Origin: a virus
Reading direction: 5' to 3' (one strand)
DNA: 64,000 nucleotides
Virus record (IMG/VR): IMGVR_UViG_3300034175_000017
Span: 17,357 to 81,356 of that record
Part shown: piece after piece, positions 1-64,000 of the stretch
How positions within the stretch are numbered: position 1 is the stretch's first letter
How the letters are laid out: every line of letters begins with the position of its first letter
Position numbers and translations under genes: made by a program
The notes under the pieces: model-generated
What the model was told of the DNA's origin: nothing
The model's database searches: none
Seen by the model: the letters and a program-made list of their open reading frames with translations, nothing else

Positions 1-200
1 CGCCCTCGACCAACCTTGGCCTCGACTTGGACTTCCTTTTCGACTACCACTTCCTTGATTTCGGGGGCCAGCAGCTTCTTCAAAAGGTCAACGACCTCCT
101 TGTCATACGGACATTCAGGTGCATCGAGCATTGCAAGATTGTCCTTGAGGGTGTTAAGCCCTGTAAGGACGGCGAGTCGGAGTTGGGGGTAAACTATCAT
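1..200 (-). CDS. Partial hypothetical protein, cut by window edge
   Basis: A leftward frame starts at ATG 200 behind a good ribosome site (AGAAGG about 5 bases upstream) and stays open to base 1, so only its first 66 residues are visible. The peptide begins MIVYPQLRLAVL and becomes rich in charged Glu/Lys/Val near the cut. No family recognised. It faces away from the terminase gene, and the AT-rich element at 248-266 lies just upstream and could serve as its promoter. Confidence 0.6.
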   Translation of the reverse strand, partial: MIVYPQLRLAVLTGLNTLKDNLAMLDAPECPYDKEVVDLLKKLLAPEIKEVVVEKEVQVEAKVGRG

Positions 201-247
201 GGACACCTTCTCTCTCTTATTCTCTCATAACGCAAACTGTTTTTTGG

Positions 248-266
248 ATAATAATAAGTAATATAG
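248..266. promoter_or_regulatory. AT-rich element with near-match to TACTNAGTA palindrome
   Basis: The divergent gap between the leftward gene starting at 200 and the rightward terminase holds TAATAAGTA (252-260), one mismatch from the palindrome TACTNAGTA found at other unit boundaries here. The surroundings are much more AT-rich than the coding DNA. It could be a promoter or operator for either direction; orientation cannot be decided from sequence. Confidence 0.4.
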
Positions 267-327
267 AGAAAACTAGGTTGTAGAGCAACCATTGCCATCC
301 CTTTCAATCTCGGTCACAGAGGCCCCC

Positions 328-2079
328 ATGTTTGAACAGCTATACCAGCAAGCGAAGCTACGGTTCGGTGATTCCAACGCGTCCCAATCTATGGGCGATT
401 GGATGATGTCGAACACGACGATCAAGAAACGACCGTTCTCGTTTGACGATTACCCATTCCAGAAGGCTATTGCCGACGATATGCACGGCAATCTCTCGGT
501 GAAGAAGTGTTCACAGGTCGGCCTGACCGAAGTGCAGATCAGGAAGTATCTCGCCATCCTGTCGCGCTCGAACGCCATCAACGGCATCTTCTCGCTGCCG
601 AATGAGAAGATGTTCACCAAGATTTACAACGGTCGTATCAAGCCGATCCTCGAACAGGATAACGTCTTCAATCCGCCAACGGGTATCAAGCCCACACGGT
701 CGAAGGATCAAATCCAAATCCGAGACAGCTTCGGTTACATCACGGCTTGCACCGAGGGTGACGCTACCTCCATCTCTGCTGACTTCCTGTTTCACGACGA
801 GTTAGACCTCTCGCCGCAGGAGATAATTGCGCTCTATCAGTCCCGTCTTCAAGGTTCTGATATGCGTATTACGCAGTCATTCTCCACGCCAAGCTTCGTG
901 AACTACGGCATCGACAAAAACTACAAGCTGACGGACCAGCGCGAATACACGATGAAATGCGAGGCGTGCAATCACGTCCAAATCCCACGCTTTGAGCCGA
1001 AGTTCATCCACCTCGATCACTTCCCCTTTGATGTGGAGTCGTTCACGGAACTGACGGCGCAAGAGATTGCGACCATCGACCTGAGCAATACATATGTTAA
1101 GTGCGAGAAGTGCGATGCACGCTTGGACCTGTCGAACGCCGATCAGCGCGAATGGGTCGCTACGTTCCCAACGCGTCTGAACTTCCGGGGCTATCAGGTT
1201 CGCCCCTTCTCGACGCACCGCATCAAGCCGGATTACATCTTCAACCAGCTTGCCAACTACCAAGAGCGCAGCTTCACTCGCGGTTTCTACAATACTGTGT
1301 TGGGTGAGGAATACACTAGCTCAGACGCGAAGATTCAGCGTGCCGACGTGGAAGCAGCGATGCAGAAGGGAACGGCCAGTATCCCCAACATCAGCAGCGA
1401 CGATGCCTGCTTCCTCGGGATCGACGTTGGTATGGCGTGCCATATCACGATTTCCAAGGACGATGCGAACGGCTTCCCTGTGTTCGTCCTGTTCGAGACG
1501 GTGCCAGCGTCATACCTCGTCCGTCGCGTCGAGGAACTGATGTCTATCTACAACATCGTGCAGGGTGCCATCGACCGCTTCCCTTACACGAACGAGGCCA
1601 ACGAACTGCGTGACCTGACGATGAGCCGCATCATGCCGATCCAGTATCGCGGCAACGCAGGTTTGCAGCCAGTATTCGAGCCTGACACCAAGATCATCTC
1701 CCACTACTCGGCCAACAATACGATGGCTCTCGACCGGGTGCGTGCGCTGGTTTCCAATCGAAAGATGTCTATCTCTGGCTATCAGGGAGCGAAGGAAACA
1801 GTCATCGCCCAATTGACTGACATGGTTCGTAATGACGCGCCGGGTGGTGACGATATGGGTGAGTGGCTGAAGGTCAGCGGCAATGACCACTACATGCACT
1901 CGATGGCCTTCAACTTGCTGTCGCGTCGTATTGGTGATCACTTGTTTGCAACTCAAGGCTCAACCATGCTAACAAGCCCCTCGTTTTTTGGTCAGACCTT
2001 TGGTAGTGGCCAAGGTTCACTTGACCTCAACGCGGGGATGAGTATGAAATCAATCCAACGTATTTCGAGGTTAGGGTAA
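328..2079 (+). CDS. terL: Terminase large subunit, GpA-like
   Basis: ATP-driven DNA packaging motor and nuclease that cuts concatemers and fills the prohead. The frame resembles the lambda GpA family: an early KKCSQVGLTE stretch in the Walker A position, FLFHDELD as Walker B, a zinc-ribbon-like pair CEAC...CEKC in the middle, and FLGIDVGM at the start of the C-terminal RNase H-like nuclease region. ATG 328 is preferred because GAGG lies about 6 bases upstream; TTG 292 would add 12 residues with a weaker site. The portal gene follows with no gap. I did not find a small-subunit gene in the window; the cut gene at the left edge faces the other way. Confidence 0.88.
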   Translation: MFEQLYQQAKLRFGDSNASQSMGDWMMSNTTIKKRPFSFDDYPFQKAIADDMHGNLSVKKCSQVGLTEVQIRKYLAILSRSNAINGIFSLPNEKMFTKIYNGRIKPILEQDNVFNPPTGIKPTRSKDQIQIRDSFGYITACTEGDATSISADFLFHDELDLSPQEIIALYQSRLQGSDMRITQSFSTPSFVNYGIDKNYKLTDQREYTMKCEACNHVQIPRFEPKFIHLDHFPFDVESFTELTAQEIATIDLSNTYVKCEKCDARLDLSNADQREWVATFPTRLNFRGYQVRPFSTHRIKPDYIFNQLANYQERSFTRGFYNTVLGEEYTSSDAKIQRADVEAAMQKGTASIPNISSDDACFLGIDVGMACHITISKDDANGFPVFVLFETVPASYLVRRVEELMSIYNIVQGAIDRFPYTNEANELRDLTMSRIMPIQYRGNAGLQPVFEPDTKIISHYSANNTMALDRVRALVSNRKMSISGYQGAKETVIAQLTDMVRNDAPGGDDMGEWLKVSGNDHYMHSMAFNLLSRRIGDHLFATQGSTMLTSPSFFGQTFGSGQGSLDLNAGMSMKSIQRISRLG

Positions 2080-3582
2080 ATGGCAGGTATCATCGACGGA
2101 CTAGGCGCTGTTCTCCTGCCCAAGGGTAAGGGGGTCAAGGGCGGCAAAGGTTTCACGCCGACGTTCAACCCACGTTCGGCAACGATGACTGCTCCGCAGT
2201 ATCGTGACCACCTCACCGACCTCTACAGTTCGCGCCAATCGAGTGACAGTCGGTCGCTCATGGCGATCCTCGCCAACATGGACCCTGACGTATCAGCGGC
2301 CATGACTGCGTTCCTGTCTATCGCTGGCTCTGTCGATCCTGTTGTCTATGCCTACAACGAGAAGGACGAGATTGACCCTGAGGGGATCACCCTCGGCCAG
2401 CAGTTGCTTGCCTTGCTGACGACGACCAACGATTACACAATTGGCTACTCGGCCAAGCCCACTGTCGATGCGCTGTGCAACGACCATCGCTACCTCACGC
2501 TGCTTCGCGGTGGCACAGCATGCGAACTGGTGCTGGACAAGACTTATGTCCCGAACGAACTGCGTCTTGTGGACCCGGTTAGCCTTGAGTGGGAACAGCG
2601 GCAGAATGGCGTCTACTCGCCCATCCAGCGTCCTGCCAACTCGAACGTGCCTATCGACTTGAACATCCCAACGTTCTTCACGTCGAACTTCCATCAGTCG
2701 CCGCTCGACCTCTACACCTATTCGACCTTTGTGAGCGCGATCAACACTATCGCCTCGCGTCAACAGGTCATCAATGAACTCTACCGGATCATGAAGATCG
2801 TCGGCTATCCTCGCGTCGATATCGAAGTGATGGAAGATATGCTGGCCACCGCTGCGCCGCCTTCCATGCGGACTGACCCTGTGAAGATGCGTGCCTTCGT
2901 TGAGAACGAGCTTGGGCGTATTCGCGCAACTATCTCAACACTTGGCAGCGCCGATGCTTTCGTGCATACGAGCGCAGTCAAGGCTACGATCATCAACGAC
3001 AAGAACCCGTCAGCGGGTATTCAAATCGACAACGTGATTGAAGTGTTGAACGCACAAAACCAAGCGGCACTTAAGGTCATGCCTTCCGTGGTCGGCAAGG
3101 GGAACAACGGACAGGTCGCTTCAACAGAGGCCCGTCTGTTCGCTCTCAACGCGGACGCTCTTAATCGGTCGGTGGCAGGATTGTTCACTAAGGCATTGAC
3201 CTTGGGTGCGCGCTTAAGCGGCTACGCTGGTCGCATTGAAGTTGTCTTCCCGCCTGTAGAACTTCGTCCTGCGCTTGAGCTTGAACCGCAGAAGACGATG
3301 CGTGCCAGCCGCTTGAAGACTGACCTCTCCCTCGGCATCATCACCGACATTGAGTATTCGATGGAAATGTATGGTCGCCCACCACTGCCGGGTGCTCCAC
3401 CTCTGTCGGGCACGAACTTCCTTGACGCCAAGGAAGAAGAAGTTACGATGAAGACGGACGACGTTTCATCGAACACCGACTCCTTAGGCCGTAGCCTGAG
3501 TGGTGAAGGTGGTAATGGTGTTGCGAAGGACAACGCTGCGAAGAGCGGCAATACCAAGGCTAAGCCTGCTGGAAAGCTATAA
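2080..3582 (+). CDS. Portal protein
   Basis: Likely the dodecameric portal through which DNA enters and leaves the head. Placement directly after a GpA-like terminase and before protease/scaffold and capsid genes, a size of 500 residues, and an N-terminal MDPDVSAAMTAFLS segment like that of portal families support the call. The last 60 residues are Ser/Gly/Asn/Lys-rich and look disordered. Start ATG 2080 abuts the terminase stop, suggesting coupled translation. Confidence 0.8.
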   Translation: MAGIIDGLGAVLLPKGKGVKGGKGFTPTFNPRSATMTAPQYRDHLTDLYSSRQSSDSRSLMAILANMDPDVSAAMTAFLSIAGSVDPVVYAYNEKDEIDPEGITLGQQLLALLTTTNDYTIGYSAKPTVDALCNDHRYLTLLRGGTACELVLDKTYVPNELRLVDPVSLEWEQRQNGVYSPIQRPANSNVPIDLNIPTFFTSNFHQSPLDLYTYSTFVSAINTIASRQQVINELYRIMKIVGYPRVDIEVMEDMLATAAPPSMRTDPVKMRAFVENELGRIRATISTLGSADAFVHTSAVKATIINDKNPSAGIQIDNVIEVLNAQNQAALKVMPSVVGKGNNGQVASTEARLFALNADALNRSVAGLFTKALTLGARLSGYAGRIEVVFPPVELRPALELEPQKTMRASRLKTDLSLGIITDIEYSMEMYGRPPLPGAPPLSGTNFLDAKEEEVTMKTDDVSSNTDSLGRSLSGEGGNGVAKDNAAKSGNTKAKPAGKL

Positions 3583-3583
3583 T

Positions 3584-4006
3584 ATGACCACCATTGCTTG
3601 CGACCTCAAATCAATGTCCGGTGACGGATACACTACCAAGGGCGATACCATCGTTGGTCACGACGATGAGAAAGTCTTTCGTTTGCCTGACGGCAAGATC
3701 GTCGGCGGATCAGGTGACGTGGTAAACATCGCGCACTTCATCGAGTGGATACAAGAAGACGTGACGGACGAAGGTCCGAAGCTGAGCAAAAACTTTGAAG
3801 CCTTAGTTCTCCACCCGGATGGCAAGCTTTACCACTATGACAATCGACTTACCCCGAGTCTCTGTCTAGGTCATAGCGCGATTGGTTCGGGTGGAGACTT
3901 TGCCTTGACTGCGATGGACATGGGTGGCGACAGCAAGAAGGCTATTGAAATGGCGATCTTGCGCGACTTGTCCACTGGCGGTAAGATCACAACTCTCAAA
4001 TTATAG
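3584..4006 (+). CDS. HslV-like Ntn-hydrolase (proteasome-fold peptidase)
   Basis: 140 residues. After initiator Met removal the N-terminus is Thr-Thr-Ile, as in bacterial HslV (MTTI...), where the exposed Thr is the nucleophile. The following SGDGYTTKGDTI lines up with the AGDGQ.T.GNT block of HslV, and AIGSGGDFALTA lines up with HslV AIGSGGPYAQAA. The protein is shorter than HslV (about 175). ATG 3584 follows the portal stop by one base with GGAAAG upstream. No HslU-type unfoldase is in the window. Being between portal and scaffold suggests a role in head maturation or in host protein turnover; both are inference. Confidence 0.75.
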   Translation: MTTIACDLKSMSGDGYTTKGDTIVGHDDEKVFRLPDGKIVGGSGDVVNIAHFIEWIQEDVTDEGPKLSKNFEALVLHPDGKLYHYDNRLTPSLCLGHSAIGSGGDFALTAMDMGGDSKKAIEMAILRDLSTGGKITTLKL

Positions 4007-4027
4007 AGTGGTTGCCCAACAACCACT
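4007..4027 (+). other. Intergenic hairpin after the HslV-like gene
   Basis: AGTGGTTG (4007-4014), a 5-base loop and CAACCACT (4020-4027) form a perfect 8-bp stem immediately after the stop codon. There is no T-run, so it is more likely an RNA stabilising or processing structure than a terminator. Confidence 0.5.
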
Positions 4028-4063
4028 GGACTCCTGACATCACTCCGTAATACAGGCCACAAC

Positions 4064-5221
4064 ATGAAGCAGTTACCAATGACCGCCGAGCTTTCGGCAC
4101 TGATTAAAAGTCGGGTGGGCGAGGACGTTGACACGTCCAATCTCGCGGTCTTTGAAACGATTGCTCTCAATACGAAGCCCCTACCCGGCAAGCGTGGCAC
4201 CATTTGGGAAAACGCAGTTGTTAAGCCGGTCACTCTAGCGCAGATGGTGGACTACATCATTTCGGGAAACCACCTCCCGTTGATTGCAGACCATGAATTG
4301 TTTGGTGCCCCCAAGGGCCGGTTCTTCGACGCCGCGCTGTTCTCGGACAGCAACAGCCTAGACGATCTGGAAATGCGGGCGCTGTTCTATTTGGACGAAA
4401 CTGAGGCTGTCACCATTGCCAAGCTGAACGCAGGTTCGCTTGACGAAGTATCGGTCTCGTTCCTTCCTACTGCGTTTCTCTGTTCCGATTGCGGGTTTGA
4501 CTATTTCTCGCAGGGTGATATGGACAACATCGACTCTCGGACTTGTGATCTCGGTCACACCTTGGGTTCTGATGGCGTCCACGCAGAGATGGTTGGGCTT
4601 AATCAGTTTGTTGAGCTTAGTTTGGTTGCACGCGGTGCAGCAGACAAGCCTAAAATAGTTGGCAAAAGTAATTCAAAGCTTGCGCCTGAATCTGTCTATC
4701 GCCTAGCGGCGAAAGGTTTTGCAACCGATCGCCTCGTTTTACAGGCGTCAATTAAGAAAGTAGACGACATGGATACCACTGTTCTTGTGACCAACCTTGC
4801 CGAAGTTACGGGCAAGTTTGCTGTCAGCGAAGCCGACAAGGCCCGCCTGACGACTGAACTTTCGGAAGTGAAGGGCAAGCTGACAACTGCTGAAGCTGAT
4901 GTCGCTCGTCTCACGACCGAACTCGCCGCCGCCGTTTCCGCGCAGCCTGCAAAGCCTGCCGATTACGACACCGCCGTTGCAGGCAACACGGCTGCGGTCG
5001 CGTTCTTGCAAGAGCAGCTAAACGGCCTCTTGGTCGCCAGCGGCAAGCCGAAGCTTGAGGGTGATGCGCTTCCTAAGGAAGTGTCTGAACTCAAGGCGTC
5101 AATCACCGAGCACACCAATAACCTCACTGCTATCATCCCTACGGGTGGTGTTTCGCAGAGCGGCACTGGTGCCTCAACCGAGCCGAAGGTCGATTACTCG
5201 AACTTCTCGGTTCGTCGTTAA
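4064..5221 (+). CDS. Prohead protease fused to scaffolding domain
   Basis: 385 residues with two parts. The N-terminal ~210 residues resemble HK97-type (U35) prohead proteases: LPLIADHE places a candidate catalytic His after a hydrophobic strand, LDEVSVSFLP matches the conserved strand carrying the catalytic Ser, and FVELSLVARGA resembles the family's late strand. An unusual Cys-rich insert (CSDCGF...TCDLGH) sits between them. The C-terminal ~130 residues are a Lys/Glu/Ala/Thr coiled coil expected of an internal scaffold. Protease-scaffold fusions are known in several phage lineages; the scaffold would be removed when the protease activates. Confidence 0.75.
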   Translation: MKQLPMTAELSALIKSRVGEDVDTSNLAVFETIALNTKPLPGKRGTIWENAVVKPVTLAQMVDYIISGNHLPLIADHELFGAPKGRFFDAALFSDSNSLDDLEMRALFYLDETEAVTIAKLNAGSLDEVSVSFLPTAFLCSDCGFDYFSQGDMDNIDSRTCDLGHTLGSDGVHAEMVGLNQFVELSLVARGAADKPKIVGKSNSKLAPESVYRLAAKGFATDRLVLQASIKKVDDMDTTVLVTNLAEVTGKFAVSEADKARLTTELSEVKGKLTTAEADVARLTTELAAAVSAQPAKPADYDTAVAGNTAAVAFLQEQLNGLLVASGKPKLEGDALPKEVSELKASITEHTNNLTAIIPTGGVSQSGTGASTEPKVDYSNFSVRR

Positions 5222-5243
5222 TCTGAAACAAGGATAAGAGCAC

Positions 5244-5672
5244 ATGGCTTACACTGGTTCCGGCGTCGTCGCCAGCGGGTTCCCTCAGACCGCTGACAAG
5301 TTCACTTTCACCTACTACCTGACGGGCGCGTTCGCTGACGAGAATGCTGTCCGTGCCACAGAAGGCAAGGCTGTTTCTCAGGACACCGCCGCTGCCAGTT
5401 CTGTGAAGCTTGCTGCCAACGGCGAGCGCATCTTTGGTCGCGTTTACGTTGCCGAGCGGCGTGCGATCTTGGGCTTCAACACGGCTTCCATCCAGCGGAA
5501 GTTCAAGGAGAAGCTTCCTGCCGCAGTCGGCCACGGCATCGGTCTCGGTGCTTCGGTTGTCGGCGCGGGTAATGGTCTCGTTCGTCTCGCTGCTGCTGGT
5601 GCAGAAGCGGGTAGCGCGGGCAACATCGTAGTCGAGACGGGTGACAATTACGTCGTCGTCGAGCAGTTCTAA
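5244..5672 (+). CDS. Probable head decoration protein
   Basis: 142 residues, Ala/Gly/Val-rich, beta-strand-like, directly before the major capsid gene, which is the position of gpD-type capsid-stabilising proteins in lambda-like phages. Strong spacing (ATG 5244 after AAGGATAAGAGCAC) suggests high expression. Function rests on position and composition, not on a recognised motif. Confidence 0.6.
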   Translation: MAYTGSGVVASGFPQTADKFTFTYYLTGAFADENAVRATEGKAVSQDTAAASSVKLAANGERIFGRVYVAERRAILGFNTASIQRKFKEKLPAAVGHGIGLGASVVGAGNGLVRLAAAGAEAGSAGNIVVETGDNYVVVEQF

Positions 5673-5684
5673 GGGATACCGAAC

Positions 5685-6887
5685 ATGACTAATCTGCTTT
5701 CCATTGTTAAGGGTCGTCAGCCAGCCGAGACGCTGCTTGCCGGTCTGCGGGACGAGAACCGCGCCGCCTCTTTGTCTGCCGGTCAGAACCTGATCGCCAA
5801 GGCAAAGGAAGCTCGCGTCAGCGTTCCTGATTACCTTCGTCTGGCCGTTGACACGACCACGGGCAAGTTTGCCGGTGCGTCCGCTGACGGCTTTGAGGTC
5901 GCACTCGCGTTCCTGAACCTCCCGGTCAAGGAAGACTTCAGCAAAGGCATTCTGCTTGAAGCTGCTGCCGAAGCGTTTACGACCTTCCCCGGCACGCGTG
6001 CCCTCTTCCCTGCCGTGATCGACACACAGGTTCAGTGGCGCTACCGTCAGGATCAGATCGAAGACGTGACCAACTTGGTCTCGCAGAGCCGCAACATCAG
6101 CGGCGTCGAGATGATTACGACTGTGGTTGACGACCGCCCTGAGGACTACCAGCAGGTCGGCGTTATCGCGGAAGGTGCGAACATCCCCGTTCGTGCGCTT
6201 CGCACCAGCGAGAAGGGCGTCAAGTTCTTCAAGTTCGGTGGCGGTATCGAGTTCACCTATGAGTTCGAGCGTCGGGCTTCGCTGGACATCATCAACCCAT
6301 ACGCTGCGCGTATGGAGCGTGAAGTTCAGATCGGTCAGACTGCCATCGCCACGGCGATGCTCATCAACGGCGACGGCGTGAACGGCGCTGCCCCTGTGGT
6401 GAATGCGAGTGACCTCGCCCTGTCGCTCCCTGAGTCGGGTCGTCCTGTTGCTGCGGCTGGCCGCATCAATTGGGAAATCTTCCTGACGTGGCTCGTTCGT
6501 CGCGCACAGACGGGTGCTCCGATTGATACCATCGTAGGCAACTACGACATGTATCTTGAGTGGGTCCGCATGTTCGCCACGCCTTCGGCCAACTCGGGTG
6601 CTCCGCAGATTCAGGCGCTTCAGGCGGCGGGTGTGCAGGTTGCAATCGACAACCCGAACTTCCCGCTGAACGTGCGTTTCGCGCTCAGCACCACGGCCCC
6701 CGCCGCGAAGCTCATCGGCTTCATCAAGTCGGAGACCTTGGAGGAGTTGGTTGAGAATGGTTCGGATATCGAAGAGTCGATCCGCGCCATCGAGAACCAA
6801 AAGGTTCGTTACTTCAAGACCACCAACAAGGGCTATCGTTTGATCTTCAACGACACCCGGTCGGTCCTCAACCTCAACGCCGCATAA
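5685..6887 (+). CDS. Major capsid protein
   Basis: 400 residues, 13 bases after the decoration gene and followed by a rho-independent terminator, the usual setting of the most abundant head protein. The N-terminal half is helical, then comes a long beta-rich region with FFKFGGGIEFTYEFERRAS and a late FKTTNKGYRLIFN strand, typical of HK97-fold capsid subunits. The expected fold is inference; the assignment as capsid is well supported by gene order and size. Confidence 0.85.
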   Translation: MTNLLSIVKGRQPAETLLAGLRDENRAASLSAGQNLIAKAKEARVSVPDYLRLAVDTTTGKFAGASADGFEVALAFLNLPVKEDFSKGILLEAAAEAFTTFPGTRALFPAVIDTQVQWRYRQDQIEDVTNLVSQSRNISGVEMITTVVDDRPEDYQQVGVIAEGANIPVRALRTSEKGVKFFKFGGGIEFTYEFERRASLDIINPYAARMEREVQIGQTAIATAMLINGDGVNGAAPVVNASDLALSLPESGRPVAAAGRINWEIFLTWLVRRAQTGAPIDTIVGNYDMYLEWVRMFATPSANSGAPQIQALQAAGVQVAIDNPNFPLNVRFALSTTAPAAKLIGFIKSETLEELVENGSDIEESIRAIENQKVRYFKTTNKGYRLIFNDTRSVLNLNAA

Positions 6888-6905
6888 GCGTTGACATCTA
6901 ACGGG

Positions 6906-6930
6906 AAAGGGGGCTAAGGCCCCCTTTCTT
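6906..6930 (+). terminator. Rho-independent terminator after capsid gene
   Basis: AAAGGGGGC, loop TAAG, GCCCCCTTT, then CTT. A 9-bp GC-rich stem. It probably trims or attenuates transcription after the capsid gene, since connector genes continue in the same direction. Confidence 0.85.
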
Positions 6931-6963
6931 GTATCTGTTACAAGTCCTTGCAAGGAGAATACA

Positions 6964-7353
6964 ATGCCCCGTAAGCCTGAAGACACGAAGCTTCCAGAGA
7001 ACGCTTCGCCCACCGATTTGAATGCCAACAACAACACCCGCGCCGAAGAGTTCGAGCTTAACCGCACGACCGACACGGACAGCGGCGAAGTCCTTGAGAA
7101 CTCCACCGGCTCCAACTCGGTCGATGGCGAAGACAGTTCCAAGGAAGGACGCGACGGCGGTCCTCCCCCTCCCGGCACCGACAACTCGACTGCCGAGCGC
7201 ATCAAGGTGAAGACCTCGGGTGCTTTCCTGTTCCACGACCCGTTCAGCAACACAACCGTGGACAACAGTGACGACGGCGGCAACAAGGACGGCGTGCTTC
7301 GTTCTGCACTTGTGCAGGGTGCGCTTGACGACGGTCGGCTGGTCGAAGCCTAA
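6964..7353 (+). CDS. Disordered head-associated protein (FI-like position)
   Basis: 129 residues, very rich in Asp, Glu, Asn, Ser and Thr with few hydrophobics except for a short SGAFLFHDPF block. It sits where lambda has FI, between capsid and connectors, but no homology can be claimed. ATG 6964 has AAGGAG about 6 bases upstream. Its stop overlaps the next start (TAATG). Confidence 0.6.
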   Translation: MPRKPEDTKLPENASPTDLNANNNTRAEEFELNRTTDTDSGEVLENSTGSNSVDGEDSSKEGRDGGPPPPGTDNSTAERIKVKTSGAFLFHDPFSNTTVDNSDDGGNKDGVLRSALVQGALDDGRLVEA

Positions 7354-8066
7354 TGCTGCGTAGCGGAAACGCTGCCAGCTTTCTCGTAGAGTTCCCGTCA
7401 GGTGCGCCTGACGGGAATCTCTCTTGGACGCTATTGGGGCCTGATGGAACGCTTCTGACGAGCGGCTCTATCAACACGCCTGACAATGCCGTCTCTGAAC
7501 AGATTGTAGTTCCCGGCCAGTATAACACGCTCCCGGCTGGTGAGCTTACTTCTTACCGTGATCTGACGTGGACCTATTCAAAGGGCGGCGCAATCATCAA
7601 CGGTGAAGAGCGTTACACGCTTCAAGGCCGAGTGCCTTACGGTGCCACCCCTCAGGGTGTTCGCAACAAGTTGGGTGTCGATCCACACGATCTGCCTGAC
7701 GACGAGATAGACTTGGTGAAGGCATACTACGATTATGGTGTGCTCGTCGCACGCACAGCCTTCCCTGACGTGATTACCGTGCCGCAGCAGGACATACGCA
7801 TTCGAGACGCGATAGAGGCGCTGGCGGCGCTTGTGCTGGTTCCTAGCATGCAAGTTCGCATTGCCTCGAAAGAGAGCAGCGGCACTGATACGTTCCAGCG
7901 TCAGAAGATTGATTGGGCGCTACTCGCTGATAACCTCAACGCCATCGTTGTGGGCGGTGCGCTCATTCTCGATCCGGCGTTCGATGAGACGGCAGGCTTC
8001 GGGGCTGTGTTCATTCTTGCTTCGCCAACCACCGATGCCATCACCGCAGAGGGAGCGGTGGGTTAA
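7353..8066 (+). CDS. Probable head-tail connector protein
   Basis: 237 residues. The first ~90 residues look like a beta domain (SWTLLGPDGTLLTSG...), followed by an alpha-helical region beginning GVRNKLGVDPHDLPDDEIDLVKAY that resembles gp6-like head-tail adaptors, which start with a similar short helix and Asp/Glu-rich turn. Its 3' end overlaps the oppositely oriented gene at 8063 by 4 bases. Confidence 0.55.
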   Translation: MLRSGNAASFLVEFPSGAPDGNLSWTLLGPDGTLLTSGSINTPDNAVSEQIVVPGQYNTLPAGELTSYRDLTWTYSKGGAIINGEERYTLQGRVPYGATPQGVRNKLGVDPHDLPDDEIDLVKAYYDYGVLVARTAFPDVITVPQQDIRIRDAIEALAALVLVPSMQVRIASKESSGTDTFQRQKIDWALLADNLNAIVVGGALILDPAFDETAGFGAVFILASPTTDAITAEGAVG

Positions 8067-8533
8067 TCCCCACGCTCATGCGCTATCTCGGTGCGCTTCA
8101 CTTCCAAACCAATGGTCCGGTAGTTACGGATTTCTGATTGAGCCATCGGCAGCATGCTGAAGTTGCTGATGACCAACTCGCTGACTTCATCGCCATTGTC
8201 CATGTTCAGCAGCTTGATCTTCGCGCCTTCGTAGAAGTAACCATGTATGGCGTCGATGAGTTCGATCTCGTCCAGCAAGTTCAGGTCTCGGTAGCTTGAC
8301 ACAGCAAGAGCAACCCGGATCGCCCACAGACCGCCGTTCTCGTCAAACGAGAAGCCGTCTAATCCTACCAGCGTGTGCTTCGGTAGTTCGTTCTCGTCGT
8401 TGCGGCTCTCAAAGTTGTGCCACTCCAAGAAGCCGTGCGTGCCTCGGGCGTTCAACTCATCAATCGTGTCGGTGACGTGCCGCATGATTGACTTGTAGAC
8501 AGGTTCGATTACGGAGGGACGCGGAGAAGACAT
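8063..8533 (-). CDS. Conserved-looking gene on the opposite strand; possible tail terminator
   Basis: 156 residues, mixed alpha/beta, transcribed against all adjacent head and tail genes. ATG 8533 abuts the rightward TTG start at 8534. The only support for a tail-completion (gpU/tail-terminator) role is its place between connector and tail genes and its size. The frame has normal amino-acid composition (LDEIELIDAIHGYFYEG, NLLDEIELI) and no competing frame on the plus strand, so it is a real gene. Confidence 0.6.
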   Translation of the reverse strand: MSSPRPSVIEPVYKSIMRHVTDTIDELNARGTHGFLEWHNFESRNDENELPKHTLVGLDGFSFDENGGLWAIRVALAVSSYRDLNLLDEIELIDAIHGYFYEGAKIKLLNMDNGDEVSELVISNFSMLPMAQSEIRNYRTIGLEVKRTEIAHERGD

Positions 8534-9445
8534 TTGGCGAGACTTTCACAAAGTGCTGTTGTTATTCGTTTCGTCCTTGGCAAGGGCCTTGTCAAGGCTC
8601 GTCAGCGTTACGACGACACCGCTCGCGCTATCTTCCGTCGCGTTACTCTTGAATATGCCGAGGGTGCTTACGAGGAAATGCGTAAGAACCTACAGGCCAC
8701 TGTCGAGGCCGACGTTCGAGCAGAGCTTGTTCACATGGCCCTCCTGTTCCGTCGTCACATCATCGGAGCCGCAGGCACCAAGACTACGCCATCTGGCGGA
8801 TTAGATACCGTCACGAAAGGGTCCGGTGCTCCACGCCAAACTCTAAGTTCTATGCTTCCTGCGTGGGCACCTCGCAATGCTGAGTATCTTCAGCGCAAGC
8901 GCACTGCCACAGGTGGCGTAGGATGGTTCGACAATCGCGGCTGGAAAGAGTCGCAGTATGACGCCCGATACTCTAGCCGTGTTAGCCGCAAGCCGGGTAG
9001 GGCAGCTATGCACGGTTTGCTGTTTCGTGAAATGCGGCAGGATACTTGGGAGACTATGTTCGGTCCCATCAGCGTTCGCTTCTATCGTCAGCGCAAGCTG
9101 GAATCCACAGATGGCGTTGCCAACTTGGGTGTCGCCAAGAAGAAGAATATGCAGGTGCAGATCGGCAGCATCCAAGTGCGGGCGCTTGGCCGCATCACGC
9201 CTGCAATGCTCCCCGGCTTCACGTCAGGAGACGTGCGAGCAAGTGTCGCAGGCAATCCAGAGTTGATAAAGCTGGTGTATGGTTATGACCCACAACTTGC
9301 TCTGCGCTTGGGTCAAATGAACAACGGTGTGTATCGTCCTACCCTTGAGCCGTTCCTTGGCTTCTTCCTCACCCGCTCGCTGCCGTATGCAGTGAACGAG
9401 CGGCTGAGGAAGGGTGTTCTCAAGACTGCATTTAGATCGTCATAG
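8534..9445 (+). CDS. Minor virion protein, head-tail or tail (unrecognised)
   Basis: 303 residues, Arg-rich and basic. Start TTG 8534 is supported by GGAGAAG about 6 bases upstream. The N-terminus is helical, with later beta segments (FGPISVRFYRQRK). The position between connector and tail genes suggests a head-tail joining or minor tail protein (lambda Z-like place). Its 3' end overlaps the leftward chaperone frame by 14 bases. Confidence 0.55.
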   Translation: MARLSQSAVVIRFVLGKGLVKARQRYDDTARAIFRRVTLEYAEGAYEEMRKNLQATVEADVRAELVHMALLFRRHIIGAAGTKTTPSGGLDTVTKGSGAPRQTLSSMLPAWAPRNAEYLQRKRTATGGVGWFDNRGWKESQYDARYSSRVSRKPGRAAMHGLLFREMRQDTWETMFGPISVRFYRQRKLESTDGVANLGVAKKKNMQVQIGSIQVRALGRITPAMLPGFTSGDVRASVAGNPELIKLVYGYDPQLALRLGQMNNGVYRPTLEPFLGFFLTRSLPYAVNERLRKGVLKTAFRSS

Positions 9446-9836
9446 CGCGATTGATCGCGGCTACAGCAGCATGGACATCAGCATGACCAGCCGCAAGGTT
9501 CTTCACGCCCTCATCACCCACCTTCGGTGGAGTAGGCTGACTACCCTTACCACCGCCAAGTGCAGCGTTAAGAAGAAGAGCCATAGAGTTGTGACGTGCA
9601 AGGGACTGCGAAGTAGTGAACCCTAGCTTCAACTGAAGCTTAGCTTGGATTTCACGCCGAGCTAGGCTCCAGTATATTCCATCAAGATCGGATTCTACGC
9701 AGTCGAATCCCCAACAGACGGCATCTCCGAAGTCGAGGGACTCGAACCATTCGGTAATGGCACTGATGGGGCTGGCATCATTGCTTGAAACTGGACGCTG
9801 AGGTTTGCCAGACCCGTGGTCCGCTTGGCGAAAAAA
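9432..9836 (-). CDS. Tail assembly chaperone, frameshift extension (T part)
   Basis: This frame lies one base back (-1) from the G-like gene at 9695-10168 and begins usefully at the slippery heptamer 9830-9836. After the shift it adds about 132 residues to the first 113 of G, giving a 245-residue fusion analogous to lambda gpGT. It is Ala/Gly/Lys-rich at the C-terminus. A separate start for this frame is not needed. Such fusions bind the tape measure during tail assembly. Confidence 0.7.
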   Translation of the reverse strand, partial: FFRQADHGSGKPQRPVSSNDASPISAITEWFESLDFGDAVCWGFDCVESDLDGIYWSLARREIQAKLQLKLGFTTSQSLARHNSMALLLNAALGGGKGSQPTPPKVGDEGVKNLAAGHADVHAAVAAINRAMTI

Positions 9837-10168
9837 TACAGGGCATGCTCCGCTGCCCACATAAGCATCCGCTCAATTACTTCACCATCAAGATCAACTT
9901 GATCCGGCTTGATGAGGTCGGCCTCAGGGTCCGTGATGATTTGGTTCTTGTCGGTGAGGCAGCGGCGGATGACGTAATCCTGTGTGAAGGGATCGTTCAT
10001 GAGCAAAGCCATTGCCGTCTGAGGATCAGGCAGCATCCGACGAATGTCCATCTCAAGACCGTAGGTCATCTTGAGGGGAGCTTTGCCGGTCTCTGGAGGG
10101 AAGGTGAAGAACAACTCAGGACGGGGCATATCCTTGAGTGCTTGAAGAGTTGCGGCCTGATCGTCCAT
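9695..10168 (-). CDS. Tail assembly chaperone (G-like)
   Basis: 157 residues, helical, acidic, with a Pro/Ser-rich C-terminal tail, leftward. It overlaps a second frame through a perfect -1 slippery site, the hallmark of the G/GT tail chaperone pair. In most siphophages this pair sits between the major tail protein and the tape measure on the same strand; here it lies upstream of the major tail gene on the opposite strand. Its ATG overlaps the stop of the ribbon-helix-helix gene (TAATG). Confidence 0.7.
   Translation of the reverse strand: MDDQAATLQALKDMPRPELFFTFPPETGKAPLKMTYGLEMDIRRMLPDPQTAMALLMNDPFTQDYVIRRCLTDKNQIITDPEADLIKPDQVDLDGEVIERMLMWAAEHALYFFAKRTTGLANLSVQFQAMMPAPSVPLPNGSSPSTSEMPSVGDSTA
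9830..9836 (-). other. Programmed -1 frameshift site TTTTTTC
   Basis: On the minus strand the G-like frame reads TAT TTT TTC, giving the canonical X XXY YYZ heptamer T TTT TTC. Slipping back one base reads TTT TTT CGC and enters the long overlapping open frame, which stays open for about 132 codons. Confidence 0.75.
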
Positions 10169-10368
10169 TATTCTTTCTCCGATACGACCATTCGCTTGAC
10201 GAACTTGGCAATGGCCTCGTTCAGCGAAATGTTCTGCTTCATGCCGAGTGTGAGAAGCTCATTGACCTTTGCGTTCAAGTTGGTATTGTCGGCGCGTGCA
10301 AGGTCACTCATCTCGCTGTATCTCGCAAGCGGCACCCTGATTGTGAAACTACGGTGTGATTCAGCCAT
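10168..10368 (-). CDS. Ribbon-helix-helix (Arc/MetJ-type) DNA-binding protein
   Basis: 66 residues. HRSFTIRVPLARYSEMSDLA gives the short beta-strand with alternating polar residues followed by helix 1, and NTNLNAKVNELLTLGMKQ fits helix 2 of the fold. Such dimers bind operators through the paired strands. It is translationally coupled to the tail chaperone gene, so it may control that unit or the divergent major tail gene. The palindromic element at 10407-10415 lies just upstream and is a candidate site. Confidence 0.7.
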   Translation of the reverse strand: MAESHRSFTIRVPLARYSEMSDLARADNTNLNAKVNELLTLGMKQNISLNEAIAKFVKRMVVSEKE

Positions 10369-10406
10369 TATATCTTCCAGCGGTTATCTGTGGTTGTCTT
10401 CGTCTC

Positions 10407-10415
10407 TATTGAGTA
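10407..10415. promoter_or_regulatory. Near-match to TACTNAGTA element in divergent gap
   Basis: TATTGAGTA differs by one base from the palindrome TACTNAGTA. It lies in the only spacer between the leftward ribbon-helix-helix gene and the rightward major tail gene, so it could act on either. Confidence 0.35.
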
Positions 10416-10477
10416 AAACTCGAAAGAAGGCAAGGGACAATTACCAAACACCCGCGAGTTTCAAATAGGAGCCACAC

Positions 10478-11326
10478 ATGGCCGACGTTCAGAAGTCTGC
10501 ATTTTCTCTCTCCTCGGCCACGATCATGCTTGGCCGTGCATTTCAAGACGATGTTTTTGGTTTGAAGCCTGCCACCGATTCTGTCGGTATGGTCTCGGAA
10601 GTCAGCATCGGCATCGACAGTTCTATTACGGAACTGTTGAACGGCGTGCAGCAAGTTGCTGTTGACGCCAAGCGCACAGGCGTTTCGGCGTCGATCACTG
10701 GCAACGTGTTCGAGTTTACTGCTCAGAACTTTATGCGTTCGCAGGCAATGTCGGGCACGGCCACTCAGGTCAAGCGCGGCGTTCTGTCTGCTGACGTTGC
10801 TGGCGGTGCGGTTTCACTCTCGGTTACGTCTGACCCAATTCCGGGTGAAGCTGCCTCGGCCATCACGGCGATCAGCGACATTCCATCGGGTTCGACTATC
10901 CTGATCCAGCGCACTGGTGGTGAGACCGACTATGTGTTCCCGACCAAGACTTCGGCTGCTGCCACCGGCACTGGTCCGTATGTTCTGCCGATTGCTGCTC
11001 CGTATGCAATCCCTACCGGCACCACCTTCAAGGCCGGTGATCGCGTGTGGGTTGTTTCGCCTGTTGGTGTTGGCGATATGGATGCGGACGCACTCTTCTG
11101 TGCGAAGATTGTCGGCACCCTGTCGGGCTACGACCGTCCTGTGATGTATATCGCACCGAAGGTTCGCATGGTTCGCGGTTTCCAAGTCTCGTTCAACGAG
11201 ACGGCATACAGTTCTATGCCTTGGGAAATGCGTCCTCTGAACCTGTCGGCTGGTGAAGTGTCCTCGTCTGCCCGTCTTGGCGACATCGGCACCCGCCGCA
11301 CCGGACTGCTCTACGTCGGCGGTTAA
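10478..11326 (+). CDS. Major tail (tube) protein
   Basis: 282 residues, rich in Ser, Thr, Ala, Gly and Val with beta-strand periodicity. A strong ribosome site (AGGAG) precedes ATG 10478 and a strong terminator follows, as expected of an abundant structural product. A Gly/Ser/Thr-rich loop region at residues 95-160 resembles an inserted domain. The C-terminal ~80 residues contain VRMVRGFQVSFNETAYSSMPW, a tube-like hairpin region. Identification is from order, composition and expression signals. Confidence 0.7.
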   Translation: MADVQKSAFSLSSATIMLGRAFQDDVFGLKPATDSVGMVSEVSIGIDSSITELLNGVQQVAVDAKRTGVSASITGNVFEFTAQNFMRSQAMSGTATQVKRGVLSADVAGGAVSLSVTSDPIPGEAASAITAISDIPSGSTILIQRTGGETDYVFPTKTSAAATGTGPYVLPIAAPYAIPTGTTFKAGDRVWVVSPVGVGDMDADALFCAKIVGTLSGYDRPVMYIAPKVRMVRGFQVSFNETAYSSMPWEMRPLNLSAGEVSSSARLGDIGTRRTGLLYVGG

Positions 11327-11350
11327 TCTGTTACCCATTGACTGAACTTG

Positions 11351-11385
11351 AGGGGCGTTGCATTAGTGCAGCGCCCCTTTTGTTT
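11351..11385 (+). terminator. Rho-independent terminator after major tail gene
   Basis: A 12-bp stem (11351-11362 with 11367-11378, one G-T pair), loop TTAG, then TTTGTTT. Strong and correctly oriented. Confidence 0.92.
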
Positions 11386-11394
11386 GGACCGTAG

Positions 11395-11889
11395 ATGCAC
11401 ACCATTCCTGTTGAACACGTCAAGGACTCGCATCAGCTAATCGCTGAGGGGCGAGTAGACTTGTTCACCCTCACTCCTTCTGGCGGATCGGGCAACGTCA
11501 ACTTCAAAGCCGACAACGATGTAACCTATCGCGGCATCGTTTACACTGGCCTGCCAATGACCTTGAGTGGTGAGAAGCGCACGGCAGAGACCGGCCTCAA
11601 TATGCCCAAGCTCACTATCGGTCAGACCGACATTGACTTGTCGCTGTTCAAGCCAATGATCTATGACGGCTACCTCGACAACGCTGTGATCGTAAAATCC
11701 ACGGTGCTGACCAACAACCTCATCAACAACGCGAACATCCGTGAGCTTCGCACCTACCGCGTCAAGCGCGTTGAGCAGTATTCCCGCACGCAGATCATCA
11801 TGCAGCTTGCCACGCTGTCGGACAGCCTCGGCTTCATGATGCCCTATCGACAGTATCTCCCACCCGCATTCCCCACGGTGAAGCTGTGA
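11395..11889 (+). CDS. Minor tail protein, lambda L-like
   Basis: 164 residues. The pattern of a beta-rich protein with VTYRGIVYTGLPMTLSG near the middle, followed directly by NlpC/P60, JAMM and I-like genes, matches the L-K-I block of lambda-type tails. Start ATG 11395 lies only 9 bases after the terminator. Lambda L carries an iron-sulfur cluster at conserved Cys; no Cys is visible here, so that property is not expected. Confidence 0.6.
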   Translation: MHTIPVEHVKDSHQLIAEGRVDLFTLTPSGGSGNVNFKADNDVTYRGIVYTGLPMTLSGEKRTAETGLNMPKLTIGQTDIDLSLFKPMIYDGYLDNAVIVKSTVLTNNLINNANIRELRTYRVKRVEQYSRTQIIMQLATLSDSLGFMMPYRQYLPPAFPTVKL

Positions 11890-12368
11890 CCCTAGAAGAC
11901 CTCAAGTATGAGCACCTCCAAGCCATTCCTTTCACTGAGATTGGTGATCGCGATTGCTACGAATTGTGCCGTGACTTCTTCCGCGAGAACTTCAAGATCG
12001 AGCTAACGCCCTATGTGCGTCCGCACGATTGGGAGTCCGACAGCCTCGACCTGATCCGCATGTTCCACGACAACGAGGGCTTCGACAGCATCACCGATTG
12101 GCGTCCCAAGGACCTTCGCCCCGGCGACGTGCTGGCAATGTCTATCAACGAAAGCAACCCGAACCACCTTGCAATCTATGTGGGGGATGACAAAATCCTT
12201 CATCACCTGTATGGGCGCATGTCGCGCATTGAACCGCTGCACGGCTTCTGGCGTAACCACACGTCATTTATCCTTCGACACAAGGACGTTCCTGATCTAA
12301 GGCCCGTCTATCCCGATGTAGATTATATGGAATTGCTCCGTGCTAGAAACACTCCTCCAGCCGAATGA
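11886..12368 (+). CDS. NlpC/P60 peptidoglycan hydrolase (half of a split K)
   Basis: 160 residues, GTG start overlapping the previous stop (GTGA). DRDCYELCRDFF carries the expected catalytic Cys (about residue 24) at the start of a helix, and NHLAIYVGDDKILHH supplies the catalytic His (about 94) and a later polar residue. In lambda the K protein carries JAMM and NlpC/P60 domains together; here they are two overlapping genes in reversed order. The likely role is cutting peptide cross-links near the tail tip during entry. Confidence 0.8.
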   Translation: MTLEDLKYEHLQAIPFTEIGDRDCYELCRDFFRENFKIELTPYVRPHDWESDSLDLIRMFHDNEGFDSITDWRPKDLRPGDVLAMSINESNPNHLAIYVGDDKILHHLYGRMSRIEPLHGFWRNHTSFILRHKDVPDLRPVYPDVDYMELLRARNTPPAE

Positions 12369-12672
12369 TCCTATCGAACGGTGCGGTCTCGTCCTAAAGG
12401 ATGGGTCCTACGTTGAGATAGAAAACATCGCAGATGACCCAGTAATAAGCTACGAGATGAGTCCCATTGAGGTGCTCCCTTACTTGACAGGGGATAGCAT
12501 CATCGGCACATGGCACACTCATCCCTTCTCCCCGCCGCGTCTCAGCGGTGAGGACTATGTTGGGTTCATGGGCTGGCCGCACCTCACTCATCACGTCATT
12601 GGCGTGGAGAATGGTGAGGTCAAGGTGAAGTCCTACTACATCAAGAATGGAGCTATTCTCGAATGCGATTAA
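12340..12672 (+). CDS. JAMM (JAB/MPN) metallopeptidase (half of a split K)
   Basis: 110 residues, GTG start inside the preceding gene. WHTHPFSPPRLSGED gives the full JAMM zinc motif HxH-x7-S-x2-D (His 59, His 61, Ser 69, Asp 72). It pairs with the NlpC/P60 gene upstream to make up the two activities of lambda K. Its 3' end overlaps the next start by 10 bases. Confidence 0.82.
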   Translation: MLETLLQPNDPIERCGLVLKDGSYVEIENIADDPVISYEMSPIEVLPYLTGDSIIGTWHTHPFSPPRLSGEDYVGFMGWPHLTHHVIGVENGEVKVKSYYIKNGAILECD

Positions 12673-13211
12673 TCTTCCACGGCATTCTCAGGGACCTATT
12701 CGGTCCAGAGGCACGGATGGAAGCATCGTCTATCAAAGAGGCGGTGGAAGGATTCTCACGTCAGGTAGATTGGCCCAAGGACCTTCGGGTTGATATTGTC
12801 GGCTACCGTGACGAACATAAGCTTCTCACCGAACGTCCAGATGAAATCAACATCATGCCCTCGCTGCATGGCGGCGGCGGCAAGTTCGGTCAGATTATCA
12901 TGGGTGCCGTAGTCGTGGCTATCGGTGCTGTTGTCTTCTTCACTCTCAGCCCCACAGTCGGCATTTCGCTGATGATTTCGGGCGGCATGATGATGGCACA
13001 AGGCGTGGTGGGCTTGTTCTTCAAGTCCCCTAAGATGGATAAGTCCGTCGATCCCGAAGACTCAAAATATCTCGGCATCAACCGAAATACTACGGCGGCA
13101 CGAACGCCGATCACAATGGCGTGGGGTCGTGTCAATCTTTACCCCCACTGGCTAAGCTTGCAGTCCGACAGCAATCAACTGTCGCATGGAGCTTTCCCTG
13201 TTACTCCTTAA
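12663..13211 (+). CDS. Tail assembly protein, lambda I-like
   Basis: 182 residues. The N-terminal ~75 residues form a ubiquitin-like beta-grasp region (MRLIFHGILRDLFG...INIMPSLHGGGG), then a glycine hinge, then a hydrophobic hairpin (about residues 80-120) that could be membrane-active, then a polar tail. This arrangement and its position after the K-like genes match lambda I family proteins. Confidence 0.75.
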   Translation: MRLIFHGILRDLFGPEARMEASSIKEAVEGFSRQVDWPKDLRVDIVGYRDEHKLLTERPDEINIMPSLHGGGGKFGQIIMGAVVVAIGAVVFFTLSPTVGISLMISGGMMMAQGVVGLFFKSPKMDKSVDPEDSKYLGINRNTTAARTPITMAWGRVNLYPHWLSLQSDSNQLSHGAFPVTP

Positions 13212-13223
13212 AGGATCATATAT

Positions 13224-14501
13224 ATGCGAAGCGGAACTACAGACAGTCTTGAGGAACTGAAGGCATGGGCAACACCCGCTCAAAGCCGCATCATCGACGC
13301 TATCCAAAGCGCGAACGGAAACAGGCGGGAAGCAGCGCGGGCGTTGGGTCTCCATCACAGCGTCGTCCAGCGGGCTATCAAACGCGTGAAGAAGAACGCA
13401 GCAGCGCACGGCTTCTCACCGGAGCATGGCTTGGAGCGGGTGATCCCGGCACCGTTCGTAGCGCGTGGCCACTCGACAATGGACAAGGTGGACCCGGAGA
13501 CGGGCGAGCGTCGAATGATGTTGCAGTGGACGAAGACTCGTCTGGACGACACACAGTGGGTTGAGAAGGTCGAGCAGGGCATCGCTGCCTTTGTCGAAGG
13601 CATCGAACACAACATCGTCATCCCTGACGCGCCACTTGACGCCGACGATGACATCATTCCTTGGATTCAGATCGGTGACGCTCACTTGGGTATGCTCGCT
13701 CATGAAGCCGAGACCGGCGCGAACTTCGACCTCAAGATCGCAGAGCGTGAACTGCTCACCGCCATTGCGATGCTGATTGCTGAAATGAAGCCTGTAAAGC
13801 GCATGGTCATCAACGACCTTGGCGACTTCACCCACTACGAGAACATGAAGGGCGAGACGGAGCACAGCGGTAACAAGCTGGACTACGATGGCCGCTTCCC
13901 CAAGATGATCGACGTTTACTCCCGCGTTATGCGGACCATCGTGGACCTTGCGCTCACGAAGGCCGAGACAGTGGACATCATCATCAATCAGGGCAATCAC
14001 TCCCGCACGAATGACATTTGGATGGCTGTCCTTCTGCGCGAGGTCTATGGTGCTTCTGGCCGCGTCAACGTGCTCAACAACCATTCGCCCTTCATCGGCT
14101 ACCGAATGGGCAACACGTTCGTAATGACCCACCACAGCGACAAGACTCGCCCCAACAAGCTGGCACAGGTGATGACCAGTGACTTCCGTCGTGACTTCGG
14201 TGAGACCGAGTTTCACTACATCGACATTGGTCACATCCACCACCACATGCGCTCTGTCGAGCATCCCGAAGTTATCATTGAGAGCTTCGGCATCCTAGCG
14301 TCCAAGGACGCCTACGCACACGACAACGGCTATCGCTCACGTCAGTCGATCACGGTCATCAATCGCAGCCGCAAGTATGGTGAGATTGGTCGTCGCCTTC
14401 TGCCGATCCAGCAGGTTCGTGATCGTATTCGTGCGATTGCAGAAGCCAGCGGCAAGGCAGTTCCTTACATGCCACAGCCGATTAAGTCCTTCACCGTATA
14501 G
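13224..14501 (+). CDS. Metallophosphoesterase with N-terminal helix-turn-helix
   Basis: 425 residues. Residues ~30-55 (NRREAARALGLHHSVVQRAI) form a Fis/homeodomain-like HTH. From ~150 on come calcineurin-like metal motifs: GDAHLGM, NDLGDF, NQGNHSR, THHSDKT and DIGHIHHHM. Proteins with this layout occur in many tailed phages and are usually annotated as DNA repair exonuclease or phosphoesterase. The unusual point is location: it lies between the I-like gene and the tape measure, in the late tail operon, so it may act on DNA at packaging or ejection. Confidence 0.8.
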   Translation: MRSGTTDSLEELKAWATPAQSRIIDAIQSANGNRREAARALGLHHSVVQRAIKRVKKNAAAHGFSPEHGLERVIPAPFVARGHSTMDKVDPETGERRMMLQWTKTRLDDTQWVEKVEQGIAAFVEGIEHNIVIPDAPLDADDDIIPWIQIGDAHLGMLAHEAETGANFDLKIAERELLTAIAMLIAEMKPVKRMVINDLGDFTHYENMKGETEHSGNKLDYDGRFPKMIDVYSRVMRTIVDLALTKAETVDIIINQGNHSRTNDIWMAVLLREVYGASGRVNVLNNHSPFIGYRMGNTFVMTHHSDKTRPNKLAQVMTSDFRRDFGETEFHYIDIGHIHHHMRSVEHPEVIIESFGILASKDAYAHDNGYRSRQSITVINRSRKYGEIGRRLLPIQQVRDRIRAIAEASGKAVPYMPQPIKSFTV

Positions 14502-14555
14502 CGGTTGCCCACTGACCCCTTGATTTCGCCATGCTTTATCTGAAAAGGATAGGGC

Positions 14556-17500
14556 ATGGCGAAACCATATGAACAAGATGTCGTTTTAGACGCTGACGGC
14601 AAGCCGCTCTTTTCGGCTATGGATATTTTTCAACGTCGCGTTGATGCTATCCAGAAGACAATCACCAACATTCAGAAGGACAGCTACAAGACCGTAGCTG
14701 ACCTCAACAAGACCCTCGACGCCAACGTCAAGTCATTGCGCGATGCGATGAATGGTCTGCGTGCAGTCAGCACGCCCAAGGCTACCCGAGACCGAGACTA
14801 TACTGCTGCCCTCAAGGCCGAAGCCAATGCGGTCAAGGACACTGATCGTGTTGTTAAGGGTGCCCTTCGGGAGCAGGCCGAGCTTCGCAAGAAGGGCTAT
14901 GACGAAGCCCGCGCCTTTACGCTAAAGGAAGCCAAGGATCGTCAAGCGGCCAGCCGTGAGACTACTCAGCGTATTGCTGCTGACGAGCGTGAGGGTGCCC
15001 GCATCGTTGCAGAAAATAATCGTCGCCGGGTGCAGCAGGAGATTGAAACTCAGAAGCTCATCCGTGCTTCGCGTATCAGCGCAGCGCGTGACGAAGCTGT
15101 TGCAAACGCCAAGAGCATTCAGGATTCCAATGCTCTGACGCGTGCGCGTGTTGACAACATGAACAAGATGCAGATATTTCGTCAGGCGCAGAAGACCGAG
15201 ACGAACCCCGAGCAGCTTCGCGCACTGGCACAGCTTATTGCGATGGAGAAGGCGCGTGGCCAAGCTCTTGAGCAGAACATGCGGACCTTTGAAGCGGCTA
15301 ATCGTCGCATGTCCGGTCTCGACAACAAGACACAGAAGGCCCTTGCGCCTGCTGCCGCGCAGCGTGACGTGCAGATTTACGGTATATCCAACGCACGCAG
15401 CCGTGCTGTTGACGCGCAGACCCTAGCCACGCAGAACTTGCTGAACGCCGCTTCCGAGCGTGAGCGTGTTACTGCCCTGCAAAGTCTCGACCTTGCGCGT
15501 GCCAAGCTCGCTGCCATTGAGCGTATGGTCGCCAAGGAGAACCAACTGGCTGCTGCCGCCGAGCGCGTGAAGAAGGCCGACGAGCGGGCTGCTGCTGGCG
15601 ATGCAAACCTTAGCGGTCGCAGTCAGAAGATGCTGGCCAATCGCTATGCGACGGATGCCATTGCTTCGCTTGGTCCGCAGCAGGCTTTGAATGCTGCCTT
15701 GGGTCGTCAGCTTATTGCACAGAACGCTCTCAAGGGTGCCGTTGGTCAGCAGCAAGTCGCTGCTCAACGCCTGCTTGGTATTGAGGACGCTCGCGTTGCT
15801 GCTATTGAGCGTCAGATTGCCGCAGCCAGCCGTCGTGCGGCTCAAGATGCACGCGAAGCTGCGCGAGGTGCGCCCGGTCCTGAGAAAGAGAACCCGCTTA
15901 AGCGCATCCTGTCACCCGGCTACGCTGTCTCAGCTATCGCACGCACCGGAGTTTACGGAGCGGCTGCTGGTGCGGCTTACGGCGCGTTCAACGCGGCACA
16001 ATCCGGTCTGTCGAACACCATCGAAATCGAAGACGAGATGGTCAAGCTACAGGCCATTGCCAATGCGACCGATACGCAGATGCAAACGCTGCGTGGGTCG
16101 ATCTTCGCTATCGGTGAAACGTCGCGGTTCGCCACGACTGATCTTATCAAGATTTCACAGACCCTCGCACAGGCTGGTGTCGCCGCTGGTGACATGCAGA
16201 AGGTGCTGGCATCTGTCACCACGCTCGCTACCGCATCAGGTTCCACGCCTGAGGAAGCTGTGCAGCTTGTCACGTCGGCCCTTGGATCGTTCCAGTTGTC
16301 GGCCAGCGAGAGCAGCCGCGTTGCTGACCTGATGACTGAAGCTCTGAACCGCACCAAGTTGACGGTGCAGCAGGTTGGTCAGGCCATCCAGTATGTCGGT
16401 GCCACCGCATACGAGCAGAACATCAGCCTTGAGCAGTTGCTTGCCACTGTTGGTTCCGTCGCACAGGCTGGTATCAAGAGCGGTTCCACCATCGGCACCG
16501 GCTTCCGTCAGTTCCTTGTGGACTTGCAGGACCCAAGCAAGAAGCTCACCGAGCAGCTTACGCTTCTCAAGCTAACCTCGGCTGACATTGACGTGAGCGT
16601 GCGTGGCTTGCCTGCTGTGCTCGACACGCTGCGTAACGCTGGCTTCGGTGCCTCACAGGCTTACGCTGGTCTTGAGACCCGCGCTGCTGCGTTCTACCTG
16701 ACCGCGAAGAACAACGTGGACGTGGCTGACCAGTTGCAGTTGTCGTTCTCGTATTCGACGGCTGCGTTGGTAGCTAACGAGCGTGCGATGAACTCGGTCA
16801 CGGCTCAGTGGCAGCGGTTCAAGAACATCGTCGGCCAGCAGTTTACAGAAGATATGCAGGGCGTCGTCAGTCAGATGGAGAATACTCTCCGTTGGATCAG
16901 CGATAAGCTTGTGCAGTCCGAGAAGTTGTTAGACGAGCGTCAGGGTCGTCGTGACAAGGGTCAGGAGAAGTTCTATGAAATGGACATCACTGGCGGCTAC
17001 AGCAACACCGAAGGTTTGGCTGGTGGTCTCAATAGCCTGATCTCTCTCGTCTCTACGAACGATAGTGTTGCTCAGTGGTTCGTTGATATTCAGAAGAGCA
17101 GCGACGGAGCTAGTGCTGCTTCGGAGCGTCTCGGCACGCAGATCAACGAGACCAGCGGTAAGATTGATGAGCACAAGCAGCGGGTTACTGAACTCGACAA
17201 GGAGCTTATTCGTCTCATCACGCAGAAGGATACTCTGCGGAACAACGACACACGCTCTGCTGCGGAGACTGCTACTCTTACGTCGCGCTTCGTTGGTCTT
17301 GCCAATCAGTTGACCGTAACGGGCAATCGTTACGATGATCTTGTGCAGGCTGCTCGTCGGTATCGGCTTGAGCAGTTGCGCCTTATGGGTGTCGAGCTTC
17401 AGGTCCAGCAGCTACAGCTTGGCCAGCAGTCACGTGAGTCCCGCAGCAACTTGCGGACTAATCTTTATCAGATCAACAACAACGCCGAAGTCATGGCGGC

Positions 17501-19925
17501 TCTCAACCCGCAAGAGCGCGGCGCGGTAAAGGGTCTGTATAATAGCGAAGTTGGTAGTCAGGCGTTCACGGCTAACTTGGGTATTCTTTCGGCTGCTGTT
17601 GAGCGTCTTGGAAAGACCAATCAATCTGTTGCCAATGTGTTGTCGCGTGGTCTCAATCCTGCCGGAACCTACGCACAATCTACCGCGCAGCTTGGTGCTA
17701 TTGCTCCTGCTCTTGGTGCGGCTCGCGCTGGTCAGACCGGAGCAGGTGCTCAACTGAACACCGGCTATACAAATATCTCGGCCATCATTGAGCAGCTTGG
17801 TTCGCAAACCAACGGTTCGCCTGAGAAGCGTAGGCTCACTGGACAGGGCAACGCCATTCTCAACGAGATGGACACCCTCATCAATCGTAGGCTTGCCCAA
17901 AATCCTAACGCTGGTGAGAACCGCACCTACCTGCTTGGGATGCAGCAGGAAGTTACCAGCTTTCGCACGCAGCTTCGTGCTCTTAATTCCGCTACGGCAG
18001 AGGAAGTGGCGACCGGCAAGAAGCTCGCACGCGAGCGCACGCAGCAGGAGCGTAGGGCGGGTGCCGAAGCACGTCGCGCTGATAGCGAAGCTGCTAAGGG
18101 GCCAGCGATCACACAGGCACAGTTTGACGAAGTGCTTGCTCGCGTCACTGGTATGCCGCTTGGTAGCGGACAGCGCACTGCCGCCGAGCAGAATGACTTG
18201 CATCGCCGGGGCAAGACCCGCGCTACTGCTGATACATCCTCTCACTCCAAGCCGGGTGGTATCGCCCGCGACGTGAGGACCGGAGCGATCAGCGATGCTC
18301 GCGGTGAGCAGCTTGAGGAAGCTGTTCGTGCCGAGTTTAAGCGTGCCTACGGCATCGACGTTTATGTGAAGTATGAGAATGGGCGAGGCAAGAACAACGG
18401 CACCGCTCCGCACCTTCATGGCAACACCCTGCCCGGTCAGAATCGCATCAAGCCGGGTAGCGAAAGCCGTGGTGCCAGCGAGCAGTTCCAGTATGACACG
18501 GCGATGGATCAGGCGCAGCTTGAGCTTGATCGCAAGGGGCTTGCCGAGTCCCTGAAGCAGATGGCCACGGCCACTACCAGCGAGACCTTTGACGCTGCTG
18601 CTGCAAGCGCACAGAAGGCGTTGGAGCGCGTCAATCAGAACCTCAAGGACATCGCTGGCAACGAACTGGCTTCGGCTGGTATCGCCAATACATCTGACCC
18701 TCGCTGGCAAGCGAAGATGGCTCAAGTCGATCAGGCTATCGCGCAGAACATTGAAGCCTATCAGCGGCAGATCACTGACGGCTTGCTCAAGAGTTTCAAG
18801 GCTACCGTGAAGCGTGTGCAGGAGTCCTTTGAGGCTTCGCTGAAGCCATCACAGAATACCCTCGCAATCGCACAGGCGAGCGCGTCAGGGCTGAACAACT
18901 ATACGATGCGTAACCGTGTGCCAGAGCAGACGCGCATTCTTGCTGACGCCCGCGTAGCACAAGCCCAAGAGGGCGCGCAGCGTGCCGAGTTGCAGCAGCT
19001 TCCGGGTCGTATCGCTGGTGAGGAAGCTGCGCTTGCAGATTTGAAGTCGCGTGCTGAGAAAACTAGCGGCCTCGACCTCGACCGTATCAACGCACAGATC
19101 GAAGAGACCAACAACAACCTCGCCAACCTTCGCACAACGCGTGAGGCGCTGGCTGCTTCGCTTGGTGTTGAGGGCTTGCTGCCACAGACTTTAAGTCAGG
19201 GCGTCAGTCAGGCGATTGCTGCCTACAAAGAAATGAACAACATGAATCAAACGTTCACGCAGACGCTGAACGGTGAGATGTTGGGCGGCATCACGACTAT
19301 CGGTGACGCTTTCCAGAATATGTTCAGCGGTATCATCAGCGGTTCGCAGAGTGTGCTTGGTGCTATTGGTGGATTTGCCAAGGCGATCATGAGCGCGATC
19401 ACACAGATCGTGACGAAGATCATTGCGACCAAGATCATCAGCCTGATGTTCAGCATCTTCGGCGGTTCGCTTGGTGGTGATCCCTTCTCGGCAAGCAACG
19501 CTGGTCCGGTCAATATCGACTCCAGTTCTGTTGCTAGTCTTGTGCCGTCATTCGCTGGCTATCATGGTGGTCAAGTTCCCGGCTTTGCTGGCGGCGGTCA
19601 AGTAATGGGTGGCCACGATATGCGCGACAGCACGCTTGCTAAGCTGTCGAAGAAAGAGTTCGTCGTTCGTCGCGCAGCCGTCGAGAGCGTTGGCACAGAT
19701 TTTATGCACAAGCTCAACAAGCGGGGTGCTGCTGCGCTTGACAGCACGAAGGACACGCCGCCTATTGCCGTAGCCGCGCAACAGTCGGTCAACGTCTGGA
19801 TGGTCAAGCCTGACGAGAAGCCTTCGATGGGACCGCAGGACGTTCTTGTCACTTGGCAGAACGACGTGCTAAGCAATGGCGAGTCACGTCGCCTCATTCA
19901 GCATGTTGCTAGGGATTCTCGTTAA
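14556..19925 (+). CDS. Tape measure protein with M15-like peptidase domain
   Basis: 1789 residues, the largest helical protein in the tail block and by known scaling (about 1.5 angstrom per residue) implying a tail near 270 nm. The N-terminal ~450 residues are Ala/Arg/Gln/Glu-rich coiled coil; hydrophobic stretches occur near 455-480 and 1600-1640. Around residues 1185-1290 a peptidase M15/VanY-like region appears: SGQRTAAEQNDLH, SSHSKPGGIARDV (SxH...D-type metal motif, about 1228) and PHLHG (about 1286). This would cleave peptidoglycan during injection. ATG 14556 has AAGGATAGGG upstream. Confidence 0.88.
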   Translation: MAKPYEQDVVLDADGKPLFSAMDIFQRRVDAIQKTITNIQKDSYKTVADLNKTLDANVKSLRDAMNGLRAVSTPKATRDRDYTAALKAEANAVKDTDRVVKGALREQAELRKKGYDEARAFTLKEAKDRQAASRETTQRIAADEREGARIVAENNRRRVQQEIETQKLIRASRISAARDEAVANAKSIQDSNALTRARVDNMNKMQIFRQAQKTETNPEQLRALAQLIAMEKARGQALEQNMRTFEAANRRMSGLDNKTQKALAPAAAQRDVQIYGISNARSRAVDAQTLATQNLLNAASERERVTALQSLDLARAKLAAIERMVAKENQLAAAAERVKKADERAAAGDANLSGRSQKMLANRYATDAIASLGPQQALNAALGRQLIAQNALKGAVGQQQVAAQRLLGIEDARVAAIERQIAAASRRAAQDAREAARGAPGPEKENPLKRILSPGYAVSAIARTGVYGAAAGAAYGAFNAAQSGLSNTIEIEDEMVKLQAIANATDTQMQTLRGSIFAIGETSRFATTDLIKISQTLAQAGVAAGDMQKVLASVTTLATASGSTPEEAVQLVTSALGSFQLSASESSRVADLMTEALNRTKLTVQQVGQAIQYVGATAYEQNISLEQLLATVGSVAQAGIKSGSTIGTGFRQFLVDLQDPSKKLTEQLTLLKLTSADIDVSVRGLPAVLDTLRNAGFGASQAYAGLETRAAAFYLTAKNNVDVADQLQLSFSYSTAALVANERAMNSVTAQWQRFKNIVGQQFTEDMQGVVSQMENTLRWISDKLVQSEKLLDERQGRRDKGQEKFYEMDITGGYSNTEGLAGGLNSLISLVSTNDSVAQWFVDIQKSSDGASAASERLGTQINETSGKIDEHKQRVTELDKELIRLITQKDTLRNNDTRSAAETATLTSRFVGLANQLTVTGNRYDDLVQAARRYRLEQLRLMGVELQVQQLQLGQQSRESRSNLRTNLYQINNNAEVMAALNPQERGAVKGLYNSEVGSQAFTANLGILSAAVERLGKTNQSVANVLSRGLNPAGTYAQSTAQLGAIAPALGAARAGQTGAGAQLNTGYTNISAIIEQLGSQTNGSPEKRRLTGQGNAILNEMDTLINRRLAQNPNAGENRTYLLGMQQEVTSFRTQLRALNSATAEEVATGKKLARERTQQERRAGAEARRADSEAAKGPAITQAQFDEVLARVTGMPLGSGQRTAAEQNDLHRRGKTRATADTSSHSKPGGIARDVRTGAISDARGEQLEEAVRAEFKRAYGIDVYVKYENGRGKNNGTAPHLHGNTLPGQNRIKPGSESRGASEQFQYDTAMDQAQLELDRKGLAESLKQMATATTSETFDAAAASAQKALERVNQNLKDIAGNELASAGIANTSDPRWQAKMAQVDQAIAQNIEAYQRQITDGLLKSFKATVKRVQESFEASLKPSQNTLAIAQASASGLNNYTMRNRVPEQTRILADARVAQAQEGAQRAELQQLPGRIAGEEAALADLKSRAEKTSGLDLDRINAQIEETNNNLANLRTTREALAASLGVEGLLPQTLSQGVSQAIAAYKEMNNMNQTFTQTLNGEMLGGITTIGDAFQNMFSGIISGSQSVLGAIGGFAKAIMSAITQIVTKIIATKIISLMFSIFGGSLGGDPFSASNAGPVNIDSSSVASLVPSFAGYHGGQVPGFAGGGQVMGGHDMRDSTLAKLSKKEFVVRRAAVESVGTDFMHKLNKRGAAALDSTKDTPPIAVAAQQSVNVWMVKPDEKPSMGPQDVLVTWQNDVLSNGESRRLIQHVARDSR

Positions 19926-20323
19926 TGGCCGAAACGTTCAACTTCTGTCCTAATGGTCAAGTGCCAGAAACGCTTCCGCGTGAACTGACCAGTGCCATGA
20001 CTATGAACGGATGGACTTTCGTATCCAAGCCGACGACCCCTTATGTTCGCAAGTTCCGAGTGAAGCTGCACGGCCTACGCTGGTTTCTAAACACAAACGG
20101 TTTGTATGATGTAGCGTCGTCACAAGATGTCAACGCCAAACTATTGGAGGAGTTCTATGAGCGTCATGAAACGTGGAATCCGTTTAATTGGGTTCATCCT
20201 CATCGCGGCACTATGCTTGTACGGTTTGCCAGCCCTGTTATTGTTCCTGCTGCTCTCCCAGCAAGCGGAGGCTTTATTGAACCTGTTGAAGTAAACTTCG
20301 TTCACCACAATCCGGGCTACTAA
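19925..20323 (+). CDS. Minor tail protein (lambda M-like position)
   Basis: 132 residues, beta-rich, ATG overlapping the tape measure stop (TAATG). Short gene directly after the tape measure and before the J gene, as for lambda M-type distal tail proteins. VKLHGLRWFLN and LVRFASPVIVP are typical beta-strand segments. No diagnostic motif. Confidence 0.55.
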   Translation: MAETFNFCPNGQVPETLPRELTSAMTMNGWTFVSKPTTPYVRKFRVKLHGLRWFLNTNGLYDVASSQDVNAKLLEEFYERHETWNPFNWVHPHRGTMLVRFASPVIVPAALPASGGFIEPVEVNFVHHNPGY

Positions 20324-20325
20324 TC

Positions 20326-20877
20326 ATGGTTTCTCTTAAGACAGTTGGTGAGCGTTTCTATCATCACTTTGAAGTCATTGATAATGGCACAGGATTTGTG
20401 CGCGGCATCTTGTCTGAGACTGAACAGCAGTCGCAGCCATCGTATGTGTTCGTTGCACCACGTCACGTCTTCCGCACGCCGCACCCTACGGCCTTGCGCC
20501 CCGGCATGGCTATTCGTGATCGCATCGGTGACGTGTTCATTGTTGGCGTCAACGGCCCCTCGGAGCGTCGTGAGGGAACACTGTGGCAGAGCTTCCGTCT
20601 GATGCAGGCCACTGGCCAATACACTTGGACTCGCCGCCGCAGGATCATGGACCCTATCACCAAGACGCTGCGCGAGAACGGCGTAGAAGACAAGGGCCTG
20701 ATATGGGCTGCGCTTGAAGCACTGGACCGTGAGGTTACTGACCGTGAGATGCGTCAGAACTTTGAGCAGCGCCGCGTCATCACTGGTGCGAACATCCAAG
20801 CTGGCGACTTGATTGACAACCAAGCCATTACCAAAGTAGACACGCAGCTAGGTTTGAGGATAGGAGTTCTCACCTAG
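20326..20877 (+). CDS. Tail tip-associated protein (unrecognised)
   Basis: 183 residues. The N-terminal ~90 residues look like a beta-barrel (YVFVAPRHVFRTPHP, AIRDRIGDVFIVGVNGPSE), followed by a charged helical region. It begins 3 bases after the preceding gene and 13 bases before the J gene, so it is probably part of the tail tip. No family recognised. Confidence 0.5.
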   Translation: MVSLKTVGERFYHHFEVIDNGTGFVRGILSETEQQSQPSYVFVAPRHVFRTPHPTALRPGMAIRDRIGDVFIVGVNGPSERREGTLWQSFRLMQATGQYTWTRRRRIMDPITKTLRENGVEDKGLIWAALEALDREVTDREMRQNFEQRRVITGANIQAGDLIDNQAITKVDTQLGLRIGVLT

Positions 20878-20889
20878 TCTCGTTAAGGT

Positions 20890-23800
20890 GTGCGTGTGTC
20901 GATTCAGGTTTTCAAAGGTGCAAAGGGTGGACAGAGCAGCGGCTCCGGTAGCAGCTTCGTGCAGACTGCCGACAACCTGCGTTCCGAGGATACGTTTGAA
21001 GGACTGATGGGCGTCTGCATCGGCCCTATCAAGGGACCAACGAAGGGCCTCAAGTCTGTGAAGCTCGACGGCACTGCTGTCCAGAGCGAGAACGGTGAAA
21101 GCAACTTCCCCGGCTTCATCACTATTATGTCGGACGGCAACCCTGCCAACCACCCTGAGAAGCCTATTCTTCGTCTCGGTGCTGGTGCTGCTCCTACGCC
21201 TGTCAATCTTGCTCTGACTAACCCACCCAACGGCACGTCGCAGTGGGTAACGAAGACTGTCAACAACATTGCACCTGACTATATCGACCTGCGTTTCATT
21301 GCCAATCAACTGTTCACGCAGAACAAGCAGGGCGTCTATAACGGCACCGCCAGTATTGAAATTGAAATGAAGCCAACTGGCTCGGCAACATGGGTTAATC
21401 CTATGGCCTATGCTGCTGGTGTTCCTGCTGGAACGCAAATGCAGACTTCGATTGTTGGGTTGGTCGCTCAAGTTTATTTCAACGACTCCTATAATCAGAA
21501 TGCTCAGACCGGCTATGCTGCTCAGCGAGCCTTTCAGATCACCGGCAAGACGGGTAGCCCATCTGTGCATGAGCTTCGCATGTGGGTGCCTTCGACCGGC
21601 GCGTATGCGAACCGCACTTGGGACATTCGCTGCCGTCTCGTTGAGAAAGACAGCGTTGACGCTGATCCGATCTTTGAGAAGCGCAACATCAATTGGGAGT
21701 CGGCTGCTGCCGTCTATCAGGATGAGATTGGCGAAGAGGAAGATTGGCGCGGCGTCTCTTGGCTTCAGATTTACGGCAAGGCATCGAACCAACTTTCGGG
21801 CGTGCCTGACGTTGAGGTCGAGACCGACGCAAAGATCGTCTCTGTGCCGCCGACTTCGATCTTCAACCCTGAGACCCGCGTCTACAACGCTGGCATTTGG
21901 GATGGCTCTTGGGCGAAGGGCTGGACGAACGATCCGGCTTGGGTCATCAATGACATTATCTCTGACGAACTGAGCGGCATTTCCCTGCTCGCACCCGGCT
22001 CGTATCTAAACAAGTGGGATGCGCTGGAAGCGTCCAAGTGGTTCAGTGAGATGGTGCCTGACGGCAAGGGCGGCGTGCATCCTCGCTACAGCCTCAACGT
22101 CGTTGCCAACCAGCAGATGAAGGCCGAAGAGTTTGTTCGCTACATGGCGGGCGCTGTAGGCGGCTTTGCGTGGGACGAAGGTGACGGCCAGTGGAGGATG
22201 AAGGTCGATAAGCCTGACAATCCCGTTGACCTGTTCACGCTTGACAATATCGAAGGTGACTTTGTTTACAGTCACAGCGACGTGGATTCGCGCTTCAACG
22301 ATTACACCGGCACGTTTCTCAATGCCGAGATGGACTATCAGGAAGATACGGTTCATCTCTACGACAATAACAGCATTGCGCTGATTGGGCACAAACCATC
22401 CAGCATTGCACTGGTGGGCTGCACCAATCGTCAAGAAGCGATGCGTCGTCTGATGATCCGTCTGCGCTCGTCTGTGAATGAGACACGGCTTGTCAGCTTC
22501 ACTACGAACCGTCGTGGCCGCAACATCGAACAGCTTTCCACGATCCTCGTAGCGGACGGCCACCTTGGCGATCAGGCCAAGCGCACCACTGGTCGCACGA
22601 TCACTGTGGCTGCTGATCGCATGTCGATCATCGTGCGCGACCCTTTGCGTCTTGAGCTTAACATTCCCTACAAGCTCAAGTTCGCTTATATGAATCCGCT
22701 GTATAATCCTGCGAGCACGACGCAGCCAACGAACTCGGATTGGACGAAGCCGACGATTGTTGCAGAGCGCAATGTCACCAACAACTTCGCACAGCGCGGC
22801 TCGGTCACGACCATCTATCTTGACGCTGCATTGCCTGCTGGTCTGCCAGACAACCTCGCCATTGCGCTTGAGGCTGCAACGCTTGTTACCCTGCCGCTGC
22901 TGTATCGCGTGACGAACGTAGAATACAGCGACGATGGCGAGCGCGTGACGATCAGCGCACTGGAAGTGGACACTGGCAAGTGGGCTGCTTCTGATGGCGT
23001 GAGCAACGTCAACACTGTCTATCAGACTTTGCGGGGCAACGTGCCAACCCCGTTGCTACCGCCTGACAACACGCTGCTGCGCGTCATGGTGACGGAAGCT
23101 GTGCAGGGTCAGAACGTCAGCCTCACCGCCAACTGGCAGCGTCCTTCAGGCGCACAGGTCAGCGGCTTCCGCGTCACCTACTCGGTGAATGGTGGCGTTG
23201 AGCAAGTGCTCACTGAGAAGACCACGCTGACAAGTGCTGACTTAGTGAACCCACCTGATGGCACCTATATCTTCAATGTTTATACGATCAATCGTAGTGG
23301 TGCGCGTTCTGCGCCCCTAGTTGGCACGGCTGTTGTCGATGCCAATACGATTACTGCGGCTCAGGTCTTCTACTCGGGTGGCCAGCAGACGCTTGAAGAC
23401 TTGCGTCCTGCTACGCCGGGTGCCACACGTAACAATCCACGCGGCGCATGGGCCAGCAATACTGACTACTTTGTGGGCGACATCTTCAGCCACCAAGGTG
23501 TGAGCTACATGGTTACTGCGGACCACAGGTCTACTGGAACTGTGCCGACCTTTGAGAAGATCGTTCTCTTTGTGGATCGCGGTGCTCCGGGTCTGAATAC
23601 TGCGACGGTCTATCTGTATCAGCGCAAGGCTACTACGCCTGATCTACCAACAACTGCTGCGACCTACACGTTTTCGTCGGGTGTTCTTACCGGACACAAC
23701 AACGGTTGGGTGCGAACAATCCCCACCACCAATGGTCTGCCGTTGTGGGTTACTGTCGCGTCAGCAAGCAACGACACGAACTCTGACATCATCCAGCCAA

Positions 23801-26352
23801 ACGAGTGGGCTGGTGCCACGATTCTTGCACAGGATGGTCCTCCCGGCACTGGCAGCGAAGGCCCCGCTGGTCTCAACGTGGCGACGGTGTTCTTGTATAG
23901 GCGTTCGCCTGTTACAACTGTGCCGACGAAGCCGACAACGAATCTGACTTTTACGTTCGCTACGGGTCTGCTGTCTGGCGATCTTCAGGGCTGGCAGCAG
24001 ACTGTTCCAACCAACGACGGCAACCTGCTTTACGTCACCACTGTTACCGCCTCGTCAGCAGACCCCACAGACGTTATTCCGGGGGCCGAGTGGGCTGCGC
24101 CTACTGTCATGGCCCAAAACGGTGCTGGTGGCTCACAGGGCTTGAACAACGCCATTGTCTACATCTACCAGCGTGCGACCAATGCTCCTACCTTGCCAAC
24201 GTTAGGCGTGACCTACACGTTCTCGTCGGGTGTTGTGGCCAATCTCAACAACGGTTGGCAGGCTACCATTCCAAACGACAACGGCTTGCCGTTGTGGGTT
24301 GCTGTCGCCACGGCAAGCAACGTCAATACGACAGACACCATTGCTGCGACTGAGTGGACGGCTCCACAGATTTTGGTCGCCAGTGCCAGCGGTAGTCAGG
24401 GGCCATCGGGTATCAGCGTTGCGACTGTGTTCCTCTACAAGCGTGCCGCTTCGATCCCAACCAAGCCAACTTTGAACACGACCCTCACGTTCCAAACCGG
24501 CGTGCTGTCTGGCGATCTTCAGGGCTGGACGCAAGCTGTGCCCACAGTCAACGCGGCTAACGATCCCCTGTATGTGACCACGGCCACTGCTGCTGCTGCT
24601 GCTGCGACGGACACGATCGCTCCTACCGAGTGGGCCACTCCTACGGTCATGGCATCGAATGGTTTGAATGGCTCTGTCATCAAGCTGACGGCTGACCAGC
24701 AGGCGTTCCTTTTCTTGGACAACGTGGCTGTCAATCCTAACCAGCTAATCACGCTGACGGCTACGCCGCAGAATGCCAGCGAGACTATAACGTGGACGGT
24801 CTCGCCCAACGTGACGCTCAATGGAACGGGCAACACTCGCACGCTTTCGCTCGCCAACTTCGGCGGCAACCTGCAAGTGACGGTGACTGCCAAAGGAAAC
24901 CTCACCAACATCACAGATACGTTCACGATCATTCGCACCGACAGGTCTACGGCTGCTGCTGGTGCAGACGTTACCTCGCTCAACACCGCGCTTGGTGACG
25001 GCAATCGCGTGCGCTTCTCCTTAATGGAGGGCGGCACTAACGGTTGGGCACCTTTGCTCGCTGTCGCTAACAATGTTTATTTTGACAAGCAAGTAATAGA
25101 TGGTCGTGCTTTTATCGTAGGCACGACTCGCTTTGGTGCTGCTGGAACTGAAACAGCTAGTATCGGAACTAAGTTAGCGGTAGCACCAATTCCTGTTCGT
25201 CCTTTTGAACGTCTTAGTGTTTCAGCTTACATTGGCATTGATGCACAAGGTCAAAATCGTGCTTGGAACTTTGTGATTTGGTGGGTTGATGCCAACGGTA
25301 ACGGCATAACCAATACTTCAATTGCAAGTGGAACCGGAGGCACTCCTCTACTTTACAAGCCAGCAGCCTTTGTAAACGTGCCTGCCAATGCTTATTATGC
25401 TTGGCTTGAAGTCTATGCTGGTGCAGGCGGTGGCCCTGCTGGCGACATGATTACCTACATCGGTGAACCAATGGTGACGACTGCTGGTTCGTCTCAGACT
25501 GTGCATCCTAACTTCACGCCGGGTCCCGGCAACGAGATGGGTGCTGACGTTACCGCGAACTCGCAGGTGACTTCAGAATACACGGTTACAACTGTAACGC
25601 TCAATGCCAATAGCAGCGGTGTTCTTGACGCGGGTCAGTTTCCTGTCACGTTGGCTCTGCCTAAGGTGCTCAAAGGCGGTCAGTTAGTGACGACCAGCGG
25701 GGATACTACCTACGCTATTTCCGGCCAGACTCCCGCTTTATCCGGTATCTCTGTTGACAACGGCGCTGGCAGTCCATCGAAGGGCCAAGTCACTCTTCCT
25801 AACACTGTGACAGGCAGCGGCAGCTTCACGCTGAACATTTACTACAAGGGCACGCTTGTTTCGGCTCACCCTGTAGCTGTAGCTAAACAGAACGCGGTTT
25901 ATGTGCCGCCACCTGTTACTCCTCCTCCCACAGGTGGAACAGGATCAGGCGCTGCTGTCTATATGCCGACGAACGTAACGGCAGTAGCGGGAACACCGGC
26001 TGTCACTGCGGCTGCTCCTGTCTATGTGGGTTCGGGCAAGACGTTGGTGTGCAACTTGAGTGCTCAATATTCCTGCTTCGGTATCACTAGGTCCACGCGT
26101 CTTGTGGCGAAGTTCCAGTATTCTCCTGCGGGAGCCAATAGCTGGACGGACATTGGGCCATATGCCACCGGAAGTGTTACCTCTACGGATCAAGAAGGAA
26201 ACCTAAATGACTATGGTGAGCTAACTATGGTTCAATCGGTCGCGCCTGCTGCGGGAAACTATGACGTTCGCCTCAATTTCTACAAAGCCTTGACCGCGAA
26301 TGCGCTTCGCCTAGAACCAAACTCCGATGGTTATGCGAATGGTAATGGCTAA
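20890..26352 (+). CDS. Tip attachment protein J-like (host specificity)
   Basis: 1820 residues. The N-terminal ~700 residues resemble the lambda J hub (an early GPIKGPTKGLKSVKLDGT block, WRGVSWLQIYGKAS, and WDGSWAKGWTNDPAWVI), followed by a fibronectin type III-like domain (about residues 735-820), four tandem ~90-residue repeats (903-1260), Ig-like and AT-rich receptor-type modules, and a Pro-rich linker near 1680. Start GTG 20890; GTG 20896 in the same frame is possible. It probably carries the receptor-binding determinants. Confidence 0.85.
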   Translation: MRVSIQVFKGAKGGQSSGSGSSFVQTADNLRSEDTFEGLMGVCIGPIKGPTKGLKSVKLDGTAVQSENGESNFPGFITIMSDGNPANHPEKPILRLGAGAAPTPVNLALTNPPNGTSQWVTKTVNNIAPDYIDLRFIANQLFTQNKQGVYNGTASIEIEMKPTGSATWVNPMAYAAGVPAGTQMQTSIVGLVAQVYFNDSYNQNAQTGYAAQRAFQITGKTGSPSVHELRMWVPSTGAYANRTWDIRCRLVEKDSVDADPIFEKRNINWESAAAVYQDEIGEEEDWRGVSWLQIYGKASNQLSGVPDVEVETDAKIVSVPPTSIFNPETRVYNAGIWDGSWAKGWTNDPAWVINDIISDELSGISLLAPGSYLNKWDALEASKWFSEMVPDGKGGVHPRYSLNVVANQQMKAEEFVRYMAGAVGGFAWDEGDGQWRMKVDKPDNPVDLFTLDNIEGDFVYSHSDVDSRFNDYTGTFLNAEMDYQEDTVHLYDNNSIALIGHKPSSIALVGCTNRQEAMRRLMIRLRSSVNETRLVSFTTNRRGRNIEQLSTILVADGHLGDQAKRTTGRTITVAADRMSIIVRDPLRLELNIPYKLKFAYMNPLYNPASTTQPTNSDWTKPTIVAERNVTNNFAQRGSVTTIYLDAALPAGLPDNLAIALEAATLVTLPLLYRVTNVEYSDDGERVTISALEVDTGKWAASDGVSNVNTVYQTLRGNVPTPLLPPDNTLLRVMVTEAVQGQNVSLTANWQRPSGAQVSGFRVTYSVNGGVEQVLTEKTTLTSADLVNPPDGTYIFNVYTINRSGARSAPLVGTAVVDANTITAAQVFYSGGQQTLEDLRPATPGATRNNPRGAWASNTDYFVGDIFSHQGVSYMVTADHRSTGTVPTFEKIVLFVDRGAPGLNTATVYLYQRKATTPDLPTTAATYTFSSGVLTGHNNGWVRTIPTTNGLPLWVTVASASNDTNSDIIQPNEWAGATILAQDGPPGTGSEGPAGLNVATVFLYRRSPVTTVPTKPTTNLTFTFATGLLSGDLQGWQQTVPTNDGNLLYVTTVTASSADPTDVIPGAEWAAPTVMAQNGAGGSQGLNNAIVYIYQRATNAPTLPTLGVTYTFSSGVVANLNNGWQATIPNDNGLPLWVAVATASNVNTTDTIAATEWTAPQILVASASGSQGPSGISVATVFLYKRAASIPTKPTLNTTLTFQTGVLSGDLQGWTQAVPTVNAANDPLYVTTATAAAAAATDTIAPTEWATPTVMASNGLNGSVIKLTADQQAFLFLDNVAVNPNQLITLTATPQNASETITWTVSPNVTLNGTGNTRTLSLANFGGNLQVTVTAKGNLTNITDTFTIIRTDRSTAAAGADVTSLNTALGDGNRVRFSLMEGGTNGWAPLLAVANNVYFDKQVIDGRAFIVGTTRFGAAGTETASIGTKLAVAPIPVRPFERLSVSAYIGIDAQGQNRAWNFVIWWVDANGNGITNTSIASGTGGTPLLYKPAAFVNVPANAYYAWLEVYAGAGGGPAGDMITYIGEPMVTTAGSSQTVHPNFTPGPGNEMGADVTANSQVTSEYTVTTVTLNANSSGVLDAGQFPVTLALPKVLKGGQLVTTSGDTTYAISGQTPALSGISVDNGAGSPSKGQVTLPNTVTGSGSFTLNIYYKGTLVSAHPVAVAKQNAVYVPPPVTPPPTGGTGSGAAVYMPTNVTAVAGTPAVTAAAPVYVGSGKTLVCNLSAQYSCFGITRSTRLVAKFQYSPAGANSWTDIGPYATGSVTSTDQEGNLNDYGELTMVQSVAPAAGNYDVRLNFYKALTANALRLEPNSDGYANGNG
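23596..24666 (+). repeat. Four tandem ~270-bp coding repeats in the J-like gene
   Basis: Units begin near 23596, 23875, 24145 and 24415, each starting with an ATV(Y/F)LYxR-type strand and ending E-W-A-x-x-x-(V/I)-(M/L)-A. Units 1 and 3 share a YTFSSGV...NNGW core, units 2 and 4 share a SGDLQGW core, so the array reads A-B-A-B, as from duplication of a two-unit block. Confidence 0.8.
25045..25410 (+). other. Lower-GC segment inside the J-like gene
   Basis: Counted by 60-base lines, 25081-25260 has about 40-47% G+C, against a clearly higher value in the flanking gene. Codon choice also shifts (more codons ending in A or T). It encodes a beta-rich module, probably a swapped-in receptor-binding or carbohydrate-binding domain. 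Confidence 0.55.
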
Positions 26353-26656
26353 GATGAAAAAGTGGCTGGTCTTTGACGAAGATGGGAAGATGCATCAGGT
26401 TCTAACGAACCCCGGCGAGGACCCGCCAGAGGGGCACATCGTTCGTGCCACGACGAAGCATACGACTGATCCTGCCTGTGAATGGTTCGACCTTGAGAAG
26501 GGCCGTTGGGTCAAGGACAACGCCAAGCGTGAGAAACTGGATAAAGAAAATCGCCGTAGCGGCGTGACAAGAGGCGAGTTGGTTGATAGGGTGGAAGCTC
26601 TGGAAGCCCAAGTCGCAACCCTGTTGGAGAGGATCAATGCCCAAGGTCAAGCGTAA
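26345..26656 (+). CDS. Small tail-fibre-associated protein (unrecognised)
   Basis: 103 residues, starting inside the J-like stop (TAATGG); ATG 26354 is an alternative. The N-terminus KKWLVFDEDGKMHQVL and a later CEWFDLEKGRWVKDN read like a small beta domain, followed by a C-terminal coiled coil (residues ~75-100). Its position directly after J suggests a fibre accessory or assembly factor. No family assigned. Confidence 0.6.
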   Translation: MAKMKKWLVFDEDGKMHQVLTNPGEDPPEGHIVRATTKHTTDPACEWFDLEKGRWVKDNAKREKLDKENRRSGVTRGELVDRVEALEAQVATLLERINAQGQA

Positions 26657-26763
26657 CCCTGTCGCAGCCTCGCTGCGTTTGCCTATTAACAGACCCAAGG
26701 TCGTGAAAGACAAGCGGCGTAAGGTATTAAATCTGATACACAAAAAAGAGGGGGCTTTCGCCC
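26637..26763 (+). CDS. ArfA-like ribosome-rescue peptide, no stop before the terminator
   Basis: ATG 26637 follows an excellent ribosome site (GGAGAGG). The frame encodes a basic peptide beginning MPKVKRNPVAASLRLP and continuing RPKVVKDKRRK, matching the NP.A..LR.P..R.KVV..KK pattern of ArfA. It has no stop before the terminator hairpin at 26746-26769 (the frame is open to 26927), so transcripts ending at the hairpin would be nonstop mRNAs. In E. coli arfA is controlled in just this way, with tmRNA destroying the truncated product unless tmRNA is limiting. Homology is by eye; the visible length before the hairpin is only ~37-42 residues. Confidence 0.55.
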
Positions 26764-26769
26764 CCTCTT
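26746..26769. terminator. Bidirectional terminator between convergent tail and nucleotide genes
   Basis: A 10-bp stem AAGAGGGGGC / GCCCCCTCTT with loop TTTC. Leftward transcripts meet a run of six T (plus-strand A 26742-26747); rightward transcripts meet CCTTTAT, a weaker tract. It separates the rightward tail unit from the leftward thyA unit. Confidence 0.9.
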
Positions 26770-26772
26770 CCT

Positions 26773-27453
26773 TTATCTGCGGAACGACTGTGTATCTCCG
26801 AAGCGTCGGATCATTTCTCCTGACGCTCCCTTGGTCGGTCGGTCGTCAACAAGATTGCCGGTCTCGTTCGCGTCCGCGAGGATGCCGAGGCAGGCCCGCG
26901 CATGACCGACATGATGCACGCCGCTGATAGGATCGAAGTCCTCACCATCAAGAAGCTGATAAAGATGCCGAATGGCAGCCGCGATATAAACCCGGTAGAG
27001 AACGGGGTTGTCACGCCAGTTGTATGGGCCATACTTCTTCGCTCCGTCCATCATTGCCTGCGACTCATAGAGTAGCGCGGCACCGGGGATAAGCGACAGG
27101 TCTGGCTTCGTCAATCCGATCAGGTCCTTGGGGTTCACGCCGGTTGTCAGCGGCTCCGTCGAGTTGTCAGCTTCACCAGCATAGGTGAAATCACCAATCA
27201 CGTTGGGACCAACGCCGTTGTCAATCGCAAGAGTGACATCGTGCGAGTATGCCTCAATCTCTTCGGCAGGGATCGGCTCTGGCATGTGCGAGATACCGAC
27301 AGCCTGCAAGGCGGCGAGAGGATCGAACGGCTGCTCGTCGCTGATGACTTCCGTCAGTTCCAAATCGGGCAACTGAACAGGAGCCTTACCGGCTGCTTCC
27401 AGATCGTCGGCCTCGGCTTCGCTGCCGAGGTGCATGTATTGGGAATCGCTCAT
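26773..27453 (-). CDS. MazZ-like dATP/dGTP diphosphohydrolase (DUF5664)
   Basis: 226 residues, ATG overlapping the thyA stop. The C-terminal ~120 residues show the DUF5664/MazZ pattern: [20 protein letters not shown], then an all-helical block with [27 protein letters not shown] and [18 protein letters not shown]. In cyanophage S-2L MazZ removes pyrophosphate from dGTP/dATP to feed PurZ. The N-terminal ~100 residues are acidic and look disordered. Relatives also occur in phages without PurZ, so substrate is inferred from family only. Confidence 0.75.
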
Positions 27454-28451
27454 ACTGAAACTTCCGCTTTGATTGAGGGGAGGGGGCTGTAGTTGAAGAG
27501 TTGAATATCTTCCGAGTTCAGGTCGAAGATGTCCTTGTCGCCAACAACCTTGAGTGACGGAAAGGGTGTTGGGTTTCGTGACAACTGTTCCTTCGCCTGC
27601 TCGACGTGGTTGGCATACAGGTGAAGATCGCCAAAGGTGTGGATGAACTCGCCCACACCCAAGCCAACTTCGCGGGCAATCAAGTGCGTCAACAGCGCGT
27701 AGGATGCGAGGTTGAAGGGCACGCCAAGAAAGATGTCGGCGGATCGTTGATACAACTGACATGAGAGCTTTCCATCCTTGACGTAGAACTGGAACAGGGC
27801 GTGGCAGGGACGCAAGCGCATGCTGTCAATGTCAGCCACGTTCCATGCGCTGACGATATGGCCGCGATCATTTGGCTTCTCGATCAAGCTCTTGATGACG
27901 TTGGAGATTTGGTCGATCACAAGAGGCTTCTGGATAGACCAATCCATACCCATGAACTCGGTCTCTCCGCGCTCTACGGTCGTTCGATTGGTTTCCCAAG
28001 CCCGCCACTGTTTACCATACACAGGGCCAAGCTCGCAGTTCTCGTCGCACCACTCGTCCCAAATGTGAACGCCCTTCTCTTGCAGAGGCAAGGCGCTGGT
28101 GCTGCCTGACAGCATCCACAACAGTTCCTCTACGACGCCACGAAAGAACACCTTCTTCGTGGTCAGCAGAGGAAACTCGTCCTCAATGTCGAACCGCATC
28201 TGCCGTCCGAACGTCGAGAAGGTGCCAGTGCCTGTGCGATCTTCGCGTGGCGTAGGGTCTTCCTCATGCAGATCGACTAGCTCTTGGAGCAGGCCGAGAT
28301 ACTGTAGCTCGCCGTGGTAGGGGCGATTGCCGTTGCGTAGCTGCGAAGCGTCCACCTGAATGACAGACGACCCGGCAACAGGCTGGAACACGCCGCCGTT
28401 GGGGTCAACGATGGCCGGTCCACCCGACATGATTAGAGGATGCTTTTTCAT
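27450..28451 (-). CDS. thyA: Thymidylate synthase (ThyA type)
   Basis: Makes dTMP from dUMP with methylene-tetrahydrofolate. 333 residues, against about 264 in E. coli; the excess is a ~45-residue N-terminal extension. Core motifs are clear: [18 protein letters not shown], then the catalytic Cys in [26 protein letters not shown] for dUMP binding and [14 protein letters not shown]. It overlaps both neighbours (TAATG and ATGA), so the three genes are coupled. Confidence 0.95.
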
Positions 28452-28837
28452 TACGCGACCTCTGGCAGGAAGTAACCCGGCATTGGATCAGGACGACCCT
28501 TGCGCGGGATTGAATAGAGGATCAGGGTGCCGCCGTCACGACCAGTGGCCATGATGTGCGTGCCTGCCTCATAGTCTGCGCGTGCCTTGATAATGGCGGG
28601 GTTGTCATTGTCCCAACCTAGCAGCGTGGCAGAACGACGAGCAACAGTGTGCTTCCGAATGTCAGGGCGACCAAGGCCACCATAACGCTCTTCGGCTGTG
28701 ACGACGCGCTCTTGCTGGCTGTTGATGACCGAGAACACTTCGTCAACGCTGACACCTACGGAGGTGGCAGTCTTGAAAGGGGAGCGGGTCTGCTTGTAAC
28801 GCACAAGTATGTCCGCGATGACTTCGGGGGTAAGCAT
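28451..28837 (-). CDS. Hypothetical protein with N-terminal HTH-like region
   Basis: 128 residues. Residues 1-40 ([22 protein letters not shown]) fit a helix-turn-helix of the kind found in small sigma-like or Trp-repressor folds. The rest is beta-rich, ending [21 protein letters not shown]. First gene of the thyA unit, behind AGGAG and the palindromic element at 28906. Function unknown. Confidence 0.55.
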
Positions 28838-28904
28838 TTCTAAATCTCCTGTGATACAGCCAGATACAACTAAGCTCTGCTACTGCAAAACGAATATCAG
28901 GCTA

Positions 28905-30665
28905 TTACTCAGTATTACCTAAGTCGATCACATGATCGGCTGCTGCCACGCCGCGATGCGTGACGAGGATGACTTGCTTGAGGTGGCCCTTGTCGAGCAG
29001 CGCAGCCATTGCTTCGGCCACTGCTTCACGTCGGCTCTCGTCAGCAAAAGCATCCATTTCATCCCCAAGAAACACAGGGAAGGTCTCAACGACGAGCACC
29101 TGCCCAAGCGCAAGACGAAGGGCGATGTTGGCGACGGTCTCGTTGCCGCCAGATAGGGTCTCGATACTTTGACCGTTGACCGTTATCTCCATGTCGTCGT
29201 CAACAATTACTTCGGAATACTTTCCGTTGGTCATATCGTTTAGGAGACGCGAAGCGACTCGACTAAGAGACGGAGCAAGGAGCGCCTTGAGCGTGGCCCT
29301 TGCATCTGCAAGGCTAGTTGCTCCTTCTCGGAATGCGTCAGCAAGTCGCAGGGCTTCCGCGATTTCTGCCGAGGTTTTTTCGTATCGGTCTTGCTGCACT
29401 TGGTAATCATTGAGTAGCCTTTCATAGTAGCGAGCGTCAAACAGCCGTGTCTTGAGAGCGTCCAAATCTGCTGCGGTGGGCACGTCACCCATGAGAGCAA
29501 GGTCACGCTTGGCGTTGGCGTTGATTACACGCTGACCTTCGGCACGCTTGGTTAAGGCATCAAAGCCGTTCCACTGTGCGATCAGGTTATTCACTGAGTG
29601 CAGTTCTTCGTTCACGTCTTGTGTCTTAGGCAATGCCGCCAGTTCTGCGCGAGCCTTGTTGGAGTCCTCGATCAACCGCATCATCTGACCGTGACGACGT
29701 ATCTCTTCTCGCGTCAGGTCAGGACCATCAGGCATAGTGACATGACCAACCCCCGGCACGAAGTTGTCGCCGCAGGTGGGGCAGGTGACAGCATTCTCAG
29801 CAAGGGCATGATAGGCTAGACGCTCGACAGCTTTCTCAAGCTGCTCTGGCGTATATTCGTTCTCAGTCTGCTCAACGATCTGTGCTTGGAGAGCTTTTCG
29901 TTGAGCCTCGACGCGCTTGTGCTTGTCCTGTCGGGCTATCAAAACCTCACGTTCACCGTCCTTCGGGCGCACACCATCGGGCTTAGGGATTTCTTTCTCG
30001 GGTCGAATAAGCTCGCGTAGTTTTTGTGCCAGCTTGTAGCGATCTTCATCCTGCGCGTATTCCAGCCCAAGGTCGCTGCTGGTTTCATAGTCGTCGGGCT
30101 TGACCGGCTTCTCGGGCACGAAAAGCTGTCGCGTCAGCGCCTCGGCCTCGCGCTTGTAGGTCGCAGCCTCGTTCTTCACAGCCTTCTCAACCTGCTCGTT
30201 GCTGGTAAGGCCCACGACTTCATCGACCATGCGCTTGCGCTCGGCTGGTCGCATGGCTCCGAAGATGTCAGCCTTCTTCTGCACGCTGGCATTGCACACG
30301 TCGAACACGGACAGGCCGTAGCCCATCAGTTCGATGATCTTCTTGTTGACAGCATCAGCACCAACGGCCAGCACCTCTCCGGTGGTGTCCGTAATGGTTT
30401 CCTTCTTGCTAGAGCGTGCGATTGTGTAGTCAGCACCCTTGATGTTGACAACGCCTGACGCATCAAGCTTCTTGTAATCTGACGCTGGCCCTCGTAGGGC
30501 GGCTTTCCCGTAAAGCAGGAAGCGGGACATCTCGATGGAGCCGAAGGTCTTGCCAACTCCATTGGGTCCGATGACGGCGGTGAGGCCCGGTTGTGGTTCA
30601 AACTTCCCTTCCAAGGCAACTTGGTTTATAGGGAAGGCAACCGAGTAGGTGATATTTTTCAGCAT
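28905..30665 (-). CDS. SbcC/Rad50-like recombination ATPase (T4 gp46-like)
   Basis: 586 residues. Walker A GPNGVGKT near residue 33-40, a central coiled coil broken by a CPTCGDNF zinc-hook motif near residue 300, an ABC signature LSGGNETVANIA near 510, then Walker B VFLGDEMDAFADES and a D-loop. With the SbcD-like nuclease at 33687 it would form the end-processing complex for double-strand breaks. ATG 30665 is chosen because the product then begins MLKNI, as usual for the family. The lysis cassette separates the two partners. Confidence 0.88.
   Translation of the reverse strand: MLKNITYSVAFPINQVALEGKFEPQPGLTAVIGPNGVGKTFGSIEMSRFLLYGKAALRGPASDYKKLDASGVVNIKGADYTIARSSKKETITDTTGEVLAVGADAVNKKIIELMGYGLSVFDVCNASVQKKADIFGAMRPAERKRMVDEVVGLTSNEQVEKAVKNEAATYKREAEALTRQLFVPEKPVKPDDYETSSDLGLEYAQDEDRYKLAQKLRELIRPEKEIPKPDGVRPKDGEREVLIARQDKHKRVEAQRKALQAQIVEQTENEYTPEQLEKAVERLAYHALAENAVTCPTCGDNFVPGVGHVTMPDGPDLTREEIRRHGQMMRLIEDSNKARAELAALPKTQDVNEELHSVNNLIAQWNGFDALTKRAEGQRVINANAKRDLALMGDVPTAADLDALKTRLFDARYYERLLNDYQVQQDRYEKTSAEIAEALRLADAFREGATSLADARATLKALLAPSLSRVASRLLNDMTNGKYSEVIVDDDMEITVNGQSIETLSGGNETVANIALRLALGQVLVVETFPVFLGDEMDAFADESRREAVAEAMAALLDKGHLKQVILVTHRGVAAADHVIDLGNTE
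28906..28914. promoter_or_regulatory. TACTNAGTA palindrome before the thyA unit
   Basis: TACTCAGTA overlaps the stop of the SbcC-like gene. On the minus strand the 14 bases ATACTGAGTAATAG match 13 of 14 positions of the element upstream of the SbcC-like gene. It sits about 70 bases ahead of the next leftward gene. Confidence 0.5.
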
Positions 30666-30716
30666 GAGATTTCCATAGCAACCACTTCCTATCATTGATA
30701 TGTTTTTTTCTTCTAT

Positions 30717-30725
30717 TACTAAGTA
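30717..30725. promoter_or_regulatory. TACTNAGTA palindrome in the SbcC/lysis divergent gap
   Basis: TACTAAGTA is followed on the plus strand by a perfect TATAAT (30724-30729) about 22 bases before the endolysin ATG; on the minus strand a TATTAT-like box precedes the SbcC gene. Either an operator overlapping two promoters or a phage-specific promoter element. Confidence 0.55.
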
Positions 30726-30751
30726 TAATACATAAAAGAAAGCCTTATAAA

Positions 30752-31366
30752 ATGAACCTCCCCGTATTTTATGACCGACTCCGCAAAGGGAAACTGCTTG
30801 GGCCGGTGTTGGATGCGGACGAGTTCGAGGGGACCAGCGAGATTGTCAACGCAGCATTGGTGCGGGGTGTTGGCCTAGCACAATTGGCTTACATGCTGGC
30901 GACGACCTACCATGAGACCAACGGCACCATGCAGCCGATCAAGGAACTCGGTGGACACGGCTATCTCACTCGTATGTATGACCCTCGCGGCACGCGCCCC
31001 ACGTTGGCGAAGCGCAACGGAAACATTTATCCCGGCGACGGAATCAAGTATGCTGGTCGCGGTTTTGTGCAGTTGACGTGGCGCGGGAACTACGCTCGCG
31101 TCGGTGCGCTGTTGAAGATTGACCTTGTGAACAACCCCGACCTTGCTATGACGCTGCCGGTCGCCGCTCGTATTCTCGTTGAGGGGATGATGGCCGGATG
31201 GTTTACGGGCGTGTCGCTGACGAAGCGACTGCCTGCCAAAGGTAAGGCTACTCGCGCACAGTTCGTGCTTGCACGTCCTATCATCAACGGAACGGACAAA
31301 GCCGACAAGATCGCTGGCTATGCCATGATCTTCCAAGAGGACTTAATTGTAGCGGGGATGTCATGA
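30752..31366 (+). CDS. Endolysin, GH19 chitinase-like
   Basis: 204 residues. The GH19 fold is shown by LAYMLATTYHETNGTM (catalytic Glu), YAGRGFVQLTWRGNYARVG and NPDLAMTLPVAARILVEGMMAGWF. GH19 enzymes in phages cut the glycan of peptidoglycan. There is no signal peptide, so release through a holin is expected, and membrane-protein genes follow. ATG 30752 gives a normal family N-terminus. First gene of a rightward lysis cassette surrounded by leftward genes. Confidence 0.9.
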   Translation: MNLPVFYDRLRKGKLLGPVLDADEFEGTSEIVNAALVRGVGLAQLAYMLATTYHETNGTMQPIKELGGHGYLTRMYDPRGTRPTLAKRNGNIYPGDGIKYAGRGFVQLTWRGNYARVGALLKIDLVNNPDLAMTLPVAARILVEGMMAGWFTGVSLTKRLPAKGKATRAQFVLARPIINGTDKADKIAGYAMIFQEDLIVAGMS

Positions 31367-31545
31367 CACCACTCGAATGGCTGCTGATACTATCCATCGG
31401 TAAACTGGTGGTTGGCTCGCTGCTTACCCTAGTCCTTTGGGAGAGCTTGCAAAAGTTCAAAAAGTCAATATTGACAATCGTCACAATCTTAACGGTTGCT
31501 AATATCTTTTGTATCTACATCCTCATTGAGATTTTGTTTCCATGA
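31363..31545 (+). CDS. Small two-TM protein, holin candidate
   Basis: 60 residues, almost entirely hydrophobic, with two predicted membrane helices (about residues 6-26 and 36-58) joined by a Lys-rich loop. ATGA overlap with the endolysin and a following overlap with the next membrane gene. Either this or its neighbour is the holin; the second may be an antiholin. Confidence 0.65.
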   Translation: MTPLEWLLILSIGKLVVGSLLTLVLWESLQKFKKSILTIVTILTVANIFCIYILIEILFP

Positions 31546-31937
31546 TTTCGCCACCTGCCACACTCAAGAGCCGCTACGGATGGACGCTTGTTGCGTTTGC
31601 TCTGGCTGCATTCACTGTCGCCGCCTTCGTGGGCTGGCAACTCTATGAGACTGCGCCGCGTGCGTGGTGCGCTCTTGCGGAAGCTACGTCTCCTGAGAAC
31701 ACGAACGCGTGTCTCGCTGTTCTGCTCAAGCTCATTGACATGAAGGACCATGCGCTCATTGGTCTCATGTCCATCCTCGGCATCACTGTGGTCAGCATCC
31801 TTGCTGTCGCCTTGGGCCTTCGCATTTCTGCGGCTGGCCCCGGTGCCACCTCAATCAACGTTGGTGCCAGCGACACTACCGTTCAGAATGAAGACGTTTC
31901 GCTGACTGTCCCCACCCCTCCCTCAGAGTCCAAATAA
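31542..31937 (+). CDS. Two-TM membrane protein, holin candidate
   Basis: 131 residues with membrane helices at about 15-36 and 70-92, separated by a short Cys-containing periplasmic loop (WCALAEATSPENTNACLAV), and a polar Ser/Pro/Thr-rich C-terminus. Size and topology fit a class II holin or an antiholin. Overlaps the previous gene. Confidence 0.6.
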   Translation: MISPPATLKSRYGWTLVAFALAAFTVAAFVGWQLYETAPRAWCALAEATSPENTNACLAVLLKLIDMKDHALIGLMSILGITVVSILAVALGLRISAAGPGATSINVGASDTTVQNEDVSLTVPTPPSESK

Positions 31938-31938
31938 A

Positions 31939-32382
31939 ATGGCATTGTCTATCAAATCCATCCTCGGCGGCTCACTCTGGAAAGCCGCTACCATCGTTGC
32001 CTTTCTCGCTTCGCTCGTTGTCGGCTACTTCCTGATTCAATCAGGGTTCGAGAACAAGCAGATCACCAAGGAGCGCGACCGTCTTGCATTGACGATCACC
32101 GATCCCAAGACCGGCTACATCGCACGGCTCACACAGGCTAATGCGAACGTGGTGATCTTGCAGAAGGCTATCGAGACGCAGAACATCGCGTTTACGAAGC
32201 AGTCTGAGGCGTCGAAGGTTGAACTACGACGCTTGACAAAGGAACTCGCCTTGGCCCAAGCAAAGTCGCGTGAGGCTGAACGTCGCCTAGCGGAGTTCAT
32301 GTCACGGAAACCACAGGGTGCTACCTTGCAGGACCGGATCACCGACATTGATAACCGAGTTCTGAAAGACCTGAAACGATGA
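31939..32382 (+). CDS. i-spanin (Rz-like)
   Basis: 147 residues with one N-terminal membrane anchor (about 15-33) and a long Lys/Glu/Ala/Arg coiled-coil ectodomain, the layout of inner-membrane spanins. It overlaps the Rz1-like lipoprotein gene by 4 bases. Together they would fuse inner and outer membranes after the wall is cut. Confidence 0.85.
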   Translation: MALSIKSILGGSLWKAATIVAFLASLVVGYFLIQSGFENKQITKERDRLALTITDPKTGYIARLTQANANVVILQKAIETQNIAFTKQSEASKVELRRLTKELALAQAKSREAERRLAEFMSRKPQGATLQDRITDIDNRVLKDLKR

Positions 32383-32669
32383 AAGCCGCCTTCCTTCTAC
32401 CTCTATTGCTGTTGTCAGCCTGTGCTACCAAGCAGGCAGCAGTGCCAGAGCCGATCATCAAGACGGTAACAGTCAACGTGCCGGTGTCGCAAGCGTGCGT
32501 CCCGAAGACGATGACAGCACCGCCAACCTACGTTGATACTGACGAGGCTTTGCTTGCAGCTAAGGATGCAGCAGAGCGTTATCAGCTTGTCTACGCTGGT
32601 CGCATGCAGCGCGTAGCGCGGCTAGGCGAAGTAGAACCAGTGATCGCGTCATGCCCGAAGGAAAAGTAA
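32379..32669 (+). CDS. o-spanin (Rz1-like lipoprotein)
   Basis: 96 residues. A short signal peptide ends in the lipobox LSAC, so Cys 15 would be lipidated, followed by a Pro-containing periplasmic part. Overlap by 4 bases with the Rz-like gene identifies the pair; it is the overlapped rather than embedded arrangement. Two later Cys could form a disulfide. Expected location is the outer membrane inner leaflet. Confidence 0.85.
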   Translation: MKAAFLLPLLLLSACATKQAAVPEPIIKTVTVNVPVSQACVPKTMTAPPTYVDTDEALLAAKDAAERYQLVYAGRMQRVARLGEVEPVIASCPKEK

Positions 32670-33059
32670 GTGCCCGAAACCGAGGATTACCGGGAGTTGC
32701 GTGATAAGGTCGCCTCGCTTGAGCTTGCTACTGCCGAGAACCGGCATGCCCTCGCTAACAGCCGTCAGATTCTTGACGTAAAGCTGGACAAGATCACTGG
32801 CGACATCACCGACTTGAAGAATGCCCTAAAGTGGGCCGGTGGTCTCATCATATCTTTGATGCTGTCGTTCATGGCGTGGGCTGCACTTCAGCAGTATAAC
32901 GCCAACGAGTCGCAGAAGAAGGATTTGCAAGAGCAAGTCTCGCTCCTCAAGACGCAAGATCAAGCGGCCAAGGAGCGAGACATGATACTCAAACAGATTC
33001 AGGCACAGCAGGGTGGGTCAATAGTTCGTATTGACCCTGATCCTACGCCACGCCAGTAG
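32670..33059 (+). CDS. Coiled-coil membrane protein at end of lysis cassette
   Basis: 129 residues, GTG start right after the o-spanin stop. N-terminal coiled coil (residues 5-50), one membrane helix (about 52-74), then a second coiled coil. It could be an antiholin or a lysis timing factor, or unrelated. Its 3' end overlaps the convergent dUTPase gene by 17 bases, an unusual tail-to-tail overlap. Confidence 0.6.
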   Translation: MPETEDYRELRDKVASLELATAENRHALANSRQILDVKLDKITGDITDLKNALKWAGGLIISLMLSFMAWAALQQYNANESQKKDLQEQVSLLKTQDQAAKERDMILKQIQAQQGGSIVRIDPDPTPRQ

Positions 33060-33495
33060 AAGAGAAGCGGCCTTCGCCGCGCTCGGTCTCTTCTGTGTCA
33101 ATGAAATCGACTTCATCAATCTCGGCCCGTAGCACTGGCGCTGTAACAGCCTGCGCTACGCGGTCGCCACGCTTGATATAGAAATCTTCCAGACCCAAGT
33201 TGGTCAACAGCACCATGATTTCACCACGGTAGTCGCTGTCAACAGTCCCCGGCCCATTCGTAACGAAGATACCTTTCGAGGCCAGCCCGCCCCTTGAGCG
33301 TATCTGAATCTCGTAGCCTTCGGGGACCACCATTCGGATGCCGGTGGCGACGACCTTTGTCGCGCCTCTTGCGACCATCACGTCCTCTGCGGACGACAGG
33401 TCCATCCCCGCCGAACCCTCTGTTTGGTAACGTGGGAAGGGTAGGCCCGCCCCATGCGGCAGGACTTCCAGCTTCACTTTGATTGTGCTCTGCAT
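33043..33495 (-). CDS. dut: dUTPase (trimeric)
   Basis: Hydrolyses dUTP to dUMP, keeping uracil out of DNA and feeding ThyA. 150 residues, the usual length. All five motifs are readable: SAGMDLSS, RSRGGLASKG, GTVDSDYRGEI, RGDRVAQAV and a C-terminal RGEGRFSSTG. ATG 33495 has GGAG upstream. Confidence 0.95.
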   Translation of the reverse strand: MQSTIKVKLEVLPHGAGLPFPRYQTEGSAGMDLSSAEDVMVARGATKVVATGIRMVVPEGYEIQIRSRGGLASKGIFVTNGPGTVDSDYRGEIMVLLTNLGLEDFYIKRGDRVAQAVTAPVLRAEIDEVDFIDTEETERGEGRFSSTGVA

Positions 33496-33709
33496 AGGTA
33501 TTCTCCATCCATTCGATACCAGTGGTCACAGCCGATGCTAGTCTTTGTGGCGTGTGAACATCTAGCGATAGTTGATACGATGCCCCCTCAGGGGGGCGGT
33601 GACTGCTGATGCGGATTACCGCTCTGTTCCAATCACGCGGGAACAGGATGACGTAACGACTGTCAGATCGTGCAACCAACGAGGATTCAACCCTCGCTGG
33701 TATTCCCAT
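33239..33709 (-). CDS. Small hypothetical gene overlapping dUTPase
   Basis: The only leftward frame that covers 33496-33686. From ATG 33709 (behind AAGGCGAG) it encodes MGIPARVESSLVARSDSRYV..., a normal-looking domain of about 75 residues, then continues without stop through 257 bases of the dUTPase gene in another frame, ending in a very Arg/Gly/Pro-rich tail. The first half is probably real; the tail may be an accident of an absent stop or a sign of frameshifting. ATG 33748 and 33772 are alternatives. Confidence 0.4.
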   Translation of the reverse strand: MGIPARVESSLVARSDSRYVILFPRDWNRAVIRISSHRPPEGASYQLSLDVHTPQRLASAVTTGIEWMENTYAEHNQSEAGSPAAWGGPTLPTLPNRGFGGDGPVVRRGRDGRKRRDKGRRHRHPNGGPRRLRDSDTLKGRAGLERYLRYEWAGDC

Positions 33710-34715
33710 CTGTCTCGCCTTGTCGAACAGCTTCAGGGCTACCGTCATGCTGTTCTGCGGTGGTGTCTTCATAAGGCAGGCGCTCCTTAATGAAATCCCG
33801 AACCTTGGGATCGAGCTTAGCGATACGCTCGGACAAGATTTTATTCCAGTCAAAATCTGCAAGTGACGCAGTAACCTTTGTCGGTTGCTCATCGACCTTC
33901 ACCCTCTTTTGGGTGACTGCCAGCGCGTCTAGGTCAGGCAAATCCTCGCCGGGTTTCAGCAGGACGCGAACATGCTTGCCCTTAAAATCGTCAGCAGGGC
34001 GGCTACGCGCCTCGTCAGCCGTGATTGTCAGGTAGAGACGGCCCGCAGGGTCCTCACCGTGGCTGTAGGGCTGTAGCGAGCCTGTGCAGATGACTTCTCC
34101 ATACCTGCCGGGGACATGATAGTGGCCGCTCCACAGTGGCACGTCACCGAAGGCAGCGCGAAGCTCCTTGATGGGCACAAAGTGCTTGTCTTTCTCGGCG
34201 TCGAACAGGGTCAGGTCCCAATGCCCTACCACTGTAAGGATGCCGGTCTCACCTGCGAGGTCTGAAACTTGCTCGTCGGCTCTGCGGTCCCATTCCCAAG
34301 GAAAGAGGGCTACTGATTTGACGACCATTGGCCGACGAGCAATTAAGAGATTCTCATAACGACCTCCCAAGCGTTCTTCAAGGTCGTGGAAGGCCCCCAC
34401 AGCGGTTGTGTTGCGAGGCATGTCGTGGTTGCCAGCCATCATGACGTAAGTCACGTCAGGGTTATTAAGGGCTGCGCTTACTAAGGCTTGCTGTGTCTCT
34501 GTAACTACTGCGTAGCCTACATAAGGATGATCGAAGAGGTCTCCGACCATGATAATGAGGTCTGCGTCCACCTCAAGGCGGTCGCGGAAGTCTTGGAACT
34601 GGCTGGCCTCACGCTTTCCCCTGTTACGCAGCGACACACCCTGCTCGAACTTCTTGCCAAGGTGGGGGTCTCCGATCAGGTGAACGCGCAGGCCGTCAGG
34701 CAGCACGAAGTCCAT
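33687..34715 (-). CDS. SbcD/Mre11-like nuclease (T4 gp47-like)
   Basis: 342 residues. Metal motifs appear in order: IGDPHLG, VGDLFDHP, AGNHDMP, VGHWDL and WSGHYHVPG, followed by a C-terminal capping region. Partner of the SbcC-like ATPase at 28905; together they process double-strand ends and help recombination-driven replication. The start overlaps the previous gene stop (TAATG). Confidence 0.88.
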   Translation of the reverse strand: MDFVLPDGLRVHLIGDPHLGKKFEQGVSLRNRGKREASQFQDFRDRLEVDADLIIMVGDLFDHPYVGYAVVTETQQALVSAALNNPDVTYVMMAGNHDMPRNTTAVGAFHDLEERLGGRYENLLIARRPMVVKSVALFPWEWDRRADEQVSDLAGETGILTVVGHWDLTLFDAEKDKHFVPIKELRAAFGDVPLWSGHYHVPGRYGEVICTGSLQPYSHGEDPAGRLYLTITADEARSRPADDFKGKHVRVLLKPGEDLPDLDALAVTQKRVKVDEQPTKVTASLADFDWNKILSERIAKLDPKVRDFIKERLPYEDTTAEQHDGSPEAVRQGETDGNTSEG

Positions 34716-34936
34716 TAGGCTTTCCGCTTCTTCGGCTTACCATGACGATCCAGCACGATCCAAGAGCGCGGACGGCTCTGTAGGTGAGGGATGGTGTTGA
34801 TGCAGTCCTGTAGGTTCTCGTAGGACTCGGTGGTCGCGTAGATTTTGCGCCCGTTCTTGCTGACATACCGCCAACGCCACTTGTCTTTCAGCAGACCCGA
34901 GGGGTAGACGTAGAACTGTCCTTGAATGTCATCCAT
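34715..34936 (-). CDS. Small hypothetical protein, YegP/DUF1508-like
   Basis: 73 residues. FYVYPSGLLKDKWRWRYVSKNGRKIYATTESY resembles the single-repeat DUF1508 fold (a strand, a Trp-Arg turn, then G-x-x-I). Function of that family is unknown. Coupled at both ends with exonuclease and SbcD-like genes. Confidence 0.5.
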   Translation of the reverse strand: MDDIQGQFYVYPSGLLKDKWRWRYVSKNGRKIYATTESYENLQDCINTIPHLQSRPRSWIVLDRHGKPKKRKA

Positions 34937-35493
34937 TACAGCACCTCACTTGGAATGAAACGGGACTTGATGTGCATGAGCATATCAATCTGATACGCGC
35001 AGTCATGCAGACCATTGTGTGCGTCACCCTCGTTGACGACGCGGCCCTCCAAGTCAGGATGCTCCGGGTTGCCGATCAGACCAGCGGCGAAGCTGTTGAG
35101 GTCACGCGCATAGCGAAAGTGATACGGCATCTTCATATCCAAGGACTCCAAGGCGTCCGCAAGGAACGCAAAGTCGAAGGAGAGAGGCTTGCTCCAGAAG
35201 CGATAGCCGTTGGCAGGCGCACCATCAGTGGAGAACTTCACGAAGTCCTCATACACAGGACGTGCAGGCTCGGAGCGCATGATGATGCTCTCGTAGACCT
35301 TGCGGTTACGACCATTCCAGAACTCACGCGTGCTGTCGCTCCACCCTCGGAAGGGGAGCGGCATAGGACAGCGGTCGAACATGCCCCCTAGCTCGCCGGT
35401 CTCGTAGTTGAACTTGATAGCAGAAACTTGGATGATCCCTGACGTGTGGGGGTTGGTGCCCATCGTCTCAATATCAACCATCACGTCAGTCAT
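34936..35493 (-). CDS. DnaQ-like 3'-5' exonuclease (DexA-like)
   Basis: 185 residues. DVMVDIETMGT is Exo I (DxE), FWSKPLSFDFAFLADAL is Exo II, and EGDAHNGLHDCAYQIDML is Exo III with His and Asp. T4 DexA, a single-strand 3' exonuclease, has this arrangement. ATG 35493 overlaps the preceding stop as ATGA; the longer GTG 35502 start is less likely. Confidence 0.8.
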   Translation of the reverse strand: MTDVMVDIETMGTNPHTSGIIQVSAIKFNYETGELGGMFDRCPMPLPFRGWSDSTREFWNGRNRKVYESIIMRSEPARPVYEDFVKFSTDGAPANGYRFWSKPLSFDFAFLADALESLDMKMPYHFRYARDLNSFAAGLIGNPEHPDLEGRVVNEGDAHNGLHDCAYQIDMLMHIKSRFIPSEVL

Positions 35494-35906
35494 ATTTTCC
35501 ACGGCTGCAAATCCTTAAACTTAATGGATCGCTTACCGTCTTCGATGAGCGATGAATATTGAAGGCAAGACATAACAAACCATTGCCCTAATTCATAGGA
35601 GAAAATGTAGAATTGATAGCTGTGGGAGCCTCGCTTGGCCTCACGAATAGCAGCCTGATGCTGTCCGTCTTGTATCGCACCAAAGGGGAAGCTCACGCCT
35701 TTCAGCGTGGACTTCACCTCGGCATAGTGCAGCGGATCAACAGGTGACGAGACAAGGAAGTCAGAAGGCTTCTTGAAATCGCTGATGTTCTTGACGCCGG
35801 GGTTCAGGGCCATCAAGTCCTTGCGATCACGAAGACGCTGGACGTGCCCCTTGGCAGACCAGTGTCGTTCAAATGCCCTCTCGGCTTCCTTGCCGTCGTT
35901 TTTCAT
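35490..35906 (-). CDS. RecU-like Holliday junction resolvase
   Basis: 138 residues. The PD-(D/E)xK core is visible as SDFLVSSPVDPLHYAEVKST followed by FPFGAIQDGQ, which matches RecU-type resolvases (D...ExK with a downstream Q/H). Would cut recombination or replication junctions before packaging. Confidence 0.7.
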   Translation of the reverse strand: MKNDGKEAERAFERHWSAKGHVQRLRDRKDLMALNPGVKNISDFKKPSDFLVSSPVDPLHYAEVKSTLKGVSFPFGAIQDGQHQAAIREAKRGSHSYQFYIFSYELGQWFVMSCLQYSSLIEDGKRSIKFKDLQPWKI

Positions 35907-36148
35907 GATCGGAAGTCGTCAGCAGTTTCAGGGACCGTCCGTGACGCTGCGATAGCTCCGCGAATATACAGGCCAAACGCCGTGCCGATCTGCATCATCA
36001 GCATGGCTTGACGGTCCTGCCGCTGCCACCATGCAAGGTTGAAGTCCCACAGGGCCACAGCCACAATCAGGTAGGGCACCACTAGGATCAGGAAAGCGAG
36101 GATCGCATAGCCGATCAGCCGTCCCGTCATTTCAGGGCTTATCTTCAT
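35903..36148 (-). CDS. Small membrane protein
   Basis: 81 residues from ATG 36148, which overlaps the polymerase stop as ATGA. One long hydrophobic helix (about 13-36, IGYAILAFLILVVPYLIVAV) with a possible second (60-75). Function unknown; its position between polymerase and resolvase may mean membrane localisation of replication or simply an early membrane effector. Confidence 0.55.
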   Translation of the reverse strand: MKISPEMTGRLIGYAILAFLILVVPYLIVAVALWDFNLAWWQRQDRQAMLMMQIGTAFGLYIRGAIAASRTVPETADDFRS

Positions 36149-38745
36149 GTAAACATCCAATCCAAAAGGGTTTCAATCTGTGGTTCGTCAAGGGCCTTAC
36201 CCTCATACTCCTTGCCGATCACACCTTCAATAGCCGAAGCCTCGTCCAACTCGATCTGCGTCATCTTAGGATCGGTCTTGGAGAATGGCCGGAAGGTGCG
36301 TCCCATTGCAACGGTGCAGTGGAGCGGCAAGGTCTTCACAATGTCAGGGTGAGTGGTCATAGCCTCACGCAGGACGGGGATGAAGGCAGGCACGTCACGC
36401 TTATTCACGCTGAACACAAGCTCGTCGTGAATAGGCATCATCAAGCGAGCCTTGATGTCAGTTTCGATCAGCTTGGGCTTGAGGTTGAGCAGAGTGCGCT
36501 TGGCCAACGTGGCACAGGTGCCTTGGATTTCTGCGTTCACCACCTGATTGCGAGCACGGCCCTGTATCTTACGGATGGCCTTCTCGGCATAGTTCTGCAT
36601 CCCCGGCGCAGCCGTGATCTGCATGAACTTGTCCTTCATCTGCCTGCCCCACTCGCTCGTCGTCTCGAAACGATTGCGGCGGTGCCCGTCAGGGAGAATG
36701 ACGTAGCCGTGCTCTGCTGCGAACTGGTGCCGCCCGACACGCCACGCTTCCTCGTCAGGGAAACGCTCACGATACTTGTCTACGGCGTCCCAATGCTCTT
36801 TGTCTGACCAACCAAGGTTTGCCGCCACCGTGGAAAGAGCACCCGAATACCAGTAGGAGAAGTTAATCCCCTTTCCGACAGCAGTGCCCCGCGCCCACTT
36901 GTGAAAGTCCGAAGGTGAAAGGGTCTGACCGGACATATCAACGAGCGTTCGATTGTTGGGGTTTCGGCCATACTTGAACTCCTTGAACTCTTCCTCAGTC
37001 AGCCCCGGCAGGGTCTTGACCGACAATCCATCGACTGCTGCGCCCGAGTGCATGTCTCCATAGGGCAACTGCCCATAGACCTTGCGAAATCCCTCGCCGC
37101 CAGACAGTTCACCAATGAGGACCAACTCGATGGCAGACCAGTCAGCGGAAACGACGACGCTATCGTCATCATCAGCAAGATAGAACCCTCGGATATATGC
37201 GGACTCTCCCAACTTGGCGAGTTGCATAGGGTTTGGGAACGACGTGGCAAGTCGTCGCGTGGCAAGCTGTGAGGAAAGGCTAGGATAGACACGGCTGGTA
37301 TCGGGGTCCATAAGTTGAGTGTAGGGCGTCAGATACAGCTTCATGCGCTGGTCAATGTCGGCCATTAGCTGAATGGACTCCATCAAGTCCATCTTCTGCT
37401 GGTCAACCAACTTCAATCTGATCTTACCGCGAGCGTCACCGTCCGACTGCACCTTGCCATGCTCATACACGATAGGCAGGCCAGCCAGATCATACATCAG
37501 CACACGCATAGTCTGCCAGTAGCCGAGGTTCAGCTTGCCAGCAGGCACGGCCATGTTGTTCTCTGCCGCCCATCCATTGCCGACAGGGTTGGCAGTCTGG
37601 AAGCACTGCGTGAAGTCATCGTCGCTGTCATCTGAACGTGCCCACAATTCAATCTGATTGCGCTTCTTCATCCAGTGCGTAGCATACCAATCTTCCTTCT
37701 CCATCAGCTTCTCATTGGGCTTGCCGGGGAAGGGGAGCATGGCCTTGACCTGTGCTTTGAACTTGCGAAGCAGCTTCGCCATTTCCTCGCGCTCAATGTC
37801 ACGACGCTTGAAGACTTCAACAAGGTTAAGTCGAATACCTTCCAACCATGCGTCAGCATAGAGGTAGATCATCGGGTTCTCGGTCAACAAGAACGCCTTG
37901 AGCGCAGCCGGATTAGTCTTGAGCATGTCGTTGAACATGCGACGGAAGTGTAGCACCGCCCAATAGGCATCGTCGGCACCGTAGGCCACGACTTGCTCAC
38001 CAGTAAGCTCGCCCATGTGGTTCGCGCCGTTCTCTTTCAGCACTTCGTCATAGGTCTTCTGCTTCACACCGTAGGCGCTGAACGTCAGCTTCTTAAGTGA
38101 GTAGCCGTAAGCAATACTGTCAACGAATCCGTTGTAGTTGTGAGCAGACTTACTCTCTTTGGCTGTAAACTTTCCAAGGAGTTCTTGCTGCTTGGCGTTC
38201 GGGCTGGCCCCACGCTCATAACTAGCCCATTCCGTGACGATAGGTGCTGCGAGCGTCTTGGAGAAAGCGTAGGGGAGCGGCGTTTGCGCGAACGTGGTGA
38301 GGTCATATTCGTCAGGTCCATGATGGGACACCGCCATCTGCATGGTGCAGATCACGTTGTCGAGTTGAACACCCAAGCACTGGTTGAACATCACCAGTTC
38401 AAAGGGAGCGTTATGAGCGATGCACAAGGCATCCTTGCTTGCTGCTTCCAGCACCTCAAGCGCCACGCTCTGCTGCAAGCGGTTCGCTTCGTCAGCGTGA
38501 GCGAGGTTGAAATAGTATGCGGTGTCGCTGCCCTCGACGTAGGTCGAGAAGCCGGTCATCACAGTGCGGCGGTGGTCAAAGACGTGCCGCTTCTTGTTGT
38601 TATAGATTTCGAGACCCGGATGCCGGTTCTCGTCCTGCGTCTCGCAGTCAAGGCCATACACCTCGCACGTTGCAAGCTCTGCCTTAATGGCGTCGAGCGT
38701 CTCACGCGGGGTATTGGCGTCAACGAGGACTGACTTGATGCTCAT
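36145..38745 (-). CDS. Family A DNA polymerase with 3'-5' exonuclease
   Basis: 866 residues. N-terminal exonuclease motif VYGLDCETQ; polymerase motif A reads VSADWSAIELVLIGELSGG, motif B RGTAVGKGINFSYWYSG and motif C PIHDELVFSV. Motif A differs from the classic DYSQIELR: Trp replaces Tyr, and the Arg after Leu is absent (IELVLIG). The separate flap exonuclease gene (39459) supplies the 5'-3' activity found in cellular Pol I. ATG 38745 overlaps the stop of a 50-residue gene, so this start is preferred over 38757. Confidence 0.9.
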   Translation of the reverse strand: MSIKSVLVDANTPRETLDAIKAELATCEVYGLDCETQDENRHPGLEIYNNKKRHVFDHRRTVMTGFSTYVEGSDTAYYFNLAHADEANRLQQSVALEVLEAASKDALCIAHNAPFELVMFNQCLGVQLDNVICTMQMAVSHHGPDEYDLTTFAQTPLPYAFSKTLAAPIVTEWASYERGASPNAKQQELLGKFTAKESKSAHNYNGFVDSIAYGYSLKKLTFSAYGVKQKTYDEVLKENGANHMGELTGEQVVAYGADDAYWAVLHFRRMFNDMLKTNPAALKAFLLTENPMIYLYADAWLEGIRLNLVEVFKRRDIEREEMAKLLRKFKAQVKAMLPFPGKPNEKLMEKEDWYATHWMKKRNQIELWARSDDSDDDFTQCFQTANPVGNGWAAENNMAVPAGKLNLGYWQTMRVLMYDLAGLPIVYEHGKVQSDGDARGKIRLKLVDQQKMDLMESIQLMADIDQRMKLYLTPYTQLMDPDTSRVYPSLSSQLATRRLATSFPNPMQLAKLGESAYIRGFYLADDDDSVVVSADWSAIELVLIGELSGGEGFRKVYGQLPYGDMHSGAAVDGLSVKTLPGLTEEEFKEFKYGRNPNNRTLVDMSGQTLSPSDFHKWARGTAVGKGINFSYWYSGALSTVAANLGWSDKEHWDAVDKYRERFPDEEAWRVGRHQFAAEHGYVILPDGHRRNRFETTSEWGRQMKDKFMQITAAPGMQNYAEKAIRKIQGRARNQVVNAEIQGTCATLAKRTLLNLKPKLIETDIKARLMMPIHDELVFSVNKRDVPAFIPVLREAMTTHPDIVKTLPLHCTVAMGRTFRPFSKTDPKMTQIELDEASAIEGVIGKEYEGKALDEPQIETLLDWMFT

Positions 38746-38894
38746 TTCGGGTTCCATTTCGGTAAGCTCTTGCCCTTGAGGGCAGCGTAGTCAGAGCAGG
38801 TAGGGGAGACACAGAGCACTCTGCTGCCTTCGACCACGCGAAGGTGCCGAGGGTGTAGGTAGTCGGTGTGCGTAGCCTTCACGTCCGCACCCAT
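38742..38894 (-). CDS. 50-residue hypothetical protein upstream of polymerase
   Basis: A frame too short for usual gene finders: MGADVKATHTDYLHPRHLRV at the start, then CVSPTCSDY, a Cys pair, and PKWNPK at the end. It overlaps the preceding stop by 16 bases and ends in the ATGA shared with the polymerase start, so it fills the only gap in the operon with coupled translation at its 3' end. No function known. Confidence 0.6.
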   Translation of the reverse strand: MGADVKATHTDYLHPRHLRVVEGSRVLCVSPTCSDYAALKGKSLPKWNPK

Positions 38895-39100
38895 TGATCG
38901 TTAAGATGCGCTGGCTTGCCGGGGATAGTTTCATGCCGGATGCGACCGGCCTCGCGCTCACGCTGTAGCAGGCTGTTGGTAGCGTTCTCAAGGTCGTCAA
39001 TGGGCACGTTGGCACGCTGCAAGGCACGCCGAATGTCAGCGTGGGTGAAGGTGCCTGTTGCCATGAGAGACAGGGCTGCTCGCTCTTGTGCTGGTGTCAT
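38879..39100 (-). CDS. Small winged-helix-like protein
   Basis: 73 residues, ATGA coupled to the MazG-like gene. FTHADIRRALQRANVPIDDL and LLQREREAGRIRHETIPGKPAHLNDQW look like a DNA-binding helix pair and wing. Unknown target. Confidence 0.5.
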   Translation of the reverse strand: MTPAQERAALSLMATGTFTHADIRRALQRANVPIDDLENATNSLLQREREAGRIRHETIPGKPAHLNDQWVRT

Positions 39101-39462
39101 TGTGGTAACGCCGATCCTGTTGGCTTCGCGGCCTGCTTGGCACGAATCTTCTGCATGATAAGTGGGTTAGAGATACGCTTCATTTCGGTGTTAGCAGCAC
39201 CATTAAGATTGATATTGTTGGCGTTGCACAGAGCAGCAAGAGTAATCATCACACCGCCTACCTCTTGCACAGGATTTCCAGTAGGACGATCAAACACATA
39301 GTCCACCAGTGCATGAGCACGCTCACGCGTGAACTCTGGCGTGGTCTGTGCCAGTTCCAACGCCTCTTCGGTAAAGCGGTCAGCACGTTCTAGCGTGTCA
39401 CTACTAATAGCTCGACCAAAACAAATGTCTGTCCATGCTTTCACTCGGGTCTGTAAGGTCAT
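39097..39462 (-). CDS. MazG-like NTP pyrophosphohydrolase
   Basis: 121 residues, one all-helical MazG domain: RADRFTEEALELAQ gives the ExxE metal-binding helix, and NPVQEVGGVMITLAAL supplies the second E..D-type helix. Family members hydrolyse NTPs or dNTPs to monophosphates; phage members may also affect alarmone levels. ATGA coupled with the flap exonuclease gene. Confidence 0.75.
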   Translation of the reverse strand: MTLQTRVKAWTDICFGRAISSDTLERADRFTEEALELAQTTPEFTRERAHALVDYVFDRPTGNPVQEVGGVMITLAALCNANNINLNGAANTEMKRISNPLIMQKIRAKQAAKPTGSALPQ

Positions 39463-40241
39463 AGAAAGAACTCCGTCAATCGTTGGTGTGCGGCCATTCG
39501 GTTAAGCTCGCCATTCTTAATGCCGCCCTCAAGCTCATCGTCTGGCACGTCCTCAAAGTAGGTGACAGTCAGCATGGCTTGGAGCAGGTTCACGTTCTCT
39601 TGGTCTTGGAGCCAAGCGATAACTCCGGGCTTGAAGGGTAGCCCAACAAACCCCGCAGGATTTCCTTGGGCAATGGCCCGCTCGATCTGCGCCCAATGAT
39701 CTTCCATCGCCTCCCACCGCTTGTGTCCGAAGTTGGGGATGCCTTTAATGTTGTCGCTGGTGTCACCGTTCATCGCCTTGTAGAGAGGAACCCACCGCGC
39801 TGGCACGCCCTTGGTGTTGACACCAACGAGGGTGACACCCGGTAGGTGCGCGAGTTGCGCGTAGTCCATATCATTAGAGTGTATATTGACGGGAACGCCC
39901 TTACTGGAAAGTCGTCGGGTGAGTGTGCTGATAACATCATCTGCTTCCCATCCATAGACTTCGACCTGTGTTGCGGTGGACATGGTGAGTATCTCTTTCC
40001 AGAGCTTCACCTGTGCGAATACGTCCATAGCCGCAGGCTCGCGGTTGGTCTTGTAGAGCGGGTAGATCGCCTGACGGCGCTCGTTGTGCTTATACCCATC
40101 CCACACCCAAATCTCGGTGCCTTTAGGCTTGGCAATGGTGGCCTCGTAGCGTTGGCGAAGCGTCATTGGTGAGGCTGGCCCCACCTGCTGCTTCTCCATT
40201 GCCCGACGCATGACGTTGTTGCCGTCATAAAGGTTAATCAT
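39459..40241 (-). CDS. 5'-3' flap exonuclease (FEN)
   Basis: 260 residues from ATG 40241, which has GGAGAAG upstream. INLYDGNNVMRRA matches the first Asp of the active site, YGWEADDVISTL and IHSNDMDYAQL give the internal Asp cluster, and NGDTSDNIKGIPNFGHKR is the helix-hairpin-helix region. It resembles T5 D15 and the N-terminal domain of Pol I; it would remove RNA primers for the polymerase gene nearby. Confidence 0.85.
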   Translation of the reverse strand: MINLYDGNNVMRRAMEKQQVGPASPMTLRQRYEATIAKPKGTEIWVWDGYKHNERRQAIYPLYKTNREPAAMDVFAQVKLWKEILTMSTATQVEVYGWEADDVISTLTRRLSSKGVPVNIHSNDMDYAQLAHLPGVTLVGVNTKGVPARWVPLYKAMNGDTSDNIKGIPNFGHKRWEAMEDHWAQIERAIAQGNPAGFVGLPFKPGVIAWLQDQENVNLLQAMLTVTYFEDVPDDELEGGIKNGELNRMAAHQRLTEFFL

Positions 40242-40404
40242 CGGTCTTCTCCGCATCTTCCACCACTTCACGTTGCATGACGATACGATGGCTAGGCTGT
40301 GGAGAGTTAGCGAGGGTCGCCACTACCTGATAACCCTCACGACCAAGCTCGTTGAGAGCACGTTCGGTAGGAGACTGCACGATCTTAAACTCGAACCAAG
40401 GCAT
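40234..40404 (-). CDS. Small protein, DUF4177-like
   Basis: 56 residues from ATG 40404 (GGAGAG upstream). MPWFEFKIVQSPTERALNEL followed by GREGYQVVATL and HRIVMQR has the strand-helix-strand order of DUF4177. Overlaps the flap nuclease start by 8 bases. Function unknown. Confidence 0.6.
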   Translation of the reverse strand: MPWFEFKIVQSPTERALNELGREGYQVVATLANSPQPSHRIVMQREVVEDAEKTDD

Positions 40405-40417
40405 AGGTCTCTCCAAG

Positions 40418-40450
40418 AAAAAAAGGGGAGGGAGTTGCCCCCCTCCCCTT
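40418..40450 (-). terminator. Rho-independent terminator, leftward
   Basis: AAGGGGAGGG (40423-40432) pairs with CCCTCCCCTT (40441-40450); on the minus strand it is followed by TTTTTTCTT. Separates the abundant-looking gene at 40473 from the polymerase operon. Confidence 0.9.
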
Positions 40451-40472
40451 CAAGGACGTAAGGGATTGAACC

Positions 40473-41129
40473 TTACGAAGTTGCTTCACCGATCAGGACG
40501 AACTCAACGACGCCCCACTCGTTGCCCTTGGAATTGACCTGACCCTTGTGGCGGATGGTCACATCCACGGTCGAGTTCTGCAAGCCCTTCTTGCGAAGCT
40601 CGTTGTAGAACTTCGTCCAGAACTTCACGCCGGTAATCGCCGGGGTGATGCCGATGCGCTGGCCCTCGGAGACGCCGCCTGCATCTGCAAGCAACTCGGC
40701 AGGGATTTCGACAGTCTGATAAGGACCGTCCACCTTGTCGTTCTGAGCGCGAAGCTGAGCAGTGGCCTGCTCAAAGTTCTGACCCTGCGAGGTCATGCGT
40801 CCGTCATACGACTTGATGAAAGTCGTCTGGCCTGCCCGGTTGGCACGAACCGACAAGATCGGCTGCACTTCGGAAAGGTCGATACGGACGGTAGCCTCCG
40901 TGAACATCTTCGCCTTGGCATCGCCAAGACGGAAGCCGCTGTCCTTGACGGTCAGGTATTCATCAACCTGAATGCCTGCGCTGTCAGCGATGCTGTCGAG
41001 CGTGGGCCGCGAGGACTCGTTGGAAACGGCGGGAACATTGGAGGGGGTCTGAAGCGCGGGAGCCTGAAAGTTAGCCGAAGCGTCTTCGGCCTGTGACATG
41101 ACGCGCTCAAGTGCAGAGGGATTAGCCAT
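40473..41129 (-). CDS. Possible single-strand DNA-binding or recombination mediator protein
   Basis: 218 residues. The first ~50 are low complexity (Ala/Asn/Ser/Pro); the rest is beta-rich (residues 60-215) with ATVRIDLSEVQPILSVRANR and STVDVTIRHKGQV, ending in a short tail. It stands alone between a hairpin-rich leader and a strong terminator, as for a highly expressed protein, and lies next to polymerase and flap nuclease genes. SSB-like role is inference only; no motif is decisive. Confidence 0.45.
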   Translation of the reverse strand: MANPSALERVMSQAEDASANFQAPALQTPSNVPAVSNESSRPTLDSIADSAGIQVDEYLTVKDSGFRLGDAKAKMFTEATVRIDLSEVQPILSVRANRAGQTTFIKSYDGRMTSQGQNFEQATAQLRAQNDKVDGPYQTVEIPAELLADAGGVSEGQRIGITPAITGVKFWTKFYNELRKKGLQNSTVDVTIRHKGQVNSKGNEWGVVEFVLIGEATS

Positions 41130-41239
41130 TCTGTTTTCCTATCAAGTTTGTTGTTGGTATCGGTATCGGGTAGAAGCCTGTATTTAGGCCGAGGTGTCTG
41201 AGTTAGCAAGCCCTCCTGTTGAATGTTACCGGGTATTAG

Positions 41240-41389
41240 TTACCCGCCGACCATCAGATTGCACTGACAAGGGCCTTCTTCGCACACCTTGCACGACACT
41301 GGCTTGCTCAAACAGGTGCCGATGGTGCTGGCCTTGAAGCCACGCGTGCCGGTGCCTCGACAGTGAGGACAGTTCTTATCGCCTTTCAC
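41240..41389 (-). CDS. Small zinc-finger protein
   Basis: 49 residues, GTG 41389 behind AGAAAGGATTCTCC. CPHCRGTGTRG is a DnaJ-type CxxCxGxG motif and CKVC...CQC a second Cys pair, so one zinc is likely bound. The 3' end of the alarmone hydrolase gene overlaps the start by 14 bases. Confidence 0.6.
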   Translation of the reverse strand: MKGDKNCPHCRGTGTRGFKASTIGTCLSKPVSCKVCEEGPCQCNLMVGG

Positions 41390-41900
41390 GGAGAATCCTT
41401 TCTTCTGTAAGCAGTTGGTTCCAAACGTGACCACGCAAGGGTGCGTAACCATCACCCATCACAGCCAGTTGCAGCCGCTTCTCTGGCAGATACACAGCAG
41501 CGAACTTGGGATCATCCGTCGCTAGGTTCGTGATGTTATCCAGAATATCAGCATACTTGATGTTCTGTGCCTGCGGCGTGATGATGGCCAGCTTATCTCG
41601 CTGATACTTGGCACGCTGTGTGCGGTTCAAAGCAGGCTGCTTGGCATTGGTGACTTGCAACACCAGCGTAGATACCTGTGGTCCGAACCGACGCTGAATA
41701 TCGAAGATGTCGTAGGGCGTATCTTCAACCACGTCATGCAGCGCACCGGCTACGAGCGTCGTCAGGTCCACACCACGAACCATCGTGGCAAGTGTATGCA
41801 CCACAGCGCGTGGATGCACGCTGTAGGGCTTGCCAGACAGCTTTCGTATCTGTCCAGCGTGTGCCTGCTCCATGAATTGAATTGCATCGCGTAGGATCAT
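41376..41900 (-). CDS. Small alarmone hydrolase (SpoT/MESH1-like HD protein)
   Basis: 174 residues covering a single RSH hydrolase domain. HAGQIRKLSGKPYSVHP carries the first metal His, ALHDVVEDT the HDxxED motif (55-60), and KYADILDNI the KxADxxDN signature. No synthetase domain follows. In cells such enzymes hydrolyse (p)ppGpp or NADPH; in a phage it could quench the stringent response. Overlaps the HD gene upstream by 4 bases. Confidence 0.8.
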   Translation of the reverse strand: MILRDAIQFMEQAHAGQIRKLSGKPYSVHPRAVVHTLATMVRGVDLTTLVAGALHDVVEDTPYDIFDIQRRFGPQVSTLVLQVTNAKQPALNRTQRAKYQRDKLAIITPQAQNIKYADILDNITNLATDDPKFAAVYLPEKRLQLAVMGDGYAPLRGHVWNQLLTEERILRERR

Positions 41901-42475
41901 AGTTGTCCTCCTAGTTCGGTGGGGAAGAGGTCCGAGAAACGAGCACGGAACTCATGATAGGCGCGACCGGGGTCCCAACTGCCAAGATCGACGTAAGCGA
42001 TATATTGATCGAACTCGACGCCGTTCAGAATGGCATGCTCTTCGGGGTTCTGGCCGCGAAGATACTTCATTTCGAGGCCGAGCATCACCCGGTCAACAAA
42101 ATGCACCTGCTCCGACAGCGGGTAGACGAACTTGAAGCGGTCGGCCATCGCGGTCTCGATCTTCACTTCCAAGGTCTTGAAGAGAGGAACTGCAACCTTG
42201 AGCGGCGTCACAATGTCGTTCGTGAATGCCTCTGCGGTGTCGTGCATCAGCGCCGAGTAGCTCTGAGTAGGATCAATCGCATCCATGATGAGCGAGGCAT
42301 TCACGGCGTGCTGTGCAACCGAATAGAAGTGTGGTAGCTGCCCTGCAAAGCGGCAGATGTTCGCTAGTGGGCGAGCAATGTCGTCCAGACCGACGATAGC
42401 TAGTTCAGGCTGCTCGTATGAGAAGCGTTGGCCGCTCAAGAGCGTGATGCCGTCAGTAAGTTGAAGCTGTTCCAT
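41897..42475 (-). CDS. HD-domain deoxynucleotidase, YfbR/DatZ-like
   Basis: 192 residues from ATG 42475 (GGAG upstream). SVAQHAVNAS carries the first His, LMHDTAEAFTNDIVTPLK matches the YfbR block LLHDASE...GDLPTPVK with its HD pair, and VDRVMLGLE carries the last Asp. YfbR dephosphorylates dNMPs; DatZ of S-2L removes triphosphate from dATP. Which activity applies cannot be told by eye. Confidence 0.75.
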   Translation of the reverse strand: MEQLQLTDGITLLSGQRFSYEQPELAIVGLDDIARPLANICRFAGQLPHFYSVAQHAVNASLIMDAIDPTQSYSALMHDTAEAFTNDIVTPLKVAVPLFKTLEVKIETAMADRFKFVYPLSEQVHFVDRVMLGLEMKYLRGQNPEEHAILNGVEFDQYIAYVDLGSWDPGRAYHEFRARFSDLFPTELGGQL

Positions 42476-42497
42476 AGGTTGTCTCCGTTTTGAGGGC

Positions 42498-42526
42498 AAA
42501 AAGATAGGGGCCACTCGGCCCCTATC
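42498..42526 (-). terminator. Rho-independent terminator, leftward
   Basis: GATAGGGGCC / GGCCCCTATC with a 4-base loop, then TTTTT on the minus strand. Lies after the outer-membrane protein gene. Confidence 0.92.
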
Positions 42527-42547
42527 TCTCTAACAATGTGCTACGGC

Positions 42548-43045
42548 TTAGAACCTAAGTCCGAGGCCGACGAGTGCTTCATGACGGCCAGCGTTGCGCT
42601 GGAAGTCACTGTATCGGTATTCAATCTTGGAATACAAGCCCCGACCGCTTGCAATTTCAGCACCGCCGCCGACGCGCAGCCCTTCAAGGGTGCGGAAGTC
42701 ATTGGGTGAGCGAACGTCACGCAGTGGGCGCAGCGAGGCATAACCTGCCGTGCCGTAGAGCAACAAGTTGTCCGAAGCAGCGACACCCAAGCGCACAGCG
42801 GCACCCAAGTCCTTGCGGTCGAACACGTTGTTGGCATTGACCTCGGCACCTACCGTCAGGCGATCACCGAGAGGCAAATCAACGCCAGCATTGGCACCGT
42901 AGTTGATCGTGCTGTCGCGGAAGCGGTTCAGATCATCCAGACCAGCCGTCACGTCGATGCGAGGGCCGGTGAAGTTGCTGTTTGGTGCGGCAACGGCAGG
43001 AGTGGCAGCAAAGAGGGCTGCAAGAACGAGAAAAAATGACTTCAT
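42548..43045 (-). CDS. Outer-membrane beta-barrel protein with signal peptide
   Basis: 165 residues. MKSFFLVLAALFAATPAVAA is a signal peptide with an AVA-A cleavage site; the mature part has eight-strand-type alternation (TVGAEVNANNVF, AAVRLGVAAS, GLYSKIEYRYSDF) and ends in GLGLRF, with the terminal Phe needed by the BAM machinery. It resembles small OmpA/opacity-type barrels. A phage-coded barrel could alter receptors or block superinfection. It has its own terminator, suggesting strong expression. Confidence 0.8.
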   Translation of the reverse strand: MKSFFLVLAALFAATPAVAAPNSNFTGPRIDVTAGLDDLNRFRDSTINYGANAGVDLPLGDRLTVGAEVNANNVFDRKDLGAAVRLGVAASDNLLLYGTAGYASLRPLRDVRSPNDFRTLEGLRVGGGAEIASGRGLYSKIEYRYSDFQRNAGRHEALVGLGLRF

Positions 43046-43046
43046 G

Positions 43047-43391
43047 TTATTGTTCCTTTCCAATGGCTTGTTCGATTGTCCGTATCACAACTTCATCAGC
43101 GATACGGTAGCACAGAACAGCAAGCTGTTCATAATACACACACGTCATGTCCACGATTTGGGTCATTTGTGTGCGCGTTGCGATGAAACGCACAGGTATT
43201 GTGCGATCCTTGTATAGGTCGCCGGTCTTGGGATCAACCCATTGACCGACAGCCGGTTTCATGATGGTTAAACCACCTGAAATGTTTCTGACCTTTTCGT
43301 CCCATATCCGGTGATACCGAAGGTAAAAGGGACGACCGTCATTGCGTGTCGTGGGGACCAGTATCTCCCACAGGTAGGTGGGGTCATCCAC
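43047..43391 (-). CDS. Hypothetical protein
   Basis: 114 residues from GTG 43391, which overlaps the preceding stop (GTGGATGA). Mixed alpha/beta with a Trp/Tyr-rich N-terminus (YLWEILVP, FYLRYHRIWDEKV). No recognised family. It ends 2 bases before the outer-membrane protein gene. Confidence 0.55.
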   Translation of the reverse strand: MDDPTYLWEILVPTTRNDGRPFYLRYHRIWDEKVRNISGGLTIMKPAVGQWVDPKTGDLYKDRTIPVRFIATRTQMTQIVDMTCVYYEQLAVLCYRIADEVVIRTIEQAIGKEQ

Positions 43392-43623
43392 GGCGGCGCT
43401 TCGCAGCCTGCTTCTTGTCAACGACATTGAGGATGCCAGCGACACCGAAGAAGGCTCCTGCAATGCCCAAGAGAATGACGACAGGACCGTAGAGCGGCAG
43501 CAACACTAGCCACCACGACCAATCAATCTTGCCGAGTAGCTTGAGGGTGACAAAGACGATGGTCAGCAGGCCAAGAAAGCCGATGCCGCCGCTCGATGCT
43601 GATGAGGTGGTAGGTGTGGTCAT
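43384..43623 (-). CDS. Small membrane protein, TMEM-FragileX-F-like
   Basis: 79 residues. Residues 12-65 show FLGLLTIVFVTLKLLGKIDW followed by SWWLVLLPLYGPVV, the pattern of short phage and bacterial proteins grouped in the Fragile-X-F-associated membrane family (two helices with a central D-W-S-W-W). Start ATG 43623 overlaps the RNA ligase stop (TAATG). Function unknown. Confidence 0.65.
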   Translation of the reverse strand: MTTPTTSSASSGGIGFLGLLTIVFVTLKLLGKIDWSWWLVLLPLYGPVVILLGIAGAFFGVAGILNVVDKKQAAKRRRG

Positions 43624-44255
43624 TATTTTGTTTCCTTTCGTGATTGATTTTCGGCCCACTTGCCCTGCTCGTCGTAGTCGAAGGTGCGCTTGAACAGCGT
43701 CTTCGACGGACCATGATACATGACGATGCCCTCAGGGTTCATGAAGCCGGGGACCAGCTTGGACCCGGCGAGGCTAAGGTCGATCAGAGCGTTGTCGAAC
43801 ACGCCAGCGTGTGACAGGTAGCCCTCGAACAGGACAGGCACCACGTCCACGCGGTCAGGCAGTTCAACGCCACGCCAGCGAGGATTGAAGAGGGCAAAAC
43901 GCTTCTCGGTCAGACCGTAGTTGCGCTGGATGCCTGCACCATACCACTCACCGAAGTGACGACCGGCACCGAGTGTCTCGACAAAGCCTCGCGCATTGTC
44001 AGCAACGAAACGAGCGAAGCCAGCATGATCGCCGGTCTTGCTGGTATCGAGCAGACGATTGCGGCTTCCGGCGAACACCGAATAGACCACATTTTCGTGC
44101 ATAAGCACTGCTACAGCAGGCCCATACTTGATGTTAGGGGACATCGTGTCTTCAGGGACGATGTTGATCTGTGCGTTGCTGCCGTCGATCTTCTCGCTGA
44201 TCGTCCAATCGTGGCTGAAGCGGGTTAGCTTGGGGAATGGTTCAAAGGCGCTCAT
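43623..44255 (-). CDS. RNA ligase, Rnl2-like
   Basis: 210 residues. Nucleotidyltransferase motifs are in order: motif I EKIDGSNAQI with the adenylated Lys, motif III FGEWYGAGIQRNYG, motif IV EGIVMYH and motif V LFKRTF. Related phage ligases repair tRNA cut by host anticodon nucleases. It is shorter than T4 Rnl2 (334), with no C-terminal domain. ATGA coupled with the gene upstream. Confidence 0.85.
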   Translation of the reverse strand: MSAFEPFPKLTRFSHDWTISEKIDGSNAQINIVPEDTMSPNIKYGPAVAVLMHENVVYSVFAGSRNRLLDTSKTGDHAGFARFVADNARGFVETLGAGRHFGEWYGAGIQRNYGLTEKRFALFNPRWRGVELPDRVDVVPVLFEGYLSHAGVFDNALIDLSLAGSKLVPGFMNPEGIVMYHGPSKTLFKRTFDYDEQGKWAENQSRKETK

Positions 44256-44425
44256 TGGATTTGATCCTCAGGTGTAAGTGAATGTTGAATCTCAAGGTAG
44301 AGGCGTTGCACTTCCAGTGCGGCCATTCCTACCTCACGCTCAGCGTCTTGCTGACGCTGGTATGCCTGTCCTTGCTCGAATGCGATGCCTAGCATCTCCT
44401 GTATCTTGTTGAAAACTTCTTCCAT
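44252..44425 (-). CDS. Small helical hypothetical protein
   Basis: 57 residues from ATG 44425 (GGAG upstream), almost all helical with heptad-like hydrophobics (VFNKIQEMLGIAFEQGQ, ALEVQRLYLEI). Overlaps the RNA ligase start. Unknown. Confidence 0.5.
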   Translation of the reverse strand: MEEVFNKIQEMLGIAFEQGQAYQRQQDAEREVGMAALEVQRLYLEIQHSLTPEDQIQ

Positions 44426-44436
44426 GTTCACTCCAA

Positions 44437-44472
44437 ACAAAGAGGCCCACCTACATGGGGTAGGTGGGCCTC
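44437..44472 (-). terminator. Strong rho-independent terminator, leftward
   Basis: A perfect 13-bp stem GAGGCCCACCTAC / GTAGGTGGGCCTC with a 5-base loop, followed on the minus strand by TTTGTTT. Isolates the glycanase gene from the RNA ligase unit. Confidence 0.93.
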
Positions 44473-44496
44473 AAATGCACTAATAATGTGAGATGT

Positions 44497-44505
44497 TACT
44501 AAGTA
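44497..44505. promoter_or_regulatory. TACTNAGTA palindrome at glycanase gene end
   Basis: TACTAAGTA exactly, overlapping the TAG stop of the glycanase gene and preceding the terminator and the next leftward gene. Its coding position makes coincidence possible, but it agrees with the three other exact copies. Confidence 0.35.
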
Positions 44506-46352
44506 AGAGCTGCCTTGGCGGCAGTGATCTTGTCGGTCAATCCCTTGACCTGAGCATCGCGGGTTGCAACCAGCGCCTCAAGCTCCTTGATGCGAGCATC
44601 GCGGGGATCAGTCGTTGGCGGCGGCGGTGTCACAGGTGGTGGTGGAGCCGTGTCAGCGGCCAACGTGACCGAGTTCCAAGAGTCCACCCATCCGCTGTCA
44701 CCCTCGGCATCGAAGGCAGTAACGCGGCCCTTGATGGGCTTGCCAAGATGCTCCGCTGGGATGGTCAGCCGTGGTGTATCGCCCGATGCCAACGTGACGC
44801 CGTTGCTGCGTGCCTCATAAAAGCGACGAACAATCGGCTGGCCGTTCCAATCGGCACCTTCGATGGTCACGTCCTTCGTGCCAGCGACGACGCTGATGTA
44901 GGTCTGCGCCTTAGCAGTAGGAACGGTGTTGGTCGTTGGAGCAACAGGCGGCGGGGCTGGTGGGAGCGGTTCGCCTGCCATATCGGTGATCCAGTTGGAA
45001 ATGGTTGTGGTCGAAGTGACCAGCCCGCCCGTCAGGTTCCCAATGATGATGTCAGACTGCTCTTGATTGCCCGCAACCCACGACGACTGATCGTTGGTCT
45101 CGGCTACGTTGTCCAGCTTGATCGGACGCTCCACCGTGAAGGTGAAGTTACCAGCCTGCGTGATACGCACGGTGCCAGAGTTTTCGTTGGCCGGAACATA
45201 TACGATGCCGGTCTTGGCAGCGAACATATCCGCAACAGACTTGGTGAAGTCCGCAGCGTTCACCGTGTTCTGATAGGTGATGGTGAACGACTGATCGACC
45301 TTGCCGTTGGCGACCTCAAACGTCAGCCCTTGGTTCTGTCCCTCGTTCAGCGTGTCGCTTCCGACGCGGCGAACAGTAAGACGGGACTCGACAGGGGTAG
45401 GCGCAATCACAACAGGCGTTCCGGGGACAGCCGTGAAGTAATTCTTGAGCAGACCGAAGGCAGACGAGTCGGCTGTTCCGGGCTTGGACAGATACAACTC
45501 GTAGTCGGCAGGCCACCAAGCACCAACGGACCATGCAGTGCCGCCGATGGTGTTCGCCACCATGTAATCGAGCATGTTCTTCTCGGCGTCCAGCCAACGT
45601 GCGTCGTTGCTAGGCACACCGAACTCACCGATCATGCCACGGAAGTTGTTGGCCTTGATCCAATCGACAAACTTCTTGAGCTTGTCCACGCCGACCATCG
45701 GGTAAGCGCCCTCGCCGTCATAGCTATACTTGTAGCTGCCGGAGCTATCCCGGTCGAGATACTGGTGAGCCTGATAGACGAGGTTGTTGGCTGGATCGTT
45801 GACGATGAACGTCGGGTCCCAAGAGTGAGCACCGGACCAGTTGTCACCCTCGATATAGATCGTGTGGGTGGTGTCCACTTCGCGGATCGCATTAATCGCA
45901 GCCTGTGCTGCAACCTTCCAAGCCGTTGCCGAGGGCATGTTGTTCGGCTCGTTCATCACGTCGTAGCCCTCAAGGGCCGGATGATTTTTCACTGCTGACG
46001 CCATCTTTCGCCAGAAGTCAGCGAGGTTGGCAGCGGTGGGTCCACCCGTCGAGCCGATAGCGTTGCCGCCGTGGCGTGCGTAGCTGTGGTTGTCGATGAA
46101 CAGGGTCATACCGAGTGTCTGTGCGTCGTTCAGCACGCGGGTCATGAGCGCAAGCTCTGCGGTATTGAGTGGACCGTTCAGAACGTTCTGCATGCGGTCC
46201 CAAATGAACGGCAGGCGGAACCACAGGATGCCCTTGTTCTTGTAGTAGAGCAACTCGTCGTAGGTGGGGTAATGGTATTGCTGATCGTGGATGCCAGCGG
46301 TGCCGCCGAACTCGGCACCGGAAATGTTGGCGGAAATAAGCTGATGAGCCAT
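44499..46352 (-). CDS. GH5-like endoglycanase with C-terminal accessory domains
   Basis: 617 residues from ATG 46352 (GGAG upstream). Residues 1-300 form a GH5 barrel: an N-terminal SGAEFG, GYDVMNEPNNMP with the acid/base Glu 135, HQYLDRDSSG, and IGEFGVPSND with the nucleophile Glu 243. No signal peptide. After 330 come two beta modules, a Pro-rich linker and a short C-terminal coiled coil (about 585-617). GH5 enzymes cut cellulose and related beta-glucans or mannans; here host exopolysaccharide is the likely target, either in the virion or after lysis. Confidence 0.85.
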   Translation of the reverse strand: MAHQLISANISGAEFGGTAGIHDQQYHYPTYDELLYYKNKGILWFRLPFIWDRMQNVLNGPLNTAELALMTRVLNDAQTLGMTLFIDNHSYARHGGNAIGSTGGPTAANLADFWRKMASAVKNHPALEGYDVMNEPNNMPSATAWKVAAQAAINAIREVDTTHTIYIEGDNWSGAHSWDPTFIVNDPANNLVYQAHQYLDRDSSGSYKYSYDGEGAYPMVGVDKLKKFVDWIKANNFRGMIGEFGVPSNDARWLDAEKNMLDYMVANTIGGTAWSVGAWWPADYELYLSKPGTADSSAFGLLKNYFTAVPGTPVVIAPTPVESRLTVRRVGSDTLNEGQNQGLTFEVANGKVDQSFTITYQNTVNAADFTKSVADMFAAKTGIVYVPANENSGTVRITQAGNFTFTVERPIKLDNVAETNDQSSWVAGNQEQSDIIIGNLTGGLVTSTTTISNWITDMAGEPLPPAPPPVAPTTNTVPTAKAQTYISVVAGTKDVTIEGADWNGQPIVRRFYEARSNGVTLASGDTPRLTIPAEHLGKPIKGRVTAFDAEGDSGWVDSWNSVTLAADTAPPPPVTPPPPTTDPRDARIKELEALVATRDAQVKGLTDKITAAKAALT

Positions 46353-46372
46353 CAAGGTTCTCCATTGTGTGT

Positions 46373-46408
46373 GACGTGTAGGATATAGGGCATCACACCC
46401 TACACGTC
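46373..46408 (-). terminator. Hairpin after ribonucleotide reductase gene
   Basis: GACGTGTAGG (46373-46382) pairs with CCTACACGTC (46399-46408) around a 16-base loop that could fold further. There is no T-run, so it may be a weak terminator or mRNA-stabilising stem between the reductase and the glycanase gene. Confidence 0.5.
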
Positions 46409-46420
46409 CAGAAACACAGG

Positions 46421-48106
46421 TTATATTCCGCAGGTTCCGCCGCCGGTCAGGTCACAAACGTCGTGCGTCTGCTCAACATATTCCTGACCGTCATGCTTCA
46501 CTGCTTCCGAGTATGGAACAGGAGTGAGAGGCTGACCGCCACGACTACCATCAGGGTAGCAAGTGAAGCCGCGCAGACGGTGAGCGTAGCGAGCCAAGGT
46601 AGATGCGAACTCATCGACTTTATCCTCGTTGTTCAACTCGCTGCCCCAAGCAGGCAGATTGATGGTGGAACTGATCGCCATGTCAACGTAGTCCTGCACG
46701 TCAGCTTGGAACGCGATGCGGCGCTCGTAGTCTGCGGCGAGGTCAATGGCCGACTCGATCTTCTCCGGGTCAGCACCGTAGAACTGGATCAACTGCTTGG
46801 CAGTTCCGTCCACGACATACTGGTAGTGCCACTCGGTTCCGTTCTTGAGATAACGGCGCATGTAGGAGACAGCAAAGAGGGGTTCGATGCCTGACGTGGT
46901 GCCTGCCACGATAGCCAAAGTGCCTGTAGGAGCAATAGCCCGATTAGCAACAGGCCGAGAGATGCCCAAGCGGTCCGCAAACTCACGCGAAACCGTGTCC
47001 GAGATGTCACGGTATTCTGCGAGCCATTGGTGTAGTTCAGGGACGACTTCATAGCGGTGGCCTCTCTGGATCAACCATTCATGGACGCCCATGAGACCGA
47101 GACCAAGCCGACGATTCTTTTCGCGGACCTGATACACCTTCTCGTAGGGCAGCTTTGCTTTCAGGGTGCCGCACATCAGGAACATGGTGCCGAGCCGAAT
47201 GACTTCGCACAGTTCCTGAATGTTGTCGATGCGGGACAGGTTCAGCGAGCCGAGGTTGCACACGTCGCTGTCGTCTTCCGACGTAACTTCCGTGCAGGCA
47301 TTCCGTAGCGTCTCTTTAGCCTTCGCACCGAAGTTGAAAGCGAAGCCGGGTTCAGCCGTCTTCAACGCCTGCCGCATGTTGGTGCGGAACGTGTGACCAA
47401 CGTCACCAGTGGACTGAAAGTTCTTCAGCCACTCGTCGCCGTAGTTCAGGCTGATGTTGGTCATGTCCAGCGGGGCATGCCAGTTGAAGTCCTTGTTCTT
47501 CAGGTCAGCGACCGTCAGGTCCGTGCCCGGAACAGGCATCGTTGACCAATCCTTGGCGACGAGAAACTTCTCGGCGTCAGGATGTTCAGCGGACAGCGAG
47601 GCGTAGAGAGCGGAGCGACGTGAGCCACCCTGCATTACGTTGCGGCCAATCTCGTTGAGCATCATCATCTTGGGGATAGGACCCGAAGCCAGACCACCAG
47701 TGTCACCAAGAGGCGAGCCTTCGCCACGATACACAGAGTAGTCGGCACCGATGCCACCGCCTGTCATGAGAGCGGACTCGGCCTTCCAAGAAAGGTTGGC
47801 CCAATCTTCGCGGGTATCTTCCTCGGCCTTGAGGAGATAGCAATTGTTGAAGAACTTTTTCGGACGACCTGCATAATACAGGTAGCGGCCACCGGGGATG
47901 AACTTCATGTCAGCAATATACTGTGCCAACTGCGTCATATCTCCGAGGCTCATGTAGGGAGTGCAAACATCAGCGACCAGCGTGTCTGCAAGCTGGTCCC
48001 ACGTCTCCGCGCCTTCGTGCTTATACTTGTAGTTGAAAATATTCTCGCTGAACTCAGAGCGAAACGTTGGAACTGCCGCAGGCGCGGAGGATGTGATTGC
48101 TAACAT
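46421..48106 (-). CDS. nrdJ: Class II (B12-dependent) ribonucleotide reductase
   Basis: 561 residues, shorter than most. FNNCYLL gives the first redox Cys, RNACTEV is the NxCxE catalytic site, CNLGSLNLSR the second redox Cys region, APTGTLAIVAGTTSGIEP a conserved glycine-rich block, and the tail ends CDLTGGGTCGI with a Cys pair for re-reduction. There is no small subunit or NrdG-type activase nearby, consistent with an adenosylcobalamin enzyme that works with or without oxygen. AGGAG precedes ATG 48106. Confidence 0.88.
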   Translation of the reverse strand: MLAITSSAPAAVPTFRSEFSENIFNYKYKHEGAETWDQLADTLVADVCTPYMSLGDMTQLAQYIADMKFIPGGRYLYYAGRPKKFFNNCYLLKAEEDTREDWANLSWKAESALMTGGGIGADYSVYRGEGSPLGDTGGLASGPIPKMMMLNEIGRNVMQGGSRRSALYASLSAEHPDAEKFLVAKDWSTMPVPGTDLTVADLKNKDFNWHAPLDMTNISLNYGDEWLKNFQSTGDVGHTFRTNMRQALKTAEPGFAFNFGAKAKETLRNACTEVTSEDDSDVCNLGSLNLSRIDNIQELCEVIRLGTMFLMCGTLKAKLPYEKVYQVREKNRRLGLGLMGVHEWLIQRGHRYEVVPELHQWLAEYRDISDTVSREFADRLGISRPVANRAIAPTGTLAIVAGTTSGIEPLFAVSYMRRYLKNGTEWHYQYVVDGTAKQLIQFYGADPEKIESAIDLAADYERRIAFQADVQDYVDMAISSTINLPAWGSELNNEDKVDEFASTLARYAHRLRGFTCYPDGSRGGQPLTPVPYSEAVKHDGQEYVEQTHDVCDLTGGGTCGI

Positions 48107-48138
48107 GAGGGACTCCTAAGGGGGTCGATCTTGTTAGC

Positions 48139-48372
48139 TCATGCGTAGCGGGGAGGTCCACCCTTTCCGCCACCATTACTAGGTGATGTGGCGGGCTGGT
48201 TGCGGGCCAACCAATTGGTGATCCGATTACGCATCACTTGGCTGGTGGTCGTGCCGAGAAGCTCAACCATATCCTTGCGGGCAACCTTACGCATCAACGC
48301 CTGATCCTTGAAGCGATTGTAGCGGGTCACGATTGCCCAATAGTCCTTGCCCTGCTCACGAAGTTCAAACAT
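48139..48372 (-). CDS. Small hypothetical protein
   Basis: 77 residues, basic, with a helix-turn-helix-like middle (KDMVELLGTTTSQVMRNRI) and a Gly/Pro-rich tail. Its start overlaps the stop of the larger HTH gene upstream, so the two may act together. Confidence 0.5.
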   Translation of the reverse strand: MFELREQGKDYWAIVTRYNRFKDQALMRKVARKDMVELLGTTTSQVMRNRITNWLARNQPATSPSNGGGKGGPPRYA

Positions 48373-48871
48373 TCTTATCTCCTTTAAGCCATTCGTCTAC
48401 AAGCTGACCCGGCGTGCGATTTGCACCGGCTTGCTCCTTTAGTTCATACTCCAAGCACAAGATCAGCAGCTTGGTGAAGTCAATGCCCGACGCCTTAGCG
48501 AACCGATCAATCTGTGCCAGCGTCCAATTGTGCTTGCGGGGCGAGCCGTTTGTTGCCTTAAGCTGGTGCCGCATTGGAATGCCGGTGAGGTGGCCTACCT
48601 CAAGGTGGTGAAGCTCTTTTCGTTTCGCCCAATTATACAGGCGATTACCAATCTGATTGCGGAACTGACGACTCGCTGGTGACAAGCCGAAAGGTGTGCC
48701 TTCATTGGTTGTCTCACTTGGCTTGGCCAGCCCTAGTTTCTTCGCTCGCTTGTTGACGTAATCAGGCTGCAAGCCCTCACGGTCAGCGATCTCTCGGTCA
48801 CTCAAGCCTGCCGCAATATGTTTGGCCAACCGTGCATCGCGTTCCTCCACAAGGATTTTGAAGTTACTCAC
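48365..48871 (-). CDS. HTH-containing hypothetical protein
   Basis: 168 residues from GTG 48871, which overlaps the preceding stop as GTGAGTAA. HIAAGLSDREIADREGLQPD is a clear helix-turn-helix of the GcrA/sigma-4-like type; a basic middle and helical end follow. Possibly a transcription regulator of early genes; target unknown. Confidence 0.6.
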   Translation of the reverse strand: MSNFKILVEERDARLAKHIAAGLSDREIADREGLQPDYVNKRAKKLGLAKPSETTNEGTPFGLSPASRQFRNQIGNRLYNWAKRKELHHLEVGHLTGIPMRHQLKATNGSPRKHNWTLAQIDRFAKASGIDFTKLLILCLEYELKEQAGANRTPGQLVDEWLKGDKNV

Positions 48872-49322
48872 CGCTAATCTCCCTTCGCACTCGGTCTGCC
48901 TTCTCCATAACAGCGGCGAAGAACTTGGAGAGAGTGAAGCTGTCACTCTCAAGGATATGATCGACCACCTTGTCATCGTCCAGACGGGTGCGGACCTTCT
49001 CAATGGGACCAGCGTCGATCATTTCGACCAGCCTGCGTGTGAAGGACGCCTCGCTGCGGGGTTCGATGCCGCTGCTGACACCTGTCAACGGCTCAACACG
49101 GGCAAACTCTGGCTGCTCGACAGTGAGCAAGGCATTGCGAATGCCATCAGACTGCACAACCATCGAAGCCTTACGGCGTAGCTCGTTGATGTGGTCGCGC
49201 AGTCCATCCTTGTCAGTGGGAACCTCGAAAGGCTCCGGGTTTTTGATGCCCGCTGCTTTCGCTTCGGCCTGTGTGTCAACCAGTTGCAGACCATCGTCTG
49301 TGGGTATCTCGTAGAACTTCAT
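48864..49322 (-). CDS. Hypothetical protein
   Basis: 152 residues, acidic and helical with no visible motif. ATG 49322 follows AAGAGGATCACCACCC. The start lies inside the 3' part of the small Cys-containing gene upstream. Conserved function unknown. Confidence 0.5.
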   Translation of the reverse strand: MKFYEIPTDDGLQLVDTQAEAKAAGIKNPEPFEVPTDKDGLRDHINELRRKASMVVQSDGIRNALLTVEQPEFARVEPLTGVSSGIEPRSEASFTRRLVEMIDAGPIEKVRTRLDDDKVVDHILESDSFTLSKFFAAVMEKADRVRREISGE

Positions 49323-49497
49323 GGGTGGTGATCCTCTTTAGAGCGGGCCGACCTTTTTGCCAGCGGTGATACGGGACGTAATCAGAGACAGGACAGATGC
49401 CGCCGTTGCGATAGGAGAACTCCAAACGCGTCCCAAGAATGAGGCCCTTGCGCTTGGCTGCTTTGCAGGCTTTGCAGGGGCAAATGCCGTTAGCCAT
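49276..49497 (-). CDS. Small Cys-containing protein
   Basis: 73 residues from ATG 49497 (GGGAG upstream). CPCKACKAAKR near the start gives three close Cys and GGICPVS another, so a zinc site is possible. The frame overlaps the gene at 49338-49619 by 160 bases and the next gene by 47 bases. Confidence 0.5.
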   Translation of the reverse strand: MANGICPCKACKAAKRKGLILGTRLEFSYRNGGICPVSDYVPYHRWQKGRPALKRITTHEVLRDTHRRWSATG

Positions 49498-49619
49498 AGT
49501 GGTCTCCCGGTGATGTGGCACATGTCTTCGATGTCGTCCCACTCATGCTCGTAGTCATACCAAACGATTGCGTCATTTGGGGTGGCTAGATGCCGAGCTT
49601 CTTCAGACGGCCAGCTCAT
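49338..49619 (-). CDS. Hypothetical protein in overlapping frame
   Basis: 93 residues starting at an ATGA overlap with the upstream gene. The first half (IVWYDYEHEWDDIEDMCHIT) looks like ordinary protein; the second half, which overlaps the Cys-containing gene in another frame, is low-complexity Ser/Ala/Thr/Arg. Probably real up to about residue 45; the rest may be read through only because no stop is present. Confidence 0.4.
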   Translation of the reverse strand: MSWPSEEARHLATPNDAIVWYDYEHEWDDIEDMCHITGRPLWLTAFAPAKPAKQPSARASFLGRVWSSPIATAASVLSLITSRITAGKKVGPL

Positions 49620-49894
49620 GCTTCGTCGCTCTCGCTGCGGTTCTGCCGGGTGAAACGATCCGTCGTCCACTCGGACATTCGCCGGGTGTAGGGGATGCGG
49701 CTGTCGTAGTCATACTTGAAGTCGGGACCAGCGATGCGAGTGTATCGTATCTCTGCCTCTTGGTAGCCGGTGCTGTAGGAATAGCCTGTCACCATGTAGT
49801 GCCCGCCATGCTTGTGTAGCCACACGCTGCCGAGAGGGGCGACGAAGCGAGCGAACTCAAGCTCCGCGATAATCAGCTTGGAATCTTTTCTCAT
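49616..49894 (-). CDS. Hypothetical protein, DUF1653-like
   Basis: 92 residues. HGGHYMVTGYSYSTGYQEAEIRY resembles the DUF1653 core (KHKGGxYxVxxxAxxxxTxExxVxY), a small SH3-like barrel. First gene of a leftward unit; the palindromic element at 49927 lies 33 bases upstream. Confidence 0.6.
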   Translation of the reverse strand: MRKDSKLIIAELEFARFVAPLGSVWLHKHGGHYMVTGYSYSTGYQEAEIRYTRIAGPDFKYDYDSRIPYTRRMSEWTTDRFTRQNRSESDEA

Positions 49895-49926
49895 ATCTCT
49901 CTATACTCCATTTCATTTTCTTCTTA

Positions 49927-49935
49927 TACTAAGTA
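49927..49935. promoter_or_regulatory. TACTNAGTA palindrome before leftward unit
   Basis: TACTAAGTA in an AT-rich 73-base spacer between two leftward genes. Reading leftward it gives TATTAT then TACTTAGTA then TAAGAAGAAAA, closely matching the site upstream of the SbcC-like gene. Here only leftward transcription is served, which favours a leftward promoter or operator role. Confidence 0.55.
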
Positions 49936-49967
49936 ATAATAGAAAAAGAAGGTTACAAGGGGACGAC

Positions 49968-51626
49968 TCACTCTTCACTGAAAGTGAGCACTGGTCGGGA
50001 CGGGTCAACAAGATTGGCAAGCTGACTCTTGGCAGTGAGGATGGCATACATCCGGTCCTCAATCGTATCGCGGTAGCGGATGTAGATTACCCGCAGTGTC
50101 GATGTCCGAGTGCCCCGCGATGCACGGCGATATGCTTGCAGAATGTTAGTGTCCATGAAATCGACCGACGCAAAGATGACAACATCAAACATCTCCCAAT
50201 TGAAACCAACAGCAGCAGTTGGACCTGACGCCACGATAACATCAAGCAAGCCTGCTTGGGCCAACTCATCGACACGCTCACGCGCCTTGCCGGTAACATC
50301 ACTGTTGACCAGCCCAACACGCAGACCCATGTCTTCTGCAACACGAACCAAACGTTCCTGCTCCGGTTTAAGTGACGCAAAGATTAACGTCTTCTTGCCT
50401 TCGGACAAGTGTATCTGAACACGCTCGTCTTTCGGCGTCCACTGCGGGATGTTGTTGAACATCGTTTCAGGGTGGGCAAGTATTTGTCTGGCCCGTATCT
50501 GTGCAACGCCAGCCATTTGACCGTCGAGCACACGTCCATCTTCTAGCTCAAGCATCGCCTGTTCGTGGAACTCAGCGTAGAACGGCTCGACTTCCTCACC
50601 TATATCAACATACTCGGTGAAGAATACAACGTCCTCTTTGCCATAGACTTCCTCGAACGTGCGCTGGATGGAGTGCTTCTCCAATATCTTACGCAGCCTA
50701 TCCTCGTTCTTCCAGACAATCACACGGCCATAGTCGTCAGTCACCGCAGCATGCTCAAGCATGAAGCCATTCAAGTCACCGTAGTAGCGTGGCTCAATGA
50801 CGTGCAGCGACGGGAACGCGCTGTCCAGCCTGCCGTTGATAAGCGTGCCGGTCATGCCGACGAAGCGGCTGACGTGCTTGTTGATCCAGAAGAAACTTTC
50901 GGTCGTCTTAGTTTCCGGCGTGCTATACCCGCCGGGCATGTGAAGCTCGTCGGATATGAACAGATCAATGTCAGGCGCAGCTTCAAGTAGCCGCTGCCAA
51001 TGGTTGCTGCCGAACTTGAACGTGGTGATGAACACCTTGGCGTTCGCATTCTGCTTGATAAGGTCCTTGAACGTTTGGATTTCGTCCAGCTTGATGACCT
51101 TCGGCGTCACGCCGTCAGGTCCGAACACCGGTTCAACCACAATGGTCTGGCCGTTCTTGGAGGGCTTATTGAGAGGCGTCTCAACAAACTTGAATGATGG
51201 ACCAACGTCCAGAATGTCAGCCACGATAGTCATGTAGACGAAGTTGACAGGCTGACCGATAGTCTCGCGGATAGCGATGGTGTCAGTGCGCTGGCCGTTA
51301 TAGTTAACGACGAAGCCACGCTTCTTGCGGACAGCATTAATTGTCGGGCCAGTATAGTCCTTGGTCATGTTGGCACGGTCGGTGCGTAGAATTACCACGT
51401 CCTCTGGCTCAAAGTCTGTGAAGCGAAGCATCTCTTTCAAGTTCTTCTTGAGCAGAGACTTAGGCATCGTCCACAGAGTTTTCTTTTGATTCTTGAGCCA
51501 GTGCCAGTAACTATACACACAGACAGGCGGCGTCTTGCCTGTGCCGGGGTGTGAAGTGTCGAGACACTTGGGGTTTGCGATATAAAAGGCAAGCTGATCC
51601 ACTTGCTTCTGTCGAAGAGTTGGCAT
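49968..51626 (-). CDS. SF2/SNF2-like helicase
   Basis: 552 residues. Walker A HPGTGKT near residue 28, motif II ISDELH, motif III GMTGTLI, and C-terminal motifs VNSDVTG and QAYRRASRGTR place it in superfamily 2, SNF2/UvsW-like. T4 UvsW reverses forks and unwinds R-loops; the role here is probably similar, switching origin to recombination-dependent replication. A terminator lies 19 bases upstream of its start, so it has its own promoter or reads through. Confidence 0.85.
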   Translation of the reverse strand: MPTLRQKQVDQLAFYIANPKCLDTSHPGTGKTPPVCVYSYWHWLKNQKKTLWTMPKSLLKKNLKEMLRFTDFEPEDVVILRTDRANMTKDYTGPTINAVRKKRGFVVNYNGQRTDTIAIRETIGQPVNFVYMTIVADILDVGPSFKFVETPLNKPSKNGQTIVVEPVFGPDGVTPKVIKLDEIQTFKDLIKQNANAKVFITTFKFGSNHWQRLLEAAPDIDLFISDELHMPGGYSTPETKTTESFFWINKHVSRFVGMTGTLINGRLDSAFPSLHVIEPRYYGDLNGFMLEHAAVTDDYGRVIVWKNEDRLRKILEKHSIQRTFEEVYGKEDVVFFTEYVDIGEEVEPFYAEFHEQAMLELEDGRVLDGQMAGVAQIRARQILAHPETMFNNIPQWTPKDERVQIHLSEGKKTLIFASLKPEQERLVRVAEDMGLRVGLVNSDVTGKARERVDELAQAGLLDVIVASGPTAAVGFNWEMFDVVIFASVDFMDTNILQAYRRASRGTRTSTLRVIYIRYRDTIEDRMYAILTAKSQLANLVDPSRPVLTFSEE

Positions 51627-51644
51627 TGTCTACCTTTCATGAAC

Positions 51645-51674
51645 AAAAAGAGGGGGACCACTTGGCCCCCCTCT
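51645..51674 (-). terminator. Rho-independent terminator, leftward
   Basis: AGAGGGGG (51649-51656) pairs with CCCCCTCT (51667-51674); then TTTTTG on the minus strand. Follows the small gene at 51700. Confidence 0.9.
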
Positions 51675-51699
51675 CGTATCAATTAACCGCCGCCACTCA

Positions 51700-51960
51700 T
51701 TAGTCACGGGGGGCGAAACGTGTAACCTTCGCATCCTTGGGCGCATCGCTGCGGTCAAGGCCATCGAACTCGATGAAAGCGTAATGGTTACGCTTGGCGT
51801 TGTCGTCGTCCAGTGTGACACCCTCACCGAGGGTGGCGAGAAAGACGCGACCGTCTTCCATCTGCAAGGTCACGTCCGTCGAACGAACGTCAGCGACCTT
51901 GAAGCGGTTCTCGGGAGCCTTTGCAGGCGGGCGAACGTCAGTCTTTGGGGCATCAGCCAT
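51700..51960 (-). CDS. Small hypothetical protein
   Basis: 86 residues from ATG 51960, behind an AGGAGAAAAACAA ribosome site. Acidic, Pro-rich N-terminus followed by beta strands (VTLQMEDGRVFLATLGEG). Between its own AGGAG and a strong terminator, it looks well expressed. No family recognised. Confidence 0.6.
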   Translation of the reverse strand: MADAPKTDVRPPAKAPENRFKVADVRSTDVTLQMEDGRVFLATLGEGVTLDDDNAKRNHYAFIEFDGLDRSDAPKDAKVTRFAPRD

Positions 51961-52015
51961 TTGTTTTTCTCCTGAACGAGTGAATATACGGGCAAGGCGT
52001 AGCATTTACAAGCGC

Positions 52016-52414
52016 CTAGCCGATAAAGTTTTTCCCCTCAACCCCATACGAGTGCTTGATTGAGGCCGGTTGCACCTCGTCGGCAGAGAAAGCAACGTGC
52101 CCCCCGGTATCGTCCATCGCAACAACGATCACTCGACCGTTGTTTTCAATTGAACGCACCATGCCCTTGCGGTTCATCGCTCGCACCGCTTGGCCTACAG
52201 TAAACGTGTCGGCCTGTTTAGGCTGCGGCATCTTGGCCACCAATCGTTCCAAGTCTTTGATGCGAGCGTTCTGCTGCCGCGCCTCAAGCCCAAGACGCTT
52301 GGCAAACATGAGCAGCGCGTCCTTCAACGGCTGTAGCTTACGCACAGGGAACAGTGCGATCAGCAAGAACAGTAGAAGAATGGCGATGCTCTGAAGTAAA
52401 TCAACTACGGTCAT
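52016..52414 (-). CDS. Membrane-anchored small protein with SH3/KOW-like C-terminus
   Basis: 132 residues from ATG 52414. A membrane helix (about 6-24) is followed by a coiled coil (30-65) and a beta domain (GQAVRAMNRKGMVRSI, GRVIVVAMDD) typical of small KOW/SH3-like barrels. Its start overlaps the preceding gene by 14 bases. Function unknown. Confidence 0.55.
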   Translation of the reverse strand: MTVVDLLQSIAILLLFLLIALFPVRKLQPLKDALLMFAKRLGLEARQQNARIKDLERLVAKMPQPKQADTFTVGQAVRAMNRKGMVRSIENNGRVIVVAMDDTGGHVAFSADEVQPASIKHSYGVEGKNFIG

Positions 52415-52652
52415 AAGATACATCCTGTGTTGTCCATGAAATAGTTACCGGCGTGCCCTTGTCTACATCTATCTCCATGTTAGACCAGTTACCTCCACCC
52501 GGTGTTGTGAAGGTAACTTGTGCGTTGTCAGGAATAACCGGGCCGTTTGTTTCGGACAGCCTAGTATTCAGAATGTCAATGATGTCAGCACCCGTCAGCA
52601 ATACTTTGTTGCGGGTAGTGACTTCCTTTTGGGTTACGACTTCGACGTTCAT
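52401..52652 (-). CDS. Small hypothetical protein
   Basis: 83 residues, beta-rich C-terminus (NAQVTFTTPGGGNW, TPVTISWTTQDV) after a helical GADIIDILNTRL. ATGA coupled upstream. Similar small proteins are common among early phage genes. No function assigned. Confidence 0.55.
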   Translation of the reverse strand: MNVEVVTQKEVTTRNKVLLTGADIIDILNTRLSETNGPVIPDNAQVTFTTPGGGNWSNMEIDVDKGTPVTISWTTQDVSYDRS

Positions 52653-52918
52653 AAAACCTCCGTCAGAATGCGAAAGAACTGCACTGTGTGAGCATCAACT
52701 GTCACAGCAACGGGTTTGCCCTTCAACTGTGACACGTTCTCGACCTTGGCATAGGTGAGGTAGCCTTTGATTGCTAACTCTTCCCCGATGAAGAGGCCGC
52801 TGGCCTCTCCCTCAAAGGACAAGTCAACCTTCAATCCAAGTTTAGTGTCGGGGCCACCACCCCCGTAACCATATTCGGCAGAGGTGATCTTGCCGAGGCG
52901 TTCGTTAGGCTTGAGCAT
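52649..52918 (-). CDS. Small hypothetical protein
   Basis: 89 residues from ATG 52918, beta-rich (LGLKVDLSFEGEASGLFIGEE, KPVAVTVDAHTVQFFRIL). Overlaps the gene upstream by 14 bases and the next gene by 4. No family assigned. Confidence 0.55.
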   Translation of the reverse strand: MLKPNERLGKITSAEYGYGGGGPDTKLGLKVDLSFEGEASGLFIGEELAIKGYLTYAKVENVSQLKGKPVAVTVDAHTVQFFRILTEVL

Positions 52919-53699
52919 GATGTGCAAATCCTGTCCTGTCTGCGAGACCCTTAGTCCCCTTGATCTTCAGTCCAACGACGACACCCTTAGCGTCGATGGG
53001 GCGGTAGTCGTGCTCGTCACCGTCGATAACTGGCAGGCCCAAGTGAATGGTGGGCACACCCTTCTTCGGAAACACGGATGCGATGTTCATGCCGCGAGCA
53101 ATCTCACTCTGGACGTGCTTGGCGTTGATTTCGCTCTCGCTGAACGTCAGGTGATAGTTGGCAGGCGGGTTGCGCCCCGGTGCCTTCGTGTAGTCATAGA
53201 ACTGCACGTCACTGAACAGGTTGATGATGCTGATCTTTCCGTCAGCCTTGCGACCGATCTTCTCGGCCACCCAAGGATAAAGATTGAACAGCTTATGCTC
53301 GTAGAGAATGTCCGACGTGCCGTTGAGACGAAACGCGGCTTCCATCTGTGCAGCCTTGGCTTGCGGCAGGGCCTTGTTGATTTCGAGCGCAAGTATATTC
53401 ATGAACAAGTCGCGGTTGTCGAAGTAAAGATTGGTCTTCTTAAGACGAGCTTGGTTTTTCGCCTTGAAATACAGTGGGTTGCCAGCATACTGCAAGCAAG
53501 CATCGGAGCAACCCGGCGAGCGGAACGGGCAGACCTCGCGGCCACTGGTATCACCAGCGGCAAGGTGCAGGACCCAAGTCATTACGCCAACCTTGCCGTT
53601 CTTGGCGACCTTAGGGTTGGCGAGTGGGTCAGAGAGCAGGCTGTTGATGCCAGCTTCACGATACAGGGCGGCGAGGCTTTGGTTCTTGGTCTTAGTCAT
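52905..53699 (-). CDS. Gp88-like phage protein
   Basis: 264 residues. The Cys-containing block CPFRSPGCSDACLQYAG, preceded by KVGVMTWVLHLAAGD, matches phage proteins grouped as the Gp88 family (first described in mycobacteriophages), where several Cys precede helices and an NYHLTFSESE-type strand follows. Biochemistry unknown; a metal or Fe-S site is possible from the Cys cluster. Confidence 0.65.
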   Translation of the reverse strand: MTKTKNQSLAALYREAGINSLLSDPLANPKVAKNGKVGVMTWVLHLAAGDTSGREVCPFRSPGCSDACLQYAGNPLYFKAKNQARLKKTNLYFDNRDLFMNILALEINKALPQAKAAQMEAAFRLNGTSDILYEHKLFNLYPWVAEKIGRKADGKISIINLFSDVQFYDYTKAPGRNPPANYHLTFSESEINAKHVQSEIARGMNIASVFPKKGVPTIHLGLPVIDGDEHDYRPIDAKGVVVGLKIKGTKGLADRTGFAHHAQA

Positions 53700-53731
53700 G
53701 TGGATTTCCTAATAGGTGAGGGTTGGTTTGA

Positions 53732-54031
53732 TTAGTCGAACGTCGGCACGCTGCCGTCAGCACGTTGGAGAATGACGCAGCGACCGCTGTATCTGATTGG
53801 CTCGGGAGAATAAACTCGACCATCATATACACGCTCAAAGTAGGTGGTCGTGTAGTTTTTTCCACCCTTGATCTTAGCGATGTAACCGATGTTTAGGCTG
53901 GCTCGTCCGTTGCTACCGCCCTCGGGCTTGGCCACAAGATCACCGACGAGTATTTCTCGGCCATACATGTCGAGGCCGTCATTGATGTGACTACGCCGAC
54001 GCTCTGCGACTTCGGGCTTTCTAAAGTGCAT
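53732..54031 (-). CDS. Small hypothetical protein
   Basis: 99 residues from ATG 54031. MYGREILVGDLVAKPEGGSN and LNIGYIAKIKGGKNYTTTYF suggest a small SH3-like barrel, as seen in several other small proteins of this block. Weak hairpin and T-run upstream (54048-54066). No function. Confidence 0.55.
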   Translation of the reverse strand: MHFRKPEVAERRRSHINDGLDMYGREILVGDLVAKPEGGSNGRASLNIGYIAKIKGGKNYTTTYFERVYDGRVYSPEPIRYSGRCVILQRADGSVPTFD

Positions 54032-54087
54032 GAGTTTTCGTCCTTTTGAAAAAGTCGGGCAATTCCCGCGCAATTTTTTTCGTGTTT

Positions 54088-54240
54088 TTAGGAGGACCAG
54101 TAGGTCTCGCTACCGACACTCATGAAAAACGGCGTGCCGTCTGCTTCCTCAATCCACTTACCGGACATGATGTTCATGACCCAACGATAGCCCTCGCGGG
54201 GAGGCGTGGTTGGTTTTGGTTCGCGCTTATACTGCGGCAT
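54088..54240 (-). CDS. 50-residue hypothetical protein
   Basis: A short leftward frame from ATG 54240 to TAA 54088 encoding MPQYKREPKPTTPPREGYRW... and ending ETYWSS. It fills an otherwise empty 200-base stretch with ordinary codon use and a three-base gap from the upstream gene. WIEEADGTPFF reads like a small beta hairpin. Unknown. Confidence 0.6.
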   Translation of the reverse strand: MPQYKREPKPTTPPREGYRWVMNIMSGKWIEEADGTPFFMSVGSETYWSS

Positions 54241-54243
54241 GGC

Positions 54244-54513
54244 TTATATCCAATCAGGATTTATGGTGATGTTCAAAGGCGGGATTTTTGTGACCCACCC
54301 TGCATCAAGTGTCTGCACTTGACGACGCGGCTGCGGTGCCCCTGTCTTAGTCAGGAGAGGCACGATTTTAAGGAGAGGGTTGGTTCCTTTTCGTTCCGTC
54401 ACCTCTATCACGATGCCTTTCCAAGCAGCGTGATAGTGTGACACAACAAACTGGCCCTTTTCCCATTTGGGCTTCACGTTACCCTCGCTGGTTTTGATTT
54501 GGATGGAACTCAC
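54244..54513 (-). CDS. Small SH3/KOW-like hypothetical protein
   Basis: 89 residues. KWEKGQFVVSHYHAAWKGIV followed by EVTERKGTNPLLKIVPLL is the strand pattern of a small KOW-like barrel. Overlaps the lipoprotein gene upstream by 35 bases in another frame. Function unknown. Confidence 0.5.
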   Translation of the reverse strand: MSSIQIKTSEGNVKPKWEKGQFVVSHYHAAWKGIVIEVTERKGTNPLLKIVPLLTKTGAPQPRRQVQTLDAGWVTKIPPLNITINPDWI

Positions 54514-54838
54514 CGAACAGGCAGTGTGTCATTTCGTGCCCGATTGCTTCGGGCTTATAGCTTACTGCGGGGTCGATGGTGTGGATGTAGCAGGTAGTGC
54601 GGTTGATCGTGCTGAACCCGAAGAGTTCTTCTCCGGGGGACAGGACACGACCGCCCTTACGAAGTTTGTAGCTATCCTGCAACGCCGCGTTGGTTGGGTA
54701 AAGTATCACCTTTACGTCACGTTCTGGCAGCAGCAGTTCGTTCCCTTTCTCAAAGGTGTAACCGTCTGCGGCTCCAGTGCCAACGTCACACGACGCAAGC
54801 AATAGGCAACTCGCTGCTAGGGCTAGGATTTTCTTCAT
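54479..54838 (-). CDS. Lipoprotein with HExxH zinc-protease motif
   Basis: 119 residues from ATG 54838. A signal peptide ends in lipobox LLASC, so the mature protein is lipidated. Near the C-terminus EAIGHEMTHCLFGEFHPN contains HEMTH with a third His ten residues on, the layout of a minimal zincin. The chain is very short for a protease, but the active-site helix is complete. Expected at the inner or outer membrane of the infected cell. Substrate unknown. Confidence 0.65.
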   Translation of the reverse strand: MKKILALAASCLLLASCDVGTGAADGYTFEKGNELLLPERDVKVILYPTNAALQDSYKLRKGGRVLSPGEELFGFSTINRTTCYIHTIDPAVSYKPEAIGHEMTHCLFGEFHPNQNQRG

Positions 54839-55085
54839 GGTCAGGCTCCGTGGGGACGAGGGTGAGTAGGTGAGTGTCAACTTCTAACCACAATCGAGCG
54901 CCGCAGGATAGTGGCTTGTGAGGCCGGTAGACGAACCTACCGACCTCACGCCCTTCGACCATCAACGCTACTTCATGGGCACGCTCGGCACCCTTGTAGT
55001 CACGGACGATAATCGCAGGGTCATTCGTTCCTTCTTTGGTGTTACGGCGGATGGCGTCTTGTGCGACGTGCAGGATTTGCTTCAT
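54786..55085 (-). CDS. Small hypothetical protein
   Basis: 99 residues, beginning MKQILHVAQDAIRRN, with VGRFVYRPHKPLSCGARLWL as the core. Overlaps the lipoprotein gene by 53 bases in a different frame. Unknown. Confidence 0.5.
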   Translation of the reverse strand: MKQILHVAQDAIRRNTKEGTNDPAIIVRDYKGAERAHEVALMVEGREVGRFVYRPHKPLSCGARLWLEVDTHLLTLVPTEPDHEENPSPSSELPIACVV

Positions 55086-55088
55086 GAT

Positions 55089-55481
55089 TTAGCCGAAGGC
55101 CCTCTTCAAGAGTTGATAGTCAGACGAATTGGAAAATCCAACGTTGCGAGGCGGCAAGTGGATTGTCTTGCCGGATACGAACCGATCAAAAGCAATCGCC
55201 ACGCCCACCTTGCGGTCGAACTGATCGTGCTTGGACACAATCGCTGTGGCAACTTCCAGCGGGCCGGTCTTGTTTCCTCGGGGACGATACACCACCGTCA
55301 CGTCACGCTGAATGCTGGACACATCACTCATGCGGAAGTGAGCGACGTTCAAACCGGCTTGCTTGACCGCTTCGCCTGCCGAGGCAGGCTGTTCGGCGGT
55401 GCAGAACTGGCGATTGTCAACAAAATTGGCACCGAATATCGTATTGAAAAGCTCGGTGATGGTTGGCAGTGGAGTGCTCAT
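55089..55481 (-). CDS. Small hypothetical protein
   Basis: 130 residues, mixed helix and strand, no motif recognised. ATG 55481 overlaps the gene upstream by 4 bases. Part of the rII-proximal cluster of small early-type genes. Confidence 0.5.
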   Translation of the reverse strand: MSTPLPTITELFNTIFGANFVDNRQFCTAEQPASAGEAVKQAGLNVAHFRMSDVSSIQRDVTVVYRPRGNKTGPLEVATAIVSKHDQFDRKVGVAIAFDRFVSGKTIHLPPRNVGFSNSSDYQLLKRAFG

Positions 55482-55684
55482 TGTCCTGTTTCCTTTTCGA
55501 GGAGGTCGATTAGCTTGGCGTAGGCGTCTCGGGCGTCGAGCATGTTCGCACCCTTGTCGGCATCGAAGTCGTCACCGAACTTTTTGACGCCCTTGTCTAG
55601 CTTACGATAACGCTCACGCAATCCGCTAAGGATGCGACCTACGTCACGGCGATCAAGGGGAGGAAGCGTAGTCATCTTCGACAT
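55478..55684 (-). CDS. Small helical hypothetical protein
   Basis: 68 residues, highly charged and helical (RILSGLRERYRKLDKGVKKF, DAYAKLIDLLEKETGQ). Behind AGAGAAG, directly after the hairpin at 55712. Unknown. Confidence 0.5.
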   Translation of the reverse strand: MSKMTTLPPLDRRDVGRILSGLRERYRKLDKGVKKFGDDFDADKGANMLDARDAYAKLIDLLEKETGQ

Positions 55685-55711
55685 AATGTTCTTCTCTTTC
55701 GTTGGTAAGCA

Positions 55712-55737
55712 GGGGGCGGCAATACAACGCCGCCCCC
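55712..55737 (-). terminator. GC-rich hairpin after rIIB-like gene
   Basis: GGGGGCGGC / GCCGCCCCC with an 8-base loop. No T-run follows leftward (TGCTTACC), so it may only attenuate or stabilise the upstream mRNA. Confidence 0.55.
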
Positions 55738-55745
55738 GTATTTAG

Positions 55746-56600
55746 TTAAGCAGACTTCTTGGCGAACTGCCCTTTGGCATTACGCACCGGACCAGTGACA
55801 ATCGCAGCAGGCGGTGCAACAGGCTGTATGTCATGGATGCGACGACCCTGCGGGTAGAAGTCCTTCACCTGATCGAGCGGCACCTCACCGACGACCTGAT
55901 AACGGAACGCACGACCTTTCTGCCAGCCGTAGTCGCGTGGGAACGCCACAACGTCGGCAGGGTTGATCTTCAACGCAACGATGCGGCTACCACCCGAAGC
56001 GAACTGCGGCAGGTAATCGGCAGAGCAGAAGTGCAGACCCGTCGAGCAGGTGTTGTCAGGGTTCGCATCACACTCGGTGCGGTCCATTTCCAGCGTGTTA
56101 CCGATGTGATGGTCGAAGTCCTGCGCTCCACGACGACGGCTCGAATGGATGCTGCCGTAGTTCTCGGTGACAGCCTTCCACGCGAGGATGTGACCATCCG
56201 GGGTGATCGGCAGATTGCTGTTCACGACCCAATCGTAAAGGTCGGTAGCAGCACGCGGGTCAGGGTTGGAGAACGCATTGGCTAAGAATGCCTTGAACGG
56301 CGCAGCCGCAGCTTCCTTACCCTCGCTGGAGAAGCCGAGAATGAGCTTCGCCAGAGCACCGGCAACTTCGTAGCCCTTGTAGAACAGCTTGCCGTTCTTC
56401 ACCAGCACGTCGCCGTCAGTGAACGCCTCAATTGCCTTGGGAATGGACAACAGAGGCTCAAGGGTGGCCTCGTCGGCTCCGTCAAGCAATGCCTCACGGA
56501 TTTGGGTGAAGTTGGGATGCGTCTTGGGAATCACCTTCGGGATGAAGTTGATCGTCGCGGTGATGGTCGTCTCGGTGATGCTGTAGGGAACCTTGTTCAT
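55746..56600 (-). CDS. rIIB: rIIB-like protein
   Basis: 284 residues, next to and downstream of the rIIA-like gene. Residues ~100-230 show the family core: LYDWVVNSNLPITPDGHILAWKAV, NTCSTGLHFCSADYLPQF and FPRDYGWQKGRAFRYQVVGEV. The N-terminal ~65 residues have an HTH-like YSITETTITATINFIPKVIP strand set. In T4 rIIA/rIIB overcome an exclusion system by an unknown mechanism and are membrane-associated. Confidence 0.8.
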   Translation of the reverse strand: MNKVPYSITETTITATINFIPKVIPKTHPNFTQIREALLDGADEATLEPLLSIPKAIEAFTDGDVLVKNGKLFYKGYEVAGALAKLILGFSSEGKEAAAAPFKAFLANAFSNPDPRAATDLYDWVVNSNLPITPDGHILAWKAVTENYGSIHSSRRRGAQDFDHHIGNTLEMDRTECDANPDNTCSTGLHFCSADYLPQFASGGSRIVALKINPADVVAFPRDYGWQKGRAFRYQVVGEVPLDQVKDFYPQGRRIHDIQPVAPPAAIVTGPVRNAKGQFAKKSA

Positions 56601-56623
56601 ATCGTTTTCCTTTTGTTTTCGTT

Positions 56624-58807
56624 TTAGAGATTGTTGAGAAGAAGTGCGCCGTTTTTGTCGTCGCTGCTGTAGTCAAAAAGACCGAGGACTTGCTTAGCGA
56701 AGGGCTGCTTCGTTTCAAAGTCCGCAATCAGCTTGTCGAAGTCAACGTTTGCAGGCTGGATTGGCACAATGTCTGCCGCAACGGCCAGCATACGAACATC
56801 GCCGGTCAGTGGAACGATGTTGTCGTCATACAACTTGAGGATTTGACCGAACGGAGTTGCTTCCTGTGCCGCCGTCAACGTGAGTTGGTCACGAATACGA
56901 CGGATACGAGTGAACAACTTAGCCAAGCCGCTGTGATTAGCAGTCGCCAACCACTCACCAAGATTTGGATACTTTCCTTTCTCTGCATCGAGACGTGGCT
57001 GATACACGTCGTCGAACTTCTCAAACCCAACAGCTTTCAGCTTGGGAGCATCTGAAGTATTGACGAACAAAAGCTCGTCCCACTTGATGATACCGGACTT
57101 CATCTTGCTGATGAAACCATCAGGGAACGACCACGCCGTAAGCTCCACAAGAATACCAGTGGTAGGCTGATCGGCGTAAGCAATCTCCTTAACTACATCG
57201 CGCTTGGCGCGAGCCGGTGATAGATTGTAGACCGTGTTGCCATGAAGGTCACGCTCACCGTTGTAGGTGAACATACGAACCCGAGGCCGAACAATCGCAG
57301 CAGCACCGCTGCCAACAGTCCGAACCATACGAGCAGGTTCAGGCAAGCTGGACAACGTGACAGTATTCGTCGGACCGCCTAAGAAATCGAGCAATTGCTT
57401 GATCGACTTTGCGTTAGTGTTGTCGGCAGCACGAAGAACAAGAGCACCGGACTTGTTGTGCGTCTCAAGATACTGCTCGATACGCGCCCTTGTGCGGCTC
57501 TTACCGGCAATCACCATATCGTCAATCAACACAACAGGCCATGCACCCGGCGTGATTTCCGTAATCACGTCTCCAAGCGTCTGGAACTTGGGAGTGCCGA
57601 TGCCACGGTTCACACCGTAAGTGCGCTTGGAAGCCTGCCACGCAGAAGCACCCTTCGGAAAATCCTTAGGCCACTGTGCATCGTAAAGCTGCGTAACACG
57701 GTTCCAAAGCGTCTTGACCTTGAAGTCCGTGCTGGCATGCAACTGCTCACCCTTATACTTCGCATAGTTGCGAAGCATTCCGGTGCGACCACCGTTGCTG
57801 CCGTAACGCTGGCTTCCACCAAGGTTCGACAACTGATTGTAGAGGTCAACCTGCGCTGACCACTTGGTCTTGTGATGGTCGAACAGCGTGGCAAAGGTTT
57901 CAGCAACCTCGTCCACGATGCCGCTCATAGCCTTAGCAATCGCCAGACCAGTGCGCTCCGTGTAGGACAACGCCTCACGACTGATCGCAATATCAACCGA
58001 ACCAATCGGCAAGGTCAGGTCGATGCCGTAATCGAGCAGCGGTGCAGCCTTGCTGTCACGCCGCACAGACCACGGAAGCGAGTCGGTGGACACTGGATAA
58101 CGCACGCCGCCCATAATCACGCCCAGCGGGCCGCTCTGTGGCCGCATGGCCCATTTGCCAGCCGCCGAGACATGCGAATAGTCAGGAGCACTGATCGAGC
58201 CGTTGGTGATCGTCGGCAGCGGGTTGAAGAACTGCAACGCTGTCTGCGCTGCGCTGCGAAAGTCGTCCATGTCGTCAAGCTCAACAGGGAAGCTGACCTC
58301 GACGCCATTGCTCTCGTCGGTCGTGGTCTGTGCGACCAAGCCAACCGAAGGGATGCCGTCAGCATCCTTGAACATGGTGTAGACCGACAGCACAGCGTTA
58401 TGCACCACACGCAGCGTGAACTGGTCAGTATAAGCGAAGGGCGACTTGGAACCGATGCCGAAGCCACCGATCTGATCGTTCGACTGATCCTTGGTCGAAC
58501 CGTCCGTGTAAGCCATGAAAGGCCCCATCACGAAGTCGTGAGCCATGCCGGTGCCGTGGTCCTTGACCTTGAACTCTGGCTCAAGCTCGGTGGGCAGGGT
58601 CACTTCGACAGGGATTTCAGGGGTGCCAGCGGCAGTGTGAGCGTCGATGCCATTCGCTACAAGCTCACGCGCAATGGCGACGGGCTTGTTGGCGTAGGTC
58701 TGATCGGAGAACATGTCGAACACTTTCTTGCTCGACTTGATGGTGGCCTGTGCCACCTGCATTTGTCCGCTTGAAATGATCGGACGAACTACGTTGTTGA
58801 GTTGCAC
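56624..58807 (-). CDS. rIIA: rIIA-like GHKL ATPase
   Basis: 727 residues from GTG 58807 (GGGAG upstream). The ATP-binding Bergerat fold is clear in the first 120 residues: ARELVANGIDAH (N box), VKDHGTGM (G1) and GGFGIGSKSPFAY (G2). The rest is the rIIA-type long C-terminal region. It sits directly before the rIIB-like gene as in T4. The pair is large for a phage early operon and usually protects against host exclusion. Confidence 0.85.
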   Translation of the reverse strand: MQLNNVVRPIISSGQMQVAQATIKSSKKVFDMFSDQTYANKPVAIARELVANGIDAHTAAGTPEIPVEVTLPTELEPEFKVKDHGTGMAHDFVMGPFMAYTDGSTKDQSNDQIGGFGIGSKSPFAYTDQFTLRVVHNAVLSVYTMFKDADGIPSVGLVAQTTTDESNGVEVSFPVELDDMDDFRSAAQTALQFFNPLPTITNGSISAPDYSHVSAAGKWAMRPQSGPLGVIMGGVRYPVSTDSLPWSVRRDSKAAPLLDYGIDLTLPIGSVDIAISREALSYTERTGLAIAKAMSGIVDEVAETFATLFDHHKTKWSAQVDLYNQLSNLGGSQRYGSNGGRTGMLRNYAKYKGEQLHASTDFKVKTLWNRVTQLYDAQWPKDFPKGASAWQASKRTYGVNRGIGTPKFQTLGDVITEITPGAWPVVLIDDMVIAGKSRTRARIEQYLETHNKSGALVLRAADNTNAKSIKQLLDFLGGPTNTVTLSSLPEPARMVRTVGSGAAAIVRPRVRMFTYNGERDLHGNTVYNLSPARAKRDVVKEIAYADQPTTGILVELTAWSFPDGFISKMKSGIIKWDELLFVNTSDAPKLKAVGFEKFDDVYQPRLDAEKGKYPNLGEWLATANHSGLAKLFTRIRRIRDQLTLTAAQEATPFGQILKLYDDNIVPLTGDVRMLAVAADIVPIQPANVDFDKLIADFETKQPFAKQVLGLFDYSSDDKNGALLLNNL

Positions 58808-58830
58808 TTGATGCTCCCTTTAGGAATATA

Positions 58831-58867
58831 CCCTACAAGGTATAAAGCTAGTTTATACCCTGTAGGG
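58831..58867. promoter_or_regulatory. 16-bp inverted repeat upstream of rIIA-like gene
   Basis: CCCTACAAGGTATAAA (58831-58846), a 5-base spacer and TTTATACCCTGTAGGG (58852-58867) match at 15 of 16 positions. It lies in the 67-base gap ahead of the rIIA start and behind the preceding gene. Either an operator with dyad symmetry or an RNA stem; there is no T-run. Confidence 0.6.
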
Positions 58868-58874
58868 GATGAGG

Positions 58875-59228
58875 TTACGCTGCGATTTCCAGCAAGATGT
58901 GCGCTAGGTGCTTGTCGTTGGGCTTGAACCCTTCACGCGGCGCTTGGCTCTCGGTAGCGAGAGCCTTTGCATCGCGGATTTTGTCAAGCCGGAACATCCG
59001 CCAACCCGGCAAGGGCTGGCTGGACTCACCAGCAGTTTGGTAGGCTCGCACGGCGAGCTTCCCATCCTTCGTGATACCGAGGGAGTGAGCCTCGGCTACT
59101 CGTAGCTGATCGTCATACTGAAATGACAAGAGCCGGTTTACCCGAAGGGCGTTGTAGACTTCCCGCACGGCGGCGAGAGAGAACTGGTCAGCACCCAAAA
59201 GGGCGTGAACAACATCAGCGGTTTGCAC
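58875..59228 (-). CDS. WYL-like domain protein
   Basis: 117 residues from GTG 59228 (GGAGAAG upstream). LRVNRLLSFQYDDQLRVAEAH followed by LGITKDGKLAVRAYQTAG and GWRMFRLDKI resembles the WYL ligand-binding fold (usually with a W-Y-L core; here L-A-V-R-A-Y). WYL domains often regulate phage defence or DNA damage responses. No DNA-binding domain is attached. The inverted repeat before the rIIA gene follows at once. Confidence 0.6.
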   Translation of the reverse strand: MQTADVVHALLGADQFSLAAVREVYNALRVNRLLSFQYDDQLRVAEAHSLGITKDGKLAVRAYQTAGESSQPLPGWRMFRLDKIRDAKALATESQAPREGFKPNDKHLAHILLEIAA

Positions 59229-59436
59229 GGTTATACTTCTCCACTTGAACTGGTCGGTCCGAACCGGGGGCGATTGCACGACGCGCTGGAACCACACGCT
59301 TCGTCTTCTTGGTCACATGCACATCAGGCACGCTAAGGTGCCGTTTGCGGGCACCGATCAAGAATGGGTGGGCGTAGCCAAACCGGGGCGTTCCCGTCAG
59401 TTTGTCTAGGCCAGTCTGAATGAGTAGCATCGTCAT
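59215..59436 (-). CDS. Small basic hypothetical protein
   Basis: 73 residues, basic (many Arg and Lys), overlapping the start of the WYL-like gene by 14 bases. Unknown. Confidence 0.45.
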   Translation of the reverse strand: MTMLLIQTGLDKLTGTPRFGYAHPFLIGARKRHLSVPDVHVTKKTKRVVPARRAIAPGSDRPVQVEKYNRANR

Positions 59437-59490
59437 AATATGGGGTCTTTCTGTGTTGATAACAAGGTGGTGAAATGATTATACCTCGTA

Positions 59491-59889
59491 TTAGATTTCG
59501 TCCACGCCATACTGTGTGCCGGTGTGAACCTTGGACTCGACCACTTCGTCATCCTCGAACGTAACCTCAAGAACAGGCCAGCCCTTGTAGGTTGAGGAGT
59601 GCTCCATGCGGCCATAGTTCAAGCTGGTAAGAGCTTGGCCCAAGTTCAGGAAGCGGGTCTTGCGGACGGGCGGGGGCGGCGGGTTGATTAGGTCAGCGTT
59701 GTGTGGGTCGCCTTTTGGACGAGTAGAGATAAAGCGACCGTCTACCGTGTAGTTGTAAACAACCTCTCGATCTTCCTCGCTGGTGACAAGAGCAACAAGA
59801 GGATAATCCTTACGCTTCGCATCAGTTGCAACAATGCGGGCGGGCCGACCATCGCGGGTCGTGAGCGGCTTTGTTAGGTCTAGGCTCAT
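59491..59889 (-). CDS. Conserved-type phage hypothetical protein
   Basis: 132 residues from ATG 59889 (AAGGAATACAC upstream). Begins MSLDLTKPLTTRDGRPARIV, a start shared by many small phage early proteins with an SH3-like barrel, with a Pro-rich central stretch (LINPPPPPVRKTRFLNL). Function unknown. Confidence 0.6.
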   Translation of the reverse strand: MSLDLTKPLTTRDGRPARIVATDAKRKDYPLVALVTSEEDREVVYNYTVDGRFISTRPKGDPHNADLINPPPPPVRKTRFLNLGQALTSLNYGRMEHSSTYKGWPVLEVTFEDDEVVESKVHTGTQYGVDEI

Positions 59890-59898
59890 GTGTATTCC

Positions 59899-60288
59899 TT
59901 ACCAATCGTATGTGAAAGATGCGTTGCCCTTTTCAAGGACCCGTTCCTGCCACTCGGCAAGATTTTCTCGGGCGGCATAGAGGTTCTCGTCCTCATGCTG
60001 CTCGGCCTCGACAATGCGCTGATACATGTCGATGAACAGGACCGTCTGACCACGATCATTGTTGAAGTCGTCGTATTGGGTCATGTCAGGACCCAACGTG
60101 TCGATATATCCGTCACCATAGGTCTCGTTATCAGTCAGCACGTCGCCCTCAACGAGCTTGGTATAAGCCTGCCAACGAGTATCAAGGTCAATGTTCTTGT
60201 CCTTGAGCGACTCCAACACCGGAATGGTGTTTTCCGAAATAACTCTGCGAGCGTCAAGCAACTCGGTAACTGAATGAACTAGGCTCAA
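59899..60288 (-). CDS. Hypothetical protein
   Basis: 129 residues, acidic and helical, TTG 60288 with GGAGAAACACT upstream, overlapping the preceding stop (TTGA). No motif recognised. Confidence 0.5.
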   Translation of the reverse strand: MSLVHSVTELLDARRVISENTIPVLESLKDKNIDLDTRWQAYTKLVEGDVLTDNETYGDGYIDTLGPDMTQYDDFNNDRGQTVLFIDMYQRIVEAEQHEDENLYAARENLAEWQERVLEKGNASFTYDW

Positions 60289-60617
60289 AGTGTTTCTCCT
60301 GCTCTTAACATGATGCGGGCTGCTCGCCCACTTGGTGCCTTAGTGAGAAAGCCCCCACCCTTGCCAACGGAATAGTCGAAGCCGTCAGGGTATTGGGCGG
60401 CGGTTACGTCAAGGATGCTTCCGTCCTTTCGACGCAGCCACCAATGACCCCCACCCCGAACGGGAGTTAGCCCGCTCAATCGCCCTCCCATCAGGTGATA
60501 CACCGCCTCGCTGGCGGCGTAGCACTGATCTTTTGGGTCTCCGACTGCTCGTTGAACAGCCGCAGTTACATCCTGCTCCCTCTCCGTGAGGATCAGGCGT
60601 TTCGTCTCGCAAATCAT
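60285..60617 (-). CDS. Possible papain/transglutaminase-fold protein
   Basis: 110 residues. QCYAASEAVYHLMGG supplies a Cys at the start of a helix, GGGHWWLRRKDG a His on a strand, and ILDVTAAQYPDGFDYSVG an Asp, giving the Cys-His-Asp order of papain-like folds. Related short proteins are widespread in phages, usually annotated as hypothetical. Enzymatic activity is not established. The start overlaps the stop of the short gene upstream. Confidence 0.6.
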   Translation of the reverse strand: MICETKRLILTEREQDVTAAVQRAVGDPKDQCYAASEAVYHLMGGRLSGLTPVRGGGHWWLRRKDGSILDVTAAQYPDGFDYSVGKGGGFLTKAPSGRAARIMLRAGETL

Positions 60618-60736
60618 AGCTCCCTCAAAAATTGAGCCACGTCATAAGGCACGTCAGGCTCGGGAGCCTTTGGCCAGAACTTGGCTAGGTAACTGTCAGG
60701 TATCTTATTTCCGTAGTCGGGCAAGCTCTTGCTCAA
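60614..60736 (-). CDS. Short hypothetical gene, start uncertain
   Basis: A frame of about 40 residues ending in TGA shared with the ATG of the papain-like gene (ATGA). TTG 60736 or TTG 60724 are possible starts; no good ribosome site is visible. Content: LPDYGNKIPDSYLAKFWPKA, ending QFLREL. Support comes from the coupled stop. Confidence 0.4.
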   Translation of the reverse strand: MSKSLPDYGNKIPDSYLAKFWPKAPEPDVPYDVAQFLREL

Positions 60737-61001
60737 GTTGGGCGACTCGGCGCTCTTGAATTGAGAAGGCTTCTCGCTTGGCTTTGTCAATTTCTTCCTC
60801 CGTCTGCTCGCGGTAGCCGGTGATAATGAAGCGATCAGTCGAACCGCACCCATACTGGTTCACGTCGTCATACGACGTGGAGAAGCTGGTCGCACCTTGA
60901 CTGCGAAGCGTAGCTTCAATTTCGTCAATCTCCTTGCGGAGACTGTCGAGGTCGCTGTCGTATGCCGACAATTGCCCATCGCCCACTCGAACTTTACTCA
61001 C
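60705..61001 (-). CDS. Hypothetical protein
   Basis: 98 residues from GTG 61001, which overlaps the upstream stop as GTGAGTAA with GGAGCAAG upstream. N-terminal strand then a strongly charged coiled-coil-like end (EEIDKAKREAFSIQERR). Has TDRFIITGYREQTEEE in the middle. No family. Confidence 0.5.
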   Translation of the reverse strand: MSKVRVGDGQLSAYDSDLDSLRKEIDEIEATLRSQGATSFSTSYDDVNQYGCGSTDRFIITGYREQTEEEIDKAKREAFSIQERRVAQLEQELARLRK

Positions 61002-61236
61002 AAGACTTGCTCCGATCTTCGCATTCTGAACCGGCACGCACTACCGGCTGTGGGTTGAGGTGGTTGGTGAGCCACGCCTGCGCTGCTTCCACGTCCTTGG
61101 CACGATGAATGCTCTCCATCAGGCCGGGGTTGTGGCCGCAGCACTTGCAAGCAGTCTGCTGCCGATAGACAATCCACTCGACAGGGTTGCTGTAGCTGAT
61201 GATGTCGTAGCCCTTGGGCATGTTGAACTCGGCCAT
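60994..61236 (-). CDS. Hypothetical protein with Cys pair
   Basis: 80 residues from ATG 61236 (GGAGGATTAATAC upstream). ACKCCGHNPGL carries three close Cys, suggesting metal binding; a helix follows and a tail with two more Cys. Unknown. Confidence 0.55.
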   Translation of the reverse strand: MAEFNMPKGYDIISYSNPVEWIVYRQQTACKCCGHNPGLMESIHRAKDVEAAQAWLTNHLNPQPVVRAGSECEDRSKSCE

Positions 61237-61239
61237 GTA

Positions 61240-61359
61240 TTAATCCTCCATCCAAAGCCACACCAAACTGCCCAACGTGGGCAGAATGGGGTGGACAAAA
61301 TACAGCACAATCGCTGCGGTGATTAGTGCCTTGAGCACCATTACGCGGTGAAGCGTCAT
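61240..61359 (-). CDS. Small single-TM protein
   Basis: 39 residues from ATG 61359 (ATGA overlap with the gene upstream). One long membrane helix (residues 8-36). Ends LWMED. Very short membrane proteins of this kind are frequent early phage products. Unknown. Confidence 0.5.
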   Translation of the reverse strand: MTLHRVMVLKALITAAIVLYFVHPILPTLGSLVWLWMED

Positions 61360-61568
61360 GCCTTGTCTCCGAACATGGAGAACAGCATGGCGATGCAGCA
61401 CGCCAGCGCAATGTAGCCGTAGGCTGCATGGCTGGTGTAATACACCGCAGCGAGGTAGCCCACATGCAGTGGGTGTTCCACTTTGTGAGCAGTTCTGTTC
61501 ATCAGGTGGATGCACAACTTGAAGCGGCACTTGACGCTCAAGCACGGCAGATTGGATACGTCAGTCAT
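61356..61568 (-). CDS. Small membrane protein
   Basis: 70 residues from ATG 61568, with a polar N-terminal half and a C-terminal membrane helix (GYIALACCIAMLFSMFG). Coupled to the 39-residue membrane protein by ATGA, so they may work as a pair. Unknown. Confidence 0.5.
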   Translation of the reverse strand: MTDVSNLPCLSVKCRFKLCIHLMNRTAHKVEHPLHVGYLAAVYYTSHAAYGYIALACCIAMLFSMFGDKA

Positions 61569-61620
61569 GGACAAAATTGCTCCAGTTTCTCCGAAGAGGA
61601 TGGGTGGCAGTGGTAGTTAC

Positions 61621-62007
61621 TTACTTACGCATGGCCTCCAAGATCGAGTGAATGTCCTCCGGGTTCACAACCTTGGGCTGTGTTCCGGCGATGCGACCAG
61701 TAGGCCGACGAGCGACAGGCCGTTCGGTCTCAACGAACGGGTTGGGGCGATTACGAGCACGCTCGATAAACTCCCAAGCCGTGGCCTCACGCTTGCACCG
61801 ATCGGCAATTGCCTCGTTCGTGCCCGGTGTGGGCTGCAACCCTTGAGCCTCATTGCGCTGTGCAATTTCGGCCTTCGTGGCTAGGGCCTCCTGCAAGATG
61901 TCACCAAGTGACTCGTGCCGCGCTGGTGGGTAGCACTCCGCAGGCAGAGGTTGGGGTTCCTCTGCCTGCTGCTGCGGGTTGAACAACTTCTTCAGAAAAT
62001 CCAACAT
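61621..62007 (-). CDS. Hypothetical protein
   Basis: 128 residues from ATG 62007 (AAAGGA upstream), starting with an amphipathic helix MLDFLKKLFNP, then Pro/Glu/Gln-rich and Arg-rich segments; mostly disordered-looking. No family. Confidence 0.5.
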   Translation of the reverse strand: MLDFLKKLFNPQQQAEEPQPLPAECYPPARHESLGDILQEALATKAEIAQRNEAQGLQPTPGTNEAIADRCKREATAWEFIERARNRPNPFVETERPVARRPTGRIAGTQPKVVNPEDIHSILEAMRK

Positions 62008-62018
62008 ATTGTTAGTCC

Positions 62019-62049
62019 TTTTCATAGAATGTAACTGTTTTTCATAGAA
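62019..62049. repeat. Direct repeat TTTTCATAGAA, 20 bases apart
   Basis: The 11-mer TTTTCATAGAA occurs at 62019-62029 and 62039-62049, with repeat starts 20 bases apart (about two helical turns). They flank the gap between the KOW-type gene and the gene at 62007, so they could be paired binding sites. Confidence 0.5.
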
Positions 62050-62052
62050 AGA

Positions 62053-63225
62053 TTAGAACTCGTAGCCCTTCTTCACAGCGAGGGCCTCGACAACGTAGCG
62101 AGGAATGGTCTGGCAACCGATAGTAACCTTGCCCGGATAGACATTAACATCGTAAGTGCTGCCAGCGCCGCGCACTGTAATAGCTTCACGATAGCCATGC
62201 AGTCGCTCAGTGGTATTCCGCGTTGGCGTCGTGTTGGTCTTCCAGAAGGTCTTGGCGAAGTCCCACACCTGCTTGACCTGTGAATTGGTCAGAGCATAGG
62301 TGCCGTTGTAGACGGTGCCGGTCCGCAGCGTGTAGCCAACCAATGCATCCGTCACGCCAGCAGGCAACGTCTGGAACGGGTAGGCAGGCTTCGGCAGTTC
62401 AGGAAGCGTGAACGCCTCCTTGAACTTCGCCTTGAGGCTCTTCACCAAGTCGAGCGCCGCGATTTCCTCGGCAGTCAACTCGACGCCGCTGGTCTCGCCG
62501 GTCTTGACGAACTCCTTATAGCGAGCCTCGGCGTCGAACGACTCCTTCAAGTCCGAGACATACTTGACCGACAGGCCAAGCGTGCTGGCCGTGCTGGTCA
62601 GCGTGTCGAGGAAGGTGTGAGTGTCCACGTTGGTCGTGTTGCGAGCGGCAACCTCGATCAGCAGGTTCTTGCCCTGCGGAGCGGCGACGATGCGCTTGGT
62701 GACACGGCCTCGGACGACGATGCCGCCGACGACAGACAGATCGCCATAGTCGCCGTCGATCAGGTTGAGTGGGCCGGTGGGGGTAGGAGTTGAGGTGGTG
62801 GATTCAGTCACAGGTGATACCTTTTCAAAATGGTCAGAAGAAAAACCGCCGTCTACGCCGCTTGAGCCGTTTGTTCGCCAAGGCACAGGCACGTTGACGA
62901 CAATGTGGCCGTGCTCGTCTGCTCGGACAACATCGAACTCGTCGCCCGTCTTGAACCACTCGGGATAGTCCTTGACTGCACGAACTCGGTCGCCCGTATT
63001 GATAAGTTCGGGTGTGCTCACTGTTGGGATTACCTTTTCAAAGCGTGTGGGAAGGAAACCACCGTCCCCCTTGTCGGGGTTTTTAAGCGGTATGACGTAT
63101 AAGTAGCGGTCGTCGTTTCGGGCAACCTTAACTAGGTCGCCCACGTCGAACCACGAACCTACGCGCTCCACGGCGCGGAGGGTGTCGCCAACCTCCACGC
63201 CGTCAGTTGTTCTAAGTGCTGCCAT
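62053..63225 (-). CDS. Protein with two tandem SH3/KOW-like repeats
   Basis: 390 residues. Residues ~10-70 and ~75-140 are two copies of a beta barrel: VGDTLRAVERVGSWFDVGDL with GGFLPTRFEKV, then TGDRVRAVKDYPEWFKTGDE with GGFSSDHFEKV. A Ser/Thr/Pro linker near 145 leads to a ~230-residue alpha/beta region with no motif recognised. ATG 63225 has GGAG upstream. The repeats suggest nucleic-acid or polyprotein binding. Confidence 0.65.
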   Translation of the reverse strand: MAALRTTDGVEVGDTLRAVERVGSWFDVGDLVKVARNDDRYLYVIPLKNPDKGDGGFLPTRFEKVIPTVSTPELINTGDRVRAVKDYPEWFKTGDEFDVVRADEHGHIVVNVPVPWRTNGSSGVDGGFSSDHFEKVSPVTESTTSTPTPTGPLNLIDGDYGDLSVVGGIVVRGRVTKRIVAAPQGKNLLIEVAARNTTNVDTHTFLDTLTSTASTLGLSVKYVSDLKESFDAEARYKEFVKTGETSGVELTAEEIAALDLVKSLKAKFKEAFTLPELPKPAYPFQTLPAGVTDALVGYTLRTGTVYNGTYALTNSQVKQVWDFAKTFWKTNTTPTRNTTERLHGYREAITVRGAGSTYDVNVYPGKVTIGCQTIPRYVVEALAVKKGYEF

Positions 63226-63227
63226 GT

Positions 63228-64000
63228 TTACTCCGTTGGATTGAGGAAGTGAAAGACACGCTGAATGCAGGCTGCTCCCTCGCCTGCTGCATTCGCAACT
63301 CGCTTGATGCTGCCAGCACGAATGTCGCCAACAGCGAACACACCGGCCTTGTTCGTCTCGAACACGTCGTTGGTGAGGATGAAGCCCTTTGCGTCCTGCT
63401 CAACGAGGCCGTCGAGGAAGTGGCAGTTGGGCGTGGCACCGACCATGACGTAAATGTCACTCACAGACAACGTGGAGCCGTCCTTGAAGATCATGCCGCC
63501 GACCTTGCCGTCCAGATTGGGCAGGATAGCTGCCGTGTCTGAATGGTAGTGAACGACGATGTTGGGCTGCTCCAAGATGCGGCTGTAGAGGTAGTGCGAC
63601 ATTTGCTTGGCAAGGTCGCCGCCTCGAATGACAAGGTGAACCTGCTTGCACTTGCCAGACAGGAACATCGCAGCCTGACCAGCAGAGTTGCCGCCACCGA
63701 CCACAGCCACAGTTTCATGGCCAGCGTGTCGCACAACGTCGGCAGTGCAAGCGTAGTGGATGCCCTTGCCCTCGAAAAGGATCGCCCAATCAGGGCGATT
63801 GTAATGAGCACCGCACGCCAGAATGAGCGAACGAGTTGAGAGCCGAGTGCCGCAGTCGAGGTGAACTTCAAAGCCGTCACGCAGCCGATCAACCGTGCCC
63901 TCATGGATCATTGCGCCGAACTTCTTGGCTTGCTTGCAGGCACGCTCGGTCAAGTTGGGACCGCTGATGCCGTCAGGAAAGCCAAGGAAGTTCTCGATGC
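63228..64000 (-). CDS. Thioredoxin-reductase-like FAD oxidoreductase, partial
   Basis: The gene runs off the window; the visible C-terminal ~257 residues start IENFLGFPDGISGPNL. VAVVGGGNSAGQAAMFLS is the NADPH Rossmann motif and FAVGDIRAGSIKRVANAAGEG the C-terminal FAD motif. Where thioredoxin reductase has the redox CxxC (CATC), this protein reads GIHYACTADVV, with only one Cys, so it cannot pass electrons in the usual way. It might be a ferredoxin/flavodoxin-type reductase or another flavoenzyme. Confidence 0.85.
   Translation of the reverse strand, partial: IENFLGFPDGISGPNLTERACKQAKKFGAMIHEGTVDRLRDGFEVHLDCGTRLSTRSLILACGAHYNRPDWAILFEGKGIHYACTADVVRHAGHETVAVVGGGNSAGQAAMFLSGKCKQVHLVIRGGDLAKQMSHYLYSRILEQPNIVVHYHSDTAAILPNLDGKVGGMIFKDGSTLSVSDIYVMVGATPNCHFLDGLVEQDAKGFILTNDVFETNKAGVFAVGDIRAGSIKRVANAAGEGAACIQRVFHFLNPTE

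Follow-up and report, generated by a model that had tools for sequence, protein, structure and literature searches.

The window analysed here, a stretch of 64,000 nucleotides that runs from position 17357 to position 81356 in a virus record of 81,356 bases, carries a GH5 glycanase gene on its minus strand, with the following features in and around it:

44499-46352, minus strand: GH5 glycanase gene, 617 aa, with its ATG at 46352 and its stop codon at 44499-44501
45414-46352, minus strand: GH5 catalytic TIM-barrel domain, approximately aa 1-313, GH5_5-like (evidence from Pfam, PDB hits, AlphaFold and Foldseek)
45948-45950, minus strand: codon of the catalytic acid/base E135, aligned with RBcel1 E135
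45624-45626, minus strand: codon of the catalytic nucleophile E243, aligned with RBcel1 E245
44967-45398, minus strand: C-terminal region d1, aa 319-462, with no detectable relatives and no confident predicted fold
44637-44918, minus strand: C-terminal region d2, aa 479-572, predicted with low confidence to be beta-rich, with no significant relatives
44505-44606, minus strand: C-terminal helix, aa 583-616, predicted to form a coiled coil and preceded by a proline-rich linker (pLDDT near 90 in each of two models)
44442-44472, minus strand: intrinsic terminator with a 13-bp perfect stem and a T-rich tail (z -5.3)
46373-46408, minus strand: strong hairpin between the stop codon of the ribonucleotide reductase gene and the GH5 ribosome-binding site (z -3.4)
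46421-48106, minus strand: ribonucleotide reductase (RNR) gene, upstream of the GH5 gene
43623-44255: RNA ligase-like gene, downstream of the GH5 gene

An earlier note on this DNA had described a leftward GH5 gene closed by a 13-bp terminator and lying among replication and metabolism genes rather than tail genes, a description that the present analysis confirms. The reading frame is real; its mechanical start is a TTG 3 nt before the ATG, and a GGAGA ribosome-binding site lies upstream of that ATG. On the minus strand the terminator stem is followed by TTTGTTTG, and no shuffled sequence folds equally well; with this terminator 26 nt beyond the stop codon, the gene ends its own transcription unit. 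The second hairpin, unique in the window, occupies the 68-nt gap that precedes the gene. Its perfect stem of 10 bp becomes longer when wobble pairs are allowed, but it has no U-tract and is therefore unlike an intrinsic terminator; it may stabilise the mRNA or be a processing site. A sigma-70-type promoter was looked for near the gene and not found. Codon usage was considered as a means of dating the transfer or of calling the gene late-expressed and was set aside, the GC3 of the catalytic part (0.74, against 0.60-0.73 elsewhere) differing too weakly for either use.

The neighbours of the gene encode the RNR and the RNA ligase-like protein, and the DNA polymerase, helicase and RIIA genes share its strand, whereas the head and tail genes lie on the plus strand. 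The product does not look like a tail spike or tail fibre: its gene and the structural cluster occupy opposite strands, and no virion-anchor domain was found in it. Homologues of Caulobacter phage Seuss proteins include the terminase, portal, capsid, tape measure, J, polymerase, helicase and RIIA, with identities of 41-45% for TerL, portal and MCP and lower values for the others; IMG/VR contigs are closer relatives of the virus (66-75% in the capsid). These homologues mark it as a Seussvirus-like siphophage of 81 kb.

The catalytic domain is matched by Pfam Cellulase (PF00150, GH5 of clan GH-A) over aa 30-277 (E 1.7e-40; 139.7 bits, with a cut-off of 23.5). Sequence hits in the PDB span aa 4-321, and the nearest solved structures are those of Pseudomonas stutzeri Cel5A (PsCel5A; E 5.7e-64) and RBcel1 (E 1.5e-57). 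An AlphaFold model built with 21 relatives has pLDDT values of 72-80 in the first 20 residues and 91-99 over approximately aa 21-300, and Foldseek matches it to RBcel1 (4ee9) at E 1.8e-32 with a TM (target) of 0.91. RBcel1 is a GH5_5 endo-1,4-beta-glucanase with catalytic residues E135 and E245 (PMC8900817). Both catalytic glutamates named in the earlier note, 135 and 243, are indeed present and align with these two residues; together with the conserved Arg, His, Asn, His, Tyr and Trp, also mapped on RBcel1, they make up an active site (R46, H89, N134, E135, H196, Y198, E243 and W274) that is invariant in 22 sequences. In GH5 enzymes the two glutamates follow strands 4 and 7. RBcel1, a GH5_5 enzyme, and PsCel5A are the best matches in both sequence and fold, and it is by way of these nearest characterised enzymes that the domain is assigned to GH5_5. 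The phage enzyme shares its fold and active site with these two (4ee9 and 4lx4; 36-38% domain identity) and differs from them by some 300 additional C-terminal residues, the solved RBcel1 and PsCel5A chains being single-domain. That the protein would be a catalytically intact glycanase, encoded outside the tail cluster, is well supported.

Among the matches listed from a scan of 84,980 bacterial and archaeal species genomes, the best came from three Sphingomonas assemblies (59, 54 and 52%), and all others stood at 47% or below. In a tree of 64 GH5 domains, made by a quick method, the phage copy falls within a clade of Sphingomonas domains (SH-aLRT 95 with four rows, 99 with nine) and apart from all 16 other viral GH5 domains. 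This type of GH5 is uncommon in sphingomonads, with a match at E 1e-80 or better in 3 of 200 Sphingomonadaceae genomes. A portal protein search found no prophage in 200 Sphingomonadaceae genomes, which is uninformative for a lytic phage, and the sphingomonad ancestry of one gene is no proof of a sphingomonad host.

The closest catalytic domains, at 52-60% identity, belong to Sphingomonas GH5-(Calx-beta)-RTX proteins (L032, L033, L034, L190 and L191). Like the phage protein, these start directly at the catalytic domain with no signal peptide (MIGINISGAEFGG... against MAHQLISANISGAEFGG... in the phage) and carry a proline-rich or repeat linker behind it. Unlike the phage protein, which has neither RTX repeats nor a supported Calx-beta domain, they carry calcium-binding RTX repeats at the end (PF00353, E 1.6e-27 and 9.6e-28), and in two of them Calx-beta repeats lie in between. 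GGxGxD motifs number 1-12 in most of the RTX-type Sphingomonas relatives, compared with 0 in the phage protein, which cannot be counted as an RTX enzyme. C-terminal RTX repeats are the usual layout of type I-secreted proteins. The gene of one relative is located near exosortase EpsH and DUF3485 genes, with putative chain-length-determinant-like and sugar-transferase-like ORFs recognised by eye further along; the EpsH/DUF3485 neighbourhood is a setting of exopolysaccharide production.

These relatives change how the export of the phage protein should be read. The earlier note was right that there is no signal peptide, since no hydrophobic stretch is present at the N-terminus; however, the Sphingomonas relatives lack one too, so that its absence is inherited rather than a phage adaptation and is by itself uninformative. 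The informative change, as far as sequence comparison can tell, is the loss of the RTX region and the presence of a different C-terminus in its place. With the RTX region gone, type I export would be closed, and the remaining exits are lysis or the virion.

Only the terminal helix of the new C-terminus is predicted with confidence, and folding from the single sequence is poor apart from it. The C-terminal 300 or so residues gave no detectable relatives in phages or IMG/VR and no match to this phage's own proteins or to those of its relatives; against 299 Sphingomonadaceae genomes they gave matches only at E 9e-4 or worse per genome, as the number of genomes searched explains. Region d1 resembles Calx-beta by eye and is located where the Sphingomonas relatives carry Calx-beta, but it ranked 58th among 2000 shuffles plus d1/d2 against a profile of the relatives' repeats, and hhalign gave the pairing a probability of 4%; the identification was rejected as unproven. 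A CsgH hit in the protein (E 7e-4, below the cut-off, 30 residues) was taken as chance.

Among relatives of the virus the gene appears to be accessory. No GH5 match was found in any of the relatives' 22 records, of which four approach full length (77-83 kb), or in 153 viral contigs carrying relatives of the two genes that flank GH5. Three of the four near-full-length relatives have a different RNR-like gene and few or no genes from there to a conserved HD-domain gene (a homologue of 41897-42514), the interval that in this phage holds the GH5, RNA ligase and outer-membrane barrel genes. Absence from relatives, combined with a variable slot, argues for local acquisition, and the gene may be regarded as moron-like, an accessory element in a siphophage of lytic type.

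Other phages carry GH5 enzymes as well. Gp095 of Erwinia phage S6 degrades carboxymethylcellulose, and infection by S6 depends on cellulose, its first receptor; gp095 is a beta-1,4-glucan cutter tied to host cellulose (PMC9544554). It has in common with the present gene that a phage-borne GH5 lies in a variable genome region. S6 differs in being a Schitoviridae podophage, and the GH5 domain of gp095 is C-terminal, behind choice-of-anchor D domains, and belongs to a different GH5 branch, the structure hits to its relatives in phiEaP8 and SNUABM_01 being far weaker. The structural search returned related GH5 proteins of phages phiEaP8, SNUABM_01, SopranoGao, POR1 and Skulduggery. By tblastn, GH5 proteins were found in Pseudomonas phage ZRG1 (WID42089.1) and Xanthomonas phage LucasX (LUCX_247) at only 25-34% identity; the coiled coil of the ZRG1 protein is at its N-terminus, where that of the present protein is C-terminal, and LUCX_247, unlike the present gene, stands directly behind tail genes. 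The best "phage" hit by tblastn, MT835628.1 (L026, labelled "Bacteriophage sp." and UNVERIFIED), was rejected: the record is no phage but a polysaccharide-utilisation locus from Bacteroidetes, in which SusC/SusD-like genes accompany several glycoside hydrolases, two GH5 genes among them. Phage GH5 enzymes are already known, and what is new here is the separate origin and the unusual C-terminal exchange.

Two further viral proteins were noted in passing. One (L121, 6194-10930, plus strand) is a viral protein of 1578 aa that combines two divergent GH5 domains with three Ig/Calx-beta-like repeats related to one another, and is encoded behind tail-spike-like genes. The other (L125, 8966-10690, plus strand) is a GH5 protein of a 231-kb phage with an N-terminal coiled coil and a proline linker; its gene adjoins DHFR-like and ribonucleotide reductase-like genes, which recalls the setting of the present gene.

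The leading reading, to which we would give about an even chance, is that the protein is a depolymerase of a host beta-glucan-type exopolysaccharide, released free at lysis. The gene product would be an active endo-beta-1,4-glucanase of the GH5 subfamily 5 type, whose ancestry lies in the sphingomonad GH5-RTX enzymes exported by type I secretion. It may accumulate in the cytoplasm, held as an oligomer by its coiled coil, until it is freed at lysis; it could then cleave linkages of the beta-1,4-glucan type in the host's exopolysaccharide or cellulose matrix, which might help progeny to spread and adsorb. Release at lysis is plausible for a gene that lies outside the plus-strand structural and endolysin genes and whose product has no known virion anchor; against it, the DNA and nucleotide-metabolism block in which the gene lies is probably expressed early or in mid-infection, which would be odd for a lysis-time enzyme. 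The reading in the earlier note, which had offered release at lysis or a place in the virion, is partly supported: the intact glycanase outside the tail cluster stands, and the missing signal peptide is not in itself an adaptation to phage life.

A virion-attached depolymerase, in which the new C-terminal 300 residues dock on tail or head so that exopolysaccharide is cleared during adsorption, is less probable but a real rival, because the GH5_5-like domains of other phages are often found in tail proteins. Such domains have a tail-type N-terminus (L116), are fused to a tail protein (L123), lie beside a collagen-like fibre gene (L113) or follow tail-spike-like genes (L121); GH5 proteins with a coil and linker also occur in ZRG1 and L125, and the C-terminal helix of the present protein is confidently predicted. 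Yet the GH5 gene is opposite in strand to all structural genes, its C-terminus is unlike any protein of the phage, its relatives or the phage collection, and LucasX and the tail-type relatives have their GH5 genes near tail genes where this phage does not. A related proposal, somewhat more doubtful still, is that the phage turned a type I-secreted RTX enzyme acting on host exopolysaccharide into a phage effector by C-terminal exchange, a virion-docking or oligomerising module replacing the secretion module. If so, delivery would have moved from secretion by living cells to release with the virus.

Carbon acquisition, in which the enzyme would break down cellulose or hemicellulose from the environment (from plants) to supply the infected host, instead of acting on the host's exopolysaccharide, is improbable. 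Soil viruses do encode glycoside hydrolases, and a permafrost/soil viral GH5 is a proven endomannanase (Emerson 2018, PMC6786970), an enzyme that is likewise virus-encoded, has demonstrated activity, is mannan-specific and was interpreted as serving carbon degradation; endoglucanases are also found among GH5_5 enzymes, for example the Xanthomonas citri Cel5A proteins of the PDB. However, a protein with no export signal cannot feed a living host before lysis, Pfam found no cellulose-binding module in it, and its closest relatives include one encoded near exopolysaccharide-type genes. Least probable is a binding-only or degenerate protein that keeps the fold to bind polysaccharide without catalysis. 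In its favour, the phage branch in the tree, at 0.48, exceeds in length those of the neighbouring bacterial copies (0.24-0.41); against it, none of the eight canonical active-site residues has been lost, the model can be superposed on RBcel1 and the frame is open.

The locus records how a tailed phage captured a GH5_5 enzyme of sphingomonads in a separate event that can be traced, together with the exact change that accompanied it, the RTX export region being gone and a new coiled-coil C-terminus present. Should the enzyme of the leading reading prove active on the host matrix, it would be a candidate for use against the biofilms of bacteria that make sphingan or cellulose, and would give a hint to the phage's host.

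Several other genes in the window deserve mention. The RNR (46421-48106, minus strand) is of a widespread viral type, 69-74% identical to many IMG/VR contigs; a tblastn-style search did not find it in close relatives, three of which have a different gene of about 790 aa, or an otherwise unlike one, near its place. A gene at 42548-43045 (minus strand) encodes an outer-membrane beta-barrel protein with a signal peptide (OMP_b-brl, E 7e-15). None of the four near-complete relatives has it, and barrels 35-47% identical to it occur in Sphingomonadaceae genomes; it is a candidate for receptor masking or superinfection exclusion. At 41376-41900 (minus strand) lies the gene of a small HD-domain protein whose start resembles a RelA/SpoT hydrolase (HAGQIRKLSGKPYSVHP...AGALHDVVED), perhaps a phage alarmone hydrolase, with relatives at 45-48% in three other genomes (G005, G012 and G013). 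A small putative lipoprotein at 54479-54880 (minus strand) has a lipobox-like LASSC and, near its end, an HExxH-like motif (GHEMTHCLF), and may be a secreted metallopeptidase; a 37% relative is found in G014. Finally, the J-like tail tip protein of 1820 aa (20890-26352, plus strand) has a CBM5/12 match at aa 853-882 which, at 25.1 bits, falls just under the Pfam cut-off of 26.2 and would make it a second polysaccharide-facing feature of this phage.
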